NCBI GenBank assembly: GCA_027621295.1
Contig: JAQCBR010000004.1
Location: 1 to 64,000, forward strand
Direction of reading: 5' to 3'
DNA: 64,000 nucleotides
Origin: Planctomycetota bacterium
Lineage (GTDB): Bacteria; Planctomycetota; UBA1135; UBA2386
Shown here one piece after another: positions 1 through 64,000 of this stretch (positions within the stretch are counted from its first letter, which is position 1; each line of letters starts with the position of its first letter). Made by a program: the position numbers and the translations under genes. Under the pieces are notes generated by a model, which worked only from the letters and a program-made list of their open reading frames with translations, made no database searches and was not told where the DNA came from.

Positions 1-2
1 CA

Positions 3-572
3 GAGGACCTGGCGTCCCGCTACCAGCTGGATGGCGCGCTGGGCGAGTCGATGAGCGGCTACCTGGCCCAGTTCCGCATCCTGGTCGACGACCTGACGAA
101 GGCCACAGCCGACGAGCTCAGGGAGCGCACGCTCACAGCCCTGGCTCGACTGGTGTTGGCCGCCCTCCGGGAGGCCTCATCCGCACACGACCTCGCGAGA
201 CTCCTCCGCGACCTCAGCAGCCACTTCACGGCGGCCTACCGAGAGGGGGGCGACCTCGCGCTCCTCGGCGCCGTGCTAACCTACTTGAGTCGGATCAGGG
301 ACACGCCGCCGCAGGAAGTGCAGCGCCTGATCCAGGCCGAACTCGACCCAGAGATGGGGCACGTGATGATCTCCACCTACGACCAACTGCTCCAAGAGGG
401 CGCGATGCGGGCAGCCGTCGAGATCCTCCTCGAGCTCCTCACGGAGAAGTTCGGGAAGCTCGCCCCAGAGACGGTGGAACGAGTCCGCGGTGCCCGCATG
501 GAAGAGCTGCTCGGCTGGACCCGCAGCGTGATCCGCGCCGCCGAGCTCGAAGACGTGTTCCGCGTCAGCTGA
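3..572 (+). CDS. Rpn-family (PD-(D/E)XK, YhgA-like transposase) protein, C-terminal part
   Basis: The frame is open from the left edge, so this is the 3' part of a gene that starts outside the window. An internal ATG lies at 51, but the codons before it (EDLASRYQLDGALGES) read sensibly, so I treat the gene as truncated by the window. The visible part is helical and ends in the pattern typical of the C-terminus of Rpn-type recombination-promoting nucleases (LLTEKFGKL, then a WTRSVIRAAELEDVF-like tail). The PD-(D/E)XK nuclease core would lie upstream and cannot be seen. Family members are thought to be DNA endonucleases that promote RecA-independent recombination. The family assignment rests on the tail pattern only. 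Confidence 0.6.
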   Translation, partial: EDLASRYQLDGALGESMSGYLAQFRILVDDLTKATADELRERTLTALARLVLAALREASSAHDLARLLRDLSSHFTAAYREGGDLALLGAVLTYLSRIRDTPPQEVQRLIQAELDPEMGHVMISTYDQLLQEGAMRAAVEILLELLTEKFGKLAPETVERVRGARMEELLGWTRSVIRAAELEDVFRVS

Positions 573-661
573 TAGCTGTCGGCGAGCCGCGGCGCCGAGC
601 AGGCCCCGCGGCAGAAGTTCCGATTCGCTCCCGGGGCCCCGCTCCCTAGCCTCACGCCCCC

Positions 662-2788
662 ATGACGCGCATCCCCGACTTCTCGGCGGTCCCCTACGGC
701 TTCGACGAGGTCCGTGTCCAAGACCTGCCGAACGACGCTCCGACCCCCACGCCCGAGGGGATCGACGTCTCGCCGATCCCGAGCGCCAGCGACGTCGCGG
801 GGCTCGAAGCCCAGATCGACTCGCTTCCCGGCGTCGCCCCCTTCGTCCGCGGGCCCTACCCGACGATGTACGCCGGACGTCCGTGGACGATCCGCCAGTA
901 TGCCGGCTTCTCGACCGCCGAGGAGAGCAACGCGTTCTACCGCCGCAATCTGGCGATGGGACAGCAGGGGCTGAGCGTCGCCTTCGACCTCGCGACGCAC
1001 CGCGGCTACGACTCGGACCACCCGCGCGTCGTCGGCGACGTCGGCATGGCGGGCGTCGCGATCGACTCGATCCTCGACATGCGGGTGCTGTTCGACGGCA
1101 TCCCTCTCGACCGCGTGTCGGTGTCGATGACGATGAACGGCGCGGTCGTCCCGATCCTCGCGCTCTTCGTCGTCGCCGCCGAGGAGCAGGGCGTCGCGCC
1201 GGCCCAACTCACCGGGACCATCCAGAACGACATCCTCAAGGAGTTCATGGTCCGGAACACCTACATCCATCCGCCCGGGCCCTCGATGCGGATCATCGGC
1301 GACATCTTCGCGTGGTGCGCGGAGAACATGCCTCGCTTCAACTGCATCTCGGTGTCCGGCTACCACATGCAGGAAGCGGGAGCGACGGCGGACATCGAGC
1401 TCGCGTACACGCTCGCCGACGGACTCGAGTACCTCCGCACGGGCGTCGCAGCCGGACTCGACGTCGACCGCTTCGCGCCGCGGATCTCGTTCTTCTGGGC
1501 GATCGGCATGGACCTCTTCATGGAGGTCGCCAAGCTCCGCGCCGCACGACTCCTGTGGGCCCGCATCGTCGAGCGCTTCGGCGCGAAGGACCCGAAGTCC
1601 CTCGCCCTCCGCACCCACTGCCAGACGTCCGGATGGTCGCTGACCGAGCAGCAGCCGTGGAACAACGTCACGCGGACAGCGATCGAGGCGCTCGGCGCGG
1701 CGCTCGGCGGGACCCAGAGCCTGCACACCAACAGCTACGACGAGGCGATCGCGCTGCCGACCGCGCACTCGGCGCGGATCGCACGCAACACGCAGCTCGT
1801 CCTCCAGGAGGAGACGGAGCTCTGCCACCTCATCGACCCGCTCGGCGGGTCGGAGCACGTCGAGAAGCTGACGCACGACCTGGCTCAGAAGGCCTGGGAG
1901 CTGATCGAAGAGGTCGAGGCGGCCGGCGGTATGGCGAAGGCCATCGAGCAGGGCCTGCCGAAGCTCCGCATCGAGGAGGCGGCCGCCCGACGTCAGGCAC
2001 GCATCGACTCGGGGCGCGACACGATCGTCGGCGTGAACCGGAACCGTCCCGACCGCGACGAGCCGATCGACGTGCTGTCGATCGACAACGCGAAGGTGCG
2101 CGCGGCCCAACTCGCACGCCTCGAGCAGCTCCGGAAGCAGCGGGACCCGGCCACGGTCGAGCGCGCGCTGGCTGCGGTCACCGAAGGAGCCAGGACCGAC
2201 GGCAATCTGCTCGGCCTCGCGATCGAGGCGGGGCGCGCCGGCGCCACCGTCGGTGAGATCACGTCCGCGATGGAAGAGGTGTTCGGGCGCTACCAGGCCG
2301 AGGTCCGTACGATCCAGGGCGTGTACGCGAACGAGTCAGCCGACGGAGAGGCCGTCGCCGGGGTCCGCCGGCTCTGCGAGGACTTCCTGGCCCGCGAGGG
2401 TCGCCGCCCCCGCCTCCTCGTCGCCAAGATGGGCCAGGACGGACACGACCGCGGCGCGAAGGTCGTCGCGACCGCGTTCGCCGACCTGGGGTTCGACGTC
2501 GACGTCGGACCGCTGTTCCAGACCCCGGAAGAGGTCGCGCGCCAGGCGGTCGAGAACGACGTCCACATCGTGGGAGTGTCGTCGCTGGCGGGCGGCCACC
2601 GGACGCTGGTACCGGCGCTGATCGAAGCGCTGCGCGCAGCGGGCGCGGAAGACGTCCTGGTCGTCGCCGGCGGCGTGATCCCGAAGCAGGACTACGCGGC
2701 GCTCGAGGCCGCGGGCTGCGCTGCGATCTTCGGCCCTGGAACCGTGATCCCCGAGGCCGCGAAGGGCCTGATCGCGCTGCTCTCCTGA
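662..2788 (+). CDS. scpA: Methylmalonyl-CoA mutase, large (catalytic, B12-binding) subunit
   Basis: Adenosylcobalamin-dependent interconversion of methylmalonyl-CoA and succinyl-CoA, in the propionate and branched-chain pathways of the cytoplasm. At 708 aa it has the full length of the family. The N-terminal TIM-barrel region shows the substrate-site stretch [18 protein letters not shown] near residues 68-85 and the NSYDEA segment near residue 360. The C-terminal B12 domain carries the DGHDRG cobalamin-ligand motif near residue 595, followed by GVSSLAGGH. No small-subunit gene is next to it, so a homodimer is likely. The matching GTPase chaperone MeaB is encoded 21 kb away at 23749..24735. 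There is no clear Shine-Dalgarno; the ATG was chosen because the N-terminus begins as in relatives. Confidence 0.96.
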
Positions 2789-2804
2789 TCGAGGGGCCGT
2801 CAGC

Positions 2805-3857
<1,053 letters not shown>

Positions 3858-3954
3858 GGGGGCGCAGTAGATACCACGCAGCGCCCGGGGAATCGAAGCC
3901 TCGCCCACGTGCATCGCCGCGGAGCCGGAGCGGGTATCGTCCAGCGCCGATCCG

Positions 3955-4968
3955 ATGCCGCACGCCCACCTCGATGCTCCGGAGCCCGGCCCGGGCGCTG
4001 CCCTCGGGCGCGCTGCGCTGGCGCTCGGCACTGCCCTGGCCCTGCTCGGCTCCGCAGGAGCGCAGACCAGGGTCCACCTGAACGACGTCGCCGGCGACGG
4101 CATCCGCGCGCTCTGCGTCGTCGCGCACCCGGACGACGAGATCGCGTTCTCGGGAACGGTCTACAAGATCGCCACCCACCTCGGCGGCGCCGTCGACGTG
4201 GTCGTGATCACGAACGGCGAGGCCGGCTACAAGTACTCGCTGCTCGCCGAGAGGATCTACGGACTGAAGCTGACGGACCCAGCCGTCGGCCGGCGCGAGC
4301 TGCCGCGCATCCGGCAGCAGGAGATGACCGAGGCCTGCCGCCTTCTCGGCGTGCGCGACGTCGACTTCCTGGGCCAGCAGGACCATCGCTACAACCAGGA
4401 TGCGAACGAGGTGCTCGGGCCCGACCGCGACATCTGGGACCTGGGATTCGTGCGGAGCACCCTGGACGCACGGCTCGGCGAAGGTCGCTACGACTTCGTC
4501 TTCGTGCATCTGCCGACCCCCACGACGCACGGACACCACCAGGCCGCATCGATCCTCGCGCTCGAGGCGGTCGCGCGCCGCGCGCCGCACGCGCGGCCGG
4601 TCGTGCTGGGCTCCTACCCGACACGCATCGCCGAAGACGCCGAGCCCCCGCCGGACATGCTCGAAGGCCGCCCCGTCACCCGTCACATCGTGGGCGACGG
4701 TCCGTACGTGTTCGACCTGCTGCAGAAGTTCGGCTTCCGCGAGAAGCTCGACTACCGCGTCGTCACCAACCTCGCGGCGACCCAGCACCGCTCGCAGGGC
4801 ACCTACCTGCTGTCGGTCGGACGCCGCGAGGCCGAGGGCTTCGTCCGGTTCGCGCTCGAGACTCCGGACGCGGACGCCCGGGCACGCGAACTCTTCGCCC
4901 GCCTCGCCGAGCCACAGTTCGAGCCCATGGACTACGACGAGGACGGGAACCTCATCGAGCGACGCTGA
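3955..4968 (+). CDS. PIG-L (LmbE-like) family deacetylase, exported
   Basis: Zinc-dependent N-acetyl-sugar deacetylase family protein of 337 aa. A hydrophobic, Ala/Leu-rich segment (residues about 15-35) ending near GSAGAQ looks like a signal peptide, so it probably acts outside the cytoplasm. The metal-binding motif AHPDDE is at about residues 59-64 and the third ligand lies in the THGHHQA segment near residue 190. The substrate cannot be told from sequence. It heads a same-strand cluster of exported proteins (DUF3365 lipoprotein, DUF1080 protein) that is typical of planctomycetes. Confidence 0.88.
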   Translation: MPHAHLDAPEPGPGAALGRAALALGTALALLGSAGAQTRVHLNDVAGDGIRALCVVAHPDDEIAFSGTVYKIATHLGGAVDVVVITNGEAGYKYSLLAERIYGLKLTDPAVGRRELPRIRQQEMTEACRLLGVRDVDFLGQQDHRYNQDANEVLGPDRDIWDLGFVRSTLDARLGEGRYDFVFVHLPTPTTHGHHQAASILALEAVARRAPHARPVVLGSYPTRIAEDAEPPPDMLEGRPVTRHIVGDGPYVFDLLQKFGFREKLDYRVVTNLAATQHRSQGTYLLSVGRREAEGFVRFALETPDADARARELFARLAEPQFEPMDYDEDGNLIERR

Positions 4969-4989
4969 CCACCCGGAGAACGCGAAGAG

Positions 4990-5556
4990 ATGCAGTGCAA
5001 CCAACTGGTCCGACAGGCCACGCTCGCGCTGGCCGTGACGCTGTGCGGCTGCGCGGGAGACAGCGACCTCGACCCCACCCTCCGCGGTGAGGCGACCTCC
5101 CGCATCCGCTCGGTCGCGGAGGCGCTGCAGGGCCGGCTCGAGGCGACGCTGAAGGCCGAGGGCCCGGTCGCCGCGATCCGCGTCTGCAAGGAAGAGGCGC
5201 CCGCGATCGCCGCGCGCTTCTCGACGGACGGATGGACCGTGCGACGGATCGGGACCCGCGTCCGCAACACCGCGACGAACACGCCGAACGCGGCGGAGCG
5301 GGAGATCCTCGCGCGCTTCGAGGCGCTGGCGCCGGAGCAGCGCGCCGAGGCCTTCGAAGAGGGGCTCAGCGACGACGGCTACTTCTTCTACAAGCCGATC
5401 TTCGCCGCGAAGCCTGCCTGCCTGATCTGCCACGGTGCGACCGACCAGATCGGAGACGCGGTCCGCGCGGCGCTCGCCGACGCCTACCCCGACGATCAGG
5501 CCACCGGCTACGCGCTCGGCGACCTCCGCGGCGCGTTCGTCGCCGGCAAGCGCTGA
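4990..5556 (+). CDS. DUF3365 (Tll0287-like) c-type heme lipoprotein
   Basis: A 188-aa protein with a short lipoprotein signal (hydrophobic segment then TLCGC, lipidated Cys near residue 20) and a single heme c motif CLICH near residue 140, preceded by FFYKPIFAAKPA. This arrangement is characteristic of the DUF3365 / Tll0287-like sensor domain, a periplasmic PAS-like fold that can bind heme c. Here it stands alone with no kinase attached. It lies 21 bp after the PIG-L gene and 24 bp before the DUF1080 gene, so the three are probably co-transcribed. Redox or ligand sensing is an inference from the family. Confidence 0.8.
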   Translation: MQCNQLVRQATLALAVTLCGCAGDSDLDPTLRGEATSRIRSVAEALQGRLEATLKAEGPVAAIRVCKEEAPAIAARFSTDGWTVRRIGTRVRNTATNTPNAAEREILARFEALAPEQRAEAFEEGLSDDGYFFYKPIFAAKPACLICHGATDQIGDAVRAALADAYPDDQATGYALGDLRGAFVAGKR

Positions 5557-5580
5557 CCCCACATCGACCGACACCTACCC

Positions 5581-6354
5581 ATGAACAAGCTCCGCCTGCT
5601 GTCCTTCTCCGCGCTCTGCGTGACCGCGGTCGCCTTCTCGCCGGTCGGCACCGCACTCCTCGGCGACCTGCCGAAGGCCTACGTCGACGGCGAGGGCCAC
5701 GGCTGGGTCGAGCTCCACCTGTCGGATTTCGTGAACGTCAACGGCGACGACACGACCTGGGCCGAGGTCGACGGCGAGATCGTCTGCACCGGTCGGCCGA
5801 TCGGCGGCGCACGCAGCCAGAAGGTGTACCGCAACTTCGAGCTGGTCGCCGAGTGGAAGCACCACACGCACGCCGGCAACTCCGGGATCTTCGTCTGGTG
5901 CCCCGAGTCGGCCTTCACCGACCTGCCGCCCGGCGCGCTCCCGCGGAGCGGGATCGAGGTCCAGGTCCTCGACCTCGGCTACGAGACCAACTGGGAGAAG
6001 TCGAAGGGCAGCCCGTCGGACTGGTTCACGAGCCACGGCGACGTGTTCCCGGTCGGCGATTCGAAGATGACCGCGTTCCGGCCACAGATCGACTACGCGA
6101 AGGAAGACGGCGCCACCTACCACGTGGGCAGCCCCAACAGCTCACGCAGCTTCCCGGACGAGAGGCTCGTCCGCCCGCACGGCGAGTGGAACCACTACTA
6201 CGTCCGCGCGATCAACGGCGAGGTCCGCCTGTGGGTGAACGGCGTAGAGGTCAACGGCGGCCAGAACTGCCAGCCGGCCGAGGGCTACCTCGCGCTCGAA
6301 GCGGAGGGCGCGAAGGTCTCGTTCCGCAACCTGCGGATCCGCGAACTCCCGTGA
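5581..6354 (+). CDS. Exported DUF1080 (3-keto-disaccharide hydrolase fold) protein
   Basis: A 257-aa protein with an N-terminal signal peptide (hydrophobic residues about 5-25). It carries the concanavalin-like DUF1080 domain: the DGEIVCTGRPIGG start, the FELVAEWKH strand, HAGNSGIFVWCPE, and the closing block of WNHYYVRAINGEVRLWVNG and VSFRNLRIREL. DUF1080 domains are massively expanded in planctomycetes and are linked to glycan breakdown (3-keto-glucoside hydrolysis is known for some). The exact substrate is unknown. Confidence 0.9.
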   Translation: MNKLRLLSFSALCVTAVAFSPVGTALLGDLPKAYVDGEGHGWVELHLSDFVNVNGDDTTWAEVDGEIVCTGRPIGGARSQKVYRNFELVAEWKHHTHAGNSGIFVWCPESAFTDLPPGALPRSGIEVQVLDLGYETNWEKSKGSPSDWFTSHGDVFPVGDSKMTAFRPQIDYAKEDGATYHVGSPNSSRSFPDERLVRPHGEWNHYYVRAINGEVRLWVNGVEVNGGQNCQPAEGYLALEAEGAKVSFRNLRIRELP

Positions 6355-6498
6355 CGAGATCGGGTCACCGCGGCGTCGCGCTCGACGACCGCGGTGATCT
6401 GTTCCGCATCGAAGGGGGTCAGCACCAGCTCCGCGAGGTGACGGTCGCCGACAGCCCCACAGCGCCGCGCGCGCCAGCCCAGCGAGCCAACGCGGGGC

Positions 6499-8094
6499 TC
6501 ATCGACGGGATGGCTGGAGCCACGGAAGGCGCTCGAATTCCAGGAAGGCGGCCTCGAGCCGCCACTGCTGGGTCGCCCGCTCGCTCGCGTCGAGGAACTT
6601 GCGGCACTCGGGAGAGATGCTCCCACCACCCGGCACGTCGCCGGCACAGTCCTCGACCATGGTGAAGGGACTCGTGCTCGCCCAGAGGCTCGGACCAGGC
6701 AAGAAGCTGTACTCGAGGCCGTTGCGCGACAGCTCCTTGAGCTCGGCGTAGCCCAGGCCGTAGTCGAGGACGGCACGCAGGTATTCGTTGCTCAGGTCGA
6801 TCCTCGAGACGCCCGCATCGTCCGACGCGAGGACCGTGGGGACCCCGGCCTCTCGGTAATGAAGGAAGGGGTGATTCCGCCCCTGGACGCCGAGGATGAC
6901 GTCGTTGCTGGTCAGACAGATCTCGACCGCGACACGCTCCTTCCGCATCCGCTCGAGGAGCTCGAACGGCCGATCCTCGAGGAAGATGTCGACGCCGTGC
7001 CCGATGCGCCGCGCGCCGGCCACCTCGACCGCCTCCCGGATATGGAAGCCCAGGTCACCCGGAGGGACGAGGCCGAGGGCGAGTTCGCCGGCGTGCAGGG
7101 TGACTTTCACGTCGGGGTGTCGCTGCCCCAGATACCGGACCATCTGCATGTGCAGCGAGTAGTCCCGCAGGGCGATGCGGTCGTCCTCCGGAGCAACCAA
7201 GTTGATGCCGAGCATCCGCGGGTCCCGGTCGGCGAGCGCAAAGGCGAACGCCAGCTGGGCGAACACCTGGTCGGGCGCCATGACGCGGACGGATTGCTGC
7301 AGGAACCGCAGGTGGACCTCTCGGCCGGGCCGACCTTGGTCCAGCTGGCTGCTGTAGGACCGATGCGCGGCTTCGAGGTTGGCCAAGCCCTCCTCTGTCC
7401 ACTGCGCCAGTCCGCCTTCTTCCAACCGCTGATAGGCACGAGCGAAGTCCGGTTCCGCGGCAGGCGCGGCGCCCGGCTCCGTACCCAGCGCATCCTTCAG
7501 CCCCGGGACCCCCTGCGCGAGGGCCGTGTTCAACCGGCTGGACTGGATCAACACCATCAGCTCGATGTAGAGGACGTTCTCGCGGGCCGCGTTGTCGGCG
7601 AGGAGGACGATCATGTCATCCACGTGTCCTCCGGACACGGCACCGAACTCGCCGAAGGTCTCGAAGAACTGGTCATGCCCGGACTGACCGGCGTACGCGA
7701 GGTTCCGCGTGGAGAGGTCATCGACCAGCTTGCTGTAGGCCGTTGCGTCCTCGAGGACTTCCCGGAGGCGCTTCATTCCGGGAGCGTGGGCGGACGGCGG
7801 GACGAGCGTGTTGGTCTCCGGATCGAGGGAGTAGTCGGCGCCCGCGCCCCAGCGCACGTAGGCCTCGGCGTAGACGGACCCACTCAGGTGATTGTGGAGA
7901 TCCGCCCCCTTGGGCATGCGCTGGACGAAGGCTCGGACCATCGGAGGCTCGTTCCGATGGGCCTCCAGCCACTCGGAGGCGTGCAGGGCATCTCCGTGGT
8001 CAGCGCGCGCCGCCACCCGGGCTTCGACCCATCGACAGCCCGGGAGGGCAACGAGGATCACGAGGGTGAGCAGGCTCGGGAGGCGTTGGATCAT
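6499..8094 (-). CDS. Adenosine deaminase-like (ADGF/CECR1-type) lipoprotein
   Basis: A 531-aa metal-dependent amidohydrolase of the adenosine/AMP deaminase family. The N-terminus is a lipoprotein signal with lipobox ALPGC (Cys20). Zinc ligands and catalytic positions are present: DLHNHLSGS (His67, His69), KVTLHAGE, RIGHGVD, SNDVILG and ASDDAGVSR. The length, the extra N-terminal region and the export signal resemble extracellular ADA-type growth-factor deaminases rather than the 330-340 aa cytosolic enzyme. Likely role: deamination of extracellular nucleosides at the cell envelope. The purine specificity is inferred from the family. Confidence 0.88.
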   Translation of the reverse strand: MIQRLPSLLTLVILVALPGCRWVEARVAARADHGDALHASEWLEAHRNEPPMVRAFVQRMPKGADLHNHLSGSVYAEAYVRWGAGADYSLDPETNTLVPPSAHAPGMKRLREVLEDATAYSKLVDDLSTRNLAYAGQSGHDQFFETFGEFGAVSGGHVDDMIVLLADNAARENVLYIELMVLIQSSRLNTALAQGVPGLKDALGTEPGAAPAAEPDFARAYQRLEEGGLAQWTEEGLANLEAAHRSYSSQLDQGRPGREVHLRFLQQSVRVMAPDQVFAQLAFAFALADRDPRMLGINLVAPEDDRIALRDYSLHMQMVRYLGQRHPDVKVTLHAGELALGLVPPGDLGFHIREAVEVAGARRIGHGVDIFLEDRPFELLERMRKERVAVEICLTSNDVILGVQGRNHPFLHYREAGVPTVLASDDAGVSRIDLSNEYLRAVLDYGLGYAELKELSRNGLEYSFLPGPSLWASTSPFTMVEDCAGDVPGGGSISPECRKFLDASERATQQWRLEAAFLEFERLPWLQPSRR

Positions 8095-8194
8095 GGCACG
8101 GGGGAGATATCAGCAGCAGGTCGTGGGTGGCAGCGTCGCCGCGGTGGCGATCCTAGCCATGACGTGCGCCGAACCCGCGTGCGCGGGGCGAGTA

Positions 8195-9736
8195 TCAGCG
8201 CGACTGGGCGCTGCCGTCGAAGTAGGCGCGAATCCGCGGCCAAGTGAACGTAGCCACATTGCGGCCGAGTTCCAGTCCCGCGACGTTGTCCGCCTGGATG
8301 TGGTAGCCGCCGAGGACGCGGGAGATCCCGGCAAGCTCCGCGACCTCGCTGAACGTCGGCAGCTGGAGCGCAACGTCACAGCTCATGCCGGGTTCGCCGA
8401 GCAGTTCGGCGAGCGGTCGGCCGTCGAGCTGCTGCATCTCCCGGCAGGTGAAGCCGGGTTCGGTCAGGTCGCCCGCGTGGCGCTCCTCGACGAGACCGCA
8501 GCGGTCGCTGCCGGTGAACAGCTCGAGGGCCTTGGCGCAGGCCCCGCTGACGCAGCTGTGCCCGGACACGTAGCCGGGGAACGGCGGCGTGACGAACGTC
8601 GACGGTGAGTAGGGATGCCAACTCGACGCGGGCACGTCCCCCACGCCCTTGCCGGGTCCGAGCCAGCCCTTCAGCGTTTCCCCCGCGTGCAGGTGCCGCA
8701 CGAGCGTCCACGGCCGCGAGCTGTCGTAGTATCGCTTGCTGTCCCAGGCGGCGATGAACGCGTCCATCGCGACGTTCGCGATCGTGAAGAACAGCTTCAC
8801 GTCCGCATCCAGGTCCTGTCGATCGCGCGCCGAGATCGCCTGCGCGAAGCGCAGCCAGTGACCCGACTGTCCGGTCGACTGCGGCCCGTCGCGCATGAAC
8901 TCGACGACCGCCTTCTGCTCTGGATCGAGGCTGGCGTTCATCTCGATGCACTCGCGGACTTCGGCCGCGAGCTGCTCGCTGCCGACGAGCGGCGGTGGCC
9001 CCGGACGGAACTGGGCCGCCGAGTCGAGCGCGAACGGCCGGACCCGGTACCAGTGGGGCGTCAGGAAGCCGAGGACGACCTCGCCTCCCGCTCCGTCGTC
9101 GAACGGGATCGGCTGCCAGCGATCTGGGTCGAGGATCTGGTCCGGTGGGTTCACCGGGAGATACATCGTGTAGTCCGCGTACGGCACGTTCGCACCGCCG
9201 GGCTCGTCGCCGAGCTGGTTCGCGCCGTCGCGATGCCTCGACGCGAGCACGGCATCGGCAACGAGATTCCCGACGCCCGCAGGACTCGCCGGGTCGCGGG
9301 TGACGTTCGCCGGATCGAATCCCTCGGCGCGCAGCGCAGCCTCGAGCTCGGTCGCGAAGTGCGGGAGCTGGTCGACGGCCGTCCGGTAGACGGCGTAGGC
9401 GATCGCCTCCTCCTGATGGGCGCGCGTCCGCTCCGGGGGAGGGCGACGCAGCGCGCCGCCGTGCACGGTGCCGACCGCCACGTCGTCGAAGGCAGCCCAC
9501 GCGTCGAACATCGCGGTCATCGGGATCGCCATCTGCCGCGACAGGATGGTCGGCATCGCACCGACCCGCTCGACGTCCTTGGCACACGCATCGAGCACGG
9601 CATCGAGCCAGCGGTAGGCGGCGGATCGCGGCGCGTCGGCTGCCACTGCTGCTGAGCGGCCGCCGGACGCCGATGGGGCTGCGCAGGCCACGAGTCCGAG
9701 CCAGAACGAAAGGCCACGAAGCAGGAGGGTGTGCAC
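8195..9736 (-). CDS. Vanadium-dependent haloperoxidase / type-2 phosphatase superfamily lipoprotein
   Basis: The vanadate-binding signature is complete: K-x6-RP (KRYYDSSRP, near residue 335), the SGHS block (PGYVSGHSCVSGA, near 392) and SR-x3-G-x-H (SRVLGGYH, near 475). With the GTG start at 9736 the protein is 513 aa and begins with a lipoprotein-like signal ending LVACA. The frame is open upstream to an ATG at 9820, but that adds 28 Arg-rich residues that do not look like a start. Members oxidise halides with H2O2 or act as phosphatases; sequence alone cannot separate these. Transcribed divergently from the metal-efflux operon. Confidence 0.85.
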   Translation of the reverse strand: MHTLLLRGLSFWLGLVACAAPSASGGRSAAVAADAPRSAAYRWLDAVLDACAKDVERVGAMPTILSRQMAIPMTAMFDAWAAFDDVAVGTVHGGALRRPPPERTRAHQEEAIAYAVYRTAVDQLPHFATELEAALRAEGFDPANVTRDPASPAGVGNLVADAVLASRHRDGANQLGDEPGGANVPYADYTMYLPVNPPDQILDPDRWQPIPFDDGAGGEVVLGFLTPHWYRVRPFALDSAAQFRPGPPPLVGSEQLAAEVRECIEMNASLDPEQKAVVEFMRDGPQSTGQSGHWLRFAQAISARDRQDLDADVKLFFTIANVAMDAFIAAWDSKRYYDSSRPWTLVRHLHAGETLKGWLGPGKGVGDVPASSWHPYSPSTFVTPPFPGYVSGHSCVSGACAKALELFTGSDRCGLVEERHAGDLTEPGFTCREMQQLDGRPLAELLGEPGMSCDVALQLPTFSEVAELAGISRVLGGYHIQADNVAGLELGRNVATFTWPRIRAYFDGSAQSR

Positions 9737-9872
9737 GGGTCGAAGGGTAACGACTCGGCTCGCCCCGTCGCCACCCACCGGCACTCCGCTGCGGAGTCTC
9801 GACCCGCGACTCCATCTCAACGGGCAGCGACGTTGCCGAAGCGGCAGACCGCGCTATCGTCGTCCCGCCGCC

Positions 9873-10283
9873 GTGGAACTCACCCCCAAGAAGCGGGCCC
9901 TGTGGGCCCTCATCTTCTACGTCGCCCTGGCCTTCGTGCCGGGCGCCGGGGCCGTCCTCTGCATCGAGCGTGACGGATCGGCGCACCTGGGAATCGGACT
10001 GGACTGCCCGTGCCCGGACCTGCCGGACGGCTCCCACCCGCCCTGCACCGACGTCCTCGTCGAAGGGCTTCGCGATCTCGTTCCGGACGCGACGCCGCTG
10101 CCGTCGATGGACTTCGCGGGGTGGCTCGACCTCTGCGCCAGCGCGCCGTGCACGTTCTGCGGTCTCGCGACGACACGCCTCCCCGAGCCACGCGCTGGCC
10201 CGCCCTGGAGTCGTGCGCGGGCAGGCCGTCCGGACCTGGCGCGCGCGATGCGTGACCGGGCGACCGTCCGCCTGCTGATCTGA
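9873..10283 (+). CDS. Small Cys-rich exported protein next to the metal-efflux operon
   Basis: Not a family I can name. With the GTG start at 9873 the product is 136 aa: a short charged start (ELTPKKR), one hydrophobic segment (signal peptide or anchor), then a region with DCPCPDL, PPCTDV and LCASAPCTFC clusters, seven Cys in all after the signal. It lies 150 bp upstream of the TolC-like gene on the same strand. Position and cysteines suggest a periplasmic metal-binding accessory of the efflux system; this is inference. An upstream ATG at 9729 is possible but would add Arg-rich low-complexity residues and overlap the divergent start region. Confidence 0.6.
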   Translation: MELTPKKRALWALIFYVALAFVPGAGAVLCIERDGSAHLGIGLDCPCPDLPDGSHPPCTDVLVEGLRDLVPDATPLPSMDFAGWLDLCASAPCTFCGLATTRLPEPRAGPPWSRARAGRPDLARAMRDRATVRLLI

Positions 10284-10432
10284 GCGATCGGCGCGCCGGC
10301 GAGGCGTTCCGCGATGGGACGCCGCTGGCGCCGCCTCGAAGCGCGCGGTCTGCGCGCGCGTCGAGGAGTCGATGCAGCCGTGGCTCCTGCCCTGGAGCCA
10401 TCGGAAGACCGCGCTCTGCCCACCAGAACCCG

Positions 10433-11884
10433 ATGACCGCCCGCTCTCTCCGCCTGGCCGCGTCCTGTGCACTCGCTGCGTGCGCAGGCTGCGTTTCCTA
10501 CGAACCGTCGCCGCTCGACCACCGGTCCATCCTCGGCGCCGAACAGATGTCGAGACGAGCCGCACCCGAGCTGGGATCGCCGGACATGGCGCTGGCGACC
10601 GTCTCGGAGTGGATGGCAACCCACGGTCCGGCGGTGCGCTCGGCACGCGCCGAGTTCGAGGCCGCGCGCGCGCGAGCCGAGGTGCTCACGCCCTGGGCGG
10701 ACCCGTCGCTGCAGTTCGGCCCCCAGACCGCATGGGGTGGGGACGTCGGCAGCTCGCGCCTCGTCACGCCGTTCGCCCAACTGTCGATCTCGATCCCTCT
10801 CGGGGACAGGCTCGCGGCCCAGGACGCACAGAATCTCGCCCTCGCCGAAGTCGCTCGCATCGAGACGGTCCTCCGCCTGCGCGAGGAGTACCTCGCGGTC
10901 CGCGCCGCGTGGGCCCGACTGGCCGCGGCGCGCCTGCGACAGACGCAGCTCGAGGCTTGGGCGGAAGTCGCGCAGGCTTCGGTCGCGCTGACCCGACGGC
11001 AGATCGAGCTCGGCGCGTCGTCGGCGCTCGATGCCGGCCTCCTCGAACTCGACCTCGCGCGCGTCGAGGTCCGCCGACTCGCGGCCGAACTCGACGCGAA
11101 CCGGGCCGTCGGAGACCTCGCCGCTCGGACCGGCATGCCTCTCGCGCGATTCGATGCGCTGGACGAGGCGGCCCTGCCCCTCCTCCCCGAGGCCCTGCCA
11201 TCGGCCGCGGAACTCGAGCATGCGCTCGGCAGCAGCCGCCCGGGACTCATCCGCCTCCGCGCCGACCACGCACTCGCCGAGCGGGACCTCCGGCTGCAGA
11301 TCGCACGCCAGTATCCCGACCTGAAGCTCGGTCCGATCTACACCGCGGAAGCCGGCGAGCAGCGCGACCAGCTCGGCCTCGGGATCGGCTTCAACGTGCC
11401 TTGGTTCGATGCGAACCGGCAGAACATCGCGGCCGCCATCGGCGAGCGAAATCGGACGCGAGCGGCCTACGAAGCCGGTCTGCGGGCAGCTCTCGCCGAA
11501 CTCGACCAGGGCCTGCGGGAGATCGAACTGACCAGGGCACGCCGGGTCGCGCTCGAGGGCTCCGTCCTCCCCGCCGCCGAGGCGAACGTCCGACTCGCCC
11601 GCCTCCAGGCAGAAGCGGGTGCGGTGGACACGCTGCGCATCCTCGAGGTGCAGCGATCCGTGCAGGAACTCCAGGTCGAGACGACGGCCGCACGCCTCGC
11701 CGAACTCGAAGCGTGGCTCGGTCTCGAGCGCGCGCTCGGACAACCGCTGCTGCCGTTCCCCGGCGAACCGGCTCCAGGTCACCAGCCGTCGCCCACGGGC
11801 GACGCGGCAGAACCCATCGACCAAGACACGAACCGACAGATCCTCGACCTATCCAGCGGCGGAGCTGCGGAGGAATCCCGATGA
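10433..11884 (+). CDS. TolC-family outer-membrane efflux lipoprotein (CzcC-like)
   Basis: A 483-aa outer-membrane channel component of a tripartite efflux pump. The N-terminus has a lipoprotein signal with a Cys at CAGCVSYEPS. The rest is two repeats of long coiled-coil helices rich in Ala, Leu, Glu and Arg, separated by strand regions (QLSISIPLGD and LGIGFNVPWFD), the usual TolC/CzcC pattern. Its TGA overlaps the ATG of the adaptor gene (ATGA), indicating translational coupling with the next two pump genes. Confidence 0.88.
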   Translation: MTARSLRLAASCALAACAGCVSYEPSPLDHRSILGAEQMSRRAAPELGSPDMALATVSEWMATHGPAVRSARAEFEAARARAEVLTPWADPSLQFGPQTAWGGDVGSSRLVTPFAQLSISIPLGDRLAAQDAQNLALAEVARIETVLRLREEYLAVRAAWARLAAARLRQTQLEAWAEVAQASVALTRRQIELGASSALDAGLLELDLARVEVRRLAAELDANRAVGDLAARTGMPLARFDALDEAALPLLPEALPSAAELEHALGSSRPGLIRLRADHALAERDLRLQIARQYPDLKLGPIYTAEAGEQRDQLGLGIGFNVPWFDANRQNIAAAIGERNRTRAAYEAGLRAALAELDQGLREIELTRARRVALEGSVLPAAEANVRLARLQAEAGAVDTLRILEVQRSVQELQVETTAARLAELEAWLGLERALGQPLLPFPGEPAPGHQPSPTGDAAEPIDQDTNRQILDLSSGGAAEESR

Positions 11885-13524
11885 GCGCCAGACGTCCCGA
11901 CATCCTGATCGCGTCCTTCCTCTGCACGGTCATCGGACTCGCCGCCGGCTACTACGCCGCTGAGCAGGGTTCGGAGCACGCCGAGGACCACGCCGCAGAG
12001 CCCGCCGCGACCGAGGACCCCCACGAGGAGGAGATCCACTTCGAGCCGGCGACGCTCGCGAACCTCGGCGTCGTCGAGGCAAAGCTGGAGCGGACCAACG
12101 CGGTGCGACACCGCACGCTGGTCGCGACCGTCGTCGAACGCTCCGACACCCGCGTCCCACTGCGTGCCCCGGTCGACGGCGTCGTCGTCGAACTGCTGCT
12201 GCGCCCCGGACAGATGGCGGCGGTCGACCAGCCCGTCGCTCGCGTCGTGCGCAGTCCGATCCCCCTCCCTGTGCTCGCCCGCACCGTGCACCTCGTGCAC
12301 CCCGAACACGGCGAGATCCACGCGTCGATCCGGGCGCTCCGCGAAGCGCGCGCGGAGGTCGCGATCGCGACCCGCGAACAGAAGCGGATCGAGGGGTTCG
12401 CCGCGGGGGCCGGGGAGACGCGCGTGGTCCCAGGGCAGCGCCTGATCGACCTGCAGGCCGCGATCGAGCGGGCCTCGGTGCGTGGTGCGGCCGCAGCGCA
12501 CGAGCTCGAGCGCCACGGATTCTCGCTCGAGCAGATCGAGGCGGTCGCCGCGGGACGGGACGTCGAGCTGTTCGACGCCGAGCACGCGCGCCGTGCGCTG
12601 GTGCACGCCGGCATGTTCGGTGCTCCTGCACGAACACTACTCGACGCACTTCCCGAGTCCGTCCAGCAACTCCCGCTCGCGGTCGGCGCAGTCGCCGAGC
12701 TCGAGACGAACGGCCAAGCCGAGCCAGCCCTCACCCGCTGGCTGGCGAACGATCCAGCCGCAGGCTCACGCTTCCTCGAGATCGCCTCCCTGCTGCTCGG
12801 TGGCAGCGGGCTCGCCGACGTGCAGCGACTCTTCCAACTCGGCGCGCTCGAAGCCGAGTTCCTGCTGCGTGCTCCGACTGGCGCTGAGGACTGGGACATC
12901 GAGGACCTGGCGGTGCAAGCCGGCACGACGGTGAAAGCCGGTGACCCGATCGCGATCCTGCGGAATCCCCGCCAGCTGATGCTCCGCGTCGACCCGCTCG
13001 GCTCCGAGCTCGGCGCGCTGCGGGACGCGGTGGCGAGCGACTCCCTCGTCACCGCGGTGCCGCTGGTCCGGGACACCGGACCGACCCTCGAGAACCTCGC
13101 GCTCGCATACGTGGCGCCGTCCGCCGACGGCGACGGGTCGATCCATGCGTTCGCCCCGATCTCGAACGTCGAAGTCGCGCGACGCGGCGAAGGCAGTCCG
13201 TTCCGGAGCTGGGCGCTCGAGGCCGGCACCCGCTACCGGGTGCTCGTGCCCGTCGAGTCCATCGCGGATGCGTTCGTGCTGCCGAACACCGCCGTCACCG
13301 CGGATGGGCCGGACCAGATCGTGTTCCTGCCCCACGGCGACGGCGGCTTCGACGAGCTCGCGGTGAGGATCGCGTTCCGCGACGAGGACAAGGTCGTGCT
13401 GAAGGCATCGGACAACCCCGGACTCCACGCGGGCGACGCCGTCGTCGTCTCCGGCGCGTTCGAGCTCGGCCTCGCGATGCACGCCGGCGAGGCGGACGCC
13501 GGTCACCACCACCACGACCACTGA
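11881..13524 (+). CDS. Periplasmic adaptor of RND metal efflux (CzcB/CusB-like) with His-rich tail
   Basis: A 547-aa membrane-fusion protein linking the RND pump to the TolC-like channel. It has an N-terminal membrane anchor (residues about 8-27) and an acidic/His linker (EHAEDHAAEP). A split lipoyl/biotinyl-like domain follows (LRAPVDGVVVELLLRPGQ near residue 95, then VQAGTTVKAGDPIAILRNP near residue 350) around an unusually long helical insert, and then beta-barrel regions. The protein ends GHHHHDH, a likely metal-binding tail. The ATG at 11881 overlaps the upstream stop; the longer open frame upstream is antisense-like sequence inside the TolC gene and is rejected. Confidence 0.88.
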   Translation: MSARRPDILIASFLCTVIGLAAGYYAAEQGSEHAEDHAAEPAATEDPHEEEIHFEPATLANLGVVEAKLERTNAVRHRTLVATVVERSDTRVPLRAPVDGVVVELLLRPGQMAAVDQPVARVVRSPIPLPVLARTVHLVHPEHGEIHASIRALREARAEVAIATREQKRIEGFAAGAGETRVVPGQRLIDLQAAIERASVRGAAAAHELERHGFSLEQIEAVAAGRDVELFDAEHARRALVHAGMFGAPARTLLDALPESVQQLPLAVGAVAELETNGQAEPALTRWLANDPAAGSRFLEIASLLLGGSGLADVQRLFQLGALEAEFLLRAPTGAEDWDIEDLAVQAGTTVKAGDPIAILRNPRQLMLRVDPLGSELGALRDAVASDSLVTAVPLVRDTGPTLENLALAYVAPSADGDGSIHAFAPISNVEVARRGEGSPFRSWALEAGTRYRVLVPVESIADAFVLPNTAVTADGPDQIVFLPHGDGGFDELAVRIAFRDEDKVVLKASDNPGLHAGDAVVVSGAFELGLAMHAGEADAGHHHHDH

Positions 13525-13545
13525 GCCCGACCGGGAGCCTCGACC

Positions 13546-16500
13546 ATGCTCAACCAGATCATCCGTGCGGCGCTCGGCAACCGCCTGATCGTCCTCGTGA
13601 CGGCGCTGACGGTGGCGGTCTTCGGGACCCTGGCCGTGCTGCGCTCGCCCATCGACGTGCTGCCGGATCTCGACCGGCCCGTCGTCACGATCCTGACCGA
13701 CGCGCCGGGCCTCGTCGCAGAAGACGTCGAACAGCTCGTCACGTGGCCGATCGAGCAGGTGCTCAACGGGGCGACCGGCATCTTCCGCGTCCGCTCGTCG
13801 AGCGCGCCGGGCCTGTCCGCGGTCTACGCCGAGTTCGACTGGGACGCCGACATCTACCGGGCCCGCCAGATCGTTTCGGAGAAGCTGCAGCTCGCCGACG
13901 TGCCGCCCGGCGTCACGCCGGTCATGGCGCCGGTGAGCAGCATCATGGGGCAGGTCCTCCTGGTCGGCTACCGGAGCAAGGACGGCAGCACTCCCCAGCA
14001 GGAGCTGCGGCGCATCGTCGATCGGGACGTGCGGACTCGCCTCCTCGCGCTGCCCGGCGTCGCGCAGGTGGTCACCACCGGCTCCCGACCGACCGAACTC
14101 CAGGTGATCGCCGACGCCGACCGGATGCGCGCCTTCGACGTGACGTTGCCAGAGGTCCGCTCCGCCGTCGAGAAAGCGAACCGGGCGGCGTTCGGCGGCA
14201 CGCTCGAACAGGGCGTGAAGGGCCCCTACGTCGGGGTGTCGGGGCGCCTCAGGGCCGCGGAGGAACTCGCGGAAGCCCTGGTGCACGAAGACGCCGTGCG
14301 CCCGGTGCGCCTCTCGGATGTCGCCGAAGTGACGTTCGGGCCATCGAGGATCGGCACCGGGGACGCCGGCGTGGACGGTGGACCGGGTGTACTGGTCGTC
14401 GTCACCAAGCAGCCCGGGATCGACACCGTCGAGCTGACCGAACGCATCGAGTCCGAGCTCGACGCGCTGCAGGCCCAGCTTCCGCAGGACATCGAACGCG
14501 TCGACGGACTGTTCCGACAGGCCGACTTCATCCATCGCGCGATCGAGAACGTAACGGGCGCTGTGCGGGACGGCGCGATCCTCGTCGTGCTGGTCCTGTT
14601 CCTGTTCCTGATGAACCTGCGGACGACGTGGATCACGCTGACCGCGATCCCGCTGTCGGTCGCCATCGCGGCGATGGTCTTCTCCGCGTTCGGACTCAGC
14701 CTGAACACGATGACGCTCGGCGGGCTCGCCGTCGCGATCGGAACGCTGGTGGACGACGCGATCGTCGACGTCGAGAACGTCTACCGCCGCCTCTTCGAGA
14801 ATCGCCAACGCACGCGACCCCGCGACGCTCTCCACGTCGTCTACGAGGCGTCGTGCGAGGTCCGCAAGCCCGTGACCTACGGCACCCTGCTCGTCACCGT
14901 CGTCTATCTGCCGCTGTTCTTCCTGACCGGCATCGAGGGACGGCTGTTCCTGCCGATCGGACTCGCCTACATCGTCAGCGTCACGGCTTCGCTGCTCGTC
15001 GCGCTGACCGTGACACCCGTGCTCTGCCTGCTCCTGCTCGGTAGCACGAAGCAGTCGAGCCAGGCCCTCGACCACGCGGAGTACGGAGGCCGCGTCGTCG
15101 AGGGTCTCCGGCGCGCGGCGGACGGGCTCGCGCGGCTGTCGATCGCCCGGCCCGCGCCGATCCTCGGAGTGGCGCTGTCGCTCTTCCTCGGCGCGGCGCT
15201 GATCCTCGCGCTCCGGGGAACGACGTTCCTGCCGCCGTTCAACGAGGGGTCGGCGCAGGTCAACATCATGCTCCCGCCCGACACCAGCCTCGCCACGTCG
15301 GACCGATTCGGGCGGCGGCTCGAGGACGTGCTTCTCGAGGTCGAGGGCGTCGCGCACGTCGCACGCCGCACCGGCCGCGCCGAGGGTGACGAGCACATCA
15401 TGCCGGTCAGCACGACCGAGGCGATCGTGTCCTTCGACCCGGAATCGAGCCGCAGCCGCGACGAGATCCTCGAGGAGATCCGCCACGAAGTGGCAGAGGC
15501 TTTCCCGGGCCTCGCGAACGAAACCGAGCAGCCTCTGGCACACCTGCTCAGCCACATGCTGTCAGGCGTCACCGCCCAGGTCGCGATCAAGCTGACCGGT
15601 CCGGACCTCCGCGTTCTGCGCGAGATCGCCGCCGAGGTCGAAGAGGCCATCCACGGGATCCCCGGTGTCCGCGACCTCTACGTCGAGCCGCTGATCGAAG
15701 TCGACCAGGTCGAGGTCTCGCCGAGGCGGGCCGACATGGCGCGGCTCAACGTCACGGTGGATGACATCGCCAGCACGGTCGCACTGGCGATGGGCACCGA
15801 AGAGGTCTCCCGACTCCGCGAGGGCCGCGTCAGCTATCCCATCAAGGTGGGACTGCGGAGCGAGGATCGCGCAGATCTCCAGGACCTCGGCGGACTGCTC
15901 GTCCGGTCGCGCGCTGGCGAGCTCGTGCGCCTCGGCGACGTGGCGGAAGTCCGGATGACGAAGACGCCCAACGAGGTGCGGCGCGAGAACGTCGAACGCC
16001 GCCTCGTGGTGCGTCACAACGTCGCGGAGCGCCCGCTCGGCGACGTCGTCGCGGACGTCGAGCGAGCGCTCGAGCCGGTCCGCGCCGAGCTGGCCGACCT
16101 GCCCGGCTACGGCATCCGACTCTCAGGGCAGTTCGAGGCGCAGCAGGAGGCATCCCGGATCATCGTGTCGCTCAGCGTGCTGTCACTCGCGGCGATGGTG
16201 CTGATCCTCTACCTGCACTTCCGATCGCTGCTACTCGCCCACCTCGTGCTCCTGTCCCGCCCGATCGCGTTCGTGGGCGCCGTGATCGCGATCATGTGGA
16301 CCGGGCAGGCCGTCTCGATCGCCAGCATGGTCGGGATGATCGCGCTGCTCGGGATGGCGACGCGCAATGCGATCCTGCTCGTCGACCACGCGGTCGAACT
16401 GATGCGCGAGCAGGGCCGCGGTTTCTCCGAGGACCTGCTGGTCCTGGCGGCGAGGGAGCGGATCGTGCCGGTGATGATGACCGCACTGACGAGCGGCATC

Positions 16501-16692
16501 GGACTCGTGCCACTCGCGCTGGCCGCAGACGAACCCGGCCGCGAGATCCTCTATCCCGTCGCCACGGTGATCCTGGGTGGTCTCGTCACCAACACGCTCC
16601 TCGACTTCGTCGTCACGCCCGGACTCCTGTCCTGGTTCGCACGTGACGAGCTCGACGCGATGGCGCGCCCGGGCGTAGAAGAGTCGGTCTGA
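13546..16692 (+). CDS. RND efflux transporter, heavy-metal type (CzcA/CusA-like)
   Basis: Inner-membrane proton-driven pump of 1048 aa, the normal RND length. It shows the first transmembrane segment after residue 10, a conserved porter-domain start (SPIDVLPDLDRPVV, DAPGLVAEDVEQLVTWPIE), and the TM4 signature GGLAVAIGTLVDDAIVDVEN with two adjacent acidic residues for proton relay. A second set of transmembrane helices follows near residue 870. TLVDDAIVDVEN differs from the classic Co/Zn/Cd (CzcA) and Cu/Ag (CusA) versions, so the substrate is uncertain. It starts 21 bp after the adaptor. Confidence 0.9.
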   Translation: MLNQIIRAALGNRLIVLVTALTVAVFGTLAVLRSPIDVLPDLDRPVVTILTDAPGLVAEDVEQLVTWPIEQVLNGATGIFRVRSSSAPGLSAVYAEFDWDADIYRARQIVSEKLQLADVPPGVTPVMAPVSSIMGQVLLVGYRSKDGSTPQQELRRIVDRDVRTRLLALPGVAQVVTTGSRPTELQVIADADRMRAFDVTLPEVRSAVEKANRAAFGGTLEQGVKGPYVGVSGRLRAAEELAEALVHEDAVRPVRLSDVAEVTFGPSRIGTGDAGVDGGPGVLVVVTKQPGIDTVELTERIESELDALQAQLPQDIERVDGLFRQADFIHRAIENVTGAVRDGAILVVLVLFLFLMNLRTTWITLTAIPLSVAIAAMVFSAFGLSLNTMTLGGLAVAIGTLVDDAIVDVENVYRRLFENRQRTRPRDALHVVYEASCEVRKPVTYGTLLVTVVYLPLFFLTGIEGRLFLPIGLAYIVSVTASLLVALTVTPVLCLLLLGSTKQSSQALDHAEYGGRVVEGLRRAADGLARLSIARPAPILGVALSLFLGAALILALRGTTFLPPFNEGSAQVNIMLPPDTSLATSDRFGRRLEDVLLEVEGVAHVARRTGRAEGDEHIMPVSTTEAIVSFDPESSRSRDEILEEIRHEVAEAFPGLANETEQPLAHLLSHMLSGVTAQVAIKLTGPDLRVLREIAAEVEEAIHGIPGVRDLYVEPLIEVDQVEVSPRRADMARLNVTVDDIASTVALAMGTEEVSRLREGRVSYPIKVGLRSEDRADLQDLGGLLVRSRAGELVRLGDVAEVRMTKTPNEVRRENVERRLVVRHNVAERPLGDVVADVERALEPVRAELADLPGYGIRLSGQFEAQQEASRIIVSLSVLSLAAMVLILYLHFRSLLLAHLVLLSRPIAFVGAVIAIMWTGQAVSIASMVGMIALLGMATRNAILLVDHAVELMREQGRGFSEDLLVLAARERIVPVMMTALTSGIGLVPLALAADEPGREILYPVATVILGGLVTNTLLDFVVTPGLLSWFARDELDAMARPGVEESV

Positions 16693-16726
16693 GGGCGGCC
16701 CGAGACCAGACGCACCCCGAACGCCG

Positions 16727-18520
16727 ATGTACATCCGACCGCGCAAGCTCCCCTACCTGCTCCGGTCGCTGGCCTGGTGCTCGATCGGGGTCGGCGCGCT
16801 GGGTGCCGCAGCCATCGCCGCCGACGTCCAGGCCGGCAACGACGTACGGCCAGCGCACGCGATCAGCGCCGCGCTGTGGATCTGGGGCGGCTTCCGGACG
16901 CTGCGGGGAGCGAAGGACGGCGTGGACTCGCTGCTCGCCGCGTGGACCCTGCCCGCCATAGCGCTGGTCCTCCTGCCGTTCCTCGACGCGGACCAGCGAG
17001 CCGCGATCCCGGGCTGGCTGTACGGCTACGTGCTGTTCGCGCTCGCGACGACCGTCTACCTGTACTCGTGCCGGCGTCGCCTCCCCTGGGCAGAACGAGT
17101 CGAACACGAACCGGGCAGCTACGGGCACTGGCTGACCGACCCCTCCGCCCGCGACGACGTCGCGGTTTGGTTTCGACGGAAGGATGCCGCACTCGAAGCG
17201 GACCGCGAGTCGCCGCCCGACGCGGAGGACCTGATCCACGCTCTCGTCGATCCAAGCCAGGACTTCGAGCTGATACGGATGCGCCTGCAGCAGCTCGTGT
17301 CCTCGAGTGACGACGGCTGCGTGCCGGCGCTCGTGGCCGGGCTTGCCGACCCGCAGTGCCAGGAATCCGAGCGCGCGAGGAAGCTCCTCGTCCGACTGCT
17401 GCCCGAACCCGCACCCCCGTCGGCTGCCGATGCGCTCCGCGCCTGCGTCGACGGCGCCAAGGGTTCTGCCGGAGAAGTCCTCGAAGCCCTCGCCGCGACC
17501 GGCGACCCCGATCACCTCGACGTGCTCGTCCCGGCGCTCGACTCGGCCGACACCGGTCGAGACGTCGCCGCAGGCCTGGCGCAGGCGTTCGCCGCCGGCC
17601 GCGCGACGCCGGACCACATCCGGGCGCTGCTGCCCGGGCTCGTCCGCGCACTCGACGGCCCGGCCCACGGAAGCGCGGCAATGGCAGCACGCGCGCTGCT
17701 CGCGCTGGATCGGGAGGCTGCGACCGAGGAGATCCTGGACGGCATCCGTGCGGGCTCCGGTGGGCGCCTCGACGCGCTGGTCGAGCTCCACCGACAGGGG
17801 GCCCGGATACCCGCGTCGACGCTCGCGGAACTGTGGAGGCAGACGGTGGATTCTGCAGACGCACGCTGGGTCGAAGCGCTGCTGCCGATGCTCGAGCTCG
17901 ACGAGCGGGAGCTGCTCGACGTGATCCGCCGTATGGACCCGCAGGTCCCCGGATACCGCGCGTGCCGCGCGATCACCGCAGCGCTGCGCGCGCTGGTCGA
18001 CCTGGGAAGCCCTCAGGCCCGTACGGCGCTCGAGTCCGCGATCGCGCGCGACGCCGAAGACCTCAGCGACACCGCGGCGGGACTGCTCTGCCGCCTCCAC
18101 GATCTCCCCGAGTCTCCGTTCGTCGACCCGACGCGGGCCGAGTCGCTGGAGGCGCGCTACCACCACACCCTGTCGCTCGCCTGCTCCTACGCGCGAAACG
18201 GAGGAATCGTCCACGCGCTCGAGTGCTTGGACGAAGACGAAGCGGAGGTGCTCGAGGCTGGCCTCCGGGCGGTCGGCCCCCGAGAGGTCGCGGAGATCTG
18301 GCAGGAAGCGATCCGCCTGCTGATGCGCGGCCCGCTTCCGCCCGACCTCGCAACGCGTCGCGAGCGCATCGCGGAGTGGCACGGCGCAGTGACGGCTCGA
18401 CTCGCGGAGCTCGACACGGCGTTCTACGAGGTCGACCACAGACTCGACGTGCAGCTGTGCCGGTACGCGATCGCGAACCGTGCATCGATCCTGCCTGCAC
18501 TGGCCGCTCCTGGAGCGTGA
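16727..18520 (+). CDS. Membrane-anchored protein with HEAT-like helical repeats, function unknown
   Basis: A 597-aa protein I do not recognise. The first ~110 residues hold three or four hydrophobic segments with short loops. After residue 120 the chain is soluble and built of helical pairs rich in Leu, Ala and Asp (for example VPALVAGLADP, LDVLVPALDSADTGRD), compatible with HEAT/Armadillo-type repeats that bind protein partners. It starts 34 bp after the RND gene and may share its transcript, although its content gives no link to metal transport. Its 3' end closely precedes the sulfatase gene. Confidence 0.72.
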   Translation: MYIRPRKLPYLLRSLAWCSIGVGALGAAAIAADVQAGNDVRPAHAISAALWIWGGFRTLRGAKDGVDSLLAAWTLPAIALVLLPFLDADQRAAIPGWLYGYVLFALATTVYLYSCRRRLPWAERVEHEPGSYGHWLTDPSARDDVAVWFRRKDAALEADRESPPDAEDLIHALVDPSQDFELIRMRLQQLVSSSDDGCVPALVAGLADPQCQESERARKLLVRLLPEPAPPSAADALRACVDGAKGSAGEVLEALAATGDPDHLDVLVPALDSADTGRDVAAGLAQAFAAGRATPDHIRALLPGLVRALDGPAHGSAAMAARALLALDREAATEEILDGIRAGSGGRLDALVELHRQGARIPASTLAELWRQTVDSADARWVEALLPMLELDERELLDVIRRMDPQVPGYRACRAITAALRALVDLGSPQARTALESAIARDAEDLSDTAAGLLCRLHDLPESPFVDPTRAESLEARYHHTLSLACSYARNGGIVHALECLDEDEAEVLEAGLRAVGPREVAEIWQEAIRLLMRGPLPPDLATRRERIAEWHGAVTARLAELDTAFYEVDHRLDVQLCRYAIANRASILPALAAPGA

Positions 18521-18578
18521 TCCCGACTCCCGGATCTTGTGGGCCGCTCGCTTCACGGGCAGCGGCGCTGGGGGCACG

Positions 18579-20129
18579 ATGCCTCGGGTGACCGCCCTCC
18601 CTCGCATAGCGGCCGCGCTGGCCGCGCTCACGCTCCTCGCATGGGCACCCGCGCAGCAGCGTGAGGCGCGCCCGAACATCCTGTTCTTCCTCGTCGACGA
18701 CATGGGGGTCGCCGACACGTCGGAGCGGTTCGTGTCGAACGCCGAAGGCGATCTGGTCGACGCGCCGCTGAACGGACGCTATCGGACGCCGCACCTCGAG
18801 GCCCTCGCCGACCGGGGCATGAAGTTCACGCAGGCTTACGCGTGCAGCGTCTGCACGCCGACCCGCGTCTCGCTGATGACCGGCATGAACGCGGCGCGCC
18901 ATCGCGTCACGACCTGGACGCATCCCGACGTCCCGCAGGACACCGGCAGCAACCAGGTGAAGCACCTGCGCTCCCCTGCTTGGCGTCAGGCGGGTGTCGA
19001 CGAGTCGGACGTCACGCTGCCTCGCCTGCTGCAGAAAGCCGGTTACCGGACGATCCACGCCGGCAAGGCGCACTTCGGCAGCAACGGCACGTTCGGTGGT
19101 GATCCGCGCGACATCGGGTTCGACGTCAACATCGGTGGCCACGGCGCCGGCGGCCCGGGCAGCTACCACGGTAAGCACGACTTCTCCGCTGCGTGGCGGG
19201 GAGGGGGAACGATGTGGGACGTGCCCGGGCTCGACGCCTACCACGGCGAGGACGTGTTCCTGACCGAAGCGCTGACGCGGGAGATGGCCCGGGCGATCGA
19301 CGCGGCTGTCGCTGCGGAGCAGCCTTTCTTCGCCTACATGGCCCACTACGCGGTGCACGCGCCGTTCGAGGTCGACGCGCGCTTCGCGGACGGCTATCCA
19401 GACCTGGAGGGAATGCCGCTCGCCTTCGCGACGATGGTCGAGGGCATGGACCGATCGCTCGGGGACCTGATGGCCCATCTGCACGAGCTCGGCATCGCCG
19501 GGGAGACGCTGGTCGTGTTCTTCTCGGACAACGGCAGCGACGGCCCGCCGAACCGGCCGCTCCGCGGCAAGAAGGGCACGCGACACGAGGGCGGGATCCG
19601 CGTGCCCCTCGTCATCGGCTGGGCTGAGCCCGACCCGGACCACCCGCTGCAGAAGGCGCTGACCATCGAGGGAGGCTCGGTCGAGGGCGACCTCGTCGTC
19701 TGCGAAGATCTGTTCGCGACCGTGGCGTCCGCCTGCGGCGTGGCCATCGAGCACGAGATCGACGGCCGCGACCTGGGGCCGTACCTACGTGGTATGCCCG
19801 GCACCCACCGGCCCCAGGAGTGGCTCGTCCACTTCCCGCACGGACACAACGACGATCACTTCACGGTGTTCCGCAGCGGGGCGTTCAAGCTGATCCACAG
19901 CTACGGCCCGCGAGCCTGGGAACTCTTCGACCTGTCCACCGACATCGGCGAGGCGGAGAACCTCGTCGGCGCACGCCCGGAACTCGCGCTCGATCTCGCG
20001 CGTGGCATGGTGCAGCGGCTCGACGCCTTCGACGCACAGTTCCCGCGCGACGCCACCACCGGTGCGCCCGTCACACCCGATCTCGCGGCTCTCGAAGCTC
20101 TGACCGAGAAGGCGCGACGCGATCGCTAG
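18579..20129 (+). CDS. Exported sulfatase (type I, formylglycine-dependent)
   Basis: A 516-aa alkaline-phosphatase-superfamily sulfatase. A signal peptide covers residues about 8-26. RPNILFFLVDDMG holds the first metal-binding aspartates. The formylglycine motif is CTPTR, with catalytic Cys92, followed by VSLMTG. FFSDNGSD supplies the second metal-binding Asp-Asn pair, and RGKKGTRHEGG is the usual downstream sulfatase block. Maturation would need a formylglycine-generating enzyme encoded elsewhere. The frame is open to 18480, but that region overlaps the upstream gene and the signal peptide starts at 18579. Sulfated-polysaccharide degradation is the usual role in marine planctomycetes. Confidence 0.93.
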   Translation: MPRVTALPRIAAALAALTLLAWAPAQQREARPNILFFLVDDMGVADTSERFVSNAEGDLVDAPLNGRYRTPHLEALADRGMKFTQAYACSVCTPTRVSLMTGMNAARHRVTTWTHPDVPQDTGSNQVKHLRSPAWRQAGVDESDVTLPRLLQKAGYRTIHAGKAHFGSNGTFGGDPRDIGFDVNIGGHGAGGPGSYHGKHDFSAAWRGGGTMWDVPGLDAYHGEDVFLTEALTREMARAIDAAVAAEQPFFAYMAHYAVHAPFEVDARFADGYPDLEGMPLAFATMVEGMDRSLGDLMAHLHELGIAGETLVVFFSDNGSDGPPNRPLRGKKGTRHEGGIRVPLVIGWAEPDPDHPLQKALTIEGGSVEGDLVVCEDLFATVASACGVAIEHEIDGRDLGPYLRGMPGTHRPQEWLVHFPHGHNDDHFTVFRSGAFKLIHSYGPRAWELFDLSTDIGEAENLVGARPELALDLARGMVQRLDAFDAQFPRDATTGAPVTPDLAALEALTEKARRDR

Positions 20130-20135
20130 CGATCG
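20120..20135. repeat. 16-bp perfect palindrome at the sulfatase stop codon
   Basis: CGATCGCTAGCGATCG is a perfect palindrome that includes the TAG stop of the sulfatase gene. In RNA it can fold as a 6-bp stem with a CTAG loop. No T-run follows, so it is a weak terminator candidate at best; it may be chance in GC-rich DNA. Confidence 0.4.
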
Positions 20136-20172
20136 GTTCCTCCCCTCTGCCCGGCACGGCTCCGATCCACCG

Positions 20173-21156
20173 ATGATCCCGCTGGTCGACCTCTCCGACG
20201 GTGACTGCACGAAGCGACTCGCGGCAGCGCTCGAGGCGTCGGGATTCGTCGAGCTCACGGGCCACGGACTCGCCGAGGAGCTGCCCGCTGCGCTGCGGGC
20301 AGCCGCGGACCAGTTCTTCGCACTGCCGCCCGACGTGAAGGGGCGCTTCGTCCATCCGGACCCGCTCGCCAACCGCGGATTCCGGGCCAAGGGCAGCGAG
20401 GCGCTCGCCTACTCGCTCGGAGAGAGCTCTCCCCCCGACCTGTTCGAGAGCTTCAACGCTGGAACGGACAGCCCTGCCGCGTGGTCGGACCTCGTCCAAC
20501 CGACGCCCTGGCCGGACGACGTGGTCCCCGGACTGCGGAGAGCGGCGCTCGCGATGCTCGAGGGTATGGGCCGGATCGGCGCGCGGCTCGACGACATGCT
20601 CGGCGGTGCCCTCGGCATCCCGGACCTCCGCGCCCGCTCGACACGCGGCCCGGACATGCTCGCCTGCATCGACTACCGCCCCGACCCGGGCGGCGGCGAG
20701 AAGCTGCTGGACGGCCAGCTCCGGATGGGCGCGCACTCCGACTACACGAGCTACACGCTTCTCGCGGCCGACCCCGTGCCGGGCCTCCAGATCCTCGGCT
20801 CGGACGACAGGTGGGTCGACGTCGTGCCGACGCCCGGCAACCTGCTGATGAACGTCGGCGATCTCCTGGCGATGTGGACCAACGACCTGTGGCCATCGAC
20901 GCTGCACCGTGTCGTGCCGCAGTCCGGCGGCGGCGCAGCGCGCAGACGGTCGTTCGCATGGTTCCACTACCCGGACCCCGACGTCGTCGTCGCGCCGTTG
21001 CCAGCCTTCGTCGACGGCCGGGGCCCTCGCTATCAGCCGGTCCGCGTCGACGACCACGTCCGCGGCAAGCTGTGCGCACCGAAGACGCGCACGCTGCCAT
21101 CGAGCGCTTCGACGCTGTCCGACCGGAGCACCAGGGGAGGAGTCGAACCACGGTGA
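20173..21156 (+). CDS. 2-oxoglutarate/Fe(II)-dependent oxygenase, isopenicillin-N-synthase family
   Basis: A 327-aa cytoplasmic oxygenase. The N-terminal DIOX_N-like region starts IPLVDLSDGD and has FVELTGHGL and FFALPPDVK. The iron facial triad is visible: His and Asp in GAHSDYTSYTLL (near residue 193) and the distal His in LHRVV (near residue 249), followed by the RRSFAWF arginine/serine that binds 2-oxoglutarate. Family members oxidise diverse small molecules, and nothing nearby fixes the substrate. It begins 43 bp after the sulfatase. Confidence 0.9.
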   Translation: MIPLVDLSDGDCTKRLAAALEASGFVELTGHGLAEELPAALRAAADQFFALPPDVKGRFVHPDPLANRGFRAKGSEALAYSLGESSPPDLFESFNAGTDSPAAWSDLVQPTPWPDDVVPGLRRAALAMLEGMGRIGARLDDMLGGALGIPDLRARSTRGPDMLACIDYRPDPGGGEKLLDGQLRMGAHSDYTSYTLLAADPVPGLQILGSDDRWVDVVPTPGNLLMNVGDLLAMWTNDLWPSTLHRVVPQSGGGAARRRSFAWFHYPDPDVVVAPLPAFVDGRGPRYQPVRVDDHVRGKLCAPKTRTLPSSASTLSDRSTRGGVEPR

Positions 21157-21189
21157 GGGCACGAGGACGAGCCCCCGCCGGCACACGAC

Positions 21190-21915
21190 TCACGTCGTCC
21201 GCTCGCTGACGAGCGAGCGGACGAAAGCGACGTTCTCCCGCTCGCCGTCAGGGTCAGCGAGGAGCTGCTGGATCGAGGGCTCGATCAGTGACTCGATCCA
21301 GTCGCTGAGGACCGTCGGTCGGCGGGCCGCACCGCCGAACGCCTCGAACGCGTTGAGGAACACCTCCTCGACGACCTCGGACACCAGGAGTCCGTCACCG
21401 AGCAGCGCTGTGGCCTCCGGGAACCTCTCGATCAGGCGCCCGACGCGCGCGGCGACAGAGTCCTCGAACACGCGCATCGCGTCGCGGAACGCCGTGTAGT
21501 CACCATCATCGACCGCACGTCCGAGCGCCTCGAACGGTGGCTCGACCGTTGCCTGGACCCGGGGGGCGAGGTCTGCAGCGCCCGGCTGCAGACCCTCGAT
21601 GCGACGCCGGAACGCCTCGACCTTGCGGATCAGCTTGTGCACGCAGCGCTTGAATGCCGGGCCGGGCAGGACGTCCCGCTCGCCGGTGAAGAACGCCGGG
21701 CCGCGGTCGATCCGCAGCGTGGTCTTCACGTGGTGGTCCCCGGTCCGCGCGTGGCGGACGAAGTCGGCGTGGAGATGCGCCGCCGGACCCCTGCGGAGCA
21801 GCGTGGCGAGCCGGTCGAGGTCCTGGTCGAACCGGGCCTTCAGCCCCTCGGTCAGGTCGAAGCCGTGCGCGTCGTAGTGGACGGCGAGATCGTAGCTCTG
21901 GTCGCGGTAGGTCAT
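21190..21915 (-). CDS. HPF/RaiA-like ribosome-associated domain fused to a sigma-region-2-like domain
   Basis: A 241-aa protein. Residues about 8-105 follow the pattern of ribosome hibernation factors: [20 protein letters not shown], a central strand pair [10 protein letters not shown], and a final helix [18 protein letters not shown] with basic residues. After a linker, residues about 130-220 resemble the helical region 2 of sigma-70 factors ([39 protein letters not shown]) without a region 4. The combination suggests a protein connecting ribosome status with transcription or a structural reuse of the fold. Both assignments come from pattern recognition and are not certain. Confidence 0.6.
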
Positions 21916-22066
21916 GGATGGACTCCAGGCGGATCCGACCGCGGCGCCCTGCGCGTTCGGCCGGATTGCCTGGACGGCGAACGCGCGGCCAGCGCCGTTG
22001 TTGCGCCCCTACCGACATCCGCGTCCTGTCCGGGACCCGGGGCGCCGGGTAGCCTGCGGCCCGCCG

Positions 22067-23752
22067 ATGAGCGCGCCCGATTCGCCAAAAGCCACTCGCC
22101 CGCCGATCCTGGCACTGTGCCTGCTGTTCGTCGGCAGCCTGCTGTGCTTCGGGCTGACGGCGCACGGCTACCTCGAGAACACGGACAGCGAGATCACGAT
22201 GCACGCGGCCCGTGCGTGGTGGCTCCGGGGATCGCCCGGGCTCGTCGGTCGTGCCGAGGCGGAGAAGCTCCCCGCGGACGTGCCGACGTGGCCGGCCGAA
22301 CAGGCGATCGTCGACGGCTACATCCGCGATCCGAACCTGCCCCGCTACGGGAGGATCGGCCTCGACGGACGTGGCTACGTCTGGTTCCCCATCGGACACC
22401 AGGCGCTGATGGTGCCGGGAATCGCGCTCGCGCAGGCCCTGGACCGGGCGTTCCCCGAAGTCGAGAAGCGATTCCGCGAGACGAAGAACGACCCGCTCCG
22501 CGGGCAGTTCTTCTGGGAGCGGCTCGTCCTGTCGTTCCTGTCCCCGCTGTTCGCGGCGGGTTCGCTGATCGCACTGATCCTGCTGTGCCTCGGGCTCGGC
22601 GCACCGCCACGGGCCGCGCTGATCGCGTCGGCCACCGCGACGTTCGCCACCCAGTTCTGGCCGGGCACGGCCGAGACGATGTCCGACATGCCGGGCGCGT
22701 TCTTCCTGCTCGCGCCGGCGGCCCTGGTCGCTCGGTACGCACGCGGGGCCGCGGTCGACGCGCTGCTCTGGGCGGGGTTCCTCGGCGGCATCGGCGTGCT
22801 CTGCCGCTACCCGCAGGCGCTGCCGCTGACGGGGATCGGGGCGTGGGCGGTCTGGTCGGCGTTCTCGCGGCGACGCGCGCTCGACGCCGCGTGGTTCGTG
22901 ATCGGGGGGCTCGTGCCCGCGGCGCTCCTGATCTACGCGAACCTCTGGCGGTTCGGCGATCCGGGAGAAACCGGCTACAGCGGCGGAGTCGGGTTCTTCT
23001 CGTACCCGCTGCACTGGGGCCTGCCGATGATCCTGGTGTCGTTCGGCAAGGGCGTGCTGTGGTTCTCGCTGCCTCTCTGGATCGCGTTCGCCCAGCTCGG
23101 GCGCGCGGAGGTCCGTCGCCGGCCTGCCGCGTGGTTCGCGCTGGTCACCCTGGTCGCACCACTGCCGCTGTACGCGACGCTGCACTACTGGGCGGCCGGC
23201 CAGTGCTGGGGCATCCGCTACCTGACCGGCGTGGTCGTGCTCTTCGTCGCCGTGGCGCTCGCAATTGGCCGGCCGTGGGAACGTCGCCCCGTCCTGTTCT
23301 GGTCGGCAGCCCTGCTCGGCTGCGCGCTGTCGGCCGGCGGGCTCGTCACGTCGTACACCGGCCACCAGACGTTCGCCTACCCGGCCGCCGCGGTGCGATG
23401 GGACGCCGACCCGAGCACGCTGAACGACAACGTGAACTTCCACCCGATGTTCAGCCCACTCCACGGCCACTGGACGTACGCGTGGCTCGCGGCCGAGGAG
23501 CGGATCGACACCCGCCGCTCGGAGGACACGACCGAGCCGCTGTTCGGGGTAGCAATGCGCGACGCGGATGTCCCCCGTCCGCGGCGAGAGGACTCCGGCT
23601 TCCGCCACCTGTCCTGGCGCTACCTCGCAGACCACATCCCGGGCGTGCCGTTCGGCCCGCTCGCCGCCCTGCTCGCCGCGGTGGCGGCGGCCTGCCTCGC
23701 TGCTGGCTCCGCACTCCTGCTCGCGCGACGACGGCAGCCCGATCCCCGATGA
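22067..23752 (+). CDS. Polytopic membrane protein, GT-C glycosyltransferase-like
   Basis: A 561-aa integral membrane protein with about ten to twelve hydrophobic helices and a soluble C-terminal part. The first periplasmic loop, right after helix 1, carries [15 protein letters not shown]. Acidic residues at this place, followed by HAARA, are typical of polyprenyl-phosphate-dependent GT-C (GT39/ArnT-like) enzymes. The sugar donor and acceptor are unknown. The frame is open to 21914, but the ATG at 22067 directly precedes the first helix. Its TGA overlaps the ATG of meaB. Confidence 0.7.
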
Positions 23753-24735
23753 CCCGTCCACGCACCAAGGTCGAAGACCTCGAGCAAGGGTTGCTCCGCG
23801 GCGACCGGCGGGCACTCGCCCGCGCGATCACGCTGGTCGAGAGCCGACGAGCCGACGATCGACAGGGTGCCGAGACGCTCCTGGGCCGCCTGCTGCCTTC
23901 GACGGGCAGCGCGTATCGCGTCGGGCTGAGCGGCGTCCCTGGCGTCGGCAAGAGCACGTTCCTCGAGGCGCTCGGCGTCCGCCTCTGCGACGCAGGGCAC
24001 CGCGTCGCCGTCCTGGCCGTCGACCCGTCGAGTGCGGTCTCGGGCGGGAGCATCCTCGGCGACAAGACCCGGATGGAGGAGCTCTCCCGCCATCCGAACG
24101 CGTTCGTCCGACCGACCCCGGGCGGGACCGCGCTCGGCGGCGTCGCCCACAGGACCCGGGAGGCGCTCCTCTGCTGCGAGGCCGCCGGCTACGACGTCGT
24201 CTTCGTCGAGACGATCGGCGTCGGCCAGTCGGAGACCGCGGTCGCGGAGATGGTCGACGACTTCCTGCTGCTGATGCTCGCGGGCGCGGGCGACGACCTG
24301 CAGGGCATCAAGCGGGGCATCCTCGAGCTCGCGGACGGTATCGCGGTGACCAAGGCCGACGGCGACAACGCCGAGCGCGCGGCGCGCGCGGCGACGGAAC
24401 TCGCGGGAGCGCTGCACATCCTCCGCGGCTCGGGCGCCGTCCCGGCCGTCCAGACCTGTTCGGCCGTCACCGGGGAAGGGCTCGATGTGGTCTGGAACGG
24501 AGTCCGCAGCCGCATCGACGAGGCCCGATCTTCGGGCAGCCTGGAGCGCCGGCGCAGCCGGCAGGCACTCCGATGGTTCGAGCAACTCGTCGACGAAGCG
24601 ATCCGCGCGCGCTTCTTCGGGGAACCCCGGTTCCACGACGCTCTGCCGGGGCTCCGGGAGCGCGTCGGGGCCGGCTCGCTCACTCCCGCCGAGGCGGTGC
24701 GAGCGCTCCTCGACGGCGCCCGACCGACCGGCTAG
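23749..24735 (+). CDS. meaB: MeaB, methylmalonyl-CoA mutase-associated GTPase
   Basis: A 328-aa G3E-family P-loop GTPase that loads and protects adenosylcobalamin-dependent methylmalonyl-CoA mutase. Motifs: Walker [10 protein letters not shown] (residues 62-70), [14 protein letters not shown], the switch region ETIGVGQSE and the base-recognition TKADGDN. The family's C-terminal dimerisation segment is present but short. It overlaps the upstream membrane gene by 4 bp, so it is translationally coupled to it, while the mutase lies at 662..2788. The gene converges with the EamA gene and their stops overlap. Confidence 0.95.
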
Positions 24736-25652
24736 CGCATCACCAGCAGGGCCGCCCCGCCGACGGCGACGAGCGTCCCGATCACGCCGAGTGCACCCGG
24801 ACGCGAGCCGTACGCGATGCGGCCGACCGGCAGCATCAGGACGGGCGCCAGGGACATCAGGGTCGCGGCGATGCCCGCCTTCGCGTGGTGCACCGCGACC
24901 ACCGACATCCAGACCCCCAGGATCGGGCCGAACAGCGAGCCGATCGCGATCTGGGTGAACGCGCGACGGTCGGCGAGCGCGCGGCGCACCGGACCGAAGC
25001 CACCGAGCACCAGCGAGATCACGGTCAGGGTCGAGGCTGCCGCCGCCATGCGGACGAGGGTCACCGAGAACGCAGGAATCGTGATCTCCTCCTCACCCAC
25101 CGCGGCCATGCCGTAGCGGGTCAGCAGGAATCCTGCGGACTGCCCCATAGCGCCGACGAAGCCGAACGCGACCGCCCACGCGCGCCGTTCACCAGGAGCC
25201 GACTGCCAGCCCTCGACCGCGCGACGGTCGACGAGGACCAGCACGACGCCACCGAGCGTGACGACCATGCCGAGCAGCCCGAGCGCCAGGATCTCCTCGC
25301 CGAACGACGCCCAGGCGAGCAGCGCGGTGAACACCGGACTGCTCGCCATCAGCAGCGTGCCGATTCGCGGCCCCAGGACCGTCATGCAGCGGAACAGGAA
25401 GTAGTCCCCGAGCGCGAGTCCCGCGACACCGGACAGCGCCAGGACGAGCAGCTGGCGGCTGCTCAGGCCGATGGGCAGCAGCGTGCCGACGACGATCGAG
25501 TGCAGCGCGAACAGCGCGACGAGAGCCAGGTAGATGCGCAGCTGGTTGACCGCGGATGCTCCCACCCGGCGCCCCGCGCTCGCGAACGCGAGGCTGCAGG
25601 CCGCCCAGAGGACCGAACACGACAGGGCAGCGAGTTCACCGACGGGCAGCAT
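24732..25652 (-). CDS. EamA-family (DMT superfamily) transporter
   Basis: A 306-aa inner-membrane protein with ten predicted helices arranged as two five-helix EamA repeats (residues about 5-140 and 155-305). The second repeat ends with the usual Gly/Ala-rich helix [17 protein letters not shown]-family proteins export or import small metabolites; the substrate is unknown. Last gene of the minus-strand run that starts with the thiolase. Confidence 0.85.
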
Positions 25653-25683
25653 CGACGGAGCGCCCGCTCGGGGGCGCGTGGGA

Positions 25684-25932
25684 TCAGCGGGCCAGGAGTG
25701 CCAGGGTCACGGCGCCGACGAGCGCGAGGACCACGGCGAGGACGCGGGCCTTCGTGAGCCGAGGGCCGCCGGACTCGGGGTCCTCGTAGAAGTCGGGAAT
25801 CTCGACCGACTGGTAGTCGATCTCCTCCTGCGCAGCCCAGCCGGTCCGTGCGTCGCTGCCGCACTCCGGACAGGCGAGCCGCCCCTTCCGGAACAGCGCG
25901 CCGCAGTGCGGGCATTCGACTTCGGACGTCAT
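25684..25932 (-). CDS. Small zinc-ribbon protein with C-terminal membrane anchor
   Basis: An 82-aa protein. The N-terminus holds a zinc ribbon of two pairs, CPHC and CPEC, 14 residues apart. A short acidic linker (PDFYEDPESGG) and one transmembrane helix at the C-terminus (residues about 62-81) follow. The ATG at 25932 places the zinc ribbon at the very N-terminus; an upstream ATG at 25965 would add 11 basic residues. Function unknown. It sits inside the acyl-CoA operon run. Confidence 0.75.
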   Translation of the reverse strand: MTSEVECPHCGALFRKGRLACPECGSDARTGWAAQEEIDYQSVEIPDFYEDPESGGPRLTKARVLAVVLALVGAVTLALLAR

Positions 25933-25980
25933 CGAGCCCCATCGAAAGCGATGGCGCAGCGACATGGAAGACCTGACCCG

Positions 25981-26439
25981 CTACTGCGGTGCGGCCTCGC
26001 GGCGCTCGACGACGAAGACCTCCCACCCGTTCGCGACCGCCGCCCGGCACTGGACGATGAAGCCCCGAATCGCCTGCGTCAGGTCGGCCGGAACCGGCAG
26101 CGGTCGGCCGAACTGCTCGAAGGCCGCGTCCCAGACGCGTGCCATCGCGGTGTCGCCGATCTTTGCGACCGCGCCGACCGCCGCACGCGTGACCGTCGAC
26201 ACGCGGACGGTGTCACTGGCGTGCGGCACCTCCGGACCCAGGATCTCGTCGACCGCGAGGGGCAGCCCGTCGTTCATCCGAACCGCCGCTGCGACGAGCA
26301 CGAAGAGCAGCGCGCGGTCCTGGTCGGGGAAGAGCTCGGTGAACGGGACGTGATCCCCGAGTTCGACGGAAGGGCCGCAGGCGACGACGGCCGGGAGGAC
26401 GTCGTCACGGAAGCCGGAACAGGTGGCGAGCGCGGTCAC
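25981..26439 (-). CDS. Conserved-looking protein of unknown function (152 aa)
   Basis: I do not recognise this protein. It is soluble, mixed alpha/beta, with a central VRVSTVTRAAVGAVAKIGD segment and no signal or metal motif. Its ATG overlaps the stop of the upstream acyl-CoA dehydrogenase gene (4-bp overlap), so it is probably translationally coupled to it. The composition matches its neighbours. Confidence 0.6.
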   Translation of the reverse strand: MTALATCSGFRDDVLPAVVACGPSVELGDHVPFTELFPDQDRALLFVLVAAAVRMNDGLPLAVDEILGPEVPHASDTVRVSTVTRAAVGAVAKIGDTAMARVWDAAFEQFGRPLPVPADLTQAIRGFIVQCRAAVANGWEVFVVERREAAPQ

Positions 26440-27518
26440 GCCCCCGAGCCGAGGCTGGATGCGAGGACGTCGCGCGCGGCGCAGGCGCCGCCGTCGAGGA
26501 CTTCCAGGGTCTTCGCGTCGCGGTAGTGGCGCTCGACGTGGTACTCGACCGTGTAGCCGAAGCCGCCGTGGACCTGGATCGACTCGTCTGCGGCGTGGAC
26601 CGCCGCATCGACCGCGGTCAAGCGCGCGAGCGCCGCCAGACGCGCCGCATCACCGCCGCCGTCCGCGACCCGCGCGGCCTGGTAGACGAGCTGGCGCGCG
26701 GCCTCGGCGCGGCGCATGCCCTCGACCAGCTTGTGTCCGACCGCCTGCTGGCGCGCCAGCGGCTTGCCGAATGCGATCCGCTCTCCCGCGTGACGCCGGC
26801 CGAGATCGACCGAGGCGAACGCCGATCCTGCCGCGAGCGCGGCGGCACCCACGTCCGTCGCGAGCGCGGCGCGAGCGATCGCGGCGTGCGCCTCGTCGCC
26901 CGAAGCGAGGATCTGGGCGGCCGCGCCGTCGAGCGTGACGGACGCAGGACCCGAAGCGCGGAACCCGAGTCCCTGGTCCTGGGGAGCGATCTCGGCCGCC
27001 GCAGGCTCCACGACGCAGAGGACGGGACCATCGCCCAACGAAGCTGCGACGACGACCACGCCCGCTTCGGCGGCTCCGGTGACGTAGCGAGCGAACCCGC
27101 TCAGCTTCGCGCCGCTGCCGTCCACCTCCGCGCACACGCCGTGCTCGGGGCCGACGAACGCACAGAGCTTCTCACCGGTCAGCACGGACTCGAGGACCTC
27201 GGCCGCGGACGCGAGGCCGGCGAGGGACAGCGCGGCCGTCCCAGCCTGGGTCGCGAACAGCCGGCCGCTCGAGCCACACGCGCGCCCGAGCTCTTCGCAG
27301 GCGACGACGAGGGACAGGAGACCGAGACCTGCACCGCCGTCGTCCTCCGCGACCGCAGCGCCGAAGAGCCCGGTCTCCGCCAGGGCCTCGAACGCCCCGG
27401 CGTGGAAGCGGCGGTGCTCGTCGTGCTCGAGGGCCGCGGGCTCGATCACGTCCTGGACGAGCTTCCGGACCGTGTCCTGGACCATCGACAGTTCGTCGCC
27501 GAGCGTCAGGTTGTGCAT
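26436..27518 (-). CDS. Acyl-CoA dehydrogenase family protein (atypical active site)
   Basis: A 360-aa FAD-dependent acyl-CoA dehydrogenase-fold protein. The N-terminal helical domain starts LGDELSMVQDTVRKLVQDV. The C-terminal helical domain has the usual IQVHGGFGYTVEYHVERHYRDAK block. Where most short/medium-chain enzymes have the catalytic Glu (Y-E-G-T), this protein reads VLDGGA, so the Glu is replaced by Asp or lies elsewhere, as in isovaleryl-type enzymes. Together with the second dehydrogenase, hydroxyacyl-CoA dehydrogenase and thiolase it belongs to a fatty-acyl/butyrate-type beta-oxidation cluster. Confidence 0.85.
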   Translation of the reverse strand: MHNLTLGDELSMVQDTVRKLVQDVIEPAALEHDEHRRFHAGAFEALAETGLFGAAVAEDDGGAGLGLLSLVVACEELGRACGSSGRLFATQAGTAALSLAGLASAAEVLESVLTGEKLCAFVGPEHGVCAEVDGSGAKLSGFARYVTGAAEAGVVVVAASLGDGPVLCVVEPAAAEIAPQDQGLGFRASGPASVTLDGAAAQILASGDEAHAAIARAALATDVGAAALAAGSAFASVDLGRRHAGERIAFGKPLARQQAVGHKLVEGMRRAEAARQLVYQAARVADGGGDAARLAALARLTAVDAAVHAADESIQVHGGFGYTVEYHVERHYRDAKTLEVLDGGACAARDVLASSLGSGA

Positions 27519-27573
27519 GTCAGGGAGTGGGATTCTGGGTCGGACGGGGAGCGATCAGGGGTAGCCGCAGGGT

Positions 27574-28656
27574 TCAGCGGCCGCCCGGCCAGTAGTAGAG
27601 GACCTTCGCACCGGTCGACGAGCGGAGCAGCGCGCCGAGGTCCTGGTCGAGGGACGGACTCTCCGCCGAAGCGCCGAACAGGATGTCGGAGAGGTTCGGA
27701 AGACGGCGCTGCTCGACGACCTGCGCAGCATCGATCCCGCACAGACCGCGCAGGACCGCGTAGGCGTCGTCAGCGCTGCCGATCTCGTCGACGAGACCCG
27801 CCGCGAGCGCTTGGTCGGCCGAGTAGATCCGGCCGTCGGCCAGCTCGACGACGCGCTCGCGGGTCAGGCTCGGGCGGCCCTCCGCGACGATGTCGACGAA
27901 GCGGTCGTACATCTCGTCGACGATCGAAGTGAGGATCGCGCGCTCGTCGTCCCGCATCGCGCGCCACGGCGACATGATGTCCTTGTACGGGGTCCGCGCG
28001 GACACGATGTTCTCCTGGTGGATCCCGAACTTGGCCGCGGCCTCGCCGAAGTTCGTGTTGCTCAGGATCACCCCGATGCTGCCCGTGATCGTCGTCGGAC
28101 GGGCGAGGATCCGGTCGCAGGCTGCCGCGACGTAGTAGCCGCCGGACGCAGCGATGTCGCCGAACAGAGCGACGACCGGCTTCTGCGACTCCTTCCGGAA
28201 CTCGCGGATCGCCTGCCAGATCAGGTCCGAGTCGGTGACACCGCCACCGGGCGAATTGATGTCGAGCAGGACGCCGCGGATGTCGTCCTCGCGCGCGGCG
28301 AGGCGCAGCGCGCGCCGGAGGTTCGTCACGCTCCCGCCGCCGCCACCGAGCAGCGGCGACGAGCCTTCGGCGATCGCACCTTCGATCGGGACGCGGAGGA
28401 TCTGGTCCTTCGCCTTCCGGTCGCCAGCCACCGCGACCACCTCGTAGTTGCCGTTGTCGATCGACGTCGACCCGAGCCCCCCCGCCGCCGAACCGAACGC
28501 GCTGACGACGAGGAGAACGAGGTTCAGCCCCCCGGACACCAGGAGCAGCAGCCCGAGGAAGATCGCGAGGTAGAACGAGACCGGGCGTCCCTCGCGCTGC
28601 GGCGGGAGATCGCTCGGGTAGCTCGGCGAGCCGGGCTGCTGCTGGAAGTCGGACAT
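27574..28656 (-). CDS. sppA: Signal peptide peptidase SppA (S49 protease)
   Basis: A 360-aa membrane-anchored protease that degrades leftover signal peptides. It has one N-terminal transmembrane helix (residues about 28-52) after a Pro/Gln-rich tail. The catalytic dyad is visible: the nucleophile Ser171 in DIAASGGYY and the general base Lys225 in PYKDIMSP. INSPGGGV supplies the oxyanion-hole region. The length matches the short, Bacillus-type SppA with a single protease domain. Lies between the two acyl-CoA dehydrogenase genes on the same strand. Confidence 0.92.
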   Translation of the reverse strand: MSDFQQQPGSPSYPSDLPPQREGRPVSFYLAIFLGLLLLVSGGLNLVLLVVSAFGSAAGGLGSTSIDNGNYEVVAVAGDRKAKDQILRVPIEGAIAEGSSPLLGGGGGSVTNLRRALRLAAREDDIRGVLLDINSPGGGVTDSDLIWQAIREFRKESQKPVVALFGDIAASGGYYVAAACDRILARPTTITGSIGVILSNTNFGEAAAKFGIHQENIVSARTPYKDIMSPWRAMRDDERAILTSIVDEMYDRFVDIVAEGRPSLTRERVVELADGRIYSADQALAAGLVDEIGSADDAYAVLRGLCGIDAAQVVEQRRLPNLSDILFGASAESPSLDQDLGALLRSSTGAKVLYYWPGGR

Positions 28657-28683
28657 GGTGTTGGGCTGCTTCAGATCAGCGGG

Positions 28684-29853
28684 TCAGCCGCCGAGCACTT
28701 CGCGGGCGATCACGAGGCGCTGGATGTCGGTCGCGCCCTCGTAGATCTCGGTGATGCGCGCGTCGCGCATCAGCTTCTCGGCGGGGCCGGCCAGCCCCGA
28801 CTCCCCGAGGATCGACACCGCCGCGCGCGCCGCACGGTTGGCGAGCTGGCTGCACTTGAGCTTGGCCATCGACGCCTTCGCACCGCAAGGCAGCTTGCTG
28901 TCGCGGAGCACCGCAGCCCGCCAGGTGAGCAGCCGGCAAGCGTCGATGTCGGCGGCGAGATCGGCGAGCTCCCACTGCGCGGACTGGTGCGCGGTCGACC
29001 GCCCCTTCGCGTCGACCTGGGTCCGCAGGTGATCGCGGATCAGGTCGTGGGCGGCACGGGCGATGCCGAGCGCTTGGGAAGCGATGCCGAGCCGGCCGCC
29101 GTCCAGCGTGTCGAGCGCAACGTTGAAGCCGCGCCCCACTTCGCCGAGCAGGCGGTCCTTCGGGATGCGGACGTTCTCGAGCAGGATCTCGACGGTGGGC
29201 GAAGCGGTCAGACCGAGCTTGCGCTCCTTCTTGCCGATGCCCACGCCCGGATCGCCCCGCTCGACGAGGAACGCAGAGATGCCCTTCACGCGGTCCTCGC
29301 CGGTCCGCGCGAAGACGAGGAAGAGCCCCGCCTCGCTGCCGGTCGTGATCCAGAGCTTGGGACCGTCGAGCACCCAGGCGTCTCCGTCGTCGCGCGCTCG
29401 GCAGACGAGCGCGGCCGCGTCCGAGCCCGAGCCCGCCTCGGACAGGCAGTAGGCGCCGAGCCACTCGCCGGACACGAGCTTCGGGAAGTAGGTCCGCTTC
29501 TGCTCCTCCGTTCCCCAATTGGCGAGGAGCGAGCAGCACAGCGAGTTGTGGACCGAGATCGTGACCCCAGCGGCCGGACACGCGGCGTTCAGCTCCTCGA
29601 GCATGATGCACGACGCGAGGTTGCCGAGCGCTGTGCCGCCGTACTCGACCGGCGTCGTGATCCGCAGGTAGCCGAGCCGGGCGGCCTTCTGGATCGCTTC
29701 CTCCGGGAACTCGTGGTTCCGTTCCCAGGCCGCCGCATGCGGAGCGAGCTCACTCTCGGCGAACTCGCGGCAGCCGGCCTGGAACGCCGTCAGCGTCTCG
29801 CTGAGCTGGAAGTCGACGAACTGCGGCGTCGTGCCGGCAAGGGTGTCGGTCAT
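28684..29853 (-). CDS. Acyl-CoA dehydrogenase (short-chain/butyryl type)
   Basis: A 389-aa FAD enzyme that oxidises acyl-CoA to enoyl-CoA. All family landmarks are present: [15 protein letters not shown] (FAD/substrate region), [13 protein letters not shown]-type middle domain, and the C-terminal [22 protein letters not shown] with the catalytic Glu. Length and motifs fit short-chain (butyryl-CoA-type) dehydrogenases. It follows the 3-hydroxyacyl-CoA dehydrogenase gene by 64 bp and precedes sppA by 27 bp. Confidence 0.93.
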
Positions 29854-29917
29854 GGCGCGATCTCGGACGTGTTCGGGATGGATTGCCGCCGGGTGCGTGA
29901 CGAGGAACGGTCGCCCC

Positions 29918-30775
29918 TCACGAGTACTCGTAGAAGCCCCGCCCGGTCTTCCGGCCGAGGTGACCCGCAGCGACCATCCGCCGCAGCAGCGGGCACGCGC
30001 GGTACTTGTCGTCCCCGAGCCCGTCCTTCAGGACGTCGAGGATGTTGACGCAGACGTCGAGACCGATGAAGTCGGCGAGGGTCAGCGGGCCCATCGGGTG
30101 GTTCATGCCGAGCTTCATGATCTCGTCGATGCCCTCCCGGGTGCTGACGCCCTCCATCAGGCAGAAGGCCGCCTCGTTGATCATCGGCATCAGCACGCGG
30201 TTGCTGATGAAGCCCGGGTAGTCCTGGGCCTCGACCGGGATCTTGCCGAGAGCCTTCGAAGCCTCGACGACCGTCGCCGTCGTCGCGTCGCTCGAGTCCT
30301 GCCCGCGGATGATCTCGACGAGCTTCATCAGCGGGACCGGGTTCATGAAGTGCATCCCGATCACCTGGCTCGGACGCTTGGTCGCAGCACCGAGCGTCGT
30401 GATCGAGATCGACGACGTGTTGCTCGCGAGGATCGCGTGCGCCGGAGCCGCCCCGTCCGCCGCGCGGAAGATAGAGCGCTTGACGTCGACGTCCTCGAAG
30501 ACCGCCTCGACCATGAGGTCGACGTTCGCGACCGCGGCCGCGACGTCGGTGGACGTCGTCAGGCGCGCGAGCGTCGCGTCCCGATCCGCGGCCGACAGCT
30601 TCTCCTTCTGGACGAAGCGGTCGAGGCTCTTCTGGATCGCGGCCACGCCCTTGTCGGCGGCCGCCTGGCTGACGTCACAGAGCACGGTCTCAGCACCACA
30701 GGTCGCGAACACCTGGGCGATGCCGTTGCCCATGGTCCCGCCGCCGATGACGGCCACACGGTTCGGAAGGCTCAT
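29918..30775 (-). CDS. hbd: 3-hydroxybutyryl-CoA dehydrogenase
   Basis: A 285-aa NAD(P)-dependent 3-hydroxyacyl-CoA dehydrogenase. It starts with the dinucleotide-binding Rossmann motif [15 protein letters not shown]. The catalytic-region blocks [10 protein letters not shown] and [16 protein letters not shown] (catalytic His) and the C-terminal [16 protein letters not shown] are intact. The length is that of the stand-alone Hbd/PaaH-type enzyme. Its ATG overlaps the TGA of the thiolase gene (TGATG), so the two are translationally coupled. Confidence 0.95.
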
Positions 30776-31959
30776 CAGGACTCCATCTCGAGGGTCAGGG
30801 CGACGGCGTTGCCGCCACCGAGGCAGAGCCCGGCGAGGCCGCGGGTCAGGCCGCGGTCGCGCAGGGCGTGGATCAGTGTGGTCAGCACGCGGGCGCCGGA
30901 CGCGCCGATGGGGTGTCCGAGGGCGACGGCGCCGCCGTGGACGTTCAGCTTGGCCGGGTCGAGCTCGAGCGTGCGCGTCAGCGCGACCGCCTGCACCGAG
31001 AACGCCTCGTTGAGCTCGATCAGGTCGTAGTCCTGGGCGCGCAAGCCGGTCAGCGCGCAGACCTTCTGGACCGCGATCTCGGGGGCCATCATCACCCATT
31101 CGGGAGCCATGCCGCCGGTCGCATAGCCGGTGATCGTCGCGATCGGGCTCACGCCGCGGGCCTTGGCCTCGTCGGAGTCCATGACGACCAGCGCCGACGC
31201 GCCGTCGTTGATCGTCGAAGCGTTGCCGGCGGTGACGGTGCCGTCCTTCTGGAACGCCGGGCGCAGCTTCGCGAGCGAATCCGCGGTCGTGTCGGCGCGC
31301 GGCCCCTCGTCCTTGGAGAAGACCGTCACGTCGCCCTTGCGGCCGCGGATCTCGACCGGGAAGCGCTCGGCGTCGAACTTGCCGGCGTCCTCGGCGGCAC
31401 AGGCCTTGGCTTGGCTGCCGGCTGCGTAGGCGTCCTGCTCCTCACGGGTGATCCCGTACTTCTCGGCGACGAGCTCCGCCGTCCGCCCCATGTGGAAGTC
31501 GTTGTAAACGTCCCACAGACCGTCGGCGATCATCCCGTCCAGCAGCTGGCCGTGGCCGAGCCGCTGCCCGCCGCGGGCGCTCGGCAGGTAGTAGGGCGCG
31601 TTGGTCATCGACTCCATGCCGCCCGCGACCGCGACCTTCAGGTCGCCCGCCTTGATCGCCTGGGCCGCGAGCATCACGGACTTCAGGCCCGACCCGCAGA
31701 CCTTGTTGACGGTGAACGCGCCGACCGCGTCCGGGATGCCGGCCCCGCGGAGCGCCTGGCGGGCCGGGTTCTGGCCGACGTTGGCCTGGAGCACACAGCC
31801 CATGATCACCTCGTCGACCGCGTCGCCCGGCAAGCCGGCACGGCGCAGCGCCTCGGCGACCGCGAGCGCACCGAGTTCCGGCGCCTTGAAAGGAGCCAGC
31901 GAACCCTGGAAGCGCCCGATCGGAGTGCGGCAGGCGGAGACGATGACTGGACGACCCAT
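30775..31959 (-). CDS. atoB: Acetyl-CoA acetyltransferase (thiolase)
   Basis: A 394-aa thiolase catalysing the reversible condensation or cleavage of acetoacetyl-CoA. The acyl-accepting Cys is in [12 protein letters not shown] (near residue 90), the catalytic His is in [14 protein letters not shown] (near residue 350), and the second Cys in [12 protein letters not shown] near the C-terminus. [15 protein letters not shown] at 31959 is the classical thiolase start; the frame is open further upstream but without homology. First gene of the eight-gene minus-strand run ending at the EamA transporter. Confidence 0.95.
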
Positions 31960-32158
31960 GGGCTCTCTCTTGGTTTCGAAGGGACCTGCCCCTCCCGGAA
32001 GGGGGCCAGACGCCGGGCCCGGGGGGAGTTTTTCGGTCTGCGAAGAGCCCTGCATTCTCGAACGCGCCTCCGGGGGATTCAAACCCGGTGCCCCAATGCG
32101 GGTCCGCGGACCGCGTAGCGCTTTCCCCGTGGGGCTGCCCCCCTATCATCCCCCGCCC

Positions 32159-34846
32159 ATGATCCGCCTGCTGACCACCCTGCTGGCCGCCCTCTGGCTG
32201 GCCCAGACCGGCTTCGCCCAAGAGGGCGATGCCGAGTCGAAGGTCTCTCTCCGCGCCGCGTTCGTGCCGACGACCGCGAAGCCAGGGGAGGAGGTCCTGC
32301 TCCGCATCACCCTCGGGATCGCCGATGGCTGGCACCTCTACGGCAGGGACGAGGAGATCGGCGCGCCGCCGAGCCTGACGGTGAAGGAAGCGGCCGGGCT
32401 CGAGGCCGTGGGGCCGACCTCGGTGCCGCTCGGGGAACCGCACGAGACGGCCGGCATCCTCAGCTACTGGGTCACAGGGACCGCGGTCGTCGAGCAGAAG
32501 TTCCGCGTGCCCGCGGCCGCGGCGGGGACGCTCGCACTCGAGGGCGTCGTCGACTTCATGGTCTGCGACGAGTCGACGTGCCTGCCGCCCGAGACCCGAG
32601 CGTTCCGGACGGAGCTCACGGTCCAGGGTGCGGAGAAGCCGAAGGCCACGATCCCGACGCCCACCGCGGACCAGAAGGTCACGTTCGGAGCGCGCATCGA
32701 GCCGGCAGACGTGGCGCCGGGCGGGGAGGCCGAGCTCGTCGTCGACCTCAGGATCTTCCCGGGCTGGCACGTCTACGGCGCCCTCGAGGAGGTCGGCATC
32801 CCGACGTCGCTGAGCCTGACCGGCAGCGCGGTCGAGAAGGTCGGTGCCGCGAGCGTCCCGGACGGCAACCGCCACGATGCGGGCGGCTTCGAGAGCTACT
32901 GGGTCGAGGGCGAGATGGAGATCCGCCAGCGGTTCCGCGTGCCCGCCGACGCGCAGCCCGGCGCCCTCGCGGTCGGGTTCACCGTCGACTACATGACCTG
33001 CGACGAGGCCAGCTGCGACCCGCCGGGACAGCTGGTCGGCGAGGCGACGTTCACGGTCGCCGCGAGGTCGGTCCCCATGATCGGCATCGGAGGTGCGATG
33101 GGAATCGCCACTCCGACGCAGGACCCGTTCGGGTTCGGCGATCCCGCGCCGAAGTTCGAGGCCCGGTTCGAGCCCGAGCGGAGCCGCGCCGGCGAGACCG
33201 TCGACCTCGTGGTCCGCGTCTCGGTCCCCGACGGCTGGCACGTCTACGGGGCGCGGGACGAGAACCCGATCAAGGTCAGCTCGTCGGGCAGCCTCGAGGC
33301 TGAAGGCCCGAACCGCCTCCCGGACGGCAAGCTGCACGACACGGCAGGACTCGAGAACTACTGGCTGACCGGCGAGTTCGAGATCCGCCAGGCCTACCGG
33401 GTCCCCAGCGACGCGAAGGAGGGCGCGCAGGCCGTCCCGTTCGCCGTCGACTACCTGCTCTGCGACGAGTCGACGTGCCTGCCCCCCGCGTCCGAGATGC
33501 TCGAACTCGACCTCGTCGTCGAGGCGGGGCCCGCGCGCTCCGAGTACGGGGGCGTCGGCGGCGAGGAGGGCGGCTGGCTGGCGTTGCTCCTGGGCGCCGT
33601 CGCAGCGGGTCTGTTCGCACTGCTGATGCCGTGCACCTACCCGATGATCCCGCTGACGATCTCGATGTTCACGAAGCAGGCCGAGGCGCGCAGTGGGAAG
33701 GTCCTGCCGGTCTCGCTGACCTACGGTGCCGGGATCGTGCTGAGCTTCGTGCTGATCGGTGAGCTCGTCGGGCCGCGGATCGTCCCGTTCGCGACGCACC
33801 CGGTGACCAACGGCGTGATCGCGGTCGCGTTCCTGTTCTTCGCGATGTCGCTGTTCGGCTTCATCACGCTCGAGCCGCCGCGTTTCCTGATGAACGCCGC
33901 CGGCAAGGCGCAGACCAAGGGCGGCTACATCGGCGTTCTGCTGATGGGCGCCACCCTGGTCATCACGTCGTTCACGTGCACCGTGCCGTTCGTCGCGAGC
34001 CTCCTCGCGCTCGCAGCCCAGGGCGGCCACGCGCAGACGATCGTCGGCATGGCGACGTTCGGCCTGACGATGGCGATCCCGTTCGTGATCCTGTCGCTGC
34101 TCCCCTCCCGCGCGCGCGGCATCCCGCGCGCCGGCGAGTGGATGAACCAGCTCAAGGTCTTCATGGGCTTCGTCGAGCTGGCGGCCGCGCTGAAGTTCGT
34201 CAGCAACGTCGACGTGGTCCTCAACGACGGCCCGCTGTGGCTGAGTCGGACGACGTTCCTCTGGTCGTGGGCCGGGATCTTCGCCGCCGCGACCGCCTAC
34301 CTCGGGCGGTCCTACCTCGCCGCCCACGGCCGACGGACCTGGAAGAGCGCCGCCGGCACGCTCGCGACCCTCGCGCTGGCCGCGTGGTGCGGATTCGGCG
34401 CGACGGGCCAGGATCTCGACCCGGTCCTCACCGCGATCGCCCCGCCCAACTCGAAGACCGAGTCCAAGGCCACCCACACGATCGTCAAGGACGACTACCA
34501 GCTCGCGCTCGACACGGCCAAGTCCGCGGGGCAGCTCGTGTTCGTGAACTTCACCGGCTTCACTTGAGTGAACTGCCGCGTAATGGAAGAGCAAGTCTTC
34601 CCGAGCCCGGCGGTCGCCGAGCTCCTGACCAACGGATACGTCGAAGCCCGCATCCACACCGACCACCGCGAGCTCGGCGAGCAGAACCGGACGCTCCAGA
34701 AGGACATGGTCGGATTCGTCTCCGCGCCCTACTACCTGATCGTCGACCCGGCGACCGGGAAGAAGCTCGCGGAGCACAAGCTCGAGGGCGTCTCCGACGG
34801 CTGGGACCAGATCCGCGACAAGTTCGCGGCGTTCCTGCGCCGATAG
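32159..34846 (+). CDS. dsbD: DsbD-like thiol:disulfide interchange selenoprotein (UVNC active site)
   Basis: One 895-residue frame interrupted only by a TGA at 34565..34567 (residue 803). Order: signal peptide (1-20); three tandem DsbD-alpha-like domains (about 25-165, 170-315, 335-465), each with a WH(L/V)YG start and a CDExxC pair; an eight-helix DsbD-beta/CcdA-type membrane domain with Cys in LMPCTYPM (near 492) and SFTCTVPF (near 607); a C-terminal thioredoxin domain. There the text reads FVNFTGFT-TGA-VNCRVMEE, where relatives have FTGxTCxNCR. The TGA thus replaces the first redox Cys, and Cys806 remains. A stem-loop at 34585..34601 fits a bacterial SECIS. Conventional calling would end the gene at 34567 and lose the thioredoxin domain. 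Role: passing electrons from the cytoplasm to envelope thiol proteins. Confidence 0.9.
34585..34601 (+). promoter_or_regulatory. Putative bacterial SECIS element of the DsbD-like gene
   Basis: Perfect 6-bp stem GGAAGA/TCTTCC closing a GCAAG loop, 17 nt after the TGA; the loop begins 23 nt after it, with G first. This matches the known bacterial SECIS layout (stem-loop shortly downstream of UGA, G in the first two loop positions). The segment uses rarer codons (GTA, CAA) for this GC-rich genome, as if RNA structure were selected. Confidence 0.75.
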
Positions 34847-34914
34847 CACCGGTTTCCGTATCATTCGCCGCGCCTCGGAGCGGGTGGCTCGACGCTGCCC
34901 GCTCCCCGCAGCCC

Positions 34915-37017
34915 ATGGACGAAACCGCAGCCAACCCGCTCCTCGCCGCCCCCCACACGCCGCCCGCGTTCGACCGGATCGACGCGAGCCACGTCGAGCC
35001 GGCGATCCGCGGCCTCGTCGACGAGCTGACGAGCGGCCTCCGCGCCCTCGAGTCCTCGGTCGAGCCGACCTGGAGCGGACTCGTCGAACCCCTCGAGCGG
35101 CTGGTCGAACCGCTGCGGCTCGCCTGGGGGCACGTCACGCACCTGATGTCGGTCCTGAACGCCGACGCGCTCCGCGCCGCCCACGAAGCCGTGCAGCCGG
35201 CGGTGGTCGAGGTCTTCCTGGCGCTCGGTCAGAGCAGGCCGCTCTACGACGCCGCCAAGGAGCTCTGCGCACGCGCCGACGCCGAAGGCCTCGACAACGC
35301 GCAGCGGCGGATCATCACGAAGATGGTCCGCGACGCGGAGCTGTCGGGGGTGGGCCTGGACGGCGCCGAGAAGGAGCGGTTCCAGGCGATCCAGCGCGAG
35401 CTCGCCGAGCTGTCGACCGCGTTCTCGAACAGCGTGCTCGACTCGACGAAGGCGTTCGGCCTCACGCTGCGGACGAAGGACGACGTCGACGGCCTCCCGC
35501 AGAGCCTGCTCCAGCTCGCCGCCCAGGCCGCGGTCGACGCGGGTGACGCCGAGACCGCCGACGCCGAGAACGGTCCGTGGCGGATCACGCTCGACTACCC
35601 GAGCTTCGGCCCGTTCCTCCAGCACAGCCGGAGCCGCGCGCACCGCGAGTCGGTCTACCGCGCGTACATCTCCCGTGCGAGCGAGGGCGACCACGACAAC
35701 GGCCCGCGGATCGAACGCATCCTCGCGCTGCGCCGCGAGAAGGCGGCTCTGCTCGGCTTCGCCTCGTTCGCCGACCTCAGCCTCGCGTCCAAGATGGCGC
35801 CCGACGTCGCGGGCGTCCGCCAGCTCCTCGACGAACTCCGTGAGAAGGCGTGGCCGGCTGCGCAGCGGGACTTCGCGGACCTGACCGCGTTCGCGCACGG
35901 ACACGGGCACGAGGGTGATCTGAGGCACTGGGACGTCGCGTTCTGGGCCGAGCGGCTCCGCGAGGAACGCTTCGACCTCCGCGACGAGGAGCTGCGCCCC
36001 TACTTCCCGCTCGAGCGCGTGCTCCACGGGCTGTTCGCGCTCGCCGAGCGGCTGTTCGACGTCCGCGTCGTCGCAGCCGACGGCGACGTGCCGGTCTGGC
36101 ACAAGGACGTCCGCTACTTCCGCATCCTCGGCGCCGACGGCGCGCCGCGCGCTGCGTTCTACCTCGACCCCTACTCGCGTCCCGCCGAGAAGCGCGGCGG
36201 CGCTTGGATGGACGAGTGCCACGCGCGGAGCCGGCTGTTCGCCGCGCCCGGACAGGGCGTCCGCCTCCCGGTCGCGCACCTGATCTGCAACGGCACGCCG
36301 CCGGTCGGCGCGATCCCGTCGCGGATGACGTTCCGCGAGGTCGAGACGCTGTTCCACGAGTTCGGCCACGGCCTCCAGCACATGCTGACGACGGTCGACC
36401 ACGAGTCGGCCGCCGGCATCAGCGGCGTCGAGTGGGACGCGGTCGAGCTGCCGAGCCAGTTCATGGAGAACTGGTGCTACCACGAGCCGACGCTGATCGG
36501 ACTGACCGGGCACTACGAGACCGGCGAGCCGCTGCCGCGCGCGATGTTCGAGAAGATCGTCGCAGCCAGGACGTTCCGCGCCAGCAGCGACACGCTCAGG
36601 CAGCTGCACTTCGGCTACCTCGACCTCGCGCTGCACCACGAGTTCGAGCCGGGTGGCGACGAGTCGATCGTCGAGCTCCAGCGCCGGATCGGAGCCACGA
36701 CCGCGGTCCTGCCGCCGCTGGCCGAGGATCGCTTCCTCTGCTCGTTCGGCCACATCTTTGCCGGCGGCTACGCGGCCGGGTACTACTCGTACAAGTGGGC
36801 CGAGGTGCTGAGCGCCGACGCGTTCGCGGCGTTCGAGGAGGCTGGGCTGGCCGACGAGGCTGCGGTCCGCGAGACCGGGCACAGGTTCCGCGACACCGTG
36901 CTCGCGCTCGGCGGGAGCGAACACCCGATGGACGTGTTCCGCGCGTTCCGAGGACGGGAGCCGAGCACCGAGGCGCTCCTCGCGCACACGGGGCTCCTGA
37001 ACCTCGAGGAGCGGTGA
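34915..37017 (+). CDS. prlC: M3-family oligopeptidase (oligopeptidase A-like)
   Basis: A 700-aa zinc metallopeptidase that cleaves short peptides, including signal-peptide fragments, in the cytoplasm. The long N-terminal helical region is typical of the family. The catalytic motif HEFGH (near residues 480-484) is followed by the third zinc ligand Glu in the DAVELPSQFMENW block, and YYSYKWAEVLSADAF near the C-terminus is diagnostic for oligopeptidase A. No signal peptide. The ATG at 34915 was chosen because NPLLAAP lies just behind it, as in relatives. Its stop overlaps the GTG of the next gene. Confidence 0.95.
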   Translation: MDETAANPLLAAPHTPPAFDRIDASHVEPAIRGLVDELTSGLRALESSVEPTWSGLVEPLERLVEPLRLAWGHVTHLMSVLNADALRAAHEAVQPAVVEVFLALGQSRPLYDAAKELCARADAEGLDNAQRRIITKMVRDAELSGVGLDGAEKERFQAIQRELAELSTAFSNSVLDSTKAFGLTLRTKDDVDGLPQSLLQLAAQAAVDAGDAETADAENGPWRITLDYPSFGPFLQHSRSRAHRESVYRAYISRASEGDHDNGPRIERILALRREKAALLGFASFADLSLASKMAPDVAGVRQLLDELREKAWPAAQRDFADLTAFAHGHGHEGDLRHWDVAFWAERLREERFDLRDEELRPYFPLERVLHGLFALAERLFDVRVVAADGDVPVWHKDVRYFRILGADGAPRAAFYLDPYSRPAEKRGGAWMDECHARSRLFAAPGQGVRLPVAHLICNGTPPVGAIPSRMTFREVETLFHEFGHGLQHMLTTVDHESAAGISGVEWDAVELPSQFMENWCYHEPTLIGLTGHYETGEPLPRAMFEKIVAARTFRASSDTLRQLHFGYLDLALHHEFEPGGDESIVELQRRIGATTAVLPPLAEDRFLCSFGHIFAGGYAAGYYSYKWAEVLSADAFAAFEEAGLADEAAVRETGHRFRDTVLALGGSEHPMDVFRAFRGREPSTEALLAHTGLLNLEER

Positions 37018-38564
37018 GCCCGTCGGCGGCCAGCCCGCGCGCAGCGCGCCGTCTCCGGGCGGCCGCGGCCGGCGTGGTGCTCGCCCTCGTCACCTTCGAA
37101 CTGGCGCTGCAGGTCGGCGCGTTCGCGCTCTTCCACACCGCGCGACGCGACGGGTCTACCGCCGCAGACGGACGCGAAGTCGTGCTCTGCGTCGGCGACT
37201 CGTTCACGTTCGGACTCGGCTCGTCCGACCCGGAACACGCCTACCCAGCCACGATGCAGCGCGTGCTCGACGCCGGCGAGGCGGCGCGCTTCCGGGTCGT
37301 CAACGGCGGCCGACCGGGCAGGTCTTCCGCCGACGTGCTGCGCCGCCTGCCGTCGCAGCTCGCCGAGCACCGCCCGTCGCACGTCGTCGTGCTCGCCGGC
37401 TACAACGACCGCTTCCAGCGACCGGACTCCGTCGAGCGGTCCTCGCTCGACGCGGAGGCCGAAGAGGCGTTCCCGATCCGTGTTCGGACCATCGAGCTGC
37501 TGCAACGGCTCGCATCTGCGATCCGCGGTGACGGCCCGGGAGCCCCGCCCCCCGAGAGCGATCTCCACGGTGCGTGGCTCGCAACCGGCGGCCAGGGACT
37601 CAGGGTCCGCTTCTCGGCCGACGGCAGCTGCGTGGTCGCGGGCATCGAGACGACGTTCACGGTCGACGGCGACGTCGTGACGCTCGGCGCGGACGAGCCC
37701 AGGGTCGAGCTGCGTTTCGCCCGCAGCGGCACGAACCTGCTTCTCCGCGGGCCGTCCCTTCCCGGCGGATCGGTCGAGTTCGCCCCGGAGACCGGCAGCG
37801 CGGACGCAGGCCTCGCGCTCGTCGGGCGGCGCCTGATCGAGGCCAACGCCGACCAGCCTCCGATGTCGTTGGCCGATGTGCTCGCCGCCTGCGAGGAGTT
37901 CGCCGAACATCCCGAGGAGTCGACGCTCTGGTGGCGGACGACTGCAGCCGCGGGCACGGGCGTCGGCCGCGATGCGGTGCTGACAGCAGTCGAGCGCGCG
38001 CTCGCGGCGCTGCCGCGCACCGACCCGTGGCGCGCCGGTCTCTGGCGAATCCGCGCGCTCCTGATCCAGCCGTCCGACCCGGACGGCGCACTGGGCGCGG
38101 TCCTCGCCGCAGCTCTCGTCGACGGGCACGACGAGACCGTCACCGCGTATCTCGATGCTCACGGCGGCGCCGACGTCCGCGCGACCTTCGAACGGGGCGT
38201 CGCCCGCATCCCCGCCGACGAGCGGGATGCGGAGCGGCTCGAGCGGATGTTCACCCGCGCCTCCGGCTCCGCGGACCGTGTGGCTTCGGTGCTCGCCGGT
38301 CACCTCGTGGACATGGCCTCGATCTGCGCCGAAGCAGGCGCGCAGCTCGTGGTCGCGACCTACCCGACGCGAGAACCCGTCGTCGATCGCGGGATCCGCG
38401 AGGGCGCCGAACGGGCGTCCGCGACGCTGGCCGACGTCGCGGCGGCGTTCGACCGCGCGATGGCCACGCCGGGCGCCGACCTCTTCGTCCGCGACGGGCA
38501 CTGCAACGACGAGGGCTACGCGCTCGTCGCCGAGACGATCGGCAGCGTCCTGCTCAGTCGCTGA
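37014..38564 (+). CDS. Membrane-anchored SGNH/GDSL hydrolase-like protein
   Basis: A 516-aa protein translated from a GTG that overlaps the preceding stop (GTGA). One transmembrane or signal segment lies at about residues 15-40. The esterase core follows: GDSFTFG with nucleophile Ser63, a Gly/Asn block (VNGGRPG, then LAGYND), and the C-terminal RDGHCNDEGYAL with the catalytic Asp and His. Between them a large insertion (about residues 170-420) includes an Ig-like or lipocalin-like strand region and a helical region of unknown role. Comparable planctomycete proteins act on acetylated glycans, but the substrate here is not known. Confidence 0.8.
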   Translation: MSPSAASPRAARRLRAAAAGVVLALVTFELALQVGAFALFHTARRDGSTAADGREVVLCVGDSFTFGLGSSDPEHAYPATMQRVLDAGEAARFRVVNGGRPGRSSADVLRRLPSQLAEHRPSHVVVLAGYNDRFQRPDSVERSSLDAEAEEAFPIRVRTIELLQRLASAIRGDGPGAPPPESDLHGAWLATGGQGLRVRFSADGSCVVAGIETTFTVDGDVVTLGADEPRVELRFARSGTNLLLRGPSLPGGSVEFAPETGSADAGLALVGRRLIEANADQPPMSLADVLAACEEFAEHPEESTLWWRTTAAAGTGVGRDAVLTAVERALAALPRTDPWRAGLWRIRALLIQPSDPDGALGAVLAAALVDGHDETVTAYLDAHGGADVRATFERGVARIPADERDAERLERMFTRASGSADRVASVLAGHLVDMASICAEAGAQLVVATYPTREPVVDRGIREGAERASATLADVAAAFDRAMATPGADLFVRDGHCNDEGYALVAETIGSVLLSR

Positions 38565-39204
38565 CGCCCGAAGCCGGACGGCGAAGCACGACGAGCACAT
38601 TGTTGTTCGGCATGTCGACGACCTCGACGAGCCGGAGCGGGCGGGCCGCATCCAGGACCGCGTCGAGGTGCCGCACGCCGAGCCCGGGATCACACTCCCT
38701 CAGCCGCTCGTCGAACGCGAGGTTGCTCGGCTCCGGTTCCCGACCGCTGCGGAACATCGCGCCGTAGACGCAGCACACTCCGCCGTCGCGCAGGACGCGC
38801 GATGCGCCCTCGAGGAACGCCACGCAGGCGGACCAGGGCGCGATGTGCAGGAAGTTGATCGCGAGGACCGCATCGAAGGGGCCCGCGGGCCAGGGGTCTC
38901 GTTCGACGTCGAGCGCGCGAGGCTCGGCGAGGTTCGCGATTCCTGCGTGCCGACGCCAGGCGACGCAGCTCGCCAGACCCTCGGGGTCACGCTCGGTCGG
39001 CGCGAAGCGCAGTCCGGGCAGCGCCTGCGCGAAGTGGACCGCGTGTTCGCCGGTCCCACTCGCGATCTCCAGAACGGCTCCCGTGGCGGGCAGCCGTGGC
39101 CGTAGCGCGTCGAGGATGTCCTGCCGGTTGCGTGCAGCCGACGGCGAGGAGCGGCGATCGTCCTCACCGCGTGCCGTCTCCTCGAGTCTTACGGGAATCG
39201 CCAT
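38554..39204 (-). CDS. DUF938 class I SAM-dependent methyltransferase
   Basis: A 216-aa protein of the DUF938 family. It shows the typical start with RNRQDILDAL, the SAM-binding loop LEIASGTGEHAVHFA, the FAPTERDPEG acidic second motif and the AINFLHIAPW block. The family's target molecule is not established. The start at 39204 gives the canonical N-terminus; the longer frame upstream overlaps the next gene. Its 3' end overlaps the convergent SGNH hydrolase gene by 11 bp. Confidence 0.88.
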   Translation of the reverse strand: MAIPVRLEETARGEDDRRSSPSAARNRQDILDALRPRLPATGAVLEIASGTGEHAVHFAQALPGLRFAPTERDPEGLASCVAWRRHAGIANLAEPRALDVERDPWPAGPFDAVLAINFLHIAPWSACVAFLEGASRVLRDGGVCCVYGAMFRSGREPEPSNLAFDERLRECDPGLGVRHLDAVLDAARPLRLVEVVDMPNNNVLVVLRRPASGVSD

Positions 39205-39212
39205 CGCCCACC

Positions 39213-40130
39213 TCAGTCTGCCGCGGACAGGAACGCGTCGCTGCCCCGATGCCAATCGGCCGTCAGCTCCATCCAGAGCGCGAGCCCGGCGAACGCGCCG
39301 AACGGCCGGTAACGCCGCTCGAACCACGCATCCCCGGGAGCCTCGGCACGGCCGAGGATCTCTCGCATCCTCGCGCGACACCAGGAATCGAGCGCGAGAT
39401 CGTCGTAGCGGCCGAGCCCACGCAGCGCGTGGCCGACCGCGTAGGGACCGAATCCCGGCAGCGCGAGCAGGCGGCGCCGGAGTTCGTCGGTCGGCACGCC
39501 CGGATCCTCGAGTCCGGAGACCGAGCGATCATCCGCCGCGAACGCGGCGCTGAGCGCGACGCAGTGACGGGCCCGATAACCAGCCCGCACCTCGTCACGC
39601 CAGAACGACTCCGGCTGCGCGGCGCAGGCCCCGGCGCTCGGGAATCCACGATCACCGGACGGGGCCGCCGAGCCGATCGCATCGACCAGACGCCGCGCCA
39701 TGACCCGCGTCAGCGACCACGAACAGTTGGTCGTGAACAGGATCTTGAGCAGGTCCTCGAAGAGCGTCGCCGACTGCATCAGGTGACCGGCGCGCCGCAC
39801 GGGCACCCAACCCAAGTCGCTGCGGCCGGCACAGACCGCCCAGAACGCCGCGAGGTCGACGTCGAGACGGAGCATCCGACGCAGCCCGACGCGGAGCAGA
39901 TCCTTCTGCGGCTGGCTCCATCCCCCGCCGCGGACTGCGGATACCGACACGGAGCCGTCACCCGCCTGCCCCACGCGGACGTCAGCGCCAACACCGTCGA
40001 TCTCGAGCACGGTGCACAGCCCCGCGCCGTCCAACCGATGCGGGGCCAGATCGACCCATCCGTGCCCGCGGAGCGCGACCGCAAGGTCGTAGGGCCCGGC
40101 CGGCCGAAGCGTCGCGCGCGTCGTCGACAT
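39213..40130 (-). CDS. HhH-GPD superfamily DNA glycosylase-like protein
   Basis: A 305-aa base-excision-repair type protein. The helix-hairpin-helix is LLALPGFGPYAVGHAL (near residue 230), followed by the catalytic Asp in DDLALDSW. An N-terminal AlkA/OGG1-like region carries FEDLLKILFTTNCSWSLTR. No Fe-S cysteines are seen at the C-terminus. Alkyl-adenine or 8-oxoguanine specificity cannot be told. Lies 8 bp upstream of the DUF938 gene in the same direction. Confidence 0.82.
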   Translation of the reverse strand: MSTTRATLRPAGPYDLAVALRGHGWVDLAPHRLDGAGLCTVLEIDGVGADVRVGQAGDGSVSVSAVRGGGWSQPQKDLLRVGLRRMLRLDVDLAAFWAVCAGRSDLGWVPVRRAGHLMQSATLFEDLLKILFTTNCSWSLTRVMARRLVDAIGSAAPSGDRGFPSAGACAAQPESFWRDEVRAGYRARHCVALSAAFAADDRSVSGLEDPGVPTDELRRRLLALPGFGPYAVGHALRGLGRYDDLALDSWCRARMREILGRAEAPGDAWFERRYRPFGAFAGLALWMELTADWHRGSDAFLSAAD

Positions 40131-40168
40131 GCGCGGATCGAAGCGCCGGAGGTGCTCCGGGACCAGCC

Positions 40169-40912
40169 TCAGCCTCGCGGGCTCCGCACGGTCGACAGAC
40201 CCCCGTCGACGCCGAGGACCTGACCGGTGATCCAGCTCTGGGCCGGATCGAGCAGGAACGCGATCGCGCGCGCGACCTCATCTGCGGTGCCGACCCGGCC
40301 GAGCGGGTGCATCGCCTCGGAAGCCTTCCGCGCCGCCGGACTCTGCAGGATCGGCGCGGCGAGCGGGGTCTCGGTCAGCCCCGGCGCGACGACGTTCACC
40401 CGCAGGCCGCGGGTCGAGTAGGTCGCCGCCGCCGACTGCGCGAGGCCGATGACGCCGGCCTTGGCGGCGGCGATCGCCTCGTGGTTGGCCAACCCGTGAC
40501 GGGCGGCGACGGTCGACACCAGGACCACGGAGCCGCCGCCTCGCATCGCCGGCGCGGCCGCCCGCACCACCGCGAAGGCCGAGATCAGGTTCGTGCGCAG
40601 CACGGACTCCAGCTCCTCCGCCGTCGTCCGGTGCGCAGGCTTCAGCAGGATCGAGCCGATGCAGTTGGCGACTCCGTCGATCCTCCCGCAGCGCTCGACC
40701 GCGAACGCGACCGCCGCATCGGCGCCCTCGAACGTCGTCGCATCGACCGCCGGACAGGCGATCGCGCCGGTCTCGGACACGAGCGATGTGAGACGTTCGG
40801 GGTCCCGGCTCGCGGCGACGACCGTCGCTCCAGCGGCACGGAGGGCTCGGACCAGCGCCGAGCCGACTCCGCCCGACGCACCCAGGACGAGGAACACCGG
40901 CGCTTCGGTCAT
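40169..40912 (-). CDS. Short-chain dehydrogenase/reductase with Ile at the catalytic Tyr position
   Basis: A 247-aa Rossmann-fold SDR. The cofactor motif GASGGVGSAL is at about residues 11-20, the catalytic Ser lies in VVLVSTVAA, and the C-terminal TGQVLGVDGG is standard. The active-site YxxxK reads I-A-A-A-K (context NHEAIAAAK), so the catalytic Tyr is replaced while Lys is kept. It may use another acid, belong to a known Tyr-less subgroup, or be non-catalytic. The start at 40912 is the classical SDR start; the longer frame upstream lies antisense to the next gene. Confidence 0.88.
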   Translation of the reverse strand: MTEAPVFLVLGASGGVGSALVRALRAAGATVVAASRDPERLTSLVSETGAIACPAVDATTFEGADAAVAFAVERCGRIDGVANCIGSILLKPAHRTTAEELESVLRTNLISAFAVVRAAAPAMRGGGSVVLVSTVAARHGLANHEAIAAAKAGVIGLAQSAAATYSTRGLRVNVVAPGLTETPLAAPILQSPAARKASEAMHPLGRVGTADEVARAIAFLLDPAQSWITGQVLGVDGGLSTVRSPRG

Positions 40913-40998
40913 GGCGCCGGTTTCGAGGGTCCGCGTGTTCCGGATGCGAACGTGGAATCGCAGGGGATCCGGCGCCTCGCCGCCGCATACTCGCGCTG

Positions 40999-42327
40999 AT
41001 GACGTCCGGACAGGTTCTGAAGCGCGGCCAGTTGCTGCAGGTCGAGATCGAGGAGCTCGCCGACGGCGGCGACGGCATGGTGCGCATCGGCGGCATGCCG
41101 ACCTTCGTCTCGGGCGCCCTCCCCGGCGAGCAGGTGACGATCCGTGTGGCCGCAGTCCACGAGGCACACGCGCGTGGGGACCTGGAGTCGATCGACCGAC
41201 GGAGCCCGCACCGCACGGACCCGGCCTGTGCGCACTTCGGAACCTGCTCCGGGTGCAGGGTCCAGCACCTCGACGGCGAGCTGCGCGCCCAGCTGAAGAC
41301 CGACCGACTCCGCCACGCTCTGCGCCGCCACGTGAAGGCCACGCTGCCCGAGATTCCGGACGTGCAGGTGATCGCAGACGCGCGCGGCCAGCGATGCCGA
41401 CTCCTGATGCGCGCCACCGGCGGGGACCGCGGCCCGCGCTTCGGCCTCGTCGACATGCGGCGGCACGTGCTGCCGATCGATGCGTGCCCGGCCGCCCGCC
41501 CCGAGGCGGTCGCCGTCGCCCAGGCGGTCGCGCGCGAAGCGCACGACCGCGACCTGAGGGCGCTACGTGGCTACGTGGTACACGCATCCCATGACGGGCA
41601 GCTGGTACACGCGACGCTGATCGCCGAGACCGGCCGGCTCCCCCACGCGCAGCGCCTCGCCGAGGCGGCGCAGGCTGTCGGCGCGACGGGACTCTCACTC
41701 AACGTCCACGAGGGACGCGAGAGCCGGATCTTCGGCAAGCGGACGACGGCGCTCTGGGGCCGCTCGTTCCTGACCGACCGGATCGGCGACCTGCCGATCC
41801 GCGTGTCGGCGACGACGTGGTTCGAACCCACGCACGCGGGCGCGCTGTCGATCGGAGAGGCCGTCGCGCGGGCGGCTGGACCCGAGGGCAAGGTGATCGA
41901 CCTCTACTCGGGCGGCGGTGCGCTCGCACTGCGCCTCGCCCGGGCCGGCTGCGAGGTCGTCGCGGTCGAATCGAGCGCCCAGGCGATCCACGATGCGGAG
42001 TGCTCGGCCTCGGACATCGGCGTGACGATCCGCTTCGTCCACGACCGCGTCGAGAAGCAGGTCCTCGCGCTGGAGCGCTTCCGACCGGACGTCGTCGTCC
42101 TCGACCCGCCGGCGGCCGGCCTCGTCGAGGAGATCGTCGGCGGCGTCGCGCGCGTGCTCGCTCCGTCGCGCGTCGTGATGGTCGGTCGCGATGCTGGCAC
42201 GCTCGGGCGCGACGTCGGCGCGTTCGTCGGCTTCGGATACCGCGTGACCGAAGTCGTGCCGGTCGACCACGATCCGTTCGGCAGGGACGTGGCCGCCGTC
42301 GTCACGCTGGACCACGGCGAAGGCTGA
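40999..42327 (+). CDS. TrmA/RlmD-family RNA methyltransferase-like protein lacking catalytic residues
   Basis: A 442-aa protein with the architecture of 5-methyluridine RNA methyltransferases. It has an N-terminal TRAM domain (residues 8-65), four iron-sulfur cysteines (Cys77, 83, 86 and about 163), and a SAM-binding domain with VIDLYSGGGALAL. The catalytic loop, SCxPxTLxRD in active enzymes, reads VGRDAGTLGRD (residues 395-405), so the nucleophilic Cys is absent. DPPAAGL replaces DPPRxGL, the FxQ motif reads WFEPT, and the C-terminal base Glu is not in place. It could be a non-catalytic RNA-binding derivative or use a different mechanism. Confidence 0.82.
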   Translation: MTSGQVLKRGQLLQVEIEELADGGDGMVRIGGMPTFVSGALPGEQVTIRVAAVHEAHARGDLESIDRRSPHRTDPACAHFGTCSGCRVQHLDGELRAQLKTDRLRHALRRHVKATLPEIPDVQVIADARGQRCRLLMRATGGDRGPRFGLVDMRRHVLPIDACPAARPEAVAVAQAVAREAHDRDLRALRGYVVHASHDGQLVHATLIAETGRLPHAQRLAEAAQAVGATGLSLNVHEGRESRIFGKRTTALWGRSFLTDRIGDLPIRVSATTWFEPTHAGALSIGEAVARAAGPEGKVIDLYSGGGALALRLARAGCEVVAVESSAQAIHDAECSASDIGVTIRFVHDRVEKQVLALERFRPDVVVLDPPAAGLVEEIVGGVARVLAPSRVVMVGRDAGTLGRDVGAFVGFGYRVTEVVPVDHDPFGRDVAAVVTLDHGEG

Positions 42328-42354
42328 CCGGGCCCAGACCCAGCCAGCTGCGCC

Positions 42355-42417
42355 TCAGCTGTCCGTGAGGAGCCTTCAGCTACCTGCGAAGAGCCTTCAG
42401 CCGTCCGCGAGGAGCCC
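42355..42417. repeat. Three tandem 21-bp repeats at the end of the TlpA-like selenoprotein gene
   Basis: Three imperfect 21-bp units (42355-42375, 42376-42396, 42397-42417) of the type TCAGC-N6-CGAGGAGCCT. The third unit encodes the last residues of the TlpA-like protein (GLLADG) and its TGA. Because 21 is a multiple of three, read in the gene's direction each unit ends in an in-frame TGA, so three TGA stops follow each other at 7-codon intervals. Confidence 0.85.
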
Positions 42418-43386
42418 GGCGAGGTGGGACGCGCGCGCAGCGGCCTTCGTGCCGGCGTGCTTCTCGGCGAGCTTGGTCAGCGCGCGCGGCGGCACCGCGT
42501 CGTCGCCCTTCGCGAACAGCACCGACTCGAGCTTGCGGAGCGCCTTCTCGGCCTTCCGTTCTTCCTCCAGCGCATCGTCCTCGAGGCGATCCCGCAGCGG
42601 CTCGACCAGCGCCTCGAGCGCATCGCTGCCGTCGACCGCCTTCTCGAATTCGTCGAGCAGGTCTTCGGCACGGAGGTAGCTGCCTTCGTCGATGAGCCTG
42701 CCGATGCGGGCAGCTGATGCGCTGGCTCGACCGGACGCGTCGGCCGCGAGGGCTCGCGCCGCAGCAGCGAGCTCCGCATCCTCGGTCTTCTGGATCAGCT
42801 TCTCGGCTTCGGTCGCCGCCGATCCGAACCCGCCGCGCAGCAGGTCGCGCGCCGCATCCTTCAGATCCTTGGGAGCGTCCTCGGGCCCGCGGCGGATCTT
42901 CTGGACCTCGGCGGCGATCGCTTCCTCCATCTGGGACGCGAGCCGGATCGAGCTGCCCTCGAGGATCGGACGGCCATCCACATCCAGCAGCACGAAGCTC
43001 GGCAGGCCGCTGCTCGTGTTGCGGACGGGTCGTTCACTGGTCCAGAGGGCCTTCCCACCGAACCACTTCCGCTCGAGCCCGTAGCGCTCGATCTCCTCGG
43101 CGCCGTGTCCCTGGGACTCGACGAAGATCACCTGGAGCGCGTCGCCGAACTCTTCCTGGAGCTTGATCGCCATCGGCACGGATGACGAGATGCAGGGGCC
43201 TCAACGTCTGCCCCAGAACTCGATGAGGACCGGGCGCCCCCGCAGATCGGAAAGCCGGGAGACCCCGTCGAGGTGGAGCGATCGGGACTGGAACTGGAAC
43301 TCGGCCGGCTTCGCGGCCGCCCCGTCCTGGCACGGTGCGACGACGCTGGCCAGCAGGCCGATCGCCGAGGTGAGGTGGATACGCAT
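42397..43386 (-). CDS. TlpA-like thioredoxin-family selenoprotein (UGPC active site), exported
   Basis: One 329-residue frame interrupted only by TGA at 43203..43201 (residue 62). The first part carries a signal peptide (about 1-18) and the redoxin start LSDLRGRPVLIEFWGRR. After the TGA the frame continues GPCISSSVPMAIKLQEEFGD, the exact continuation of a FWxxWCGPC motif, so the protein has U62-G-P-C65. A cis-Pro loop (SGLPSFVLLDVDG, near residue 124) completes the thioredoxin fold. The C-terminal ~200 residues are helical, highly charged and of unknown role. A SECIS-like hairpin follows the TGA. A normal caller would give a 61-aa fragment and a separate 260-aa protein starting at a GTG (43179). 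Likely function: periplasmic disulfide reduction, possibly fed by the DsbD-like selenoprotein. Confidence 0.88.
43167..43188 (-). promoter_or_regulatory. Putative bacterial SECIS element of the TlpA-like gene
   Basis: Read on the minus strand, an 8-bp stem TCGTCATC/GATGGCGA (one G-U pair) closes a 6-nt loop CGTGCC. It starts 12 nt after the TGA; the loop begins 20 nt after it and has G at its second position. This fits the bacterial SECIS rules for distance, stem length and loop. Confidence 0.75.
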
Positions 43387-43492
43387 GTTCGAATCGTGGA
43401 CGGCGGGAGGTTCCCCGCGGCGCCCGGCAGGGTAGCCGAACCGCGCCGCGACCTGTCGGGATCCTCTTCCATCCGGCTAGCATCCGCACCTG

Positions 43493-44017
43493 ATGTCCGT
43501 CACACCGAAGCGCATCGCCCTGATCTCGACCGGCGGCACGATCGAGAAGACCTACGACGAGCTCCAGGGGGTGCTGCAGAACCAGGTCAGCAACCTGGAC
43601 GTGCTGCTCGCGTCGCTGCGCCTCGAGGGGGTCGAACTGGTCCGGGTGTCCCTGATGAACAAGGACAGCCTGGAGATGACCGACGGTGACCACCAGCTGA
43701 TCGCCGAGACCGTGGGCAGCATGGCGGCCCATCACGACGGCGTCGTCGTCGTCCACGGCACAGACCGTCTCGCGGAGACCGGCGAGCGCATCGTCTCGGT
43801 GCTGGGCACGCCGCGGGTCCCCGTCGTCCTGACCGGTGCGATGCGCCCGTTCGTGATGCGCAACACCGATGCGACCCAGAACCTGACGGAGGCCCTGGTC
43901 GCGGTCCAGATCTGCACGCCCGGCGTCTACGTGGCGATGCACAACCAGGTGCTTCGCTTCCCCGGCGTGACGAAGGACCGGACGCGCATGACGTTCACAC
44001 GCTCCGGTCCTGCGTGA
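43493..44017 (+). CDS. Short (single-domain) asparaginase-like protein
   Basis: A 174-aa protein matching the N-terminal domain of L-asparaginase. It has the first catalytic Thr in STGGTIEKTYDE (near residue 15), the second Thr-Asp pair in VVVHGTDRLAETG (near residue 85) and the TGAMRPF segment with Arg in place of the more usual Gln-Asp region. The C-terminal domain of the 330-aa enzymes is missing. Similar one-domain versions are common in bacteria, so this is probably a complete gene rather than a truncation. Asparagine hydrolysis is inferred. Confidence 0.82.
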   Translation: MSVTPKRIALISTGGTIEKTYDELQGVLQNQVSNLDVLLASLRLEGVELVRVSLMNKDSLEMTDGDHQLIAETVGSMAAHHDGVVVVHGTDRLAETGERIVSVLGTPRVPVVLTGAMRPFVMRNTDATQNLTEALVAVQICTPGVYVAMHNQVLRFPGVTKDRTRMTFTRSGPA

Positions 44018-44119
44018 CGGGGTCGTGACCCTCGCGGGTCGCGCGCACTCAGCCGACCCTCGAACGACCGACGGGCTGCGACCAGTCTCGGCCGCAGCCC
44101 ACCCGTCGACCGTCACGGA

Positions 44120-46609
44120 TCACGGCAGGATCGCCTGCAGCTGCGCGCGCGTCGCCGCGATGATCTCGGTCACCCAGCCCGGGTTGTGGACACCACCGCT
44201 CTGGTCGTTGTGGATCAGGAAGTAGTTCCACTGCGCCTTGGCCAGGATCTCGTCGTTGGTCGAGAACCCGTTCGCGAGCAGCGTGCCCGCCGGCGTCCCC
44301 AGGTCGAGGATGGCGGTATCGCTGTTCAGGCGGCAGTGACTCACGTGGATCAGGCCAGCGCCGTTGTCGACGTCGATGTCCATCGCAGCCCTGCCGTGTG
44401 ACTCGGTCAGATGGACCTCGCCGACGACCGAGGTCGCACCGATCACCATCGTGACGGGGTTGCCGGCCAGATCGCTGCCCGACACCCGGACCTCACGACC
44501 CGCGGCGACGTGCATCGCGATCTCTGCACGCAGAGCGTCGACGTAGAGCAGCTCGACGTCGTGGAGAGCGCGCTCGGTGTTCGCGATCAGCGAGGCTGGA
44601 TCGAAGCCACCGTGGCATGCGGTGCACGCTTCGGCCGTCGCGGTGAACGAGTGGTTCGTCCCGCTCAGGTTGTAGCTGAGGTCCGCAGGCGGAGGCGTCC
44701 TGGCCACGTGGCAGCTCGCGCAGGTGTCCTCGATGAGCGAGTGCGGCCCGCGGACACCCGTGGTCACGAAGAACGCGTTGTAGCCGAGGAGCACGTCGCT
44801 CTGTGCGCCACCGTGCGGCGCGCGGTCCGGAGTCGAGGTGATGACCTCGTCCGCCTCACCACGCCGGGTGTTGTGGCAGACGATGCACTGTGCGCCCTTG
44901 CCGACGCCGATCGCGGTGAAGCCACCGAGCAGCTCCGGCGTGTCGCCCTCGAGCCGCATCGTCACGTCGTTCTCGTTGCCGGAGCGCGTGCCGACGTTGT
45001 GCGGATCGTGGCAGACCACACAGGTGATCGGCTGGGCCTCGTTGGGATCGACGCTGCTGCCGCGGAAGTCGGCCTCGTAGCCGTTGTTCGCCCACTCCAG
45101 GAAGCCCTGGGCGGTGTGGCACTTCGCGCAGCTGCCGCTGGTCTGGCTGATCGCCACTTCGAAGTTGCCGTGCCCACTCTCCAGCCACTGCTGGTAGCGG
45201 GCGTGCCGCGGCGGCTCGCCGTGACAGGTCGCGCAGACGCCGGCCGACACGCTGATCCGTTTGTCGCCCAGCGTGTGGGCACTGCCCGGACCGGTCGGGC
45301 CGTGACAGCTGTCACACTGGACGTTGGCCATCGCCGCCTGGTCCGGCCAGTTCGCGATCACGTCCGCCCAGTTGTCCGGGTCCGGATGGCTCTGCCCACC
45401 GGGGAACATCTCGTCGAGGAACGCGGCGTAGTTGCTCGTGCTGTCGAAGCCGTCCTTGTGGTAGCCGACCGTGTGGCACGCGAAGCAGTCCGGCCCATAG
45501 TGCCCACCCTCGTTGATCATGTTCGTGAAGATGTGCGCGTGACCCGTCGCCGACCAATCGGCGAACTTGTCCGCGTGGATCGTCGCGTGGCACGCGGTCT
45601 GGCACATCGTCTGGGGTAGCCCGTTGGCGTCCTGGCCCTCGATGGCGCCCCACCACTCGCCCGCACTGACCGCGATCGAGACCGCGGCTGTCGACTCGGT
45701 GATGACGTATTCGCCGATCGCATCCGGTACGAACCACGGGAACCGCGTGTTCGCGTCCATCAACGTCGCGGTCGATGCCGCAGGACCGCTGAGCTGCCAG
45801 GTGTAGGCCGACTGGATCGCGCCACCCACGAGGACCGGCACTCCGACCGGCAGGTTGCGCAGACCCGTGCTCCAGTCCGCGAAGTCCAGGTGCGCGTGCA
45901 CGTCGACGCTCTGCGTGTAGTTCCCGCTCGTCGTCGCGACCTCACACTGGAACGTGACGCTCGCAGCACGCTCGAACGCATAGGGATCGACCGCGAGGAC
46001 CTCGAAGCGGTCCTGGACCGGCAGGTAGCCGGTGAGCACGCGCTTGTATTCCGTGCGATCACCGAGCGTGATGTCCACGGTGTCCAGGTCCACGCCGATG
46101 AGACTCGCCTGGGCCGAGTTGGTCTGGGTCCACGTGAAGCCGAGGACGGTCGAGCCATCCATCGGACGCACGTTGGCCGACAGCTCGAACTGCTCACCAG
46201 GAGCTGCGTCACCCGGCGCTCCGGAGATGTCGATCAGAACCATCGCGACCGGCTGGAGACCGAAGTCGAAGGTCTGCTCGACGGCCGCCAGCACCGAGAC
46301 GCCGTGGTCGACCGCATCGAAGTCGTCGGCCGAAACCGTCAGTTCGTAGGTCCCGACCGGCAGTTCGGCCGAGTAGGCGCCGTCCGCGTCGGTCGTGATC
46401 TGGATACCCGGCAGAGCAGGAGAGAGGGTGATCGTCGCGCCCGCGATCGGCGCGTCGGCGTTCGCCGCGTTCGTCACTCGCCCCAGGATCGTGCCCTTGC
46501 TGACGCCCGGCACACCCTGTGAGCCGTCGTCGCCCGAGCATCCTGCAAGCATCAACGCGACCACGAGCAGCCCAGGATGCAGGCCGTGCCCGAAGGACTT
46601 GAGACTCAT
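44120..46609 (-). CDS. Multiheme c-type cytochrome lipoprotein with N-terminal carboxypeptidase-like domain
   Basis: An 829-aa exported protein. The ATG at 46609 is preceded by a good ribosome-binding site (GAGGTGG, 46615-46621), and a lipoprotein signal ends LAGCSGDD. Residues about 40-120 form a carboxypeptidase-regulatory-like beta domain (GRVTNAANADAPIAGATITL), followed by further beta domains. The heme part holds eight CxxCH motifs (CFACH, CDSCH, CATCH, CAKCH, CVVCH, CIVCH, CASCH, CTACH) plus one CQTACH (C-x3-C-H). Scattered His residues can serve as distal ligands. Likely role: periplasmic or outer-surface electron transfer; the redox partner is unknown. Confidence 0.88.
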   Translation of the reverse strand: MSLKSFGHGLHPGLLVVALMLAGCSGDDGSQGVPGVSKGTILGRVTNAANADAPIAGATITLSPALPGIQITTDADGAYSAELPVGTYELTVSADDFDAVDHGVSVLAAVEQTFDFGLQPVAMVLIDISGAPGDAAPGEQFELSANVRPMDGSTVLGFTWTQTNSAQASLIGVDLDTVDITLGDRTEYKRVLTGYLPVQDRFEVLAVDPYAFERAASVTFQCEVATTSGNYTQSVDVHAHLDFADWSTGLRNLPVGVPVLVGGAIQSAYTWQLSGPAASTATLMDANTRFPWFVPDAIGEYVITESTAAVSIAVSAGEWWGAIEGQDANGLPQTMCQTACHATIHADKFADWSATGHAHIFTNMINEGGHYGPDCFACHTVGYHKDGFDSTSNYAAFLDEMFPGGQSHPDPDNWADVIANWPDQAAMANVQCDSCHGPTGPGSAHTLGDKRISVSAGVCATCHGEPPRHARYQQWLESGHGNFEVAISQTSGSCAKCHTAQGFLEWANNGYEADFRGSSVDPNEAQPITCVVCHDPHNVGTRSGNENDVTMRLEGDTPELLGGFTAIGVGKGAQCIVCHNTRRGEADEVITSTPDRAPHGGAQSDVLLGYNAFFVTTGVRGPHSLIEDTCASCHVARTPPPADLSYNLSGTNHSFTATAEACTACHGGFDPASLIANTERALHDVELLYVDALRAEIAMHVAAGREVRVSGSDLAGNPVTMVIGATSVVGEVHLTESHGRAAMDIDVDNGAGLIHVSHCRLNSDTAILDLGTPAGTLLANGFSTNDEILAKAQWNYFLIHNDQSGGVHNPGWVTEIIAATRAQLQAILP

Positions 46610-46777
46610 CGTTTCCACCTCGTTCACGATGGGATGGGAGGGACGTCGCGAGCCGGAGACCGAGTCCCAGGCTTCGCATGTGTCCGAACCCGACGAGCGC
46701 CGTCTTGTTTCCGGTGCGGTGCTCCCAGCTGGACCGGAAACACCCGTTCCGGGCAATTCCGTGCGGCGACCCGGCTT

Positions 46778-46801
46778 CGGTATCGAGCCAGCTCGATACC
46801 G
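46778..46801. terminator. 10-bp perfect stem-loop between two minus-strand genes
   Basis: CGGTATCGAG / CTCGATACCG with a CCAG tetraloop. It lies 14 bp past the stop of the 46816..47559 gene and upstream of the cytochrome gene. No T-run follows, so it may be a factor-dependent terminator, an mRNA stabiliser or an operator for the cytochrome gene. Confidence 0.5.
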
Positions 46802-46815
46802 GGCTGCCTTCACGG

Positions 46816-47559
46816 TCAGCCCTCGACCCGCTCCAGGCAGACCCGCGCGAAGCGCGAAGAGCCGAGTCGCACCGTCCGGGTCTGGAAACCGGGGAGCGCC
46901 GCCTGGACCTGCGACCAGTCGCCGACGCCTCCGCCCACGTCGAACACGCCGCCGCGATCGGTCTCGACCGCCGTCGCCGCGTCGAGCTCATCGCCATCGG
47001 GACCCCGCCGCCACGGAGTGATGCGCACACCGGCGAGCGGTCGCCCCTCCGGGTCGACGACCTCGCCGCGGAGCCGGGGAGACCGGACGACCGCGACGTC
47101 ATGGAGCCGCACCTCGCCCTCGGAGAGGTGCTCGACGAAGACCGACACCGTTGCGAAGTCAGGGCCGCGCGCGAGGAGCTGCCACGTCCCCGGCCCCAGT
47201 CCGCCGAGCGCGAACGCCCCTCCGGGCCCCACCTCCCCGCTTCGGGCAGGCCTCCCCCCGCCGCGGACCGTCACCGTTCCACGATCGACCGTGCGTCCGT
47301 CGGCGCTGCGGAGGAAGCCGCGGATGGATGCTGGCCGCGGGCCGAGCAGCTCCCGGGATGACGGCGGCAGGACACCCGCGTGCTCGCCCCATGCCTCCAC
47401 GCGCCCGCTCGGGCTCGACGGCGCGATGTCCGACACGGGCGTCACCGAGACCGGAACGTCACGGCGATCCTCCCCAGCCGCCACCCCGAGCGCGACCAGA
47501 CCGAGGACCAGGACCAGCGCGAGGGCCAGCAGGGACGTGCTTTCGGCGCGCCACGGCAT
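46816..47559 (-). CDS. Membrane-anchored carboxypeptidase-regulatory-like domain protein
   Basis: A 247-aa protein with an N-terminal hydrophobic helix (residues about 8-30, MPWRAESTSLLALALV start) and two beta-sandwich repeats of the carboxypeptidase-regulatory/Ig-like kind. The first is RGFLRSADGRTVDRGTVTVRGGG and the second RGEVVDPEGRPLAGVRITPW. Such proteins are common at planctomycete cell surfaces; function unknown. The start at 47559 precedes the helix directly; the frame is open another 150 bp but with Arg/Ser-rich sequence. Confidence 0.72.
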   Translation of the reverse strand: MPWRAESTSLLALALVLVLGLVALGVAAGEDRRDVPVSVTPVSDIAPSSPSGRVEAWGEHAGVLPPSSRELLGPRPASIRGFLRSADGRTVDRGTVTVRGGGRPARSGEVGPGGAFALGGLGPGTWQLLARGPDFATVSVFVEHLSEGEVRLHDVAVVRSPRLRGEVVDPEGRPLAGVRITPWRRGPDGDELDAATAVETDRGGVFDVGGGVGDWSQVQAALPGFQTRTVRLGSSRFARVCLERVEG

Positions 47560-47614
47560 CGCCCGCCCAACGCTGCGATCTCGCGACTGTTTCGCAACGG
47601 CTGGCGAGGCGGGA

Positions 47615-51314
<3,700 letters not shown>

Positions 51315-51322
<8 letters not shown>

Positions 51323-52298
51323 CCTCGGTCGGGGTCTCGGGGCGGTGTGCGGCGGCGATGAAGGTCGAAGGCAGATCGCGCGCCTCGGGATCGGGCACGT
51401 GGATCTGGATGTCGATCTCGGAGAGGCCGGCGTGTGCGAGCCAGCCCCGGACGCGGGCCGGCGCGAAGCCCGGCCAGAGCATCCCCAGGTCCTTGCGCAT
51501 CCACTCGCGGTCGCGCGGGCGCTCTTCGTCGTCGTGGACGAAGTCGACGATCACGACACGGCCACCCGGGCGGACCGAGCGAGCCATCTCGCGGACCGCT
51601 TCCGCGGGCGACGCGACGTAGTGGAGGACCATGTGCGCGAGCGCCGCGTCGACTTCTCCATCGGCGAGCGGCAGCGAGGTCGCGTCGCCCTTCCGGAGTT
51701 CGACGTTGTCGATCTGCTCGCTGCGCAGCTTGCTCTCGGCCGAGCCCAGCATCCGGTCCGAGTGGTCGATCGCGATCACGCGGACGCCGGCCCGCGCGAG
51801 TTCGGTCGCGAGGATGCCCGTGCCGGTGCCGATGTCGGCGACCCGCATGCCGCGAGGGATCAGCTTGCCGATCGCCCGCGCACGCTGGACGTCGTCGTGG
51901 AACACGCGGCGGAGCTTGTCCCACTCGGGTCCGACCGCGTCGAACCACGCACGGTTCCGGAGCGCACGCTCCTCGAGGAGCGTCTGAAGCGCCTGGCGAT
52001 CCTGGCAGGCCTGGGGATCGTCGCGGAGCGCTTCGCGCGTCAACTCCCAGGCCTTCGCCCAGGCTCCTTCCCGCGGCGGCTCGAAGCGCGAGTGGCTGAA
52101 CGTCCCCTCGCGCCGTTCGCGGAGGAGGTCCGCCTCACGCAGGATCGCGAGGTGCCGCGAGACCGTGGACTGCGCGAGACCGAGCAGGCGAACGAGGTCC
52201 TGGACCGCGAGTTCCTCGACCTCGAGGAGCGCGAGGATCCGGACCCGGGTCGGGTCGTTCAGGGTCCGGAAGACCCGCTGCAGGGCGTCCACGGTCAT
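51315..52298 (-). CDS. ArsR-family regulator fused to a SAM methyltransferase domain (SahR-like)
   Basis: A 327-aa protein. Residues 1-85 form an ArsR winged helix ([34 protein letters not shown]) without the metal-binding Cys motif. Residues about 130-310 form a class I methyltransferase domain ([44 protein letters not shown]). This fusion next to methionine-cycle genes matches the SahR type of regulator, which senses S-adenosylhomocysteine or SAM. Here it heads the operon with metH, and a palindrome sits 17 bp upstream of its start, suggesting autoregulation. Ligand and role are inferred. Confidence 0.88.
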
Positions 52299-52315
52299 GG
52301 GCGGCCGGAGACTCT

Positions 52316-52339
52316 ATCCAAATATCCGGATGCGTGGAT
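52316..52339. promoter_or_regulatory. 24-bp palindromic operator candidate upstream of the sahR-like/metH operon
   Basis: ATCC-N4-ATCCGGAT-N4-GGAT, a symmetrical site with a perfect 8-bp centre and matching outer half-sites, 17 bp upstream of the ATG at 52298. ArsR-family repressors bind such inverted repeats over their own promoter. The AT-rich surroundings also fit a promoter. Binding by the adjacent regulator is inferred. Confidence 0.6.
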
Positions 52340-52584
52340 GCAGTTTTCGCCGACACGGCAGGAGACCGGGCTGGGCGATCGATGCGAGAGGCGTATCCAC
52401 GGCAGCCGGCCCCGCGGCAGACCCCTGGACCGAGCCGCAACATGGCGAATCGGCCCTCGGTCCGCGCCACACGGGAGTTGGCCGTCACGAGCGTCTACGG
52501 CTCGGAGGCCCGCGGGGCAGGCTGTGACGACCTCGGGTCGATCACAGCCTGCCGGGACGATCCGTCAGGACCGTCGGGAGGCGT

Positions 52585-52657
52585 TGGAGACGAGGGGAGT
52601 CGAACCCCTGACCTCAGCATTGCGAACGCTGCGCTCTACCAACTGAGCTACGTCCCC
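52585..52657 (-). tRNA. tRNA-Ala (anticodon CGC)
   Basis: 73-nt cloverleaf on the minus strand. The acceptor GGGGACG/CGTCTCC contains the G3-U70 pair that identifies alanine tRNAs. The D arm has AGCTCAGTTGGTAGAGC and the T arm GGTTCGACTCC. The anticodon loop TTCGCAA gives CGC, reading GCG. CCA is not encoded. No other RNA gene was seen. Confidence 0.97.
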
Positions 52658-52806
52658 ACAGCAAGCGGGCCGGGGAATCTAGCAACCGCAGCTCGGAATG
52701 GAAGGCCCGCAGGCCGGAATTCGCGCGCTCGATCCGGCCGAGAGCGCGCGTCCCGGATCGATCCCCGCCCCGCAAAAGTCCGGTCTCGGCGGTTCCCGAT
52801 GGACAC

Positions 52807-53796
52807 ATGGCCGAGACGGTGCACCGCCACCTCGGCACACCGATGGACCAGATGACATGGACGGAGGCTGCGCACCGCCTCGGGGTCGGAGTGACGGATC
52901 TCGTCACATGGGCCCGCGAGCGGGGTGCTTTCTGCGACGCCGACCTCGATCCGGGACTCGACCTCGTGCCTTCCGAGGTCGCTGATGCGATCCGCGGCAT
53001 CGACGAGGAGAAGGCGAAGCCTTCGGGGCGGAGGGCCCAGGTGTTCGCCGTGACGTCGGGGAAGGGTGGTGTCGGGAAGACGTCGGTCTCCGTGAACCTC
53101 GCGACCGCACTCGCCGCGCGCGGGCGACGGACCATCCTGGTCGACGTGGACCTCGGCCTCGCCGACGTGCACATCCTGGCCGGGACTCCACCGCGGCGCA
53201 CGCTGTCGGACTTCGTCGCCGGCACTGCGGAGCTCGTCGAGGTGATCGGCGACGGACCGCGCGGGTTGAAGATCATCGCGGGCGGCAGCGGCGTGAAGGA
53301 ACTCGCCGATCTGGACGCGCGCGGACGTGCGCGCGTGCTCGATGCGATCGAGAGCCTGCGCCCCCACTGCGACGCGATCCTGCTCGACACGGGCGCGGGG
53401 ATCTCGAGCAACGTCACCGACTTCCTCGAGATCGCGGACCACACGATCTGCGTGACGACGAGCAGCTTCGCTGCGATCGCCGACGCGTACGGCGTGGTCA
53501 AGGTGCTGGCACAGCGCAACACACCGCGTTCGGTGCACATGATCGTCAACCGCGTGCGGTCTCCCGAGGAGGCCGAGCAGGTGTTCCGGAAGCTCCAGGG
53601 CTGCTGCCAGAGATTCCTCGGCTTCGAGCTCAACTGGCTCGGATTCCTTCCGGAGGATCAGAACGTGGAGGGTGCAGTGCTGAAGCGCTCGCCCTTCTGC
53701 GAAGCGTTCCCGACCAGCGTCGCGGCGCGCTACCTGCAGAAGCTCGCGACGAGCCTCGAAGGGTATCTGGCACCGATGCCGAGTCCGCTCGGCTGA
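52807..53796 (+). CDS. MinD/FlhG-like ParA-family ATPase
   Basis: A 329-aa P-loop ATPase with a deviant Walker A (TSGKGGVGKTSVSVNLA, residues about 83-98) and the LVDVDLGLADVHILAG block. The switch-like LLDTGAGISSNVTDFL and VNRVRSPEEAEQVFRKL are typical of FlhG/FleN-type number regulators. The N-terminal 70 residues contain a helix-turn-helix-like stretch (MTWTEAAHRLGVGVTDLVTWAR). No flagellar genes are in the window, so whether it counts flagella, positions division or another machinery is open. Stands alone between the tRNA and the HU gene. Confidence 0.82.
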   Translation: MAETVHRHLGTPMDQMTWTEAAHRLGVGVTDLVTWARERGAFCDADLDPGLDLVPSEVADAIRGIDEEKAKPSGRRAQVFAVTSGKGGVGKTSVSVNLATALAARGRRTILVDVDLGLADVHILAGTPPRRTLSDFVAGTAELVEVIGDGPRGLKIIAGGSGVKELADLDARGRARVLDAIESLRPHCDAILLDTGAGISSNVTDFLEIADHTICVTTSSFAAIADAYGVVKVLAQRNTPRSVHMIVNRVRSPEEAEQVFRKLQGCCQRFLGFELNWLGFLPEDQNVEGAVLKRSPFCEAFPTSVAARYLQKLATSLEGYLAPMPSPLG

Positions 53797-53869
53797 GGCC
53801 CAGGTTCGCGAACCAAATCAGGGGAATCCAGCCGCGCACGGCGCGGCACGCAGGGAAAGGGAACTGGAG

Positions 53870-54283
53870 ATGAGCAACATCGATTCGACGCACGACGACC
53901 AGCGCGACAGCCACGAAGAGAACAACGCCAACGGCTTCGGCCGTCAGGCCAACAAGGGCATCCTCGCGGAGGCCGTGGCGCGCGAACTCAACGTCCCCCG
54001 CCGCACTGCAGCTCGCGTCCTGGACGCGGTCCTCGACTCGGTCCGTGATCTGCTGGCCTCGAACGGCCGCGTCGCGGTGAAGGGCTTCGGGACCTTCGAG
54101 CGCAAGATCCGCAAGGGTCGCGCCTACAAGCACCCTGTCAGCGGTGAGAGCATCGAGGTCGCGGACAAGGAAACGATCCTGTTCAAGCCGAGCGACCAGC
54201 TGATCATGGACAGCCGCCCGGATGCGACGCCCGCACGCCGCAAGCCGCTGAGCCGCACCGAAGACGTCCTCTTCAAGGGCTGA
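53870..54283 (+). CDS. HU-family DNA-binding protein
   Basis: A 137-aa nucleoid protein. After an unusual polar N-terminal extension of about 30 residues (MSNIDSTHDDQRDSHEENN), the HU/IHF core follows: NKGILAEAVARELNVPRRTAARVLDAV, then VAVKGFGTFERKIRKGRAYKHPVSGE, the DNA-binding arm, and TILFKPSDQL. A C-terminal tail of about 25 residues follows. The two extensions are rare in the 90-aa canonical HU. Confidence 0.93.
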   Translation: MSNIDSTHDDQRDSHEENNANGFGRQANKGILAEAVARELNVPRRTAARVLDAVLDSVRDLLASNGRVAVKGFGTFERKIRKGRAYKHPVSGESIEVADKETILFKPSDQLIMDSRPDATPARRKPLSRTEDVLFKG

Positions 54284-54359
54284 TCGCCTCCGTCCGCCCT
54301 GGCCCACACTGCGTCGGGCCGAGCGGACCTGACCTGTGGCCGGCCCCGGAGCCGGCGGT

Positions 54360-55205
54360 ATGGTGGCCGCCGTGAAATCCGAGTCGGACACGCGCTTCGT
54401 CGCCGCCTGCGTCCAGTTCGACGTGGCGCGCGGTGAGCCGCATGCGAACCTCGCCCGCGCCGAGCGCGGCCTGCGACAGGCTGCGGAGGCGGGAGCCACG
54501 TTCTGCGTGCTGCCCGAGATGTGGACGACGTCCTTCGTCTCCGAGTGGACGTCCGAACTCGAGGCAGCGTCCCGCGACGCCGAAGCCCGCGTCCGCGCGC
54601 TGTCCGCCGAACTCGGCATCCTCGTGATCGGCTCCGCACCGCACTTCGAGGACGGCAAGGTCTTCAACCGCGCAGAGGTCGTCGACCGCGGCGAGGTGCT
54701 CGGCGAGTACCGGAAGATCCATCTCTTCTCGCCCAACGCCGAACACCGCATCCACGAGGCGGGGAACGAACCGCTGATCCTCGACACGCGGTTCGGACGG
54801 GTCGGCGTGGTGATCTGCTACGACATCCGGTTCCCCGAGCTGATCCGCTACTACTTCTACGAAGGGGTCGAGATCCTCGCGGTGCCCGCCCAGTGGCCCG
54901 AGGCACGGGCCGCCCACTGGCGCTCGCTGCTGACGGCGCGCGCGATCGAGAACGAGATCTACGTGATCGGCACGAACCGCACGGGCACGGAGCCGTCGCT
55001 CAAGAGCGACGACTCGCTGGTGTTCCCGGGCGACAGCCGCATCGTCGACCCGATGGGCAGCCTGCTCGCGTCGGGTTCGGGTGAGGAGGAGCCGATCCTC
55101 GCCGAGGTCGAGCCGCGCAAGGTCCGCGCGATGCGCCGCATCCTGCCGGTGGCGAAGGATCGGCGCCCCGAGGTCTACGCGCGGATCTGGAAGCGCGCGT
55201 GGTGA
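54360..55205 (+). CDS. Carbon-nitrogen hydrolase (omega-amidase/nitrilase family)
   Basis: A 281-aa nitrilase-superfamily amidase. The catalytic triad is complete: Glu53 in LPEMW, Lys119 in YRKIHL and Cys153 in VICYDIRFPE. YDIRFPE and the length resemble omega-amidase (Nit2) that clears alpha-ketoglutaramate, but other short amidases are possible. No signal peptide. The ATG at 54360 gives a typical N-terminus; a GTG at 54336 is an alternative. Confidence 0.9.
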   Translation: MVAAVKSESDTRFVAACVQFDVARGEPHANLARAERGLRQAAEAGATFCVLPEMWTTSFVSEWTSELEAASRDAEARVRALSAELGILVIGSAPHFEDGKVFNRAEVVDRGEVLGEYRKIHLFSPNAEHRIHEAGNEPLILDTRFGRVGVVICYDIRFPELIRYYFYEGVEILAVPAQWPEARAAHWRSLLTARAIENEIYVIGTNRTGTEPSLKSDDSLVFPGDSRIVDPMGSLLASGSGEEEPILAEVEPRKVRAMRRILPVAKDRRPEVYARIWKRAW

Positions 55206-55235
55206 TCGGCACGCGGCGGGAGATCCACCTGCCGC

Positions 55236-55272
55236 ACAGTCGAACAGCGAACAGTCGAACAGCGAACAGCGA
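55236..55272. repeat. Short direct repeats in the intergenic region
   Basis: Two exact 15-bp copies of ACAGTCGAACAGCGA followed by a partial copy (ACAGCGA), 30 bp after the amidase stop and before the sigma-factor stop. Possible slippage repeat; no coding role is seen. Confidence 0.8.
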
Positions 55273-55314
55273 ACCAGCCAGACCGGGACCGAGCCGGTCC
55301 TCGACCGGGGCGAG

Positions 55315-56487
55315 TCAGCCGAAGATCTTCAGGCGCTCCATCGGAGCCGGCTTCTGCAGACGCTCGATCGCGGCCTTCTGGAGTTGTCGCACGCGTTCGG
55401 CGGTCACGCCCAGGTCCTGCGCGATGTCGGCGAGCGTCTCGGGTTCTCCACCGCCGAGACCGAACCGACGGGTGAGGATCATCCGCTCGCGATCGGGCAG
55501 CTCGGCGAGGGCCGCGCGCAGTTCGACGCCGAGATCGCCTTCCTTCACCGACTCGTGGACCGGAACGGCTTCGTCGTCGGCGAGCATCTGCCCGAGCGTC
55601 GACCCGTCGTCGTCTCGCGATGACATCTGGGCATCGAGGCTGACCGCGAAGCGACGCACCGCGAGGATCTCCTCGACGCGCTCGGCCGGCATGTCGAGCT
55701 CCTCGCCGATCCAGGCCGTCGGAGGGAGGTAGCCGTGTTCGTGAGCCTTGGCTTCCTGGACCTGCCGGATCTTGCGGTAGGCCTTCTGGACCCAGATCGG
55801 CACGCGGACGGTCCGCGACGCGTTGTAGAGGGTCTTCAGGATCGCCTGCTGGATCCAATAGATCGCGTAGGTCTTGAACCGCACCTCGCGGCGCCAGTCG
55901 AAGCCTTCGATCGCCTGGAACAGCGACGCGTTGCTCTCCTGGATCAGGTCGGCCTCGTCGACGCCGAGATCCCGGTAGCGGCGCACCGGGGGAAGCACGA
56001 GGTAGAGCGCGCCCTCGACGTACAGGTTGCGGAGCTGCTCGAGTTCGTCGCCGCTGCGAGCCAGGTAGGCGCGCGCCGCGGCCGTGCTCCGCTTGGCGGG
56101 CGCCGGGAGGTCCGCGATGGGCCGATGCACCAGGTCGTCCACGTCGGCCGGCCGGTAGCCGGCAGCCTGGAGCGCGTCGCAGACCCTCGCCTTCGCGAAC
56201 TCGTACCGCCGCGCCATCCGGAACTCCTCCGCCCGGTCGAGCCGGGGCAGGTTCCGGACCTGGGCCTCGAACAGCCGGGGCCAGGTGACCTGGCTCGACG
56301 AGCAGGACGCGAGGATCTGGGACGGGGGGACCTCGAGCGACCAGCTCTTGGTGCGGAACTCGCGGACCACGCGCTTGAGGTTGCGCTCGTGCTGGTCGAC
56401 CGGAACGTCGAGCCAGGCGTCCAGGTCGGCGAAGGTCACTCGGCCGCCCTTGGCAGGGCGGGTGCTACGACGGCTGCGGGAGGTCAT
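55315..56487 (-). CDS. RNA polymerase sigma-70 family factor (primary-like, regions 2-4)
   Basis: A 390-aa sigma factor. Region 2 carries the core-binding and promoter-melting block DLIQESNASLFQAIEGFDWRRE followed by VRFKTYAIYWIQQAI. Region 3 has VRVPIWVQKAYRKI and region 4 ends with the helix-turn-helix DIAQDLGVTAERVRQLQKAAIERLQ. Region 1.1 is missing and the first ~110 residues are not recognisable. FKTYAIYWIQQAI resembles group 1/2 factors (RpoD, RpoS type) rather than ECF factors. The ATG at 56487 was chosen; the frame runs on to 56583 without a plausible start. Confidence 0.9.
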   Translation of the reverse strand: MTSRSRRSTRPAKGGRVTFADLDAWLDVPVDQHERNLKRVVREFRTKSWSLEVPPSQILASCSSSQVTWPRLFEAQVRNLPRLDRAEEFRMARRYEFAKARVCDALQAAGYRPADVDDLVHRPIADLPAPAKRSTAAARAYLARSGDELEQLRNLYVEGALYLVLPPVRRYRDLGVDEADLIQESNASLFQAIEGFDWRREVRFKTYAIYWIQQAILKTLYNASRTVRVPIWVQKAYRKIRQVQEAKAHEHGYLPPTAWIGEELDMPAERVEEILAVRRFAVSLDAQMSSRDDDGSTLGQMLADDEAVPVHESVKEGDLGVELRAALAELPDRERMILTRRFGLGGGEPETLADIAQDLGVTAERVRQLQKAAIERLQKPAPMERLKIFG

Positions 56488-56579
56488 CGGCGGGCGCGCT
56501 ATACGTCGCGCGAACGCGCCTGGATCCACTGACCTCCCCATCGGGGCGAAAAAACTGCCCTGATTTTGGGCTCTATGAC

Positions 56580-56606
56580 CCAAGCCTCTGTTTTTCCGAG
56601 GCTTGG
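56580..56606. terminator. Stem-loop upstream of the sigma-factor gene
   Basis: 9-bp stem CCAAGCCTC/GAGGCTTGG with a 9-nt loop rich in T, 93 bp upstream of the sigma-factor start and 124 bp past the stop of the next minus-strand gene. On the minus strand a second small stem (GCCC/GGGC) followed by AGTTTTTT lies just beyond it. Together they look like the terminator of the 56731..57690 gene, but the T-run belongs to the weaker stem. Confidence 0.5.
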
Positions 56607-56730
56607 AGCAGACCGACTACGACGCTCGGCCCCCCGGCCGGATCGGCTCGGCCCGCGTCGCAGATCCCCGGGAGAAGGCAGGCCCGGCGGCTCCGTCGGA
56701 CGGTTCGGGCCGCACTCGGGGCGCCGCCCG

Positions 56731-57690
56731 TCAGGAACGGCGGCCGAAGACCAAGAGCCCGAGCACGAGGAGCAGCGCGCCCCCGGCGACGAGGGTGATC
56801 AGGCTGATCGATCCGGCCATCGCCCCCGGCGACGGGGCGCTCGGCATCCCGGGCATCGCCGTGGCGCCCACCTGGCTCTCCGGATCGACCAACTGGGCGC
56901 CGATCGGGTTCCGGGCTCCTCCGGCCGATGCGGCAGGGTCCGCGGCGGTCGTTCCGACGCCGGTCGGAGCGGCATCCGGGCGGGCGCCGCCCGCGGCGGA
57001 GCCGGGACGGACCATCGACACGCCCGGGGTCGGCAGGGCCGGACCGACGTCGATCTGGGTGGCGGCATGGCCCTGGGACTCGCCCCGATTCCCGCCCGAC
57101 GACGCGTCCGTGACCGTCGCGGTGATCGTGAACGCCGCCGCCCACTTGGCCATCTGCGCCTCTGCGCCGACCGTGAAAGGAACCCTGATCCGCGCGTAGT
57201 TCTCGTAGATCGGCTGGCCGCGGAGTGGGCCGTCCGCGAGGCCCTTCTTCGGGTCGTCGATGGTCCAGTCGCCGAACTCCATCGCGTCGTTGCTGCGCGG
57301 GTAGGAGAGGTCGATCTGGCCGGGGAGCAGCACGTAGCCGGGCTGCATCGACAGCACGATCGACACCTCGCCGCTCTGGCCGGGCGCGACGCGCCGTGGG
57401 CTGACGCCGACGATCGGAGTCATGAACGACGCGAGGTCCCGACGGATCGAGACGGTCTCGGTCTTGCCACCCGGGACCTTTCCGACGCCCTTGGCCCGCA
57501 CGTCATCGACTCCGAGTTCCACGTCGGCCTCCTCGGCACCACCGACGACGACGTCGATCACCGGCCCCTGGGTTCCCGGCGCAGGGCGAGTGGTCTTGAC
57601 CACAGGGGTCTCGACCTCGCGCTGGGCAGCACCGACGGCCGTCAGGGCCAGCGCCGCGATGGCAGGGAGAGCGAGGTTTCGGATCGTCAT
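56731..57690 (-). CDS. Exported protein with DsbD-alpha-like domain and C-terminal anchor
   Basis: A 319-aa protein with a signal peptide (1-22) and a C-terminal transmembrane helix (about 296-315) after a Pro/Ala/Gly-rich linker. The central part (SPRRVAPGQSGEVSIVLSMQ, then IPGYVLLPGQIDLSYP-type strands, then RVPFTVGAEAQMAKWAAAFTITATV) resembles the DsbD alpha beta-sandwich but lacks its Cys pair. Function unknown; the similarity to the first part of DsbD is my reading of the pattern. Confidence 0.6.
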   Translation of the reverse strand: MTIRNLALPAIAALALTAVGAAQREVETPVVKTTRPAPGTQGPVIDVVVGGAEEADVELGVDDVRAKGVGKVPGGKTETVSIRRDLASFMTPIVGVSPRRVAPGQSGEVSIVLSMQPGYVLLPGQIDLSYPRSNDAMEFGDWTIDDPKKGLADGPLRGQPIYENYARIRVPFTVGAEAQMAKWAAAFTITATVTDASSGGNRGESQGHAATQIDVGPALPTPGVSMVRPGSAAGGARPDAAPTGVGTTAADPAASAGGARNPIGAQLVDPESQVGATAMPGMPSAPSPGAMAGSISLITLVAGGALLLVLGLLVFGRRS

Positions 57691-57971
57691 CTCGGGGGCA
57701 CTCCGGGGGGCTTCGGCGGGCGTCGGAGCCCGTCTCGGACCCTTCATCCTACCGTTCGGATCGGTTGTCGGACCCCGACGGACCGAGCCCACCGATCCCT
57801 CCCGACCGGAACTCCCGGTGCCGACGGTCGTTCGCCCAACCGCATTTCGGTGACGGACGCACGAATTCCGCCGCCGACGGTCCGCATCGCGGAATCCGTG
57901 CGTCGGCCGTGCATCGAGCGGGTCCTTGGCGTAGGGAGGCTGCCCCGCCACGCTGACTGCCCCGACTCCCC

Positions 57972-59027
57972 ATGACGAACCCCTCCGCTCGTGATGCCGT
58001 CCTCCAGGCCCTCGGAACCGTCCGCGACCCGGACCGAGGCACCGACATCGTTCGCTCGAACGCTGTCCGGGAGCTCCGCGTCGAGGACGGCAAGGTCCGA
58101 TTCCTGCTCGCCCTGCCGAAGACGTCGACGCCCGAGGCCGCGGCATGCCGCGCCGAGGCGGAGCGCGCAGCGATGGGCGTGGCCTCGATCGCATCGGTGG
58201 AGGTCAAGCTCGTGAACGCCCCCCCGGAACAGGCCGGGATGCCCGGCAAGCGCCCGATCCCGGGCGCGCGCCACGTGATCGCGGTGAGTTCGGGCAAGGG
58301 CGGCGTCGGCAAGTCCACCGTCTGCGTGAACCTGGCGTGCGCGGTCCAGGCGCTCGGCTACCGGACCGGGGTCCTCGACGGTGACATCTACGGCCCCAAC
58401 GTCCCGCTGATGCTCGGCGTCCGCGGCCGGCCGGAGGGCAGCTCGGAGCGCCTCTTCCCGTTCGTCTCGCACGGCATCCAGGTGATGAGCATGGGAATGC
58501 TCGTGCCGGAGGACCAGCCGATGATCTGGCGCGGCCCGATGCTCAACAAGGCGGTGCAGCAGTTCATGTTCCAGGTCGACTGGCACGACCTGGACTTCCT
58601 GTTCGTCGACATGCCGCCCGGCACCGGCGACGTCCAGCTGACGCTCACGCAGAACACGGACATCACCGGAGCAGTCGTCGTGACGACCCCGCAGGAAGTC
58701 GCCGTCCAGGACGTGCGCAAGGCCATCCGCATGTTCGAGAAGATCGAAGTCCCGATCCTCGGGATCGTCGAGAACATGGCGTGGTTCCAGCCCCCGGGGA
58801 GCAACGAGCGCTACGAGATCTTCGGTAGCGGCGGCGGTGCCCGCATCGAGGCCGAGTTCGGCACGCCGCTGATCGGGCAGATCCCGATCGGCATCCCGGT
58901 GCGCGAAGGCGGCGACAGCGGCATGCCGATCACCCTGTCCGACCCGAGCGGGCCGATCGCGACGGCGTTCCTCGAGACGGCACGAGCAATGCTCGCCCGC
59001 ATCCCGACGGCCGCCGCGACCCGATGA
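57972..59027 (+). CDS. apbC: Mrp/ApbC-family iron-sulfur carrier ATPase
   Basis: A 351-aa cytoplasmic P-loop protein that transfers Fe-S clusters to target enzymes. An N-terminal DUF59/MIP18-like domain (residues 1-75) is followed by the Walker A SSGKGGVGKST (near 105), GDIYGPNVP, DMPPGTGDVQLT and VENMAWF. The CxxC usually found after NMSxF (CPHC) is absent: the text reads WFQPPGSNERYEIFGSGGG, as in cyanobacterial homologues, so cluster binding must rely on other residues. Next genes on the strand are a DUF1858 protein and thioredoxin. Confidence 0.93.
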   Translation: MTNPSARDAVLQALGTVRDPDRGTDIVRSNAVRELRVEDGKVRFLLALPKTSTPEAAACRAEAERAAMGVASIASVEVKLVNAPPEQAGMPGKRPIPGARHVIAVSSGKGGVGKSTVCVNLACAVQALGYRTGVLDGDIYGPNVPLMLGVRGRPEGSSERLFPFVSHGIQVMSMGMLVPEDQPMIWRGPMLNKAVQQFMFQVDWHDLDFLFVDMPPGTGDVQLTLTQNTDITGAVVVTTPQEVAVQDVRKAIRMFEKIEVPILGIVENMAWFQPPGSNERYEIFGSGGGARIEAEFGTPLIGQIPIGIPVREGGDSGMPITLSDPSGPIATAFLETARAMLARIPTAAATR

Positions 59028-59059
59028 GGCCGAGAGCCTCGGAACGAGGAGTTCGAACG

Positions 59060-59284
59060 ATGACCACCGACAGCAAGAGCGAGAAGCCGACGGTCACCGC
59101 GTCGACCCGGATGGGCGACGCGATCCGCAACGACCCGGACCTGCCGATGATCCTGATGCGGTTCCACATCGGCGGCTGCTCGATGTGTGGCTTCGAGCAG
59201 GACGACACGGTCGAGGACGTGGCCGAAGCCAACGGCGTGCCGCTGCAAGAATTGCTGGCCGCCCTCAACCGGACCGGGGGCTGA
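59060..59284 (+). CDS. DUF1858 (ScdA N-terminal-like) CxxC protein
   Basis: A 74-aa protein preceded by a GAGGAG ribosome-binding site 8 bp before the ATG. The family pattern is visible: a helix with MILMRFHIGGCSMCGFEQ, then DTVEDVAEANGVPLQELLAALN. The CSMC pair (residues about 39-42) is the conserved feature. The domain occurs alone or fused to hybrid-cluster and di-iron proteins and is thought to handle redox or Fe-S chemistry. It follows apbC by 32 bp, consistent with a role in cluster metabolism. Confidence 0.85.
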   Translation: MTTDSKSEKPTVTASTRMGDAIRNDPDLPMILMRFHIGGCSMCGFEQDDTVEDVAEANGVPLQELLAALNRTGG

Positions 59285-59372
59285 ACCCCCGGCGGATGAC
59301 ACGAAAGCCACGCCTCGCCCCATCTGGCCGAAACCACGGCCCGAGCGAGGTTTGAGCCAGACAGCCCGAACC

Positions 59373-59387
59373 GGGGACGAAGTCCCC
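59373..59387. terminator. Hairpin between the DUF1858 and thioredoxin genes
   Basis: GGGGAC-GAA-GTCCCC stem-loop (6 bp, 3-nt loop), flanked by an outer GAACC/GGTTC pair (59368 and 59402). No T-run follows directly; a CTTTTTC-type stretch lies 40 bp later. Possible terminator or attenuator before trxA. Confidence 0.45.
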
Positions 59388-59477
59388 CTTGAGATCGGGT
59401 TCCCAACTCCCACAATGGCCGCCCCTTTTTCGTGAAGCGGCGCAACGAGCGCTCGCTGACCTGGAGACGACAAGCAC

Positions 59478-59807
59478 ATGGCGAACGTCCGCGAACTGAA
59501 CGACGCGACCCTCGATTCCACGCTGCAGACCGCCGAACGCCCGGTCCTGGTCGACTTCTCGGCCACCTGGTGCCAGCCCTGCAAGGCCCTGGCCCCGACC
59601 ATCGAAGCGGTGGCCCAGGAGTACGGCGGCCGTCTCGACGTCTACAAGGTCGACGTCGACGAGGCGGGCGAGTCCTCGCTGCGGTTCGGCGTGTCGAGCG
59701 TCCCGACCTGCATCTTCTTCCAGGGTGGCAAGGAAGTGGACCGGTTCATCGGCAACGAGGACCTGCGCAAGCTGAAGGCGCGCGTCGACAAGATCCTCGG
59801 CGGCTGA
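59478..59807 (+). CDS. trxA: Thioredoxin
   Basis: A 109-aa cytoplasmic thioredoxin. The active site is WCQPC (Cys32, Cys35), with Gln in place of the usual Gly. Other fold markers are VDFSATW, the Asp-rich VDVDEAGESS strand and the cis-Pro loop VSSVPTCIFF. This protein uses ordinary Cys at the active site, in contrast to the two selenocysteine-type thioredoxin-fold proteins in the window. Confidence 0.95.
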   Translation: MANVRELNDATLDSTLQTAERPVLVDFSATWCQPCKALAPTIEAVAQEYGGRLDVYKVDVDEAGESSLRFGVSSVPTCIFFQGGKEVDRFIGNEDLRKLKARVDKILGG

Positions 59808-59875
59808 GGCCGGCTGGCCACCGGACGCACGTGGCTCCCGGGCATCGGTGCGCGAGTGGCCGCGACGACACGCTC

Positions 59876-60277
59876 TCACGAGCGGGCGCGCGCGCCGCGG
59901 AGCCTGAGCGCTCCGAGAGCGAACGCGGCGGCGACCAGCGCGCCGCCCGAGCGCCACGCGAATCGCGCCGGCCGCTCGGCGACGTGCAGCGGCGCCAGCA
60001 GCCGCACCCGGCCCGTGCCCCGCGGACCGTCGACGTCGGCGCGGACGTCGTGATCGCCGGGCTCCCTCGCCTCGAAGCGGAACTCTCCCGCCGCATCGGT
60101 CCGCCCCACGGCGATCGGCGGCGCGCCTTCGCGACCGGCGACGACCTCCACGTCCGGCATCGGACGACGCTCAGCGTCGACGACGCGGACGACGACCTGG
60201 GCACCTTCCTCGGCGAGCGAGGGACCCGCCTCGATCGACTGTGGGCAGGCCAGGAAGAGCGTCAGTGCGGCGAGCAT
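59876..60277 (-). CDS. Small exported Ig-like/carboxypeptidase-regulatory-like protein
   Basis: A 133-aa protein with a signal or lipoprotein-like start (MLAALTLFLACPQS), a beta domain (VVVRVVDAERRPMPDVEVVAGREG, then VGRTDAAGEFRFEAREPGDHDVRA) and a C-terminal hydrophobic helix (about residues 108-125) with a basic end. Similar in layout to the 46816..47559 protein. Function unknown. The frame extends to 60400, but that part overlaps lipB antisense. Confidence 0.65.
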   Translation of the reverse strand: MLAALTLFLACPQSIEAGPSLAEEGAQVVVRVVDAERRPMPDVEVVAGREGAPPIAVGRTDAAGEFRFEAREPGDHDVRADVDGPRGTGRVRLLAPLHVAERPARFAWRSGGALVAAAFALGALRLRGARARS

Positions 60278-60291
60278 CGGAGGAAGGCTTG

Positions 60292-60909
60292 GTGACCGGC
60301 GACGCGGACGTCCCGGTCGAAGTCCTCGGGCGGCAGCCGTTCGAGGACGTCTACGCGCAGATGCGCGAGGTCGCGGCGAGCATCCGCGCGCAGGGATCAC
60401 CGGGCAAGGTGCTTCTCGTCGAGCACGACCCCGTGTTCACGGCCGGCCGTGCGACCCCCACCGCCGACCTGCGTGACGGCATCGTGCCGATCGAACGCGG
60501 CGGCCGGATCACCTACCACGGTCCGGGACAGCTCGTCGTCTACCCGATCGTTCCCCTGCCGCGCCGGGACGTGCGGGCATGGCTCCGCGCGCTCGAGTCC
60601 TTCGGCGTCTCGGTCTGCGCCGAGTTCGGGCTCGAGGCCGAGCCGTCCGTCGACGGGACCGGCGTGTTCGTCGCGGGCCGCAAGATCGCATCGATCGGCG
60701 TCGCGATCCGCTCGTGGACCAACCTGCACGGGATCTCGATCAACGTCGCGATGGACCTGACCGCGTTCCAGCAGATCCGGCCGTGCGGCCTCGACCCCGA
60801 CATCATGTCGGACCTGTCCAGGTGTGCCGGCAGGCCGATCACCATCGACGAAGCGATCGTCGCGGCACGCCGACATCTCCCGGCACTGATCGCGGGCGCG
60901 GACTCGTGA
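60292..60909 (+). CDS. lipB: Octanoyltransferase LipB
   Basis: A 205-aa enzyme that transfers octanoate from acyl carrier protein to lipoyl domains. GTG start with a good AGGAAGG ribosome-binding site just upstream. Motifs: RGGRITYHGPGQLVVYPI, catalytic Lys in GRKIASIGV (about 131), and the catalytic Cys165 in RPCGLDPD. The length matches LipB. LipA is not in the window. Confidence 0.95.
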   Translation: MTGDADVPVEVLGRQPFEDVYAQMREVAASIRAQGSPGKVLLVEHDPVFTAGRATPTADLRDGIVPIERGGRITYHGPGQLVVYPIVPLPRRDVRAWLRALESFGVSVCAEFGLEAEPSVDGTGVFVAGRKIASIGVAIRSWTNLHGISINVAMDLTAFQQIRPCGLDPDIMSDLSRCAGRPITIDEAIVAARRHLPALIAGADS

Positions 60910-60991
60910 CCCCTACCCGCGCGGCGCTGCCCCCCGAGCCTTGGTTTCGTCACGGGCTCTCGCCGCGGTCCCGGCTACCATCGCGGCCTCG

Positions 60992-62668
60992 ATGAGTGGC
61001 TCGATCGAACTCGACCGGGACGGACGAAGCCTGCTGATCCGCTTTCCGTACTCCGAGTACCTCGTCGACGAGGTCCGCGGGCTTCCCGGCCGACGCTGGG
61101 ACAAGGCGAACCGCGTGTGGAAGGTCCCGACCGAGCACGCGGAGGCGGCGGTCGAGGCGTTCATGAAGCACCACTTCGCGATCGACCCCGACGTCTACGC
61201 GGTCATGGCCGGCACGCAGAGCGCCCCCGCTGCCACGACGCCGGCCGTCGAAGCAGCAGCCCCCGAGTCCGGCGCAGGCGACGCGCTGTCGGTCGGCCAG
61301 CTCAACACCCGCGTGCGCGCGGCGATCAAGGCCGCGTTCCCCGACCGCGTGAGCGTGATCGGCGAGGTCCTGAACTACGACAAGAACCGCGGGCGCGCGC
61401 ACATGTTCTTCTCGCTCGTCGAGAAGGAGGACACCGTCGGCGGCCGGGTGAAGGCGAACGTCGACGTCGCGCTGTTCTCGCGCACCGCCCAGACACTGCT
61501 CCCCAAGCTGGAGGCGAGTGGCCTCAGTCTCTGCGACGGGATCGAGATCCTGATCGACGCGACGGTCGACCTCTACGAGGCGACAGGCCGTTTCCAGCTG
61601 ATCGTCGAGGACATCCGTCCCGAGTTCACGCTGGGCAAGCTCGCGCTCAGCCGCGCACAGATCCTCGAGGAGCTGCGGGCTGCAGGACTCACGAGTCGGA
61701 ACCGCGACCTTCCGGTGCCTGTCCCGGCGCTGCGGATCGCCGTGCTCTCGAGCCCCGAGTCCGACGGCTGGAACGACTTCCTGCGCGAGATCGAGGCTTC
61801 GGGCATCGCCTTCGAGCTGACGCTCGTGCCCGTCAAGGTGCAGGGTGAAGCGCTTCGCCCGACGATGCTCGCGGGCCTCCGCTACTTCGCCGAACGCGCG
61901 GATCGGTTCGACCTGCTCTGCGTGCTGCGCGGCGGAGGATCACGGACCGACCTCGCCTGGTTCGACGATCGCGAAGTGGCTTTCGCGGTCGCGCAGCACC
62001 CGCTGAAGGTCCTCTGCGGCATCGGGCACGAGCGGGACACGTCCGTGCTCGACGAGATCGCCCTCTCCGTGAAGACGCCGACCGCCGCCGCCGGATGGCT
62101 GATCGACGCGTGGGAAGAGACGCACGCCGAGCTGGTCGATCGCTCGGCCCGCCTGCGGGCAGCGGCGCACGAACTCCTCCGGGAAGCCCGGAACGACCTC
62201 TCCCGCAGCGGCCTGGAGCTCCGCAACGTCGTGTCGCGTCGACTCGACGCCGAGCGCACCCGCCTTTCGACCTGCTGCAGGCAGCTTCACCGGAGCGCGG
62301 AGTCCCTCCTCGTCGCGCGCGACCGGCAGCTCCGGGAAGCGAGCCGAAGGGTCAGCCTCGGCGTCCGGAACTACGCGGCCGCGCGGAGGACGAGCCTGGA
62401 CCGGCTGTCCGAGCGCATCGGCTCCGCCGCCGAACGCCGGGTCGAGCGTGCCAGGGCGACGCTCTCGACCGCGGAGGCGCGGCAGCGCCTCCTCGATCCG
62501 GCGCGCGTGCTGCGGCGTGGCTTCGCGCTGTTCCGCGACGCGAGTGGCCGCATCGTCACCGACGCCGCCCAGGTCGGAGCGGGTGACACGGCGACCGTCC
62601 AGCTCCGCGACGGGCAGGTCCGAGCCACCGTCTCCACGGTCGAACTCGACCCCGATCCGAGCTCCTGA
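60992..62668 (+). CDS. xseA: Exonuclease VII large subunit with extra HARP-like N-terminal domain
   Basis: A 558-aa protein, about 100 residues longer than usual XseA. Residues about 1-70 (RSLLIRFPYSEYLVDEVRGLPGRRWDKANRVWKVP) resemble the HARP domain found in annealing helicases and some phage proteins. After a linker the XseA OB-fold starts (LSVGQLNTRVRAAIKAAFPD), followed by the nuclease domain with LLCVLRGGGSRTDLAWFDD and CGIGHERDTSVLD, and the long C-terminal coiled coil. Forms the single-strand exonuclease with XseB, encoded 20 bp downstream. Confidence 0.92.
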   Translation: MSGSIELDRDGRSLLIRFPYSEYLVDEVRGLPGRRWDKANRVWKVPTEHAEAAVEAFMKHHFAIDPDVYAVMAGTQSAPAATTPAVEAAAPESGAGDALSVGQLNTRVRAAIKAAFPDRVSVIGEVLNYDKNRGRAHMFFSLVEKEDTVGGRVKANVDVALFSRTAQTLLPKLEASGLSLCDGIEILIDATVDLYEATGRFQLIVEDIRPEFTLGKLALSRAQILEELRAAGLTSRNRDLPVPVPALRIAVLSSPESDGWNDFLREIEASGIAFELTLVPVKVQGEALRPTMLAGLRYFAERADRFDLLCVLRGGGSRTDLAWFDDREVAFAVAQHPLKVLCGIGHERDTSVLDEIALSVKTPTAAAGWLIDAWEETHAELVDRSARLRAAAHELLREARNDLSRSGLELRNVVSRRLDAERTRLSTCCRQLHRSAESLLVARDRQLREASRRVSLGVRNYAAARRTSLDRLSERIGSAAERRVERARATLSTAEARQRLLDPARVLRRGFALFRDASGRIVTDAAQVGAGDTATVQLRDGQVRATVSTVELDPDPSS

Positions 62669-62688
62669 TCCCAACGACCCCACGACCC

Positions 62689-62934
62689 ATGTCAGCCCGC
62701 AAGAAGACCGATCTGACCTACACCCAGGCCTCCGCCGAGCTCGAGGAGATCCTCGACGCGATCGAATCGGGGACCGCCGACGTCGACGTGCTCAGCGAGA
62801 AGGTCGAACGCGCCGCCGAACTGATCCGCTTCTGCCGCGAGACGCTCGCTGGGACCGAACTCCGCGTGCGCAAGGTCGTCGAGGACCTCGCCCAGCCGGA
62901 ATCCGCTCCCGAGTCCGGGGACGAGGAGGACTGA
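62689..62934 (+). CDS. xseB: Exonuclease VII small subunit
   Basis: An 81-aa helical protein. It starts with LTYTQASAELEEILDAIESGTADVDVLSEKVERAAELI, the XseB pattern of two helices that pack on the XseA coiled coil, and ends with an acidic tail. Follows xseA by 20 bp; the next gene starts at the base after its stop. Confidence 0.92.
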   Translation: MSARKKTDLTYTQASAELEEILDAIESGTADVDVLSEKVERAAELIRFCRETLAGTELRVRKVVEDLAQPESAPESGDEED

Positions 62935-63624
62935 ATGGATCCCGTCGTGACCCAGAGCGTGCTGCTCTACGTCGTCCTCCTCGTCAGTCTCGTCGTCCAC
63001 GAGGCGTCGCACGCGACCGTAGCGCTCCTCGGCGGGGACCGAACGGCCTACCTCGGCGGCCAGGTCACGCTGAACCCGATCCCCCACATCCAGAGGGAAC
63101 CCGTCGGTACGGTGCTCCTGCCGATCCTCGTTCTCGCCGCGTCGGGTGGGACGATGATCCTCGGCTACGCGCACGCGCCGTTCGATCCGATCTGGGCCCA
63201 CCGCCACCCGCGGCGCGCCGCGCTGATGTCGCTCGCCGGCCCGGCGTCGAACTTCCTGCTCTGCGCGATCGCCTTCGCCGGACTGAAGGCCCTCGTGTGG
63301 AACGATCTCGCGATGCCTTACCCGGTGCCCGGGGAACTCTTGTTCGTGAAACCCCTCGAACTCGAGGGCCCCGCGTTCGCCGCCGCGAAGATCCTCTCCA
63401 CGTTCCTGTTCCTGAACCTGCTGCTCGGGATCTTCAACCTGTTGCCCTGGCCGCCGCTGGATGGCGCGGGCGTGGTCGAGGGCGTCGCCCCGCGTGCGGT
63501 CGGCAACTTCTACGGCTACCTGCGGACGCAGCCGCTGATGTCGCTCCTCGGGATCTACGCGTCCTGGCAGGTCCTGCCGAGCCTGTTCGCGCCAGCGCTC
63601 GACGCAGTCGTCGACTGGATGTAG
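62935..63624 (+). CDS. M50-family site-2 type membrane protease
   Basis: A 229-aa polytopic zinc protease. The HEASH motif (His22, Glu23, His26) lies in the first membrane helix; NPIPHI and the second-half motif LPWPPLDGAG (the Asp ligand) complete the site. No PDZ domain, so it is of the short, SpoIVFB/YwhC-like kind found in many bacteria. Starts directly after xseB, suggesting one transcript. Confidence 0.9.
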   Translation: MDPVVTQSVLLYVVLLVSLVVHEASHATVALLGGDRTAYLGGQVTLNPIPHIQREPVGTVLLPILVLAASGGTMILGYAHAPFDPIWAHRHPRRAALMSLAGPASNFLLCAIAFAGLKALVWNDLAMPYPVPGELLFVKPLELEGPAFAAAKILSTFLFLNLLLGIFNLLPWPPLDGAGVVEGVAPRAVGNFYGYLRTQPLMSLLGIYASWQVLPSLFAPALDAVVDWM

Positions 63625-63645
63625 CCGGCGGCAGAACTCGCCGCG

Positions 63646-64000
63646 TCAGCCGTGTGTCTGGACGCGACCCGGCGCCAGCACCGTGCGTGCCTGGCGCAGC
63701 GCGTCGCGCAGCTCGCCGTCCGCAGGCCGGTCGTGGACGAGGATCAGGTCCTCGACGACCCGGTCCAGCACCTCGACGTCGGAGACGTCCGCGAGCTGCT
63801 CGAGCACGGGCCGCGCCGGCAGGACGCGGCGCAAGTAGCGCAGGCAGTCCGCCTTCGTGACGGTCCGACCGCGGTGGTAGGGATCGACGAGGATGCGGCG
63901 ACGTCCATGGAGACGGACCAGCACGAAGTCGGGGAGGCAGACGCCGGTCGCGTCGATCCCGGAACGGCGCGCGACGATCAGGTAGATCGCCGCCAGGACG
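63646..64000 (-). CDS. SirB1-like transglutaminase-fold protein, C-terminal part
   Basis: The frame is open to the right edge; about 118 residues of the 3' end are visible. The pattern IYLIVARRSGIDATGVCLPDFVLVR followed by ILVDPYHRGRTVTKADC matches the Transglut_core2 domain of SirB1-like proteins. The usual His of LPGHF reads Asp here (LPDF). The beginning lies outside the window. It converges with the M50 gene with a 21-bp gap. Confidence 0.7.
   Translation of the reverse strand, partial: VLAAIYLIVARRSGIDATGVCLPDFVLVRLHGRRRILVDPYHRGRTVTKADCLRYLRRVLPARPVLEQLADVSDVEVLDRVVEDLILVHDRPADGELRDALRQARTVLAPGRVQTHG

Follow-up and report, generated by a model that had tools for sequence, protein, structure and literature searches.

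Does the TGA that separates two open reading frames on the minus strand of a planctomycete contig end a gene, or is it read as selenocysteine (Sec) within a single one? In the window, that is, the whole 64,000-nucleotide stretch of DNA that was analysed, standard ORF finding yields a 61-aa piece (43201-43386) and a 260-aa piece with a GTG start (42397-43179), the two fragments that an earlier reading made from the DNA letters (hereafter, the sequence-only reading) had expected of a gene caller.

A Single Frame Interrupted at a Redox-Active Position

Followed on the minus strand, the frame opens with an ATG at 43386, runs for 61 codons to a TGA at 43203-43201, and continues for 267 further codons to a TGA at 42399-42397. 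The TGA at codon 62 is the sole interruption of this 329-codon frame (43386-42397). With this codon taken as Sec62, the whole selenoprotein gene spans 42397-43386 and comprises 329 codons and the terminal TGA; its translation has a hydrophobic N-terminus, the active site GRPVLIEFWGRR-U-GPC, GLPSFVLLDVDG in the cis-Pro region, and approximately 155 helical, charged residues. Sec62 (43201-43203) falls within an FWGRR-U-GPC active site and is paired with Cys65 (TGC, 43192-43194), the resolving cysteine of the UxxC pair, which is invariant in an alignment of homologues (A2). Sequence and frame were re-read, and the coordinates, the residue number 62, and the 329-aa product given by the sequence-only reading were all correct.

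Conservation of the TGA among Relatives

A homologue or paralogue was found in 87 of 101 genomes (the source genome and 100 relatives), and most of the matches contained exactly one in-frame TGA; matches were also counted in 101 of the 154 genomes of the class and in 53 of the 392 genomes of the phylum sample. A protein scan of a collection of named genome contigs returned no match. Sixty-one of the 70 loci that were read have an in-frame TGA, in each case at the active-site column, and all 69 aligned TGA homologues, other classes of the phylum included, carry it at the column of Sec62. Of these 69 sequences, 63 belong to the main family and six to a paralogous FWATW/FFATW-UGPC group. It could be supposed that a Cys or Trp codon became TGA in a pseudogene, or through a sequencing or assembly error, and that the gene is really the two fragments that gene callers see, the genome being a draft MAG. 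This explanation, to which we give a negligible probability, was rejected on the conservation of the TGA, whose column is shared by 69 homologues that represent many genera and several families and fall to 24-35% in protein identity; the downstream reading frame is likewise conserved, and the hairpin that follows the TGA covaries.

In alignment A2, which contains 33 sequences aligned over the full length and sharing 24-50% identity with the window protein, the invariant positions are G50, P52, W58, G59, residue 62, C65, V70, P71, Q92, P129, and G138. These residues flank the TGA on both sides, which indicates that both sides are constrained as one protein. Similarity upstream of the TGA, on which the sequence-only reading had staked its interpretation, was found in these relatives together with similarity downstream.

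Close homologues with no stop at the Sec column have Cys there in five cases (L043, L044, L045, L047, and L128b), which are the relatives with Cys at residue 62 that had been predicted, and Ser in one (L046, in genome G016), where the motif is FGMHSPPC and the second Cys alone is kept. Three remoter stop-free homologues (L143, L144, and L146) also have Cys at this column. Another set of stop-free homologues (L135-L142 and L145) has no UxxC or CxxC motif (e.g., WGHTTWGA or WTNTDFGR) and, judging from these motifs, apparently represents redox-inactive members. On a tree built with the Sec column removed, the minimum number of Sec/Cys/Ser changes was six, a count that cannot tell gain from loss and that comes from a quick tree with 23 of its 75 inner branches weak. 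The Cys forms are scattered among the Sec forms, and both occur within one genome in G034, G098, G059, and G310. This distribution would be read most simply as an ancient Sec form that was replaced several times.

The Cys paralogue found beside the Sec copy in these genomes, as if it were a back-up under scarce selenium, could also point to a selenium-sensing switch, in which inefficient decoding of the TGA makes the short product, or the fate of the mRNA, the regulated output. We consider such a switch very improbable, since the 267 downstream residues are conserved, nothing suggests selection of a short product, and one main-family member alone was found in the source genome of the window.

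A Covarying bSECIS Hairpin Follows the TGA

The reading as a full-length selenoprotein draws further support from a bSECIS hairpin at 43188-43167 (minus strand), which was recognised by folding, by covariation, and by comparison with published constraints. It starts 12 nt past the TGA, has the sequence UCGUCAUC-CGUGCC-GAUGGCGA, and folds into an 8-bp stem with a 6-nt loop, a G at loop position 2, and an MFE of -9.6 kcal/mol, with 20 nt between the TGA and the loop. The stem length, the loop G, and the 12-nt distance had already been noticed by the sequence-only reading and were borne out by the sequence and by folding. The published bSECIS model has a loop of 3-9 nt, a stem of 4-16 bp, a UGA-to-loop distance of 16-37 nt, an MFE <= -7.5, and a G at loop position 1 or 2 that mostly precedes another G or a U (PMC13188914). 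The hairpin lies within all of these constraints (loop, stem, G then U, UGA spacing, and MFE), but the family differs from other bSECIS elements in having its own loop, CGUGCC, which is nearly invariant within it.

Taken alone, the hairpin is moderately unusual (P ~0.015): when synonymous codons were shuffled at the codon frequencies of the gene, with the protein fixed, an equal stem length was reached in 1.5% of the recodings. The 63-nt stretch folded as a whole had no unusual stability (z +0.8). Across 49 distinct TGA genes, compensatory double changes occur at all eight stem pairs, and the stem covariation score is 0.414 vs. 0.140 (sd 0.017) in shuffles, with slid registers all between 0.04 and 0.16. 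RNAalifold independently picks the inner four stem pairs; the outermost pair is poorly kept among relatives. The loop letters GTGCC are present in 62 of the 63 main-family TGA genes, compared with two of the six Cys/Ser genes. Once relatives are compared, the position of the TGA and the hairpin lie far beyond chance.

Genome G310 carries a Sec copy (FWGTRUGPC) and, approximately 340 bp from it in head-to-head orientation, a Cys copy (FWGTRCPPC) (locus L128, C34:18191-20472). Over the same residues, AVP, the Sec copy keeps GCCGTGCCG, whereas the Cys copy has GCCGTCCCC, in which the conserved SECIS loop letters are altered. This difference at identical residues allows RNA-level selection to be told apart from protein-level selection.

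The Source Genome Has a Complete Sec Machinery

The source genome, a draft MAG of 4.59 Mb in 279 contigs and 90% complete, contains a tRNA-Sec with anticodon UCA (80 bits), selA (473 bits; cut-off 268), selB (312 bits; cut-off 242), and selD (350 bits; cut-off 125), all of which exceed curated cut-offs. The selD gene adjoins selA and itself has one in-frame TGA. The Sec machinery, the second point on which the sequence-only reading had made itself depend, is complete, and selA was found in 97 of the 101 genomes.

That the TGA is read through here might alternatively reflect a genome-wide reassignment of TGA (e.g., to Trp or Cys) in which selenocysteine has no part. However, the gene's own terminator is a TGA, the internal TGA occupies the place of a redox Cys, tRNA-Sec, SelA, SelB, and SelD are all present, and the conserved hairpin loop accompanies the TGA genes and not the Cys genes. 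Code reassignment was rejected on the complete machinery and on the use of TGA as an ordinary stop, and its chance of being correct is, in our judgement, vanishingly small.

Because the frame is open, the TGA is conserved at the redox Cys position, the bSECIS covaries, and the Sec machinery is complete, we regard it as nearly certain that 43386-42397 (minus strand) is a single gene for an exported TlpA/ResA-like selenoprotein, in which we infer that UGA is read as selenocysteine. The earlier interpretation of this locus as a TlpA-like selenoprotein with a UGPC motif is supported.

Other genes of the source genome also contain a TGA in a putative active site. Two more TlpA/Redoxin-like genes have one in-frame TGA each, within FFATW-U-GPC (C57:8472-9419; L058, L093) and FWGDW-U-GPC (C147:2810-3193; L092). 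In the window, a DsbD-like protein (DsbD_N, DsbD_TM, and Thioredoxin_7) encoded at 33005-34840 has an in-frame TGA at 34565 (plus strand) within FTGFT-U-VNC, and is presumably the other selenoprotein of the sequence-only reading. With these extra TGA genes, the number of candidate selenoprotein genes in the source genome rises to at least five, SelD included.

Domains and Probable Activity of the Protein

Residues 1 to ~20 (43327-43386, minus strand, as for the domains below) form a predicted signal peptide region, recognised by inspection as a hydrophobic N-terminus. An N-terminus of this kind is also seen in the A2 relatives, where it mostly ends close to a site of the A-x-A-Q type. Cys19 was considered as a possible lipoprotein residue, but this reading was rejected, as Cys19 is not conserved in A2. 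By sequence similarity, a thioredoxin-like (TlpA/ResA-like) domain extends over approximately residues 42-152 (42931-43263), with the invariant Pro129 at the cis-Pro position. Approximately residues 173-329 (42400-42870) form a C-terminal helical domain, identified from a structure model and from a weak match to the C-terminal end of VPGUxxT selenoproteins (NF041382), the only resemblance detected for it. This extra domain of ~155 residues was absent from the sequence-only reading.

The ResA model is matched by 33 of the 33 members, Redoxin by 26, and TlpA by 26 (ResA and Redoxin at E <= 0.01), and the window protein matches PDB 28db, a redoxin-domain protein, with an E of 6e-8. The window protein misses the Pfam cut-off for Redoxin (17 bits vs. 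26.6) and the NCBIfam cut-offs for ResA (21 bits vs. 170) and TlpA (18 vs. 230). The earlier designation as TlpA-like thus stands as TlpA/ResA-like by weak sequence similarity, but no Pfam gathering cut-off is reached. A single-sequence AlphaFold model was poor over the thioredoxin domain and showed the C-terminal domain as helical with good confidence; a Foldseek search with this model returned no significant match. Since the model is poor in that region, the assignment of a thioredoxin fold rests on sequence. Positions 62, 65, and P129 are invariant in A2, and with them, at the level of sequence, the UxxC active site and the Pro at the predicted cis-Pro position.

Sec is common in peroxidases, and the Pfam family that most members (26/33) match is Redoxin; the selenoprotein could therefore be a Redoxin/Prx-like peroxidase that reduces hydroperoxides, and not a disulfide reductase. 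This seems to us unlikely, since the UxxC motif that contains Sec is of the thioredoxin type, its second Cys is invariant, and a cis-Pro position is present; among NCBIfam models, most members match ResA (33/33) and TlpA (26/33), and there is no Prx-type TxxC/TxxU motif. From its sequence, the protein is best interpreted as a TlpA/ResA-like thiol-disulfide oxidoreductase that acts outside the cytoplasm and has a Sec-x-x-Cys active site together with a C-terminal helical domain. Its motif suggests that it is likely to act in the envelope, with Sec62 as the nucleophile and Cys65 as the resolving residue.

Comparison with Known Selenoproteins

Sec-containing UxxC TlpA-like proteins are an established kind (PMC1088965; Table 1 of PMC13188914). 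The UxxC thiol-disulfide isomerase-like/TlpA selenoproteins (cd02966; Sargasso Sea set in PMC1088965, catalogue in PMC13188914) share with the window protein a TlpA-type domain, Sec in place of the first Cys of CxxC, and a predicted redox function. Compared by description only, the catalogue entries differ in that no C-terminal helical domain or planctomycete family is given for them. The UGC-type TlpA selenoproteins (NF041054) have a UGC motif (WAxxUGC), whereas the motif here is UGPC, and the window protein scores 13.5 bits against a cut-off of 300. The VPGUxxT type 1 model (NF041382) is similar in length (349 positions) and in its C-terminal ~150 residues (E 1e-5), but the match reaches 25 bits against a cut-off of 350 and covers residues 173-323, without the active site; moreover, the motif of the window protein is FWGxxUxxC, and VPGUxxT is absent. 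With the Cys forms ResA, TlpA, and DsbE, the window protein shares W-G-x-x-[U/C]-x-x-C and the Pro at the cis-Pro position, its residues 43-90 matching the ResA and TlpA models; it differs from them in that Sec replaces Cys, WG-x-x-U stands where WATWC is usual, and a C-terminal domain is added.

No Pfam or NCBIfam model covers the family above its cut-off, and none of the papers searched describes it. The window protein thus apparently belongs to a widespread planctomycete family, uncatalogued in the sense of having no Pfam or NCBIfam model above cut-off, and of a UxxC kind that is already known.

Proposed Role in the Envelope

In the mechanism that we propose, the ribosome would insert selenocysteine at the in-frame UGA by means of SelB and tRNA-Sec, with the hairpin just downstream as the signal and with SelA and SelD supplying the Sec-tRNA. 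The N-terminal signal peptide would export the protein, whose fold is predicted to be a TlpA/ResA-like thioredoxin domain. Sec62 would attack and Cys65 would resolve, so that disulfides of envelope proteins are reduced (or exchanged), and a membrane thiol donor would return the oxidised Se-S form to the reduced state, a putative role for which the DsbD-like protein encoded ~8.6 kb away is a possible candidate. The C-terminal helical domain may bind a partner or a substrate.

The gene is alone on its strand, with neighbours at 43493 (asparaginase-like) and 40999 (TRAM/RNA-methyltransferase-like) on the opposite strand, and thus has no operon partner to help name the substrate. The window also encodes, at 44123-46813 (minus strand), an 897-aa protein that resembles multihaem cytochromes and contains MtrC/MtrF-like and cytochrome c7 domains. 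In the source genome, 16 PSCyt2 domains were found, a content that suggests Planctomycetota as the lineage.

It is possible that the DsbD-like protein at 33005-34840 is the redox partner of the thioredoxin-like selenoprotein. A fuller proposal, namely a distinct, uncatalogued selenoprotein family that is old in the planctomycete class, has undergone few Cys replacements, and is paired with the Sec-containing DsbD-like protein in a Sec-to-Sec envelope chain, is put forward as a tentative and rather doubtful extension.

A whole selenoprotein family has been missed by curated models, and gene callers would halve it across a bacterial class. The genomes with both Sec and Cys copies (G310, G034, G098, and G059) make it possible to ask, in a natural setting, why Sec is retained, and the gene points to selenium use by these planctomycetes in their envelope redox system.
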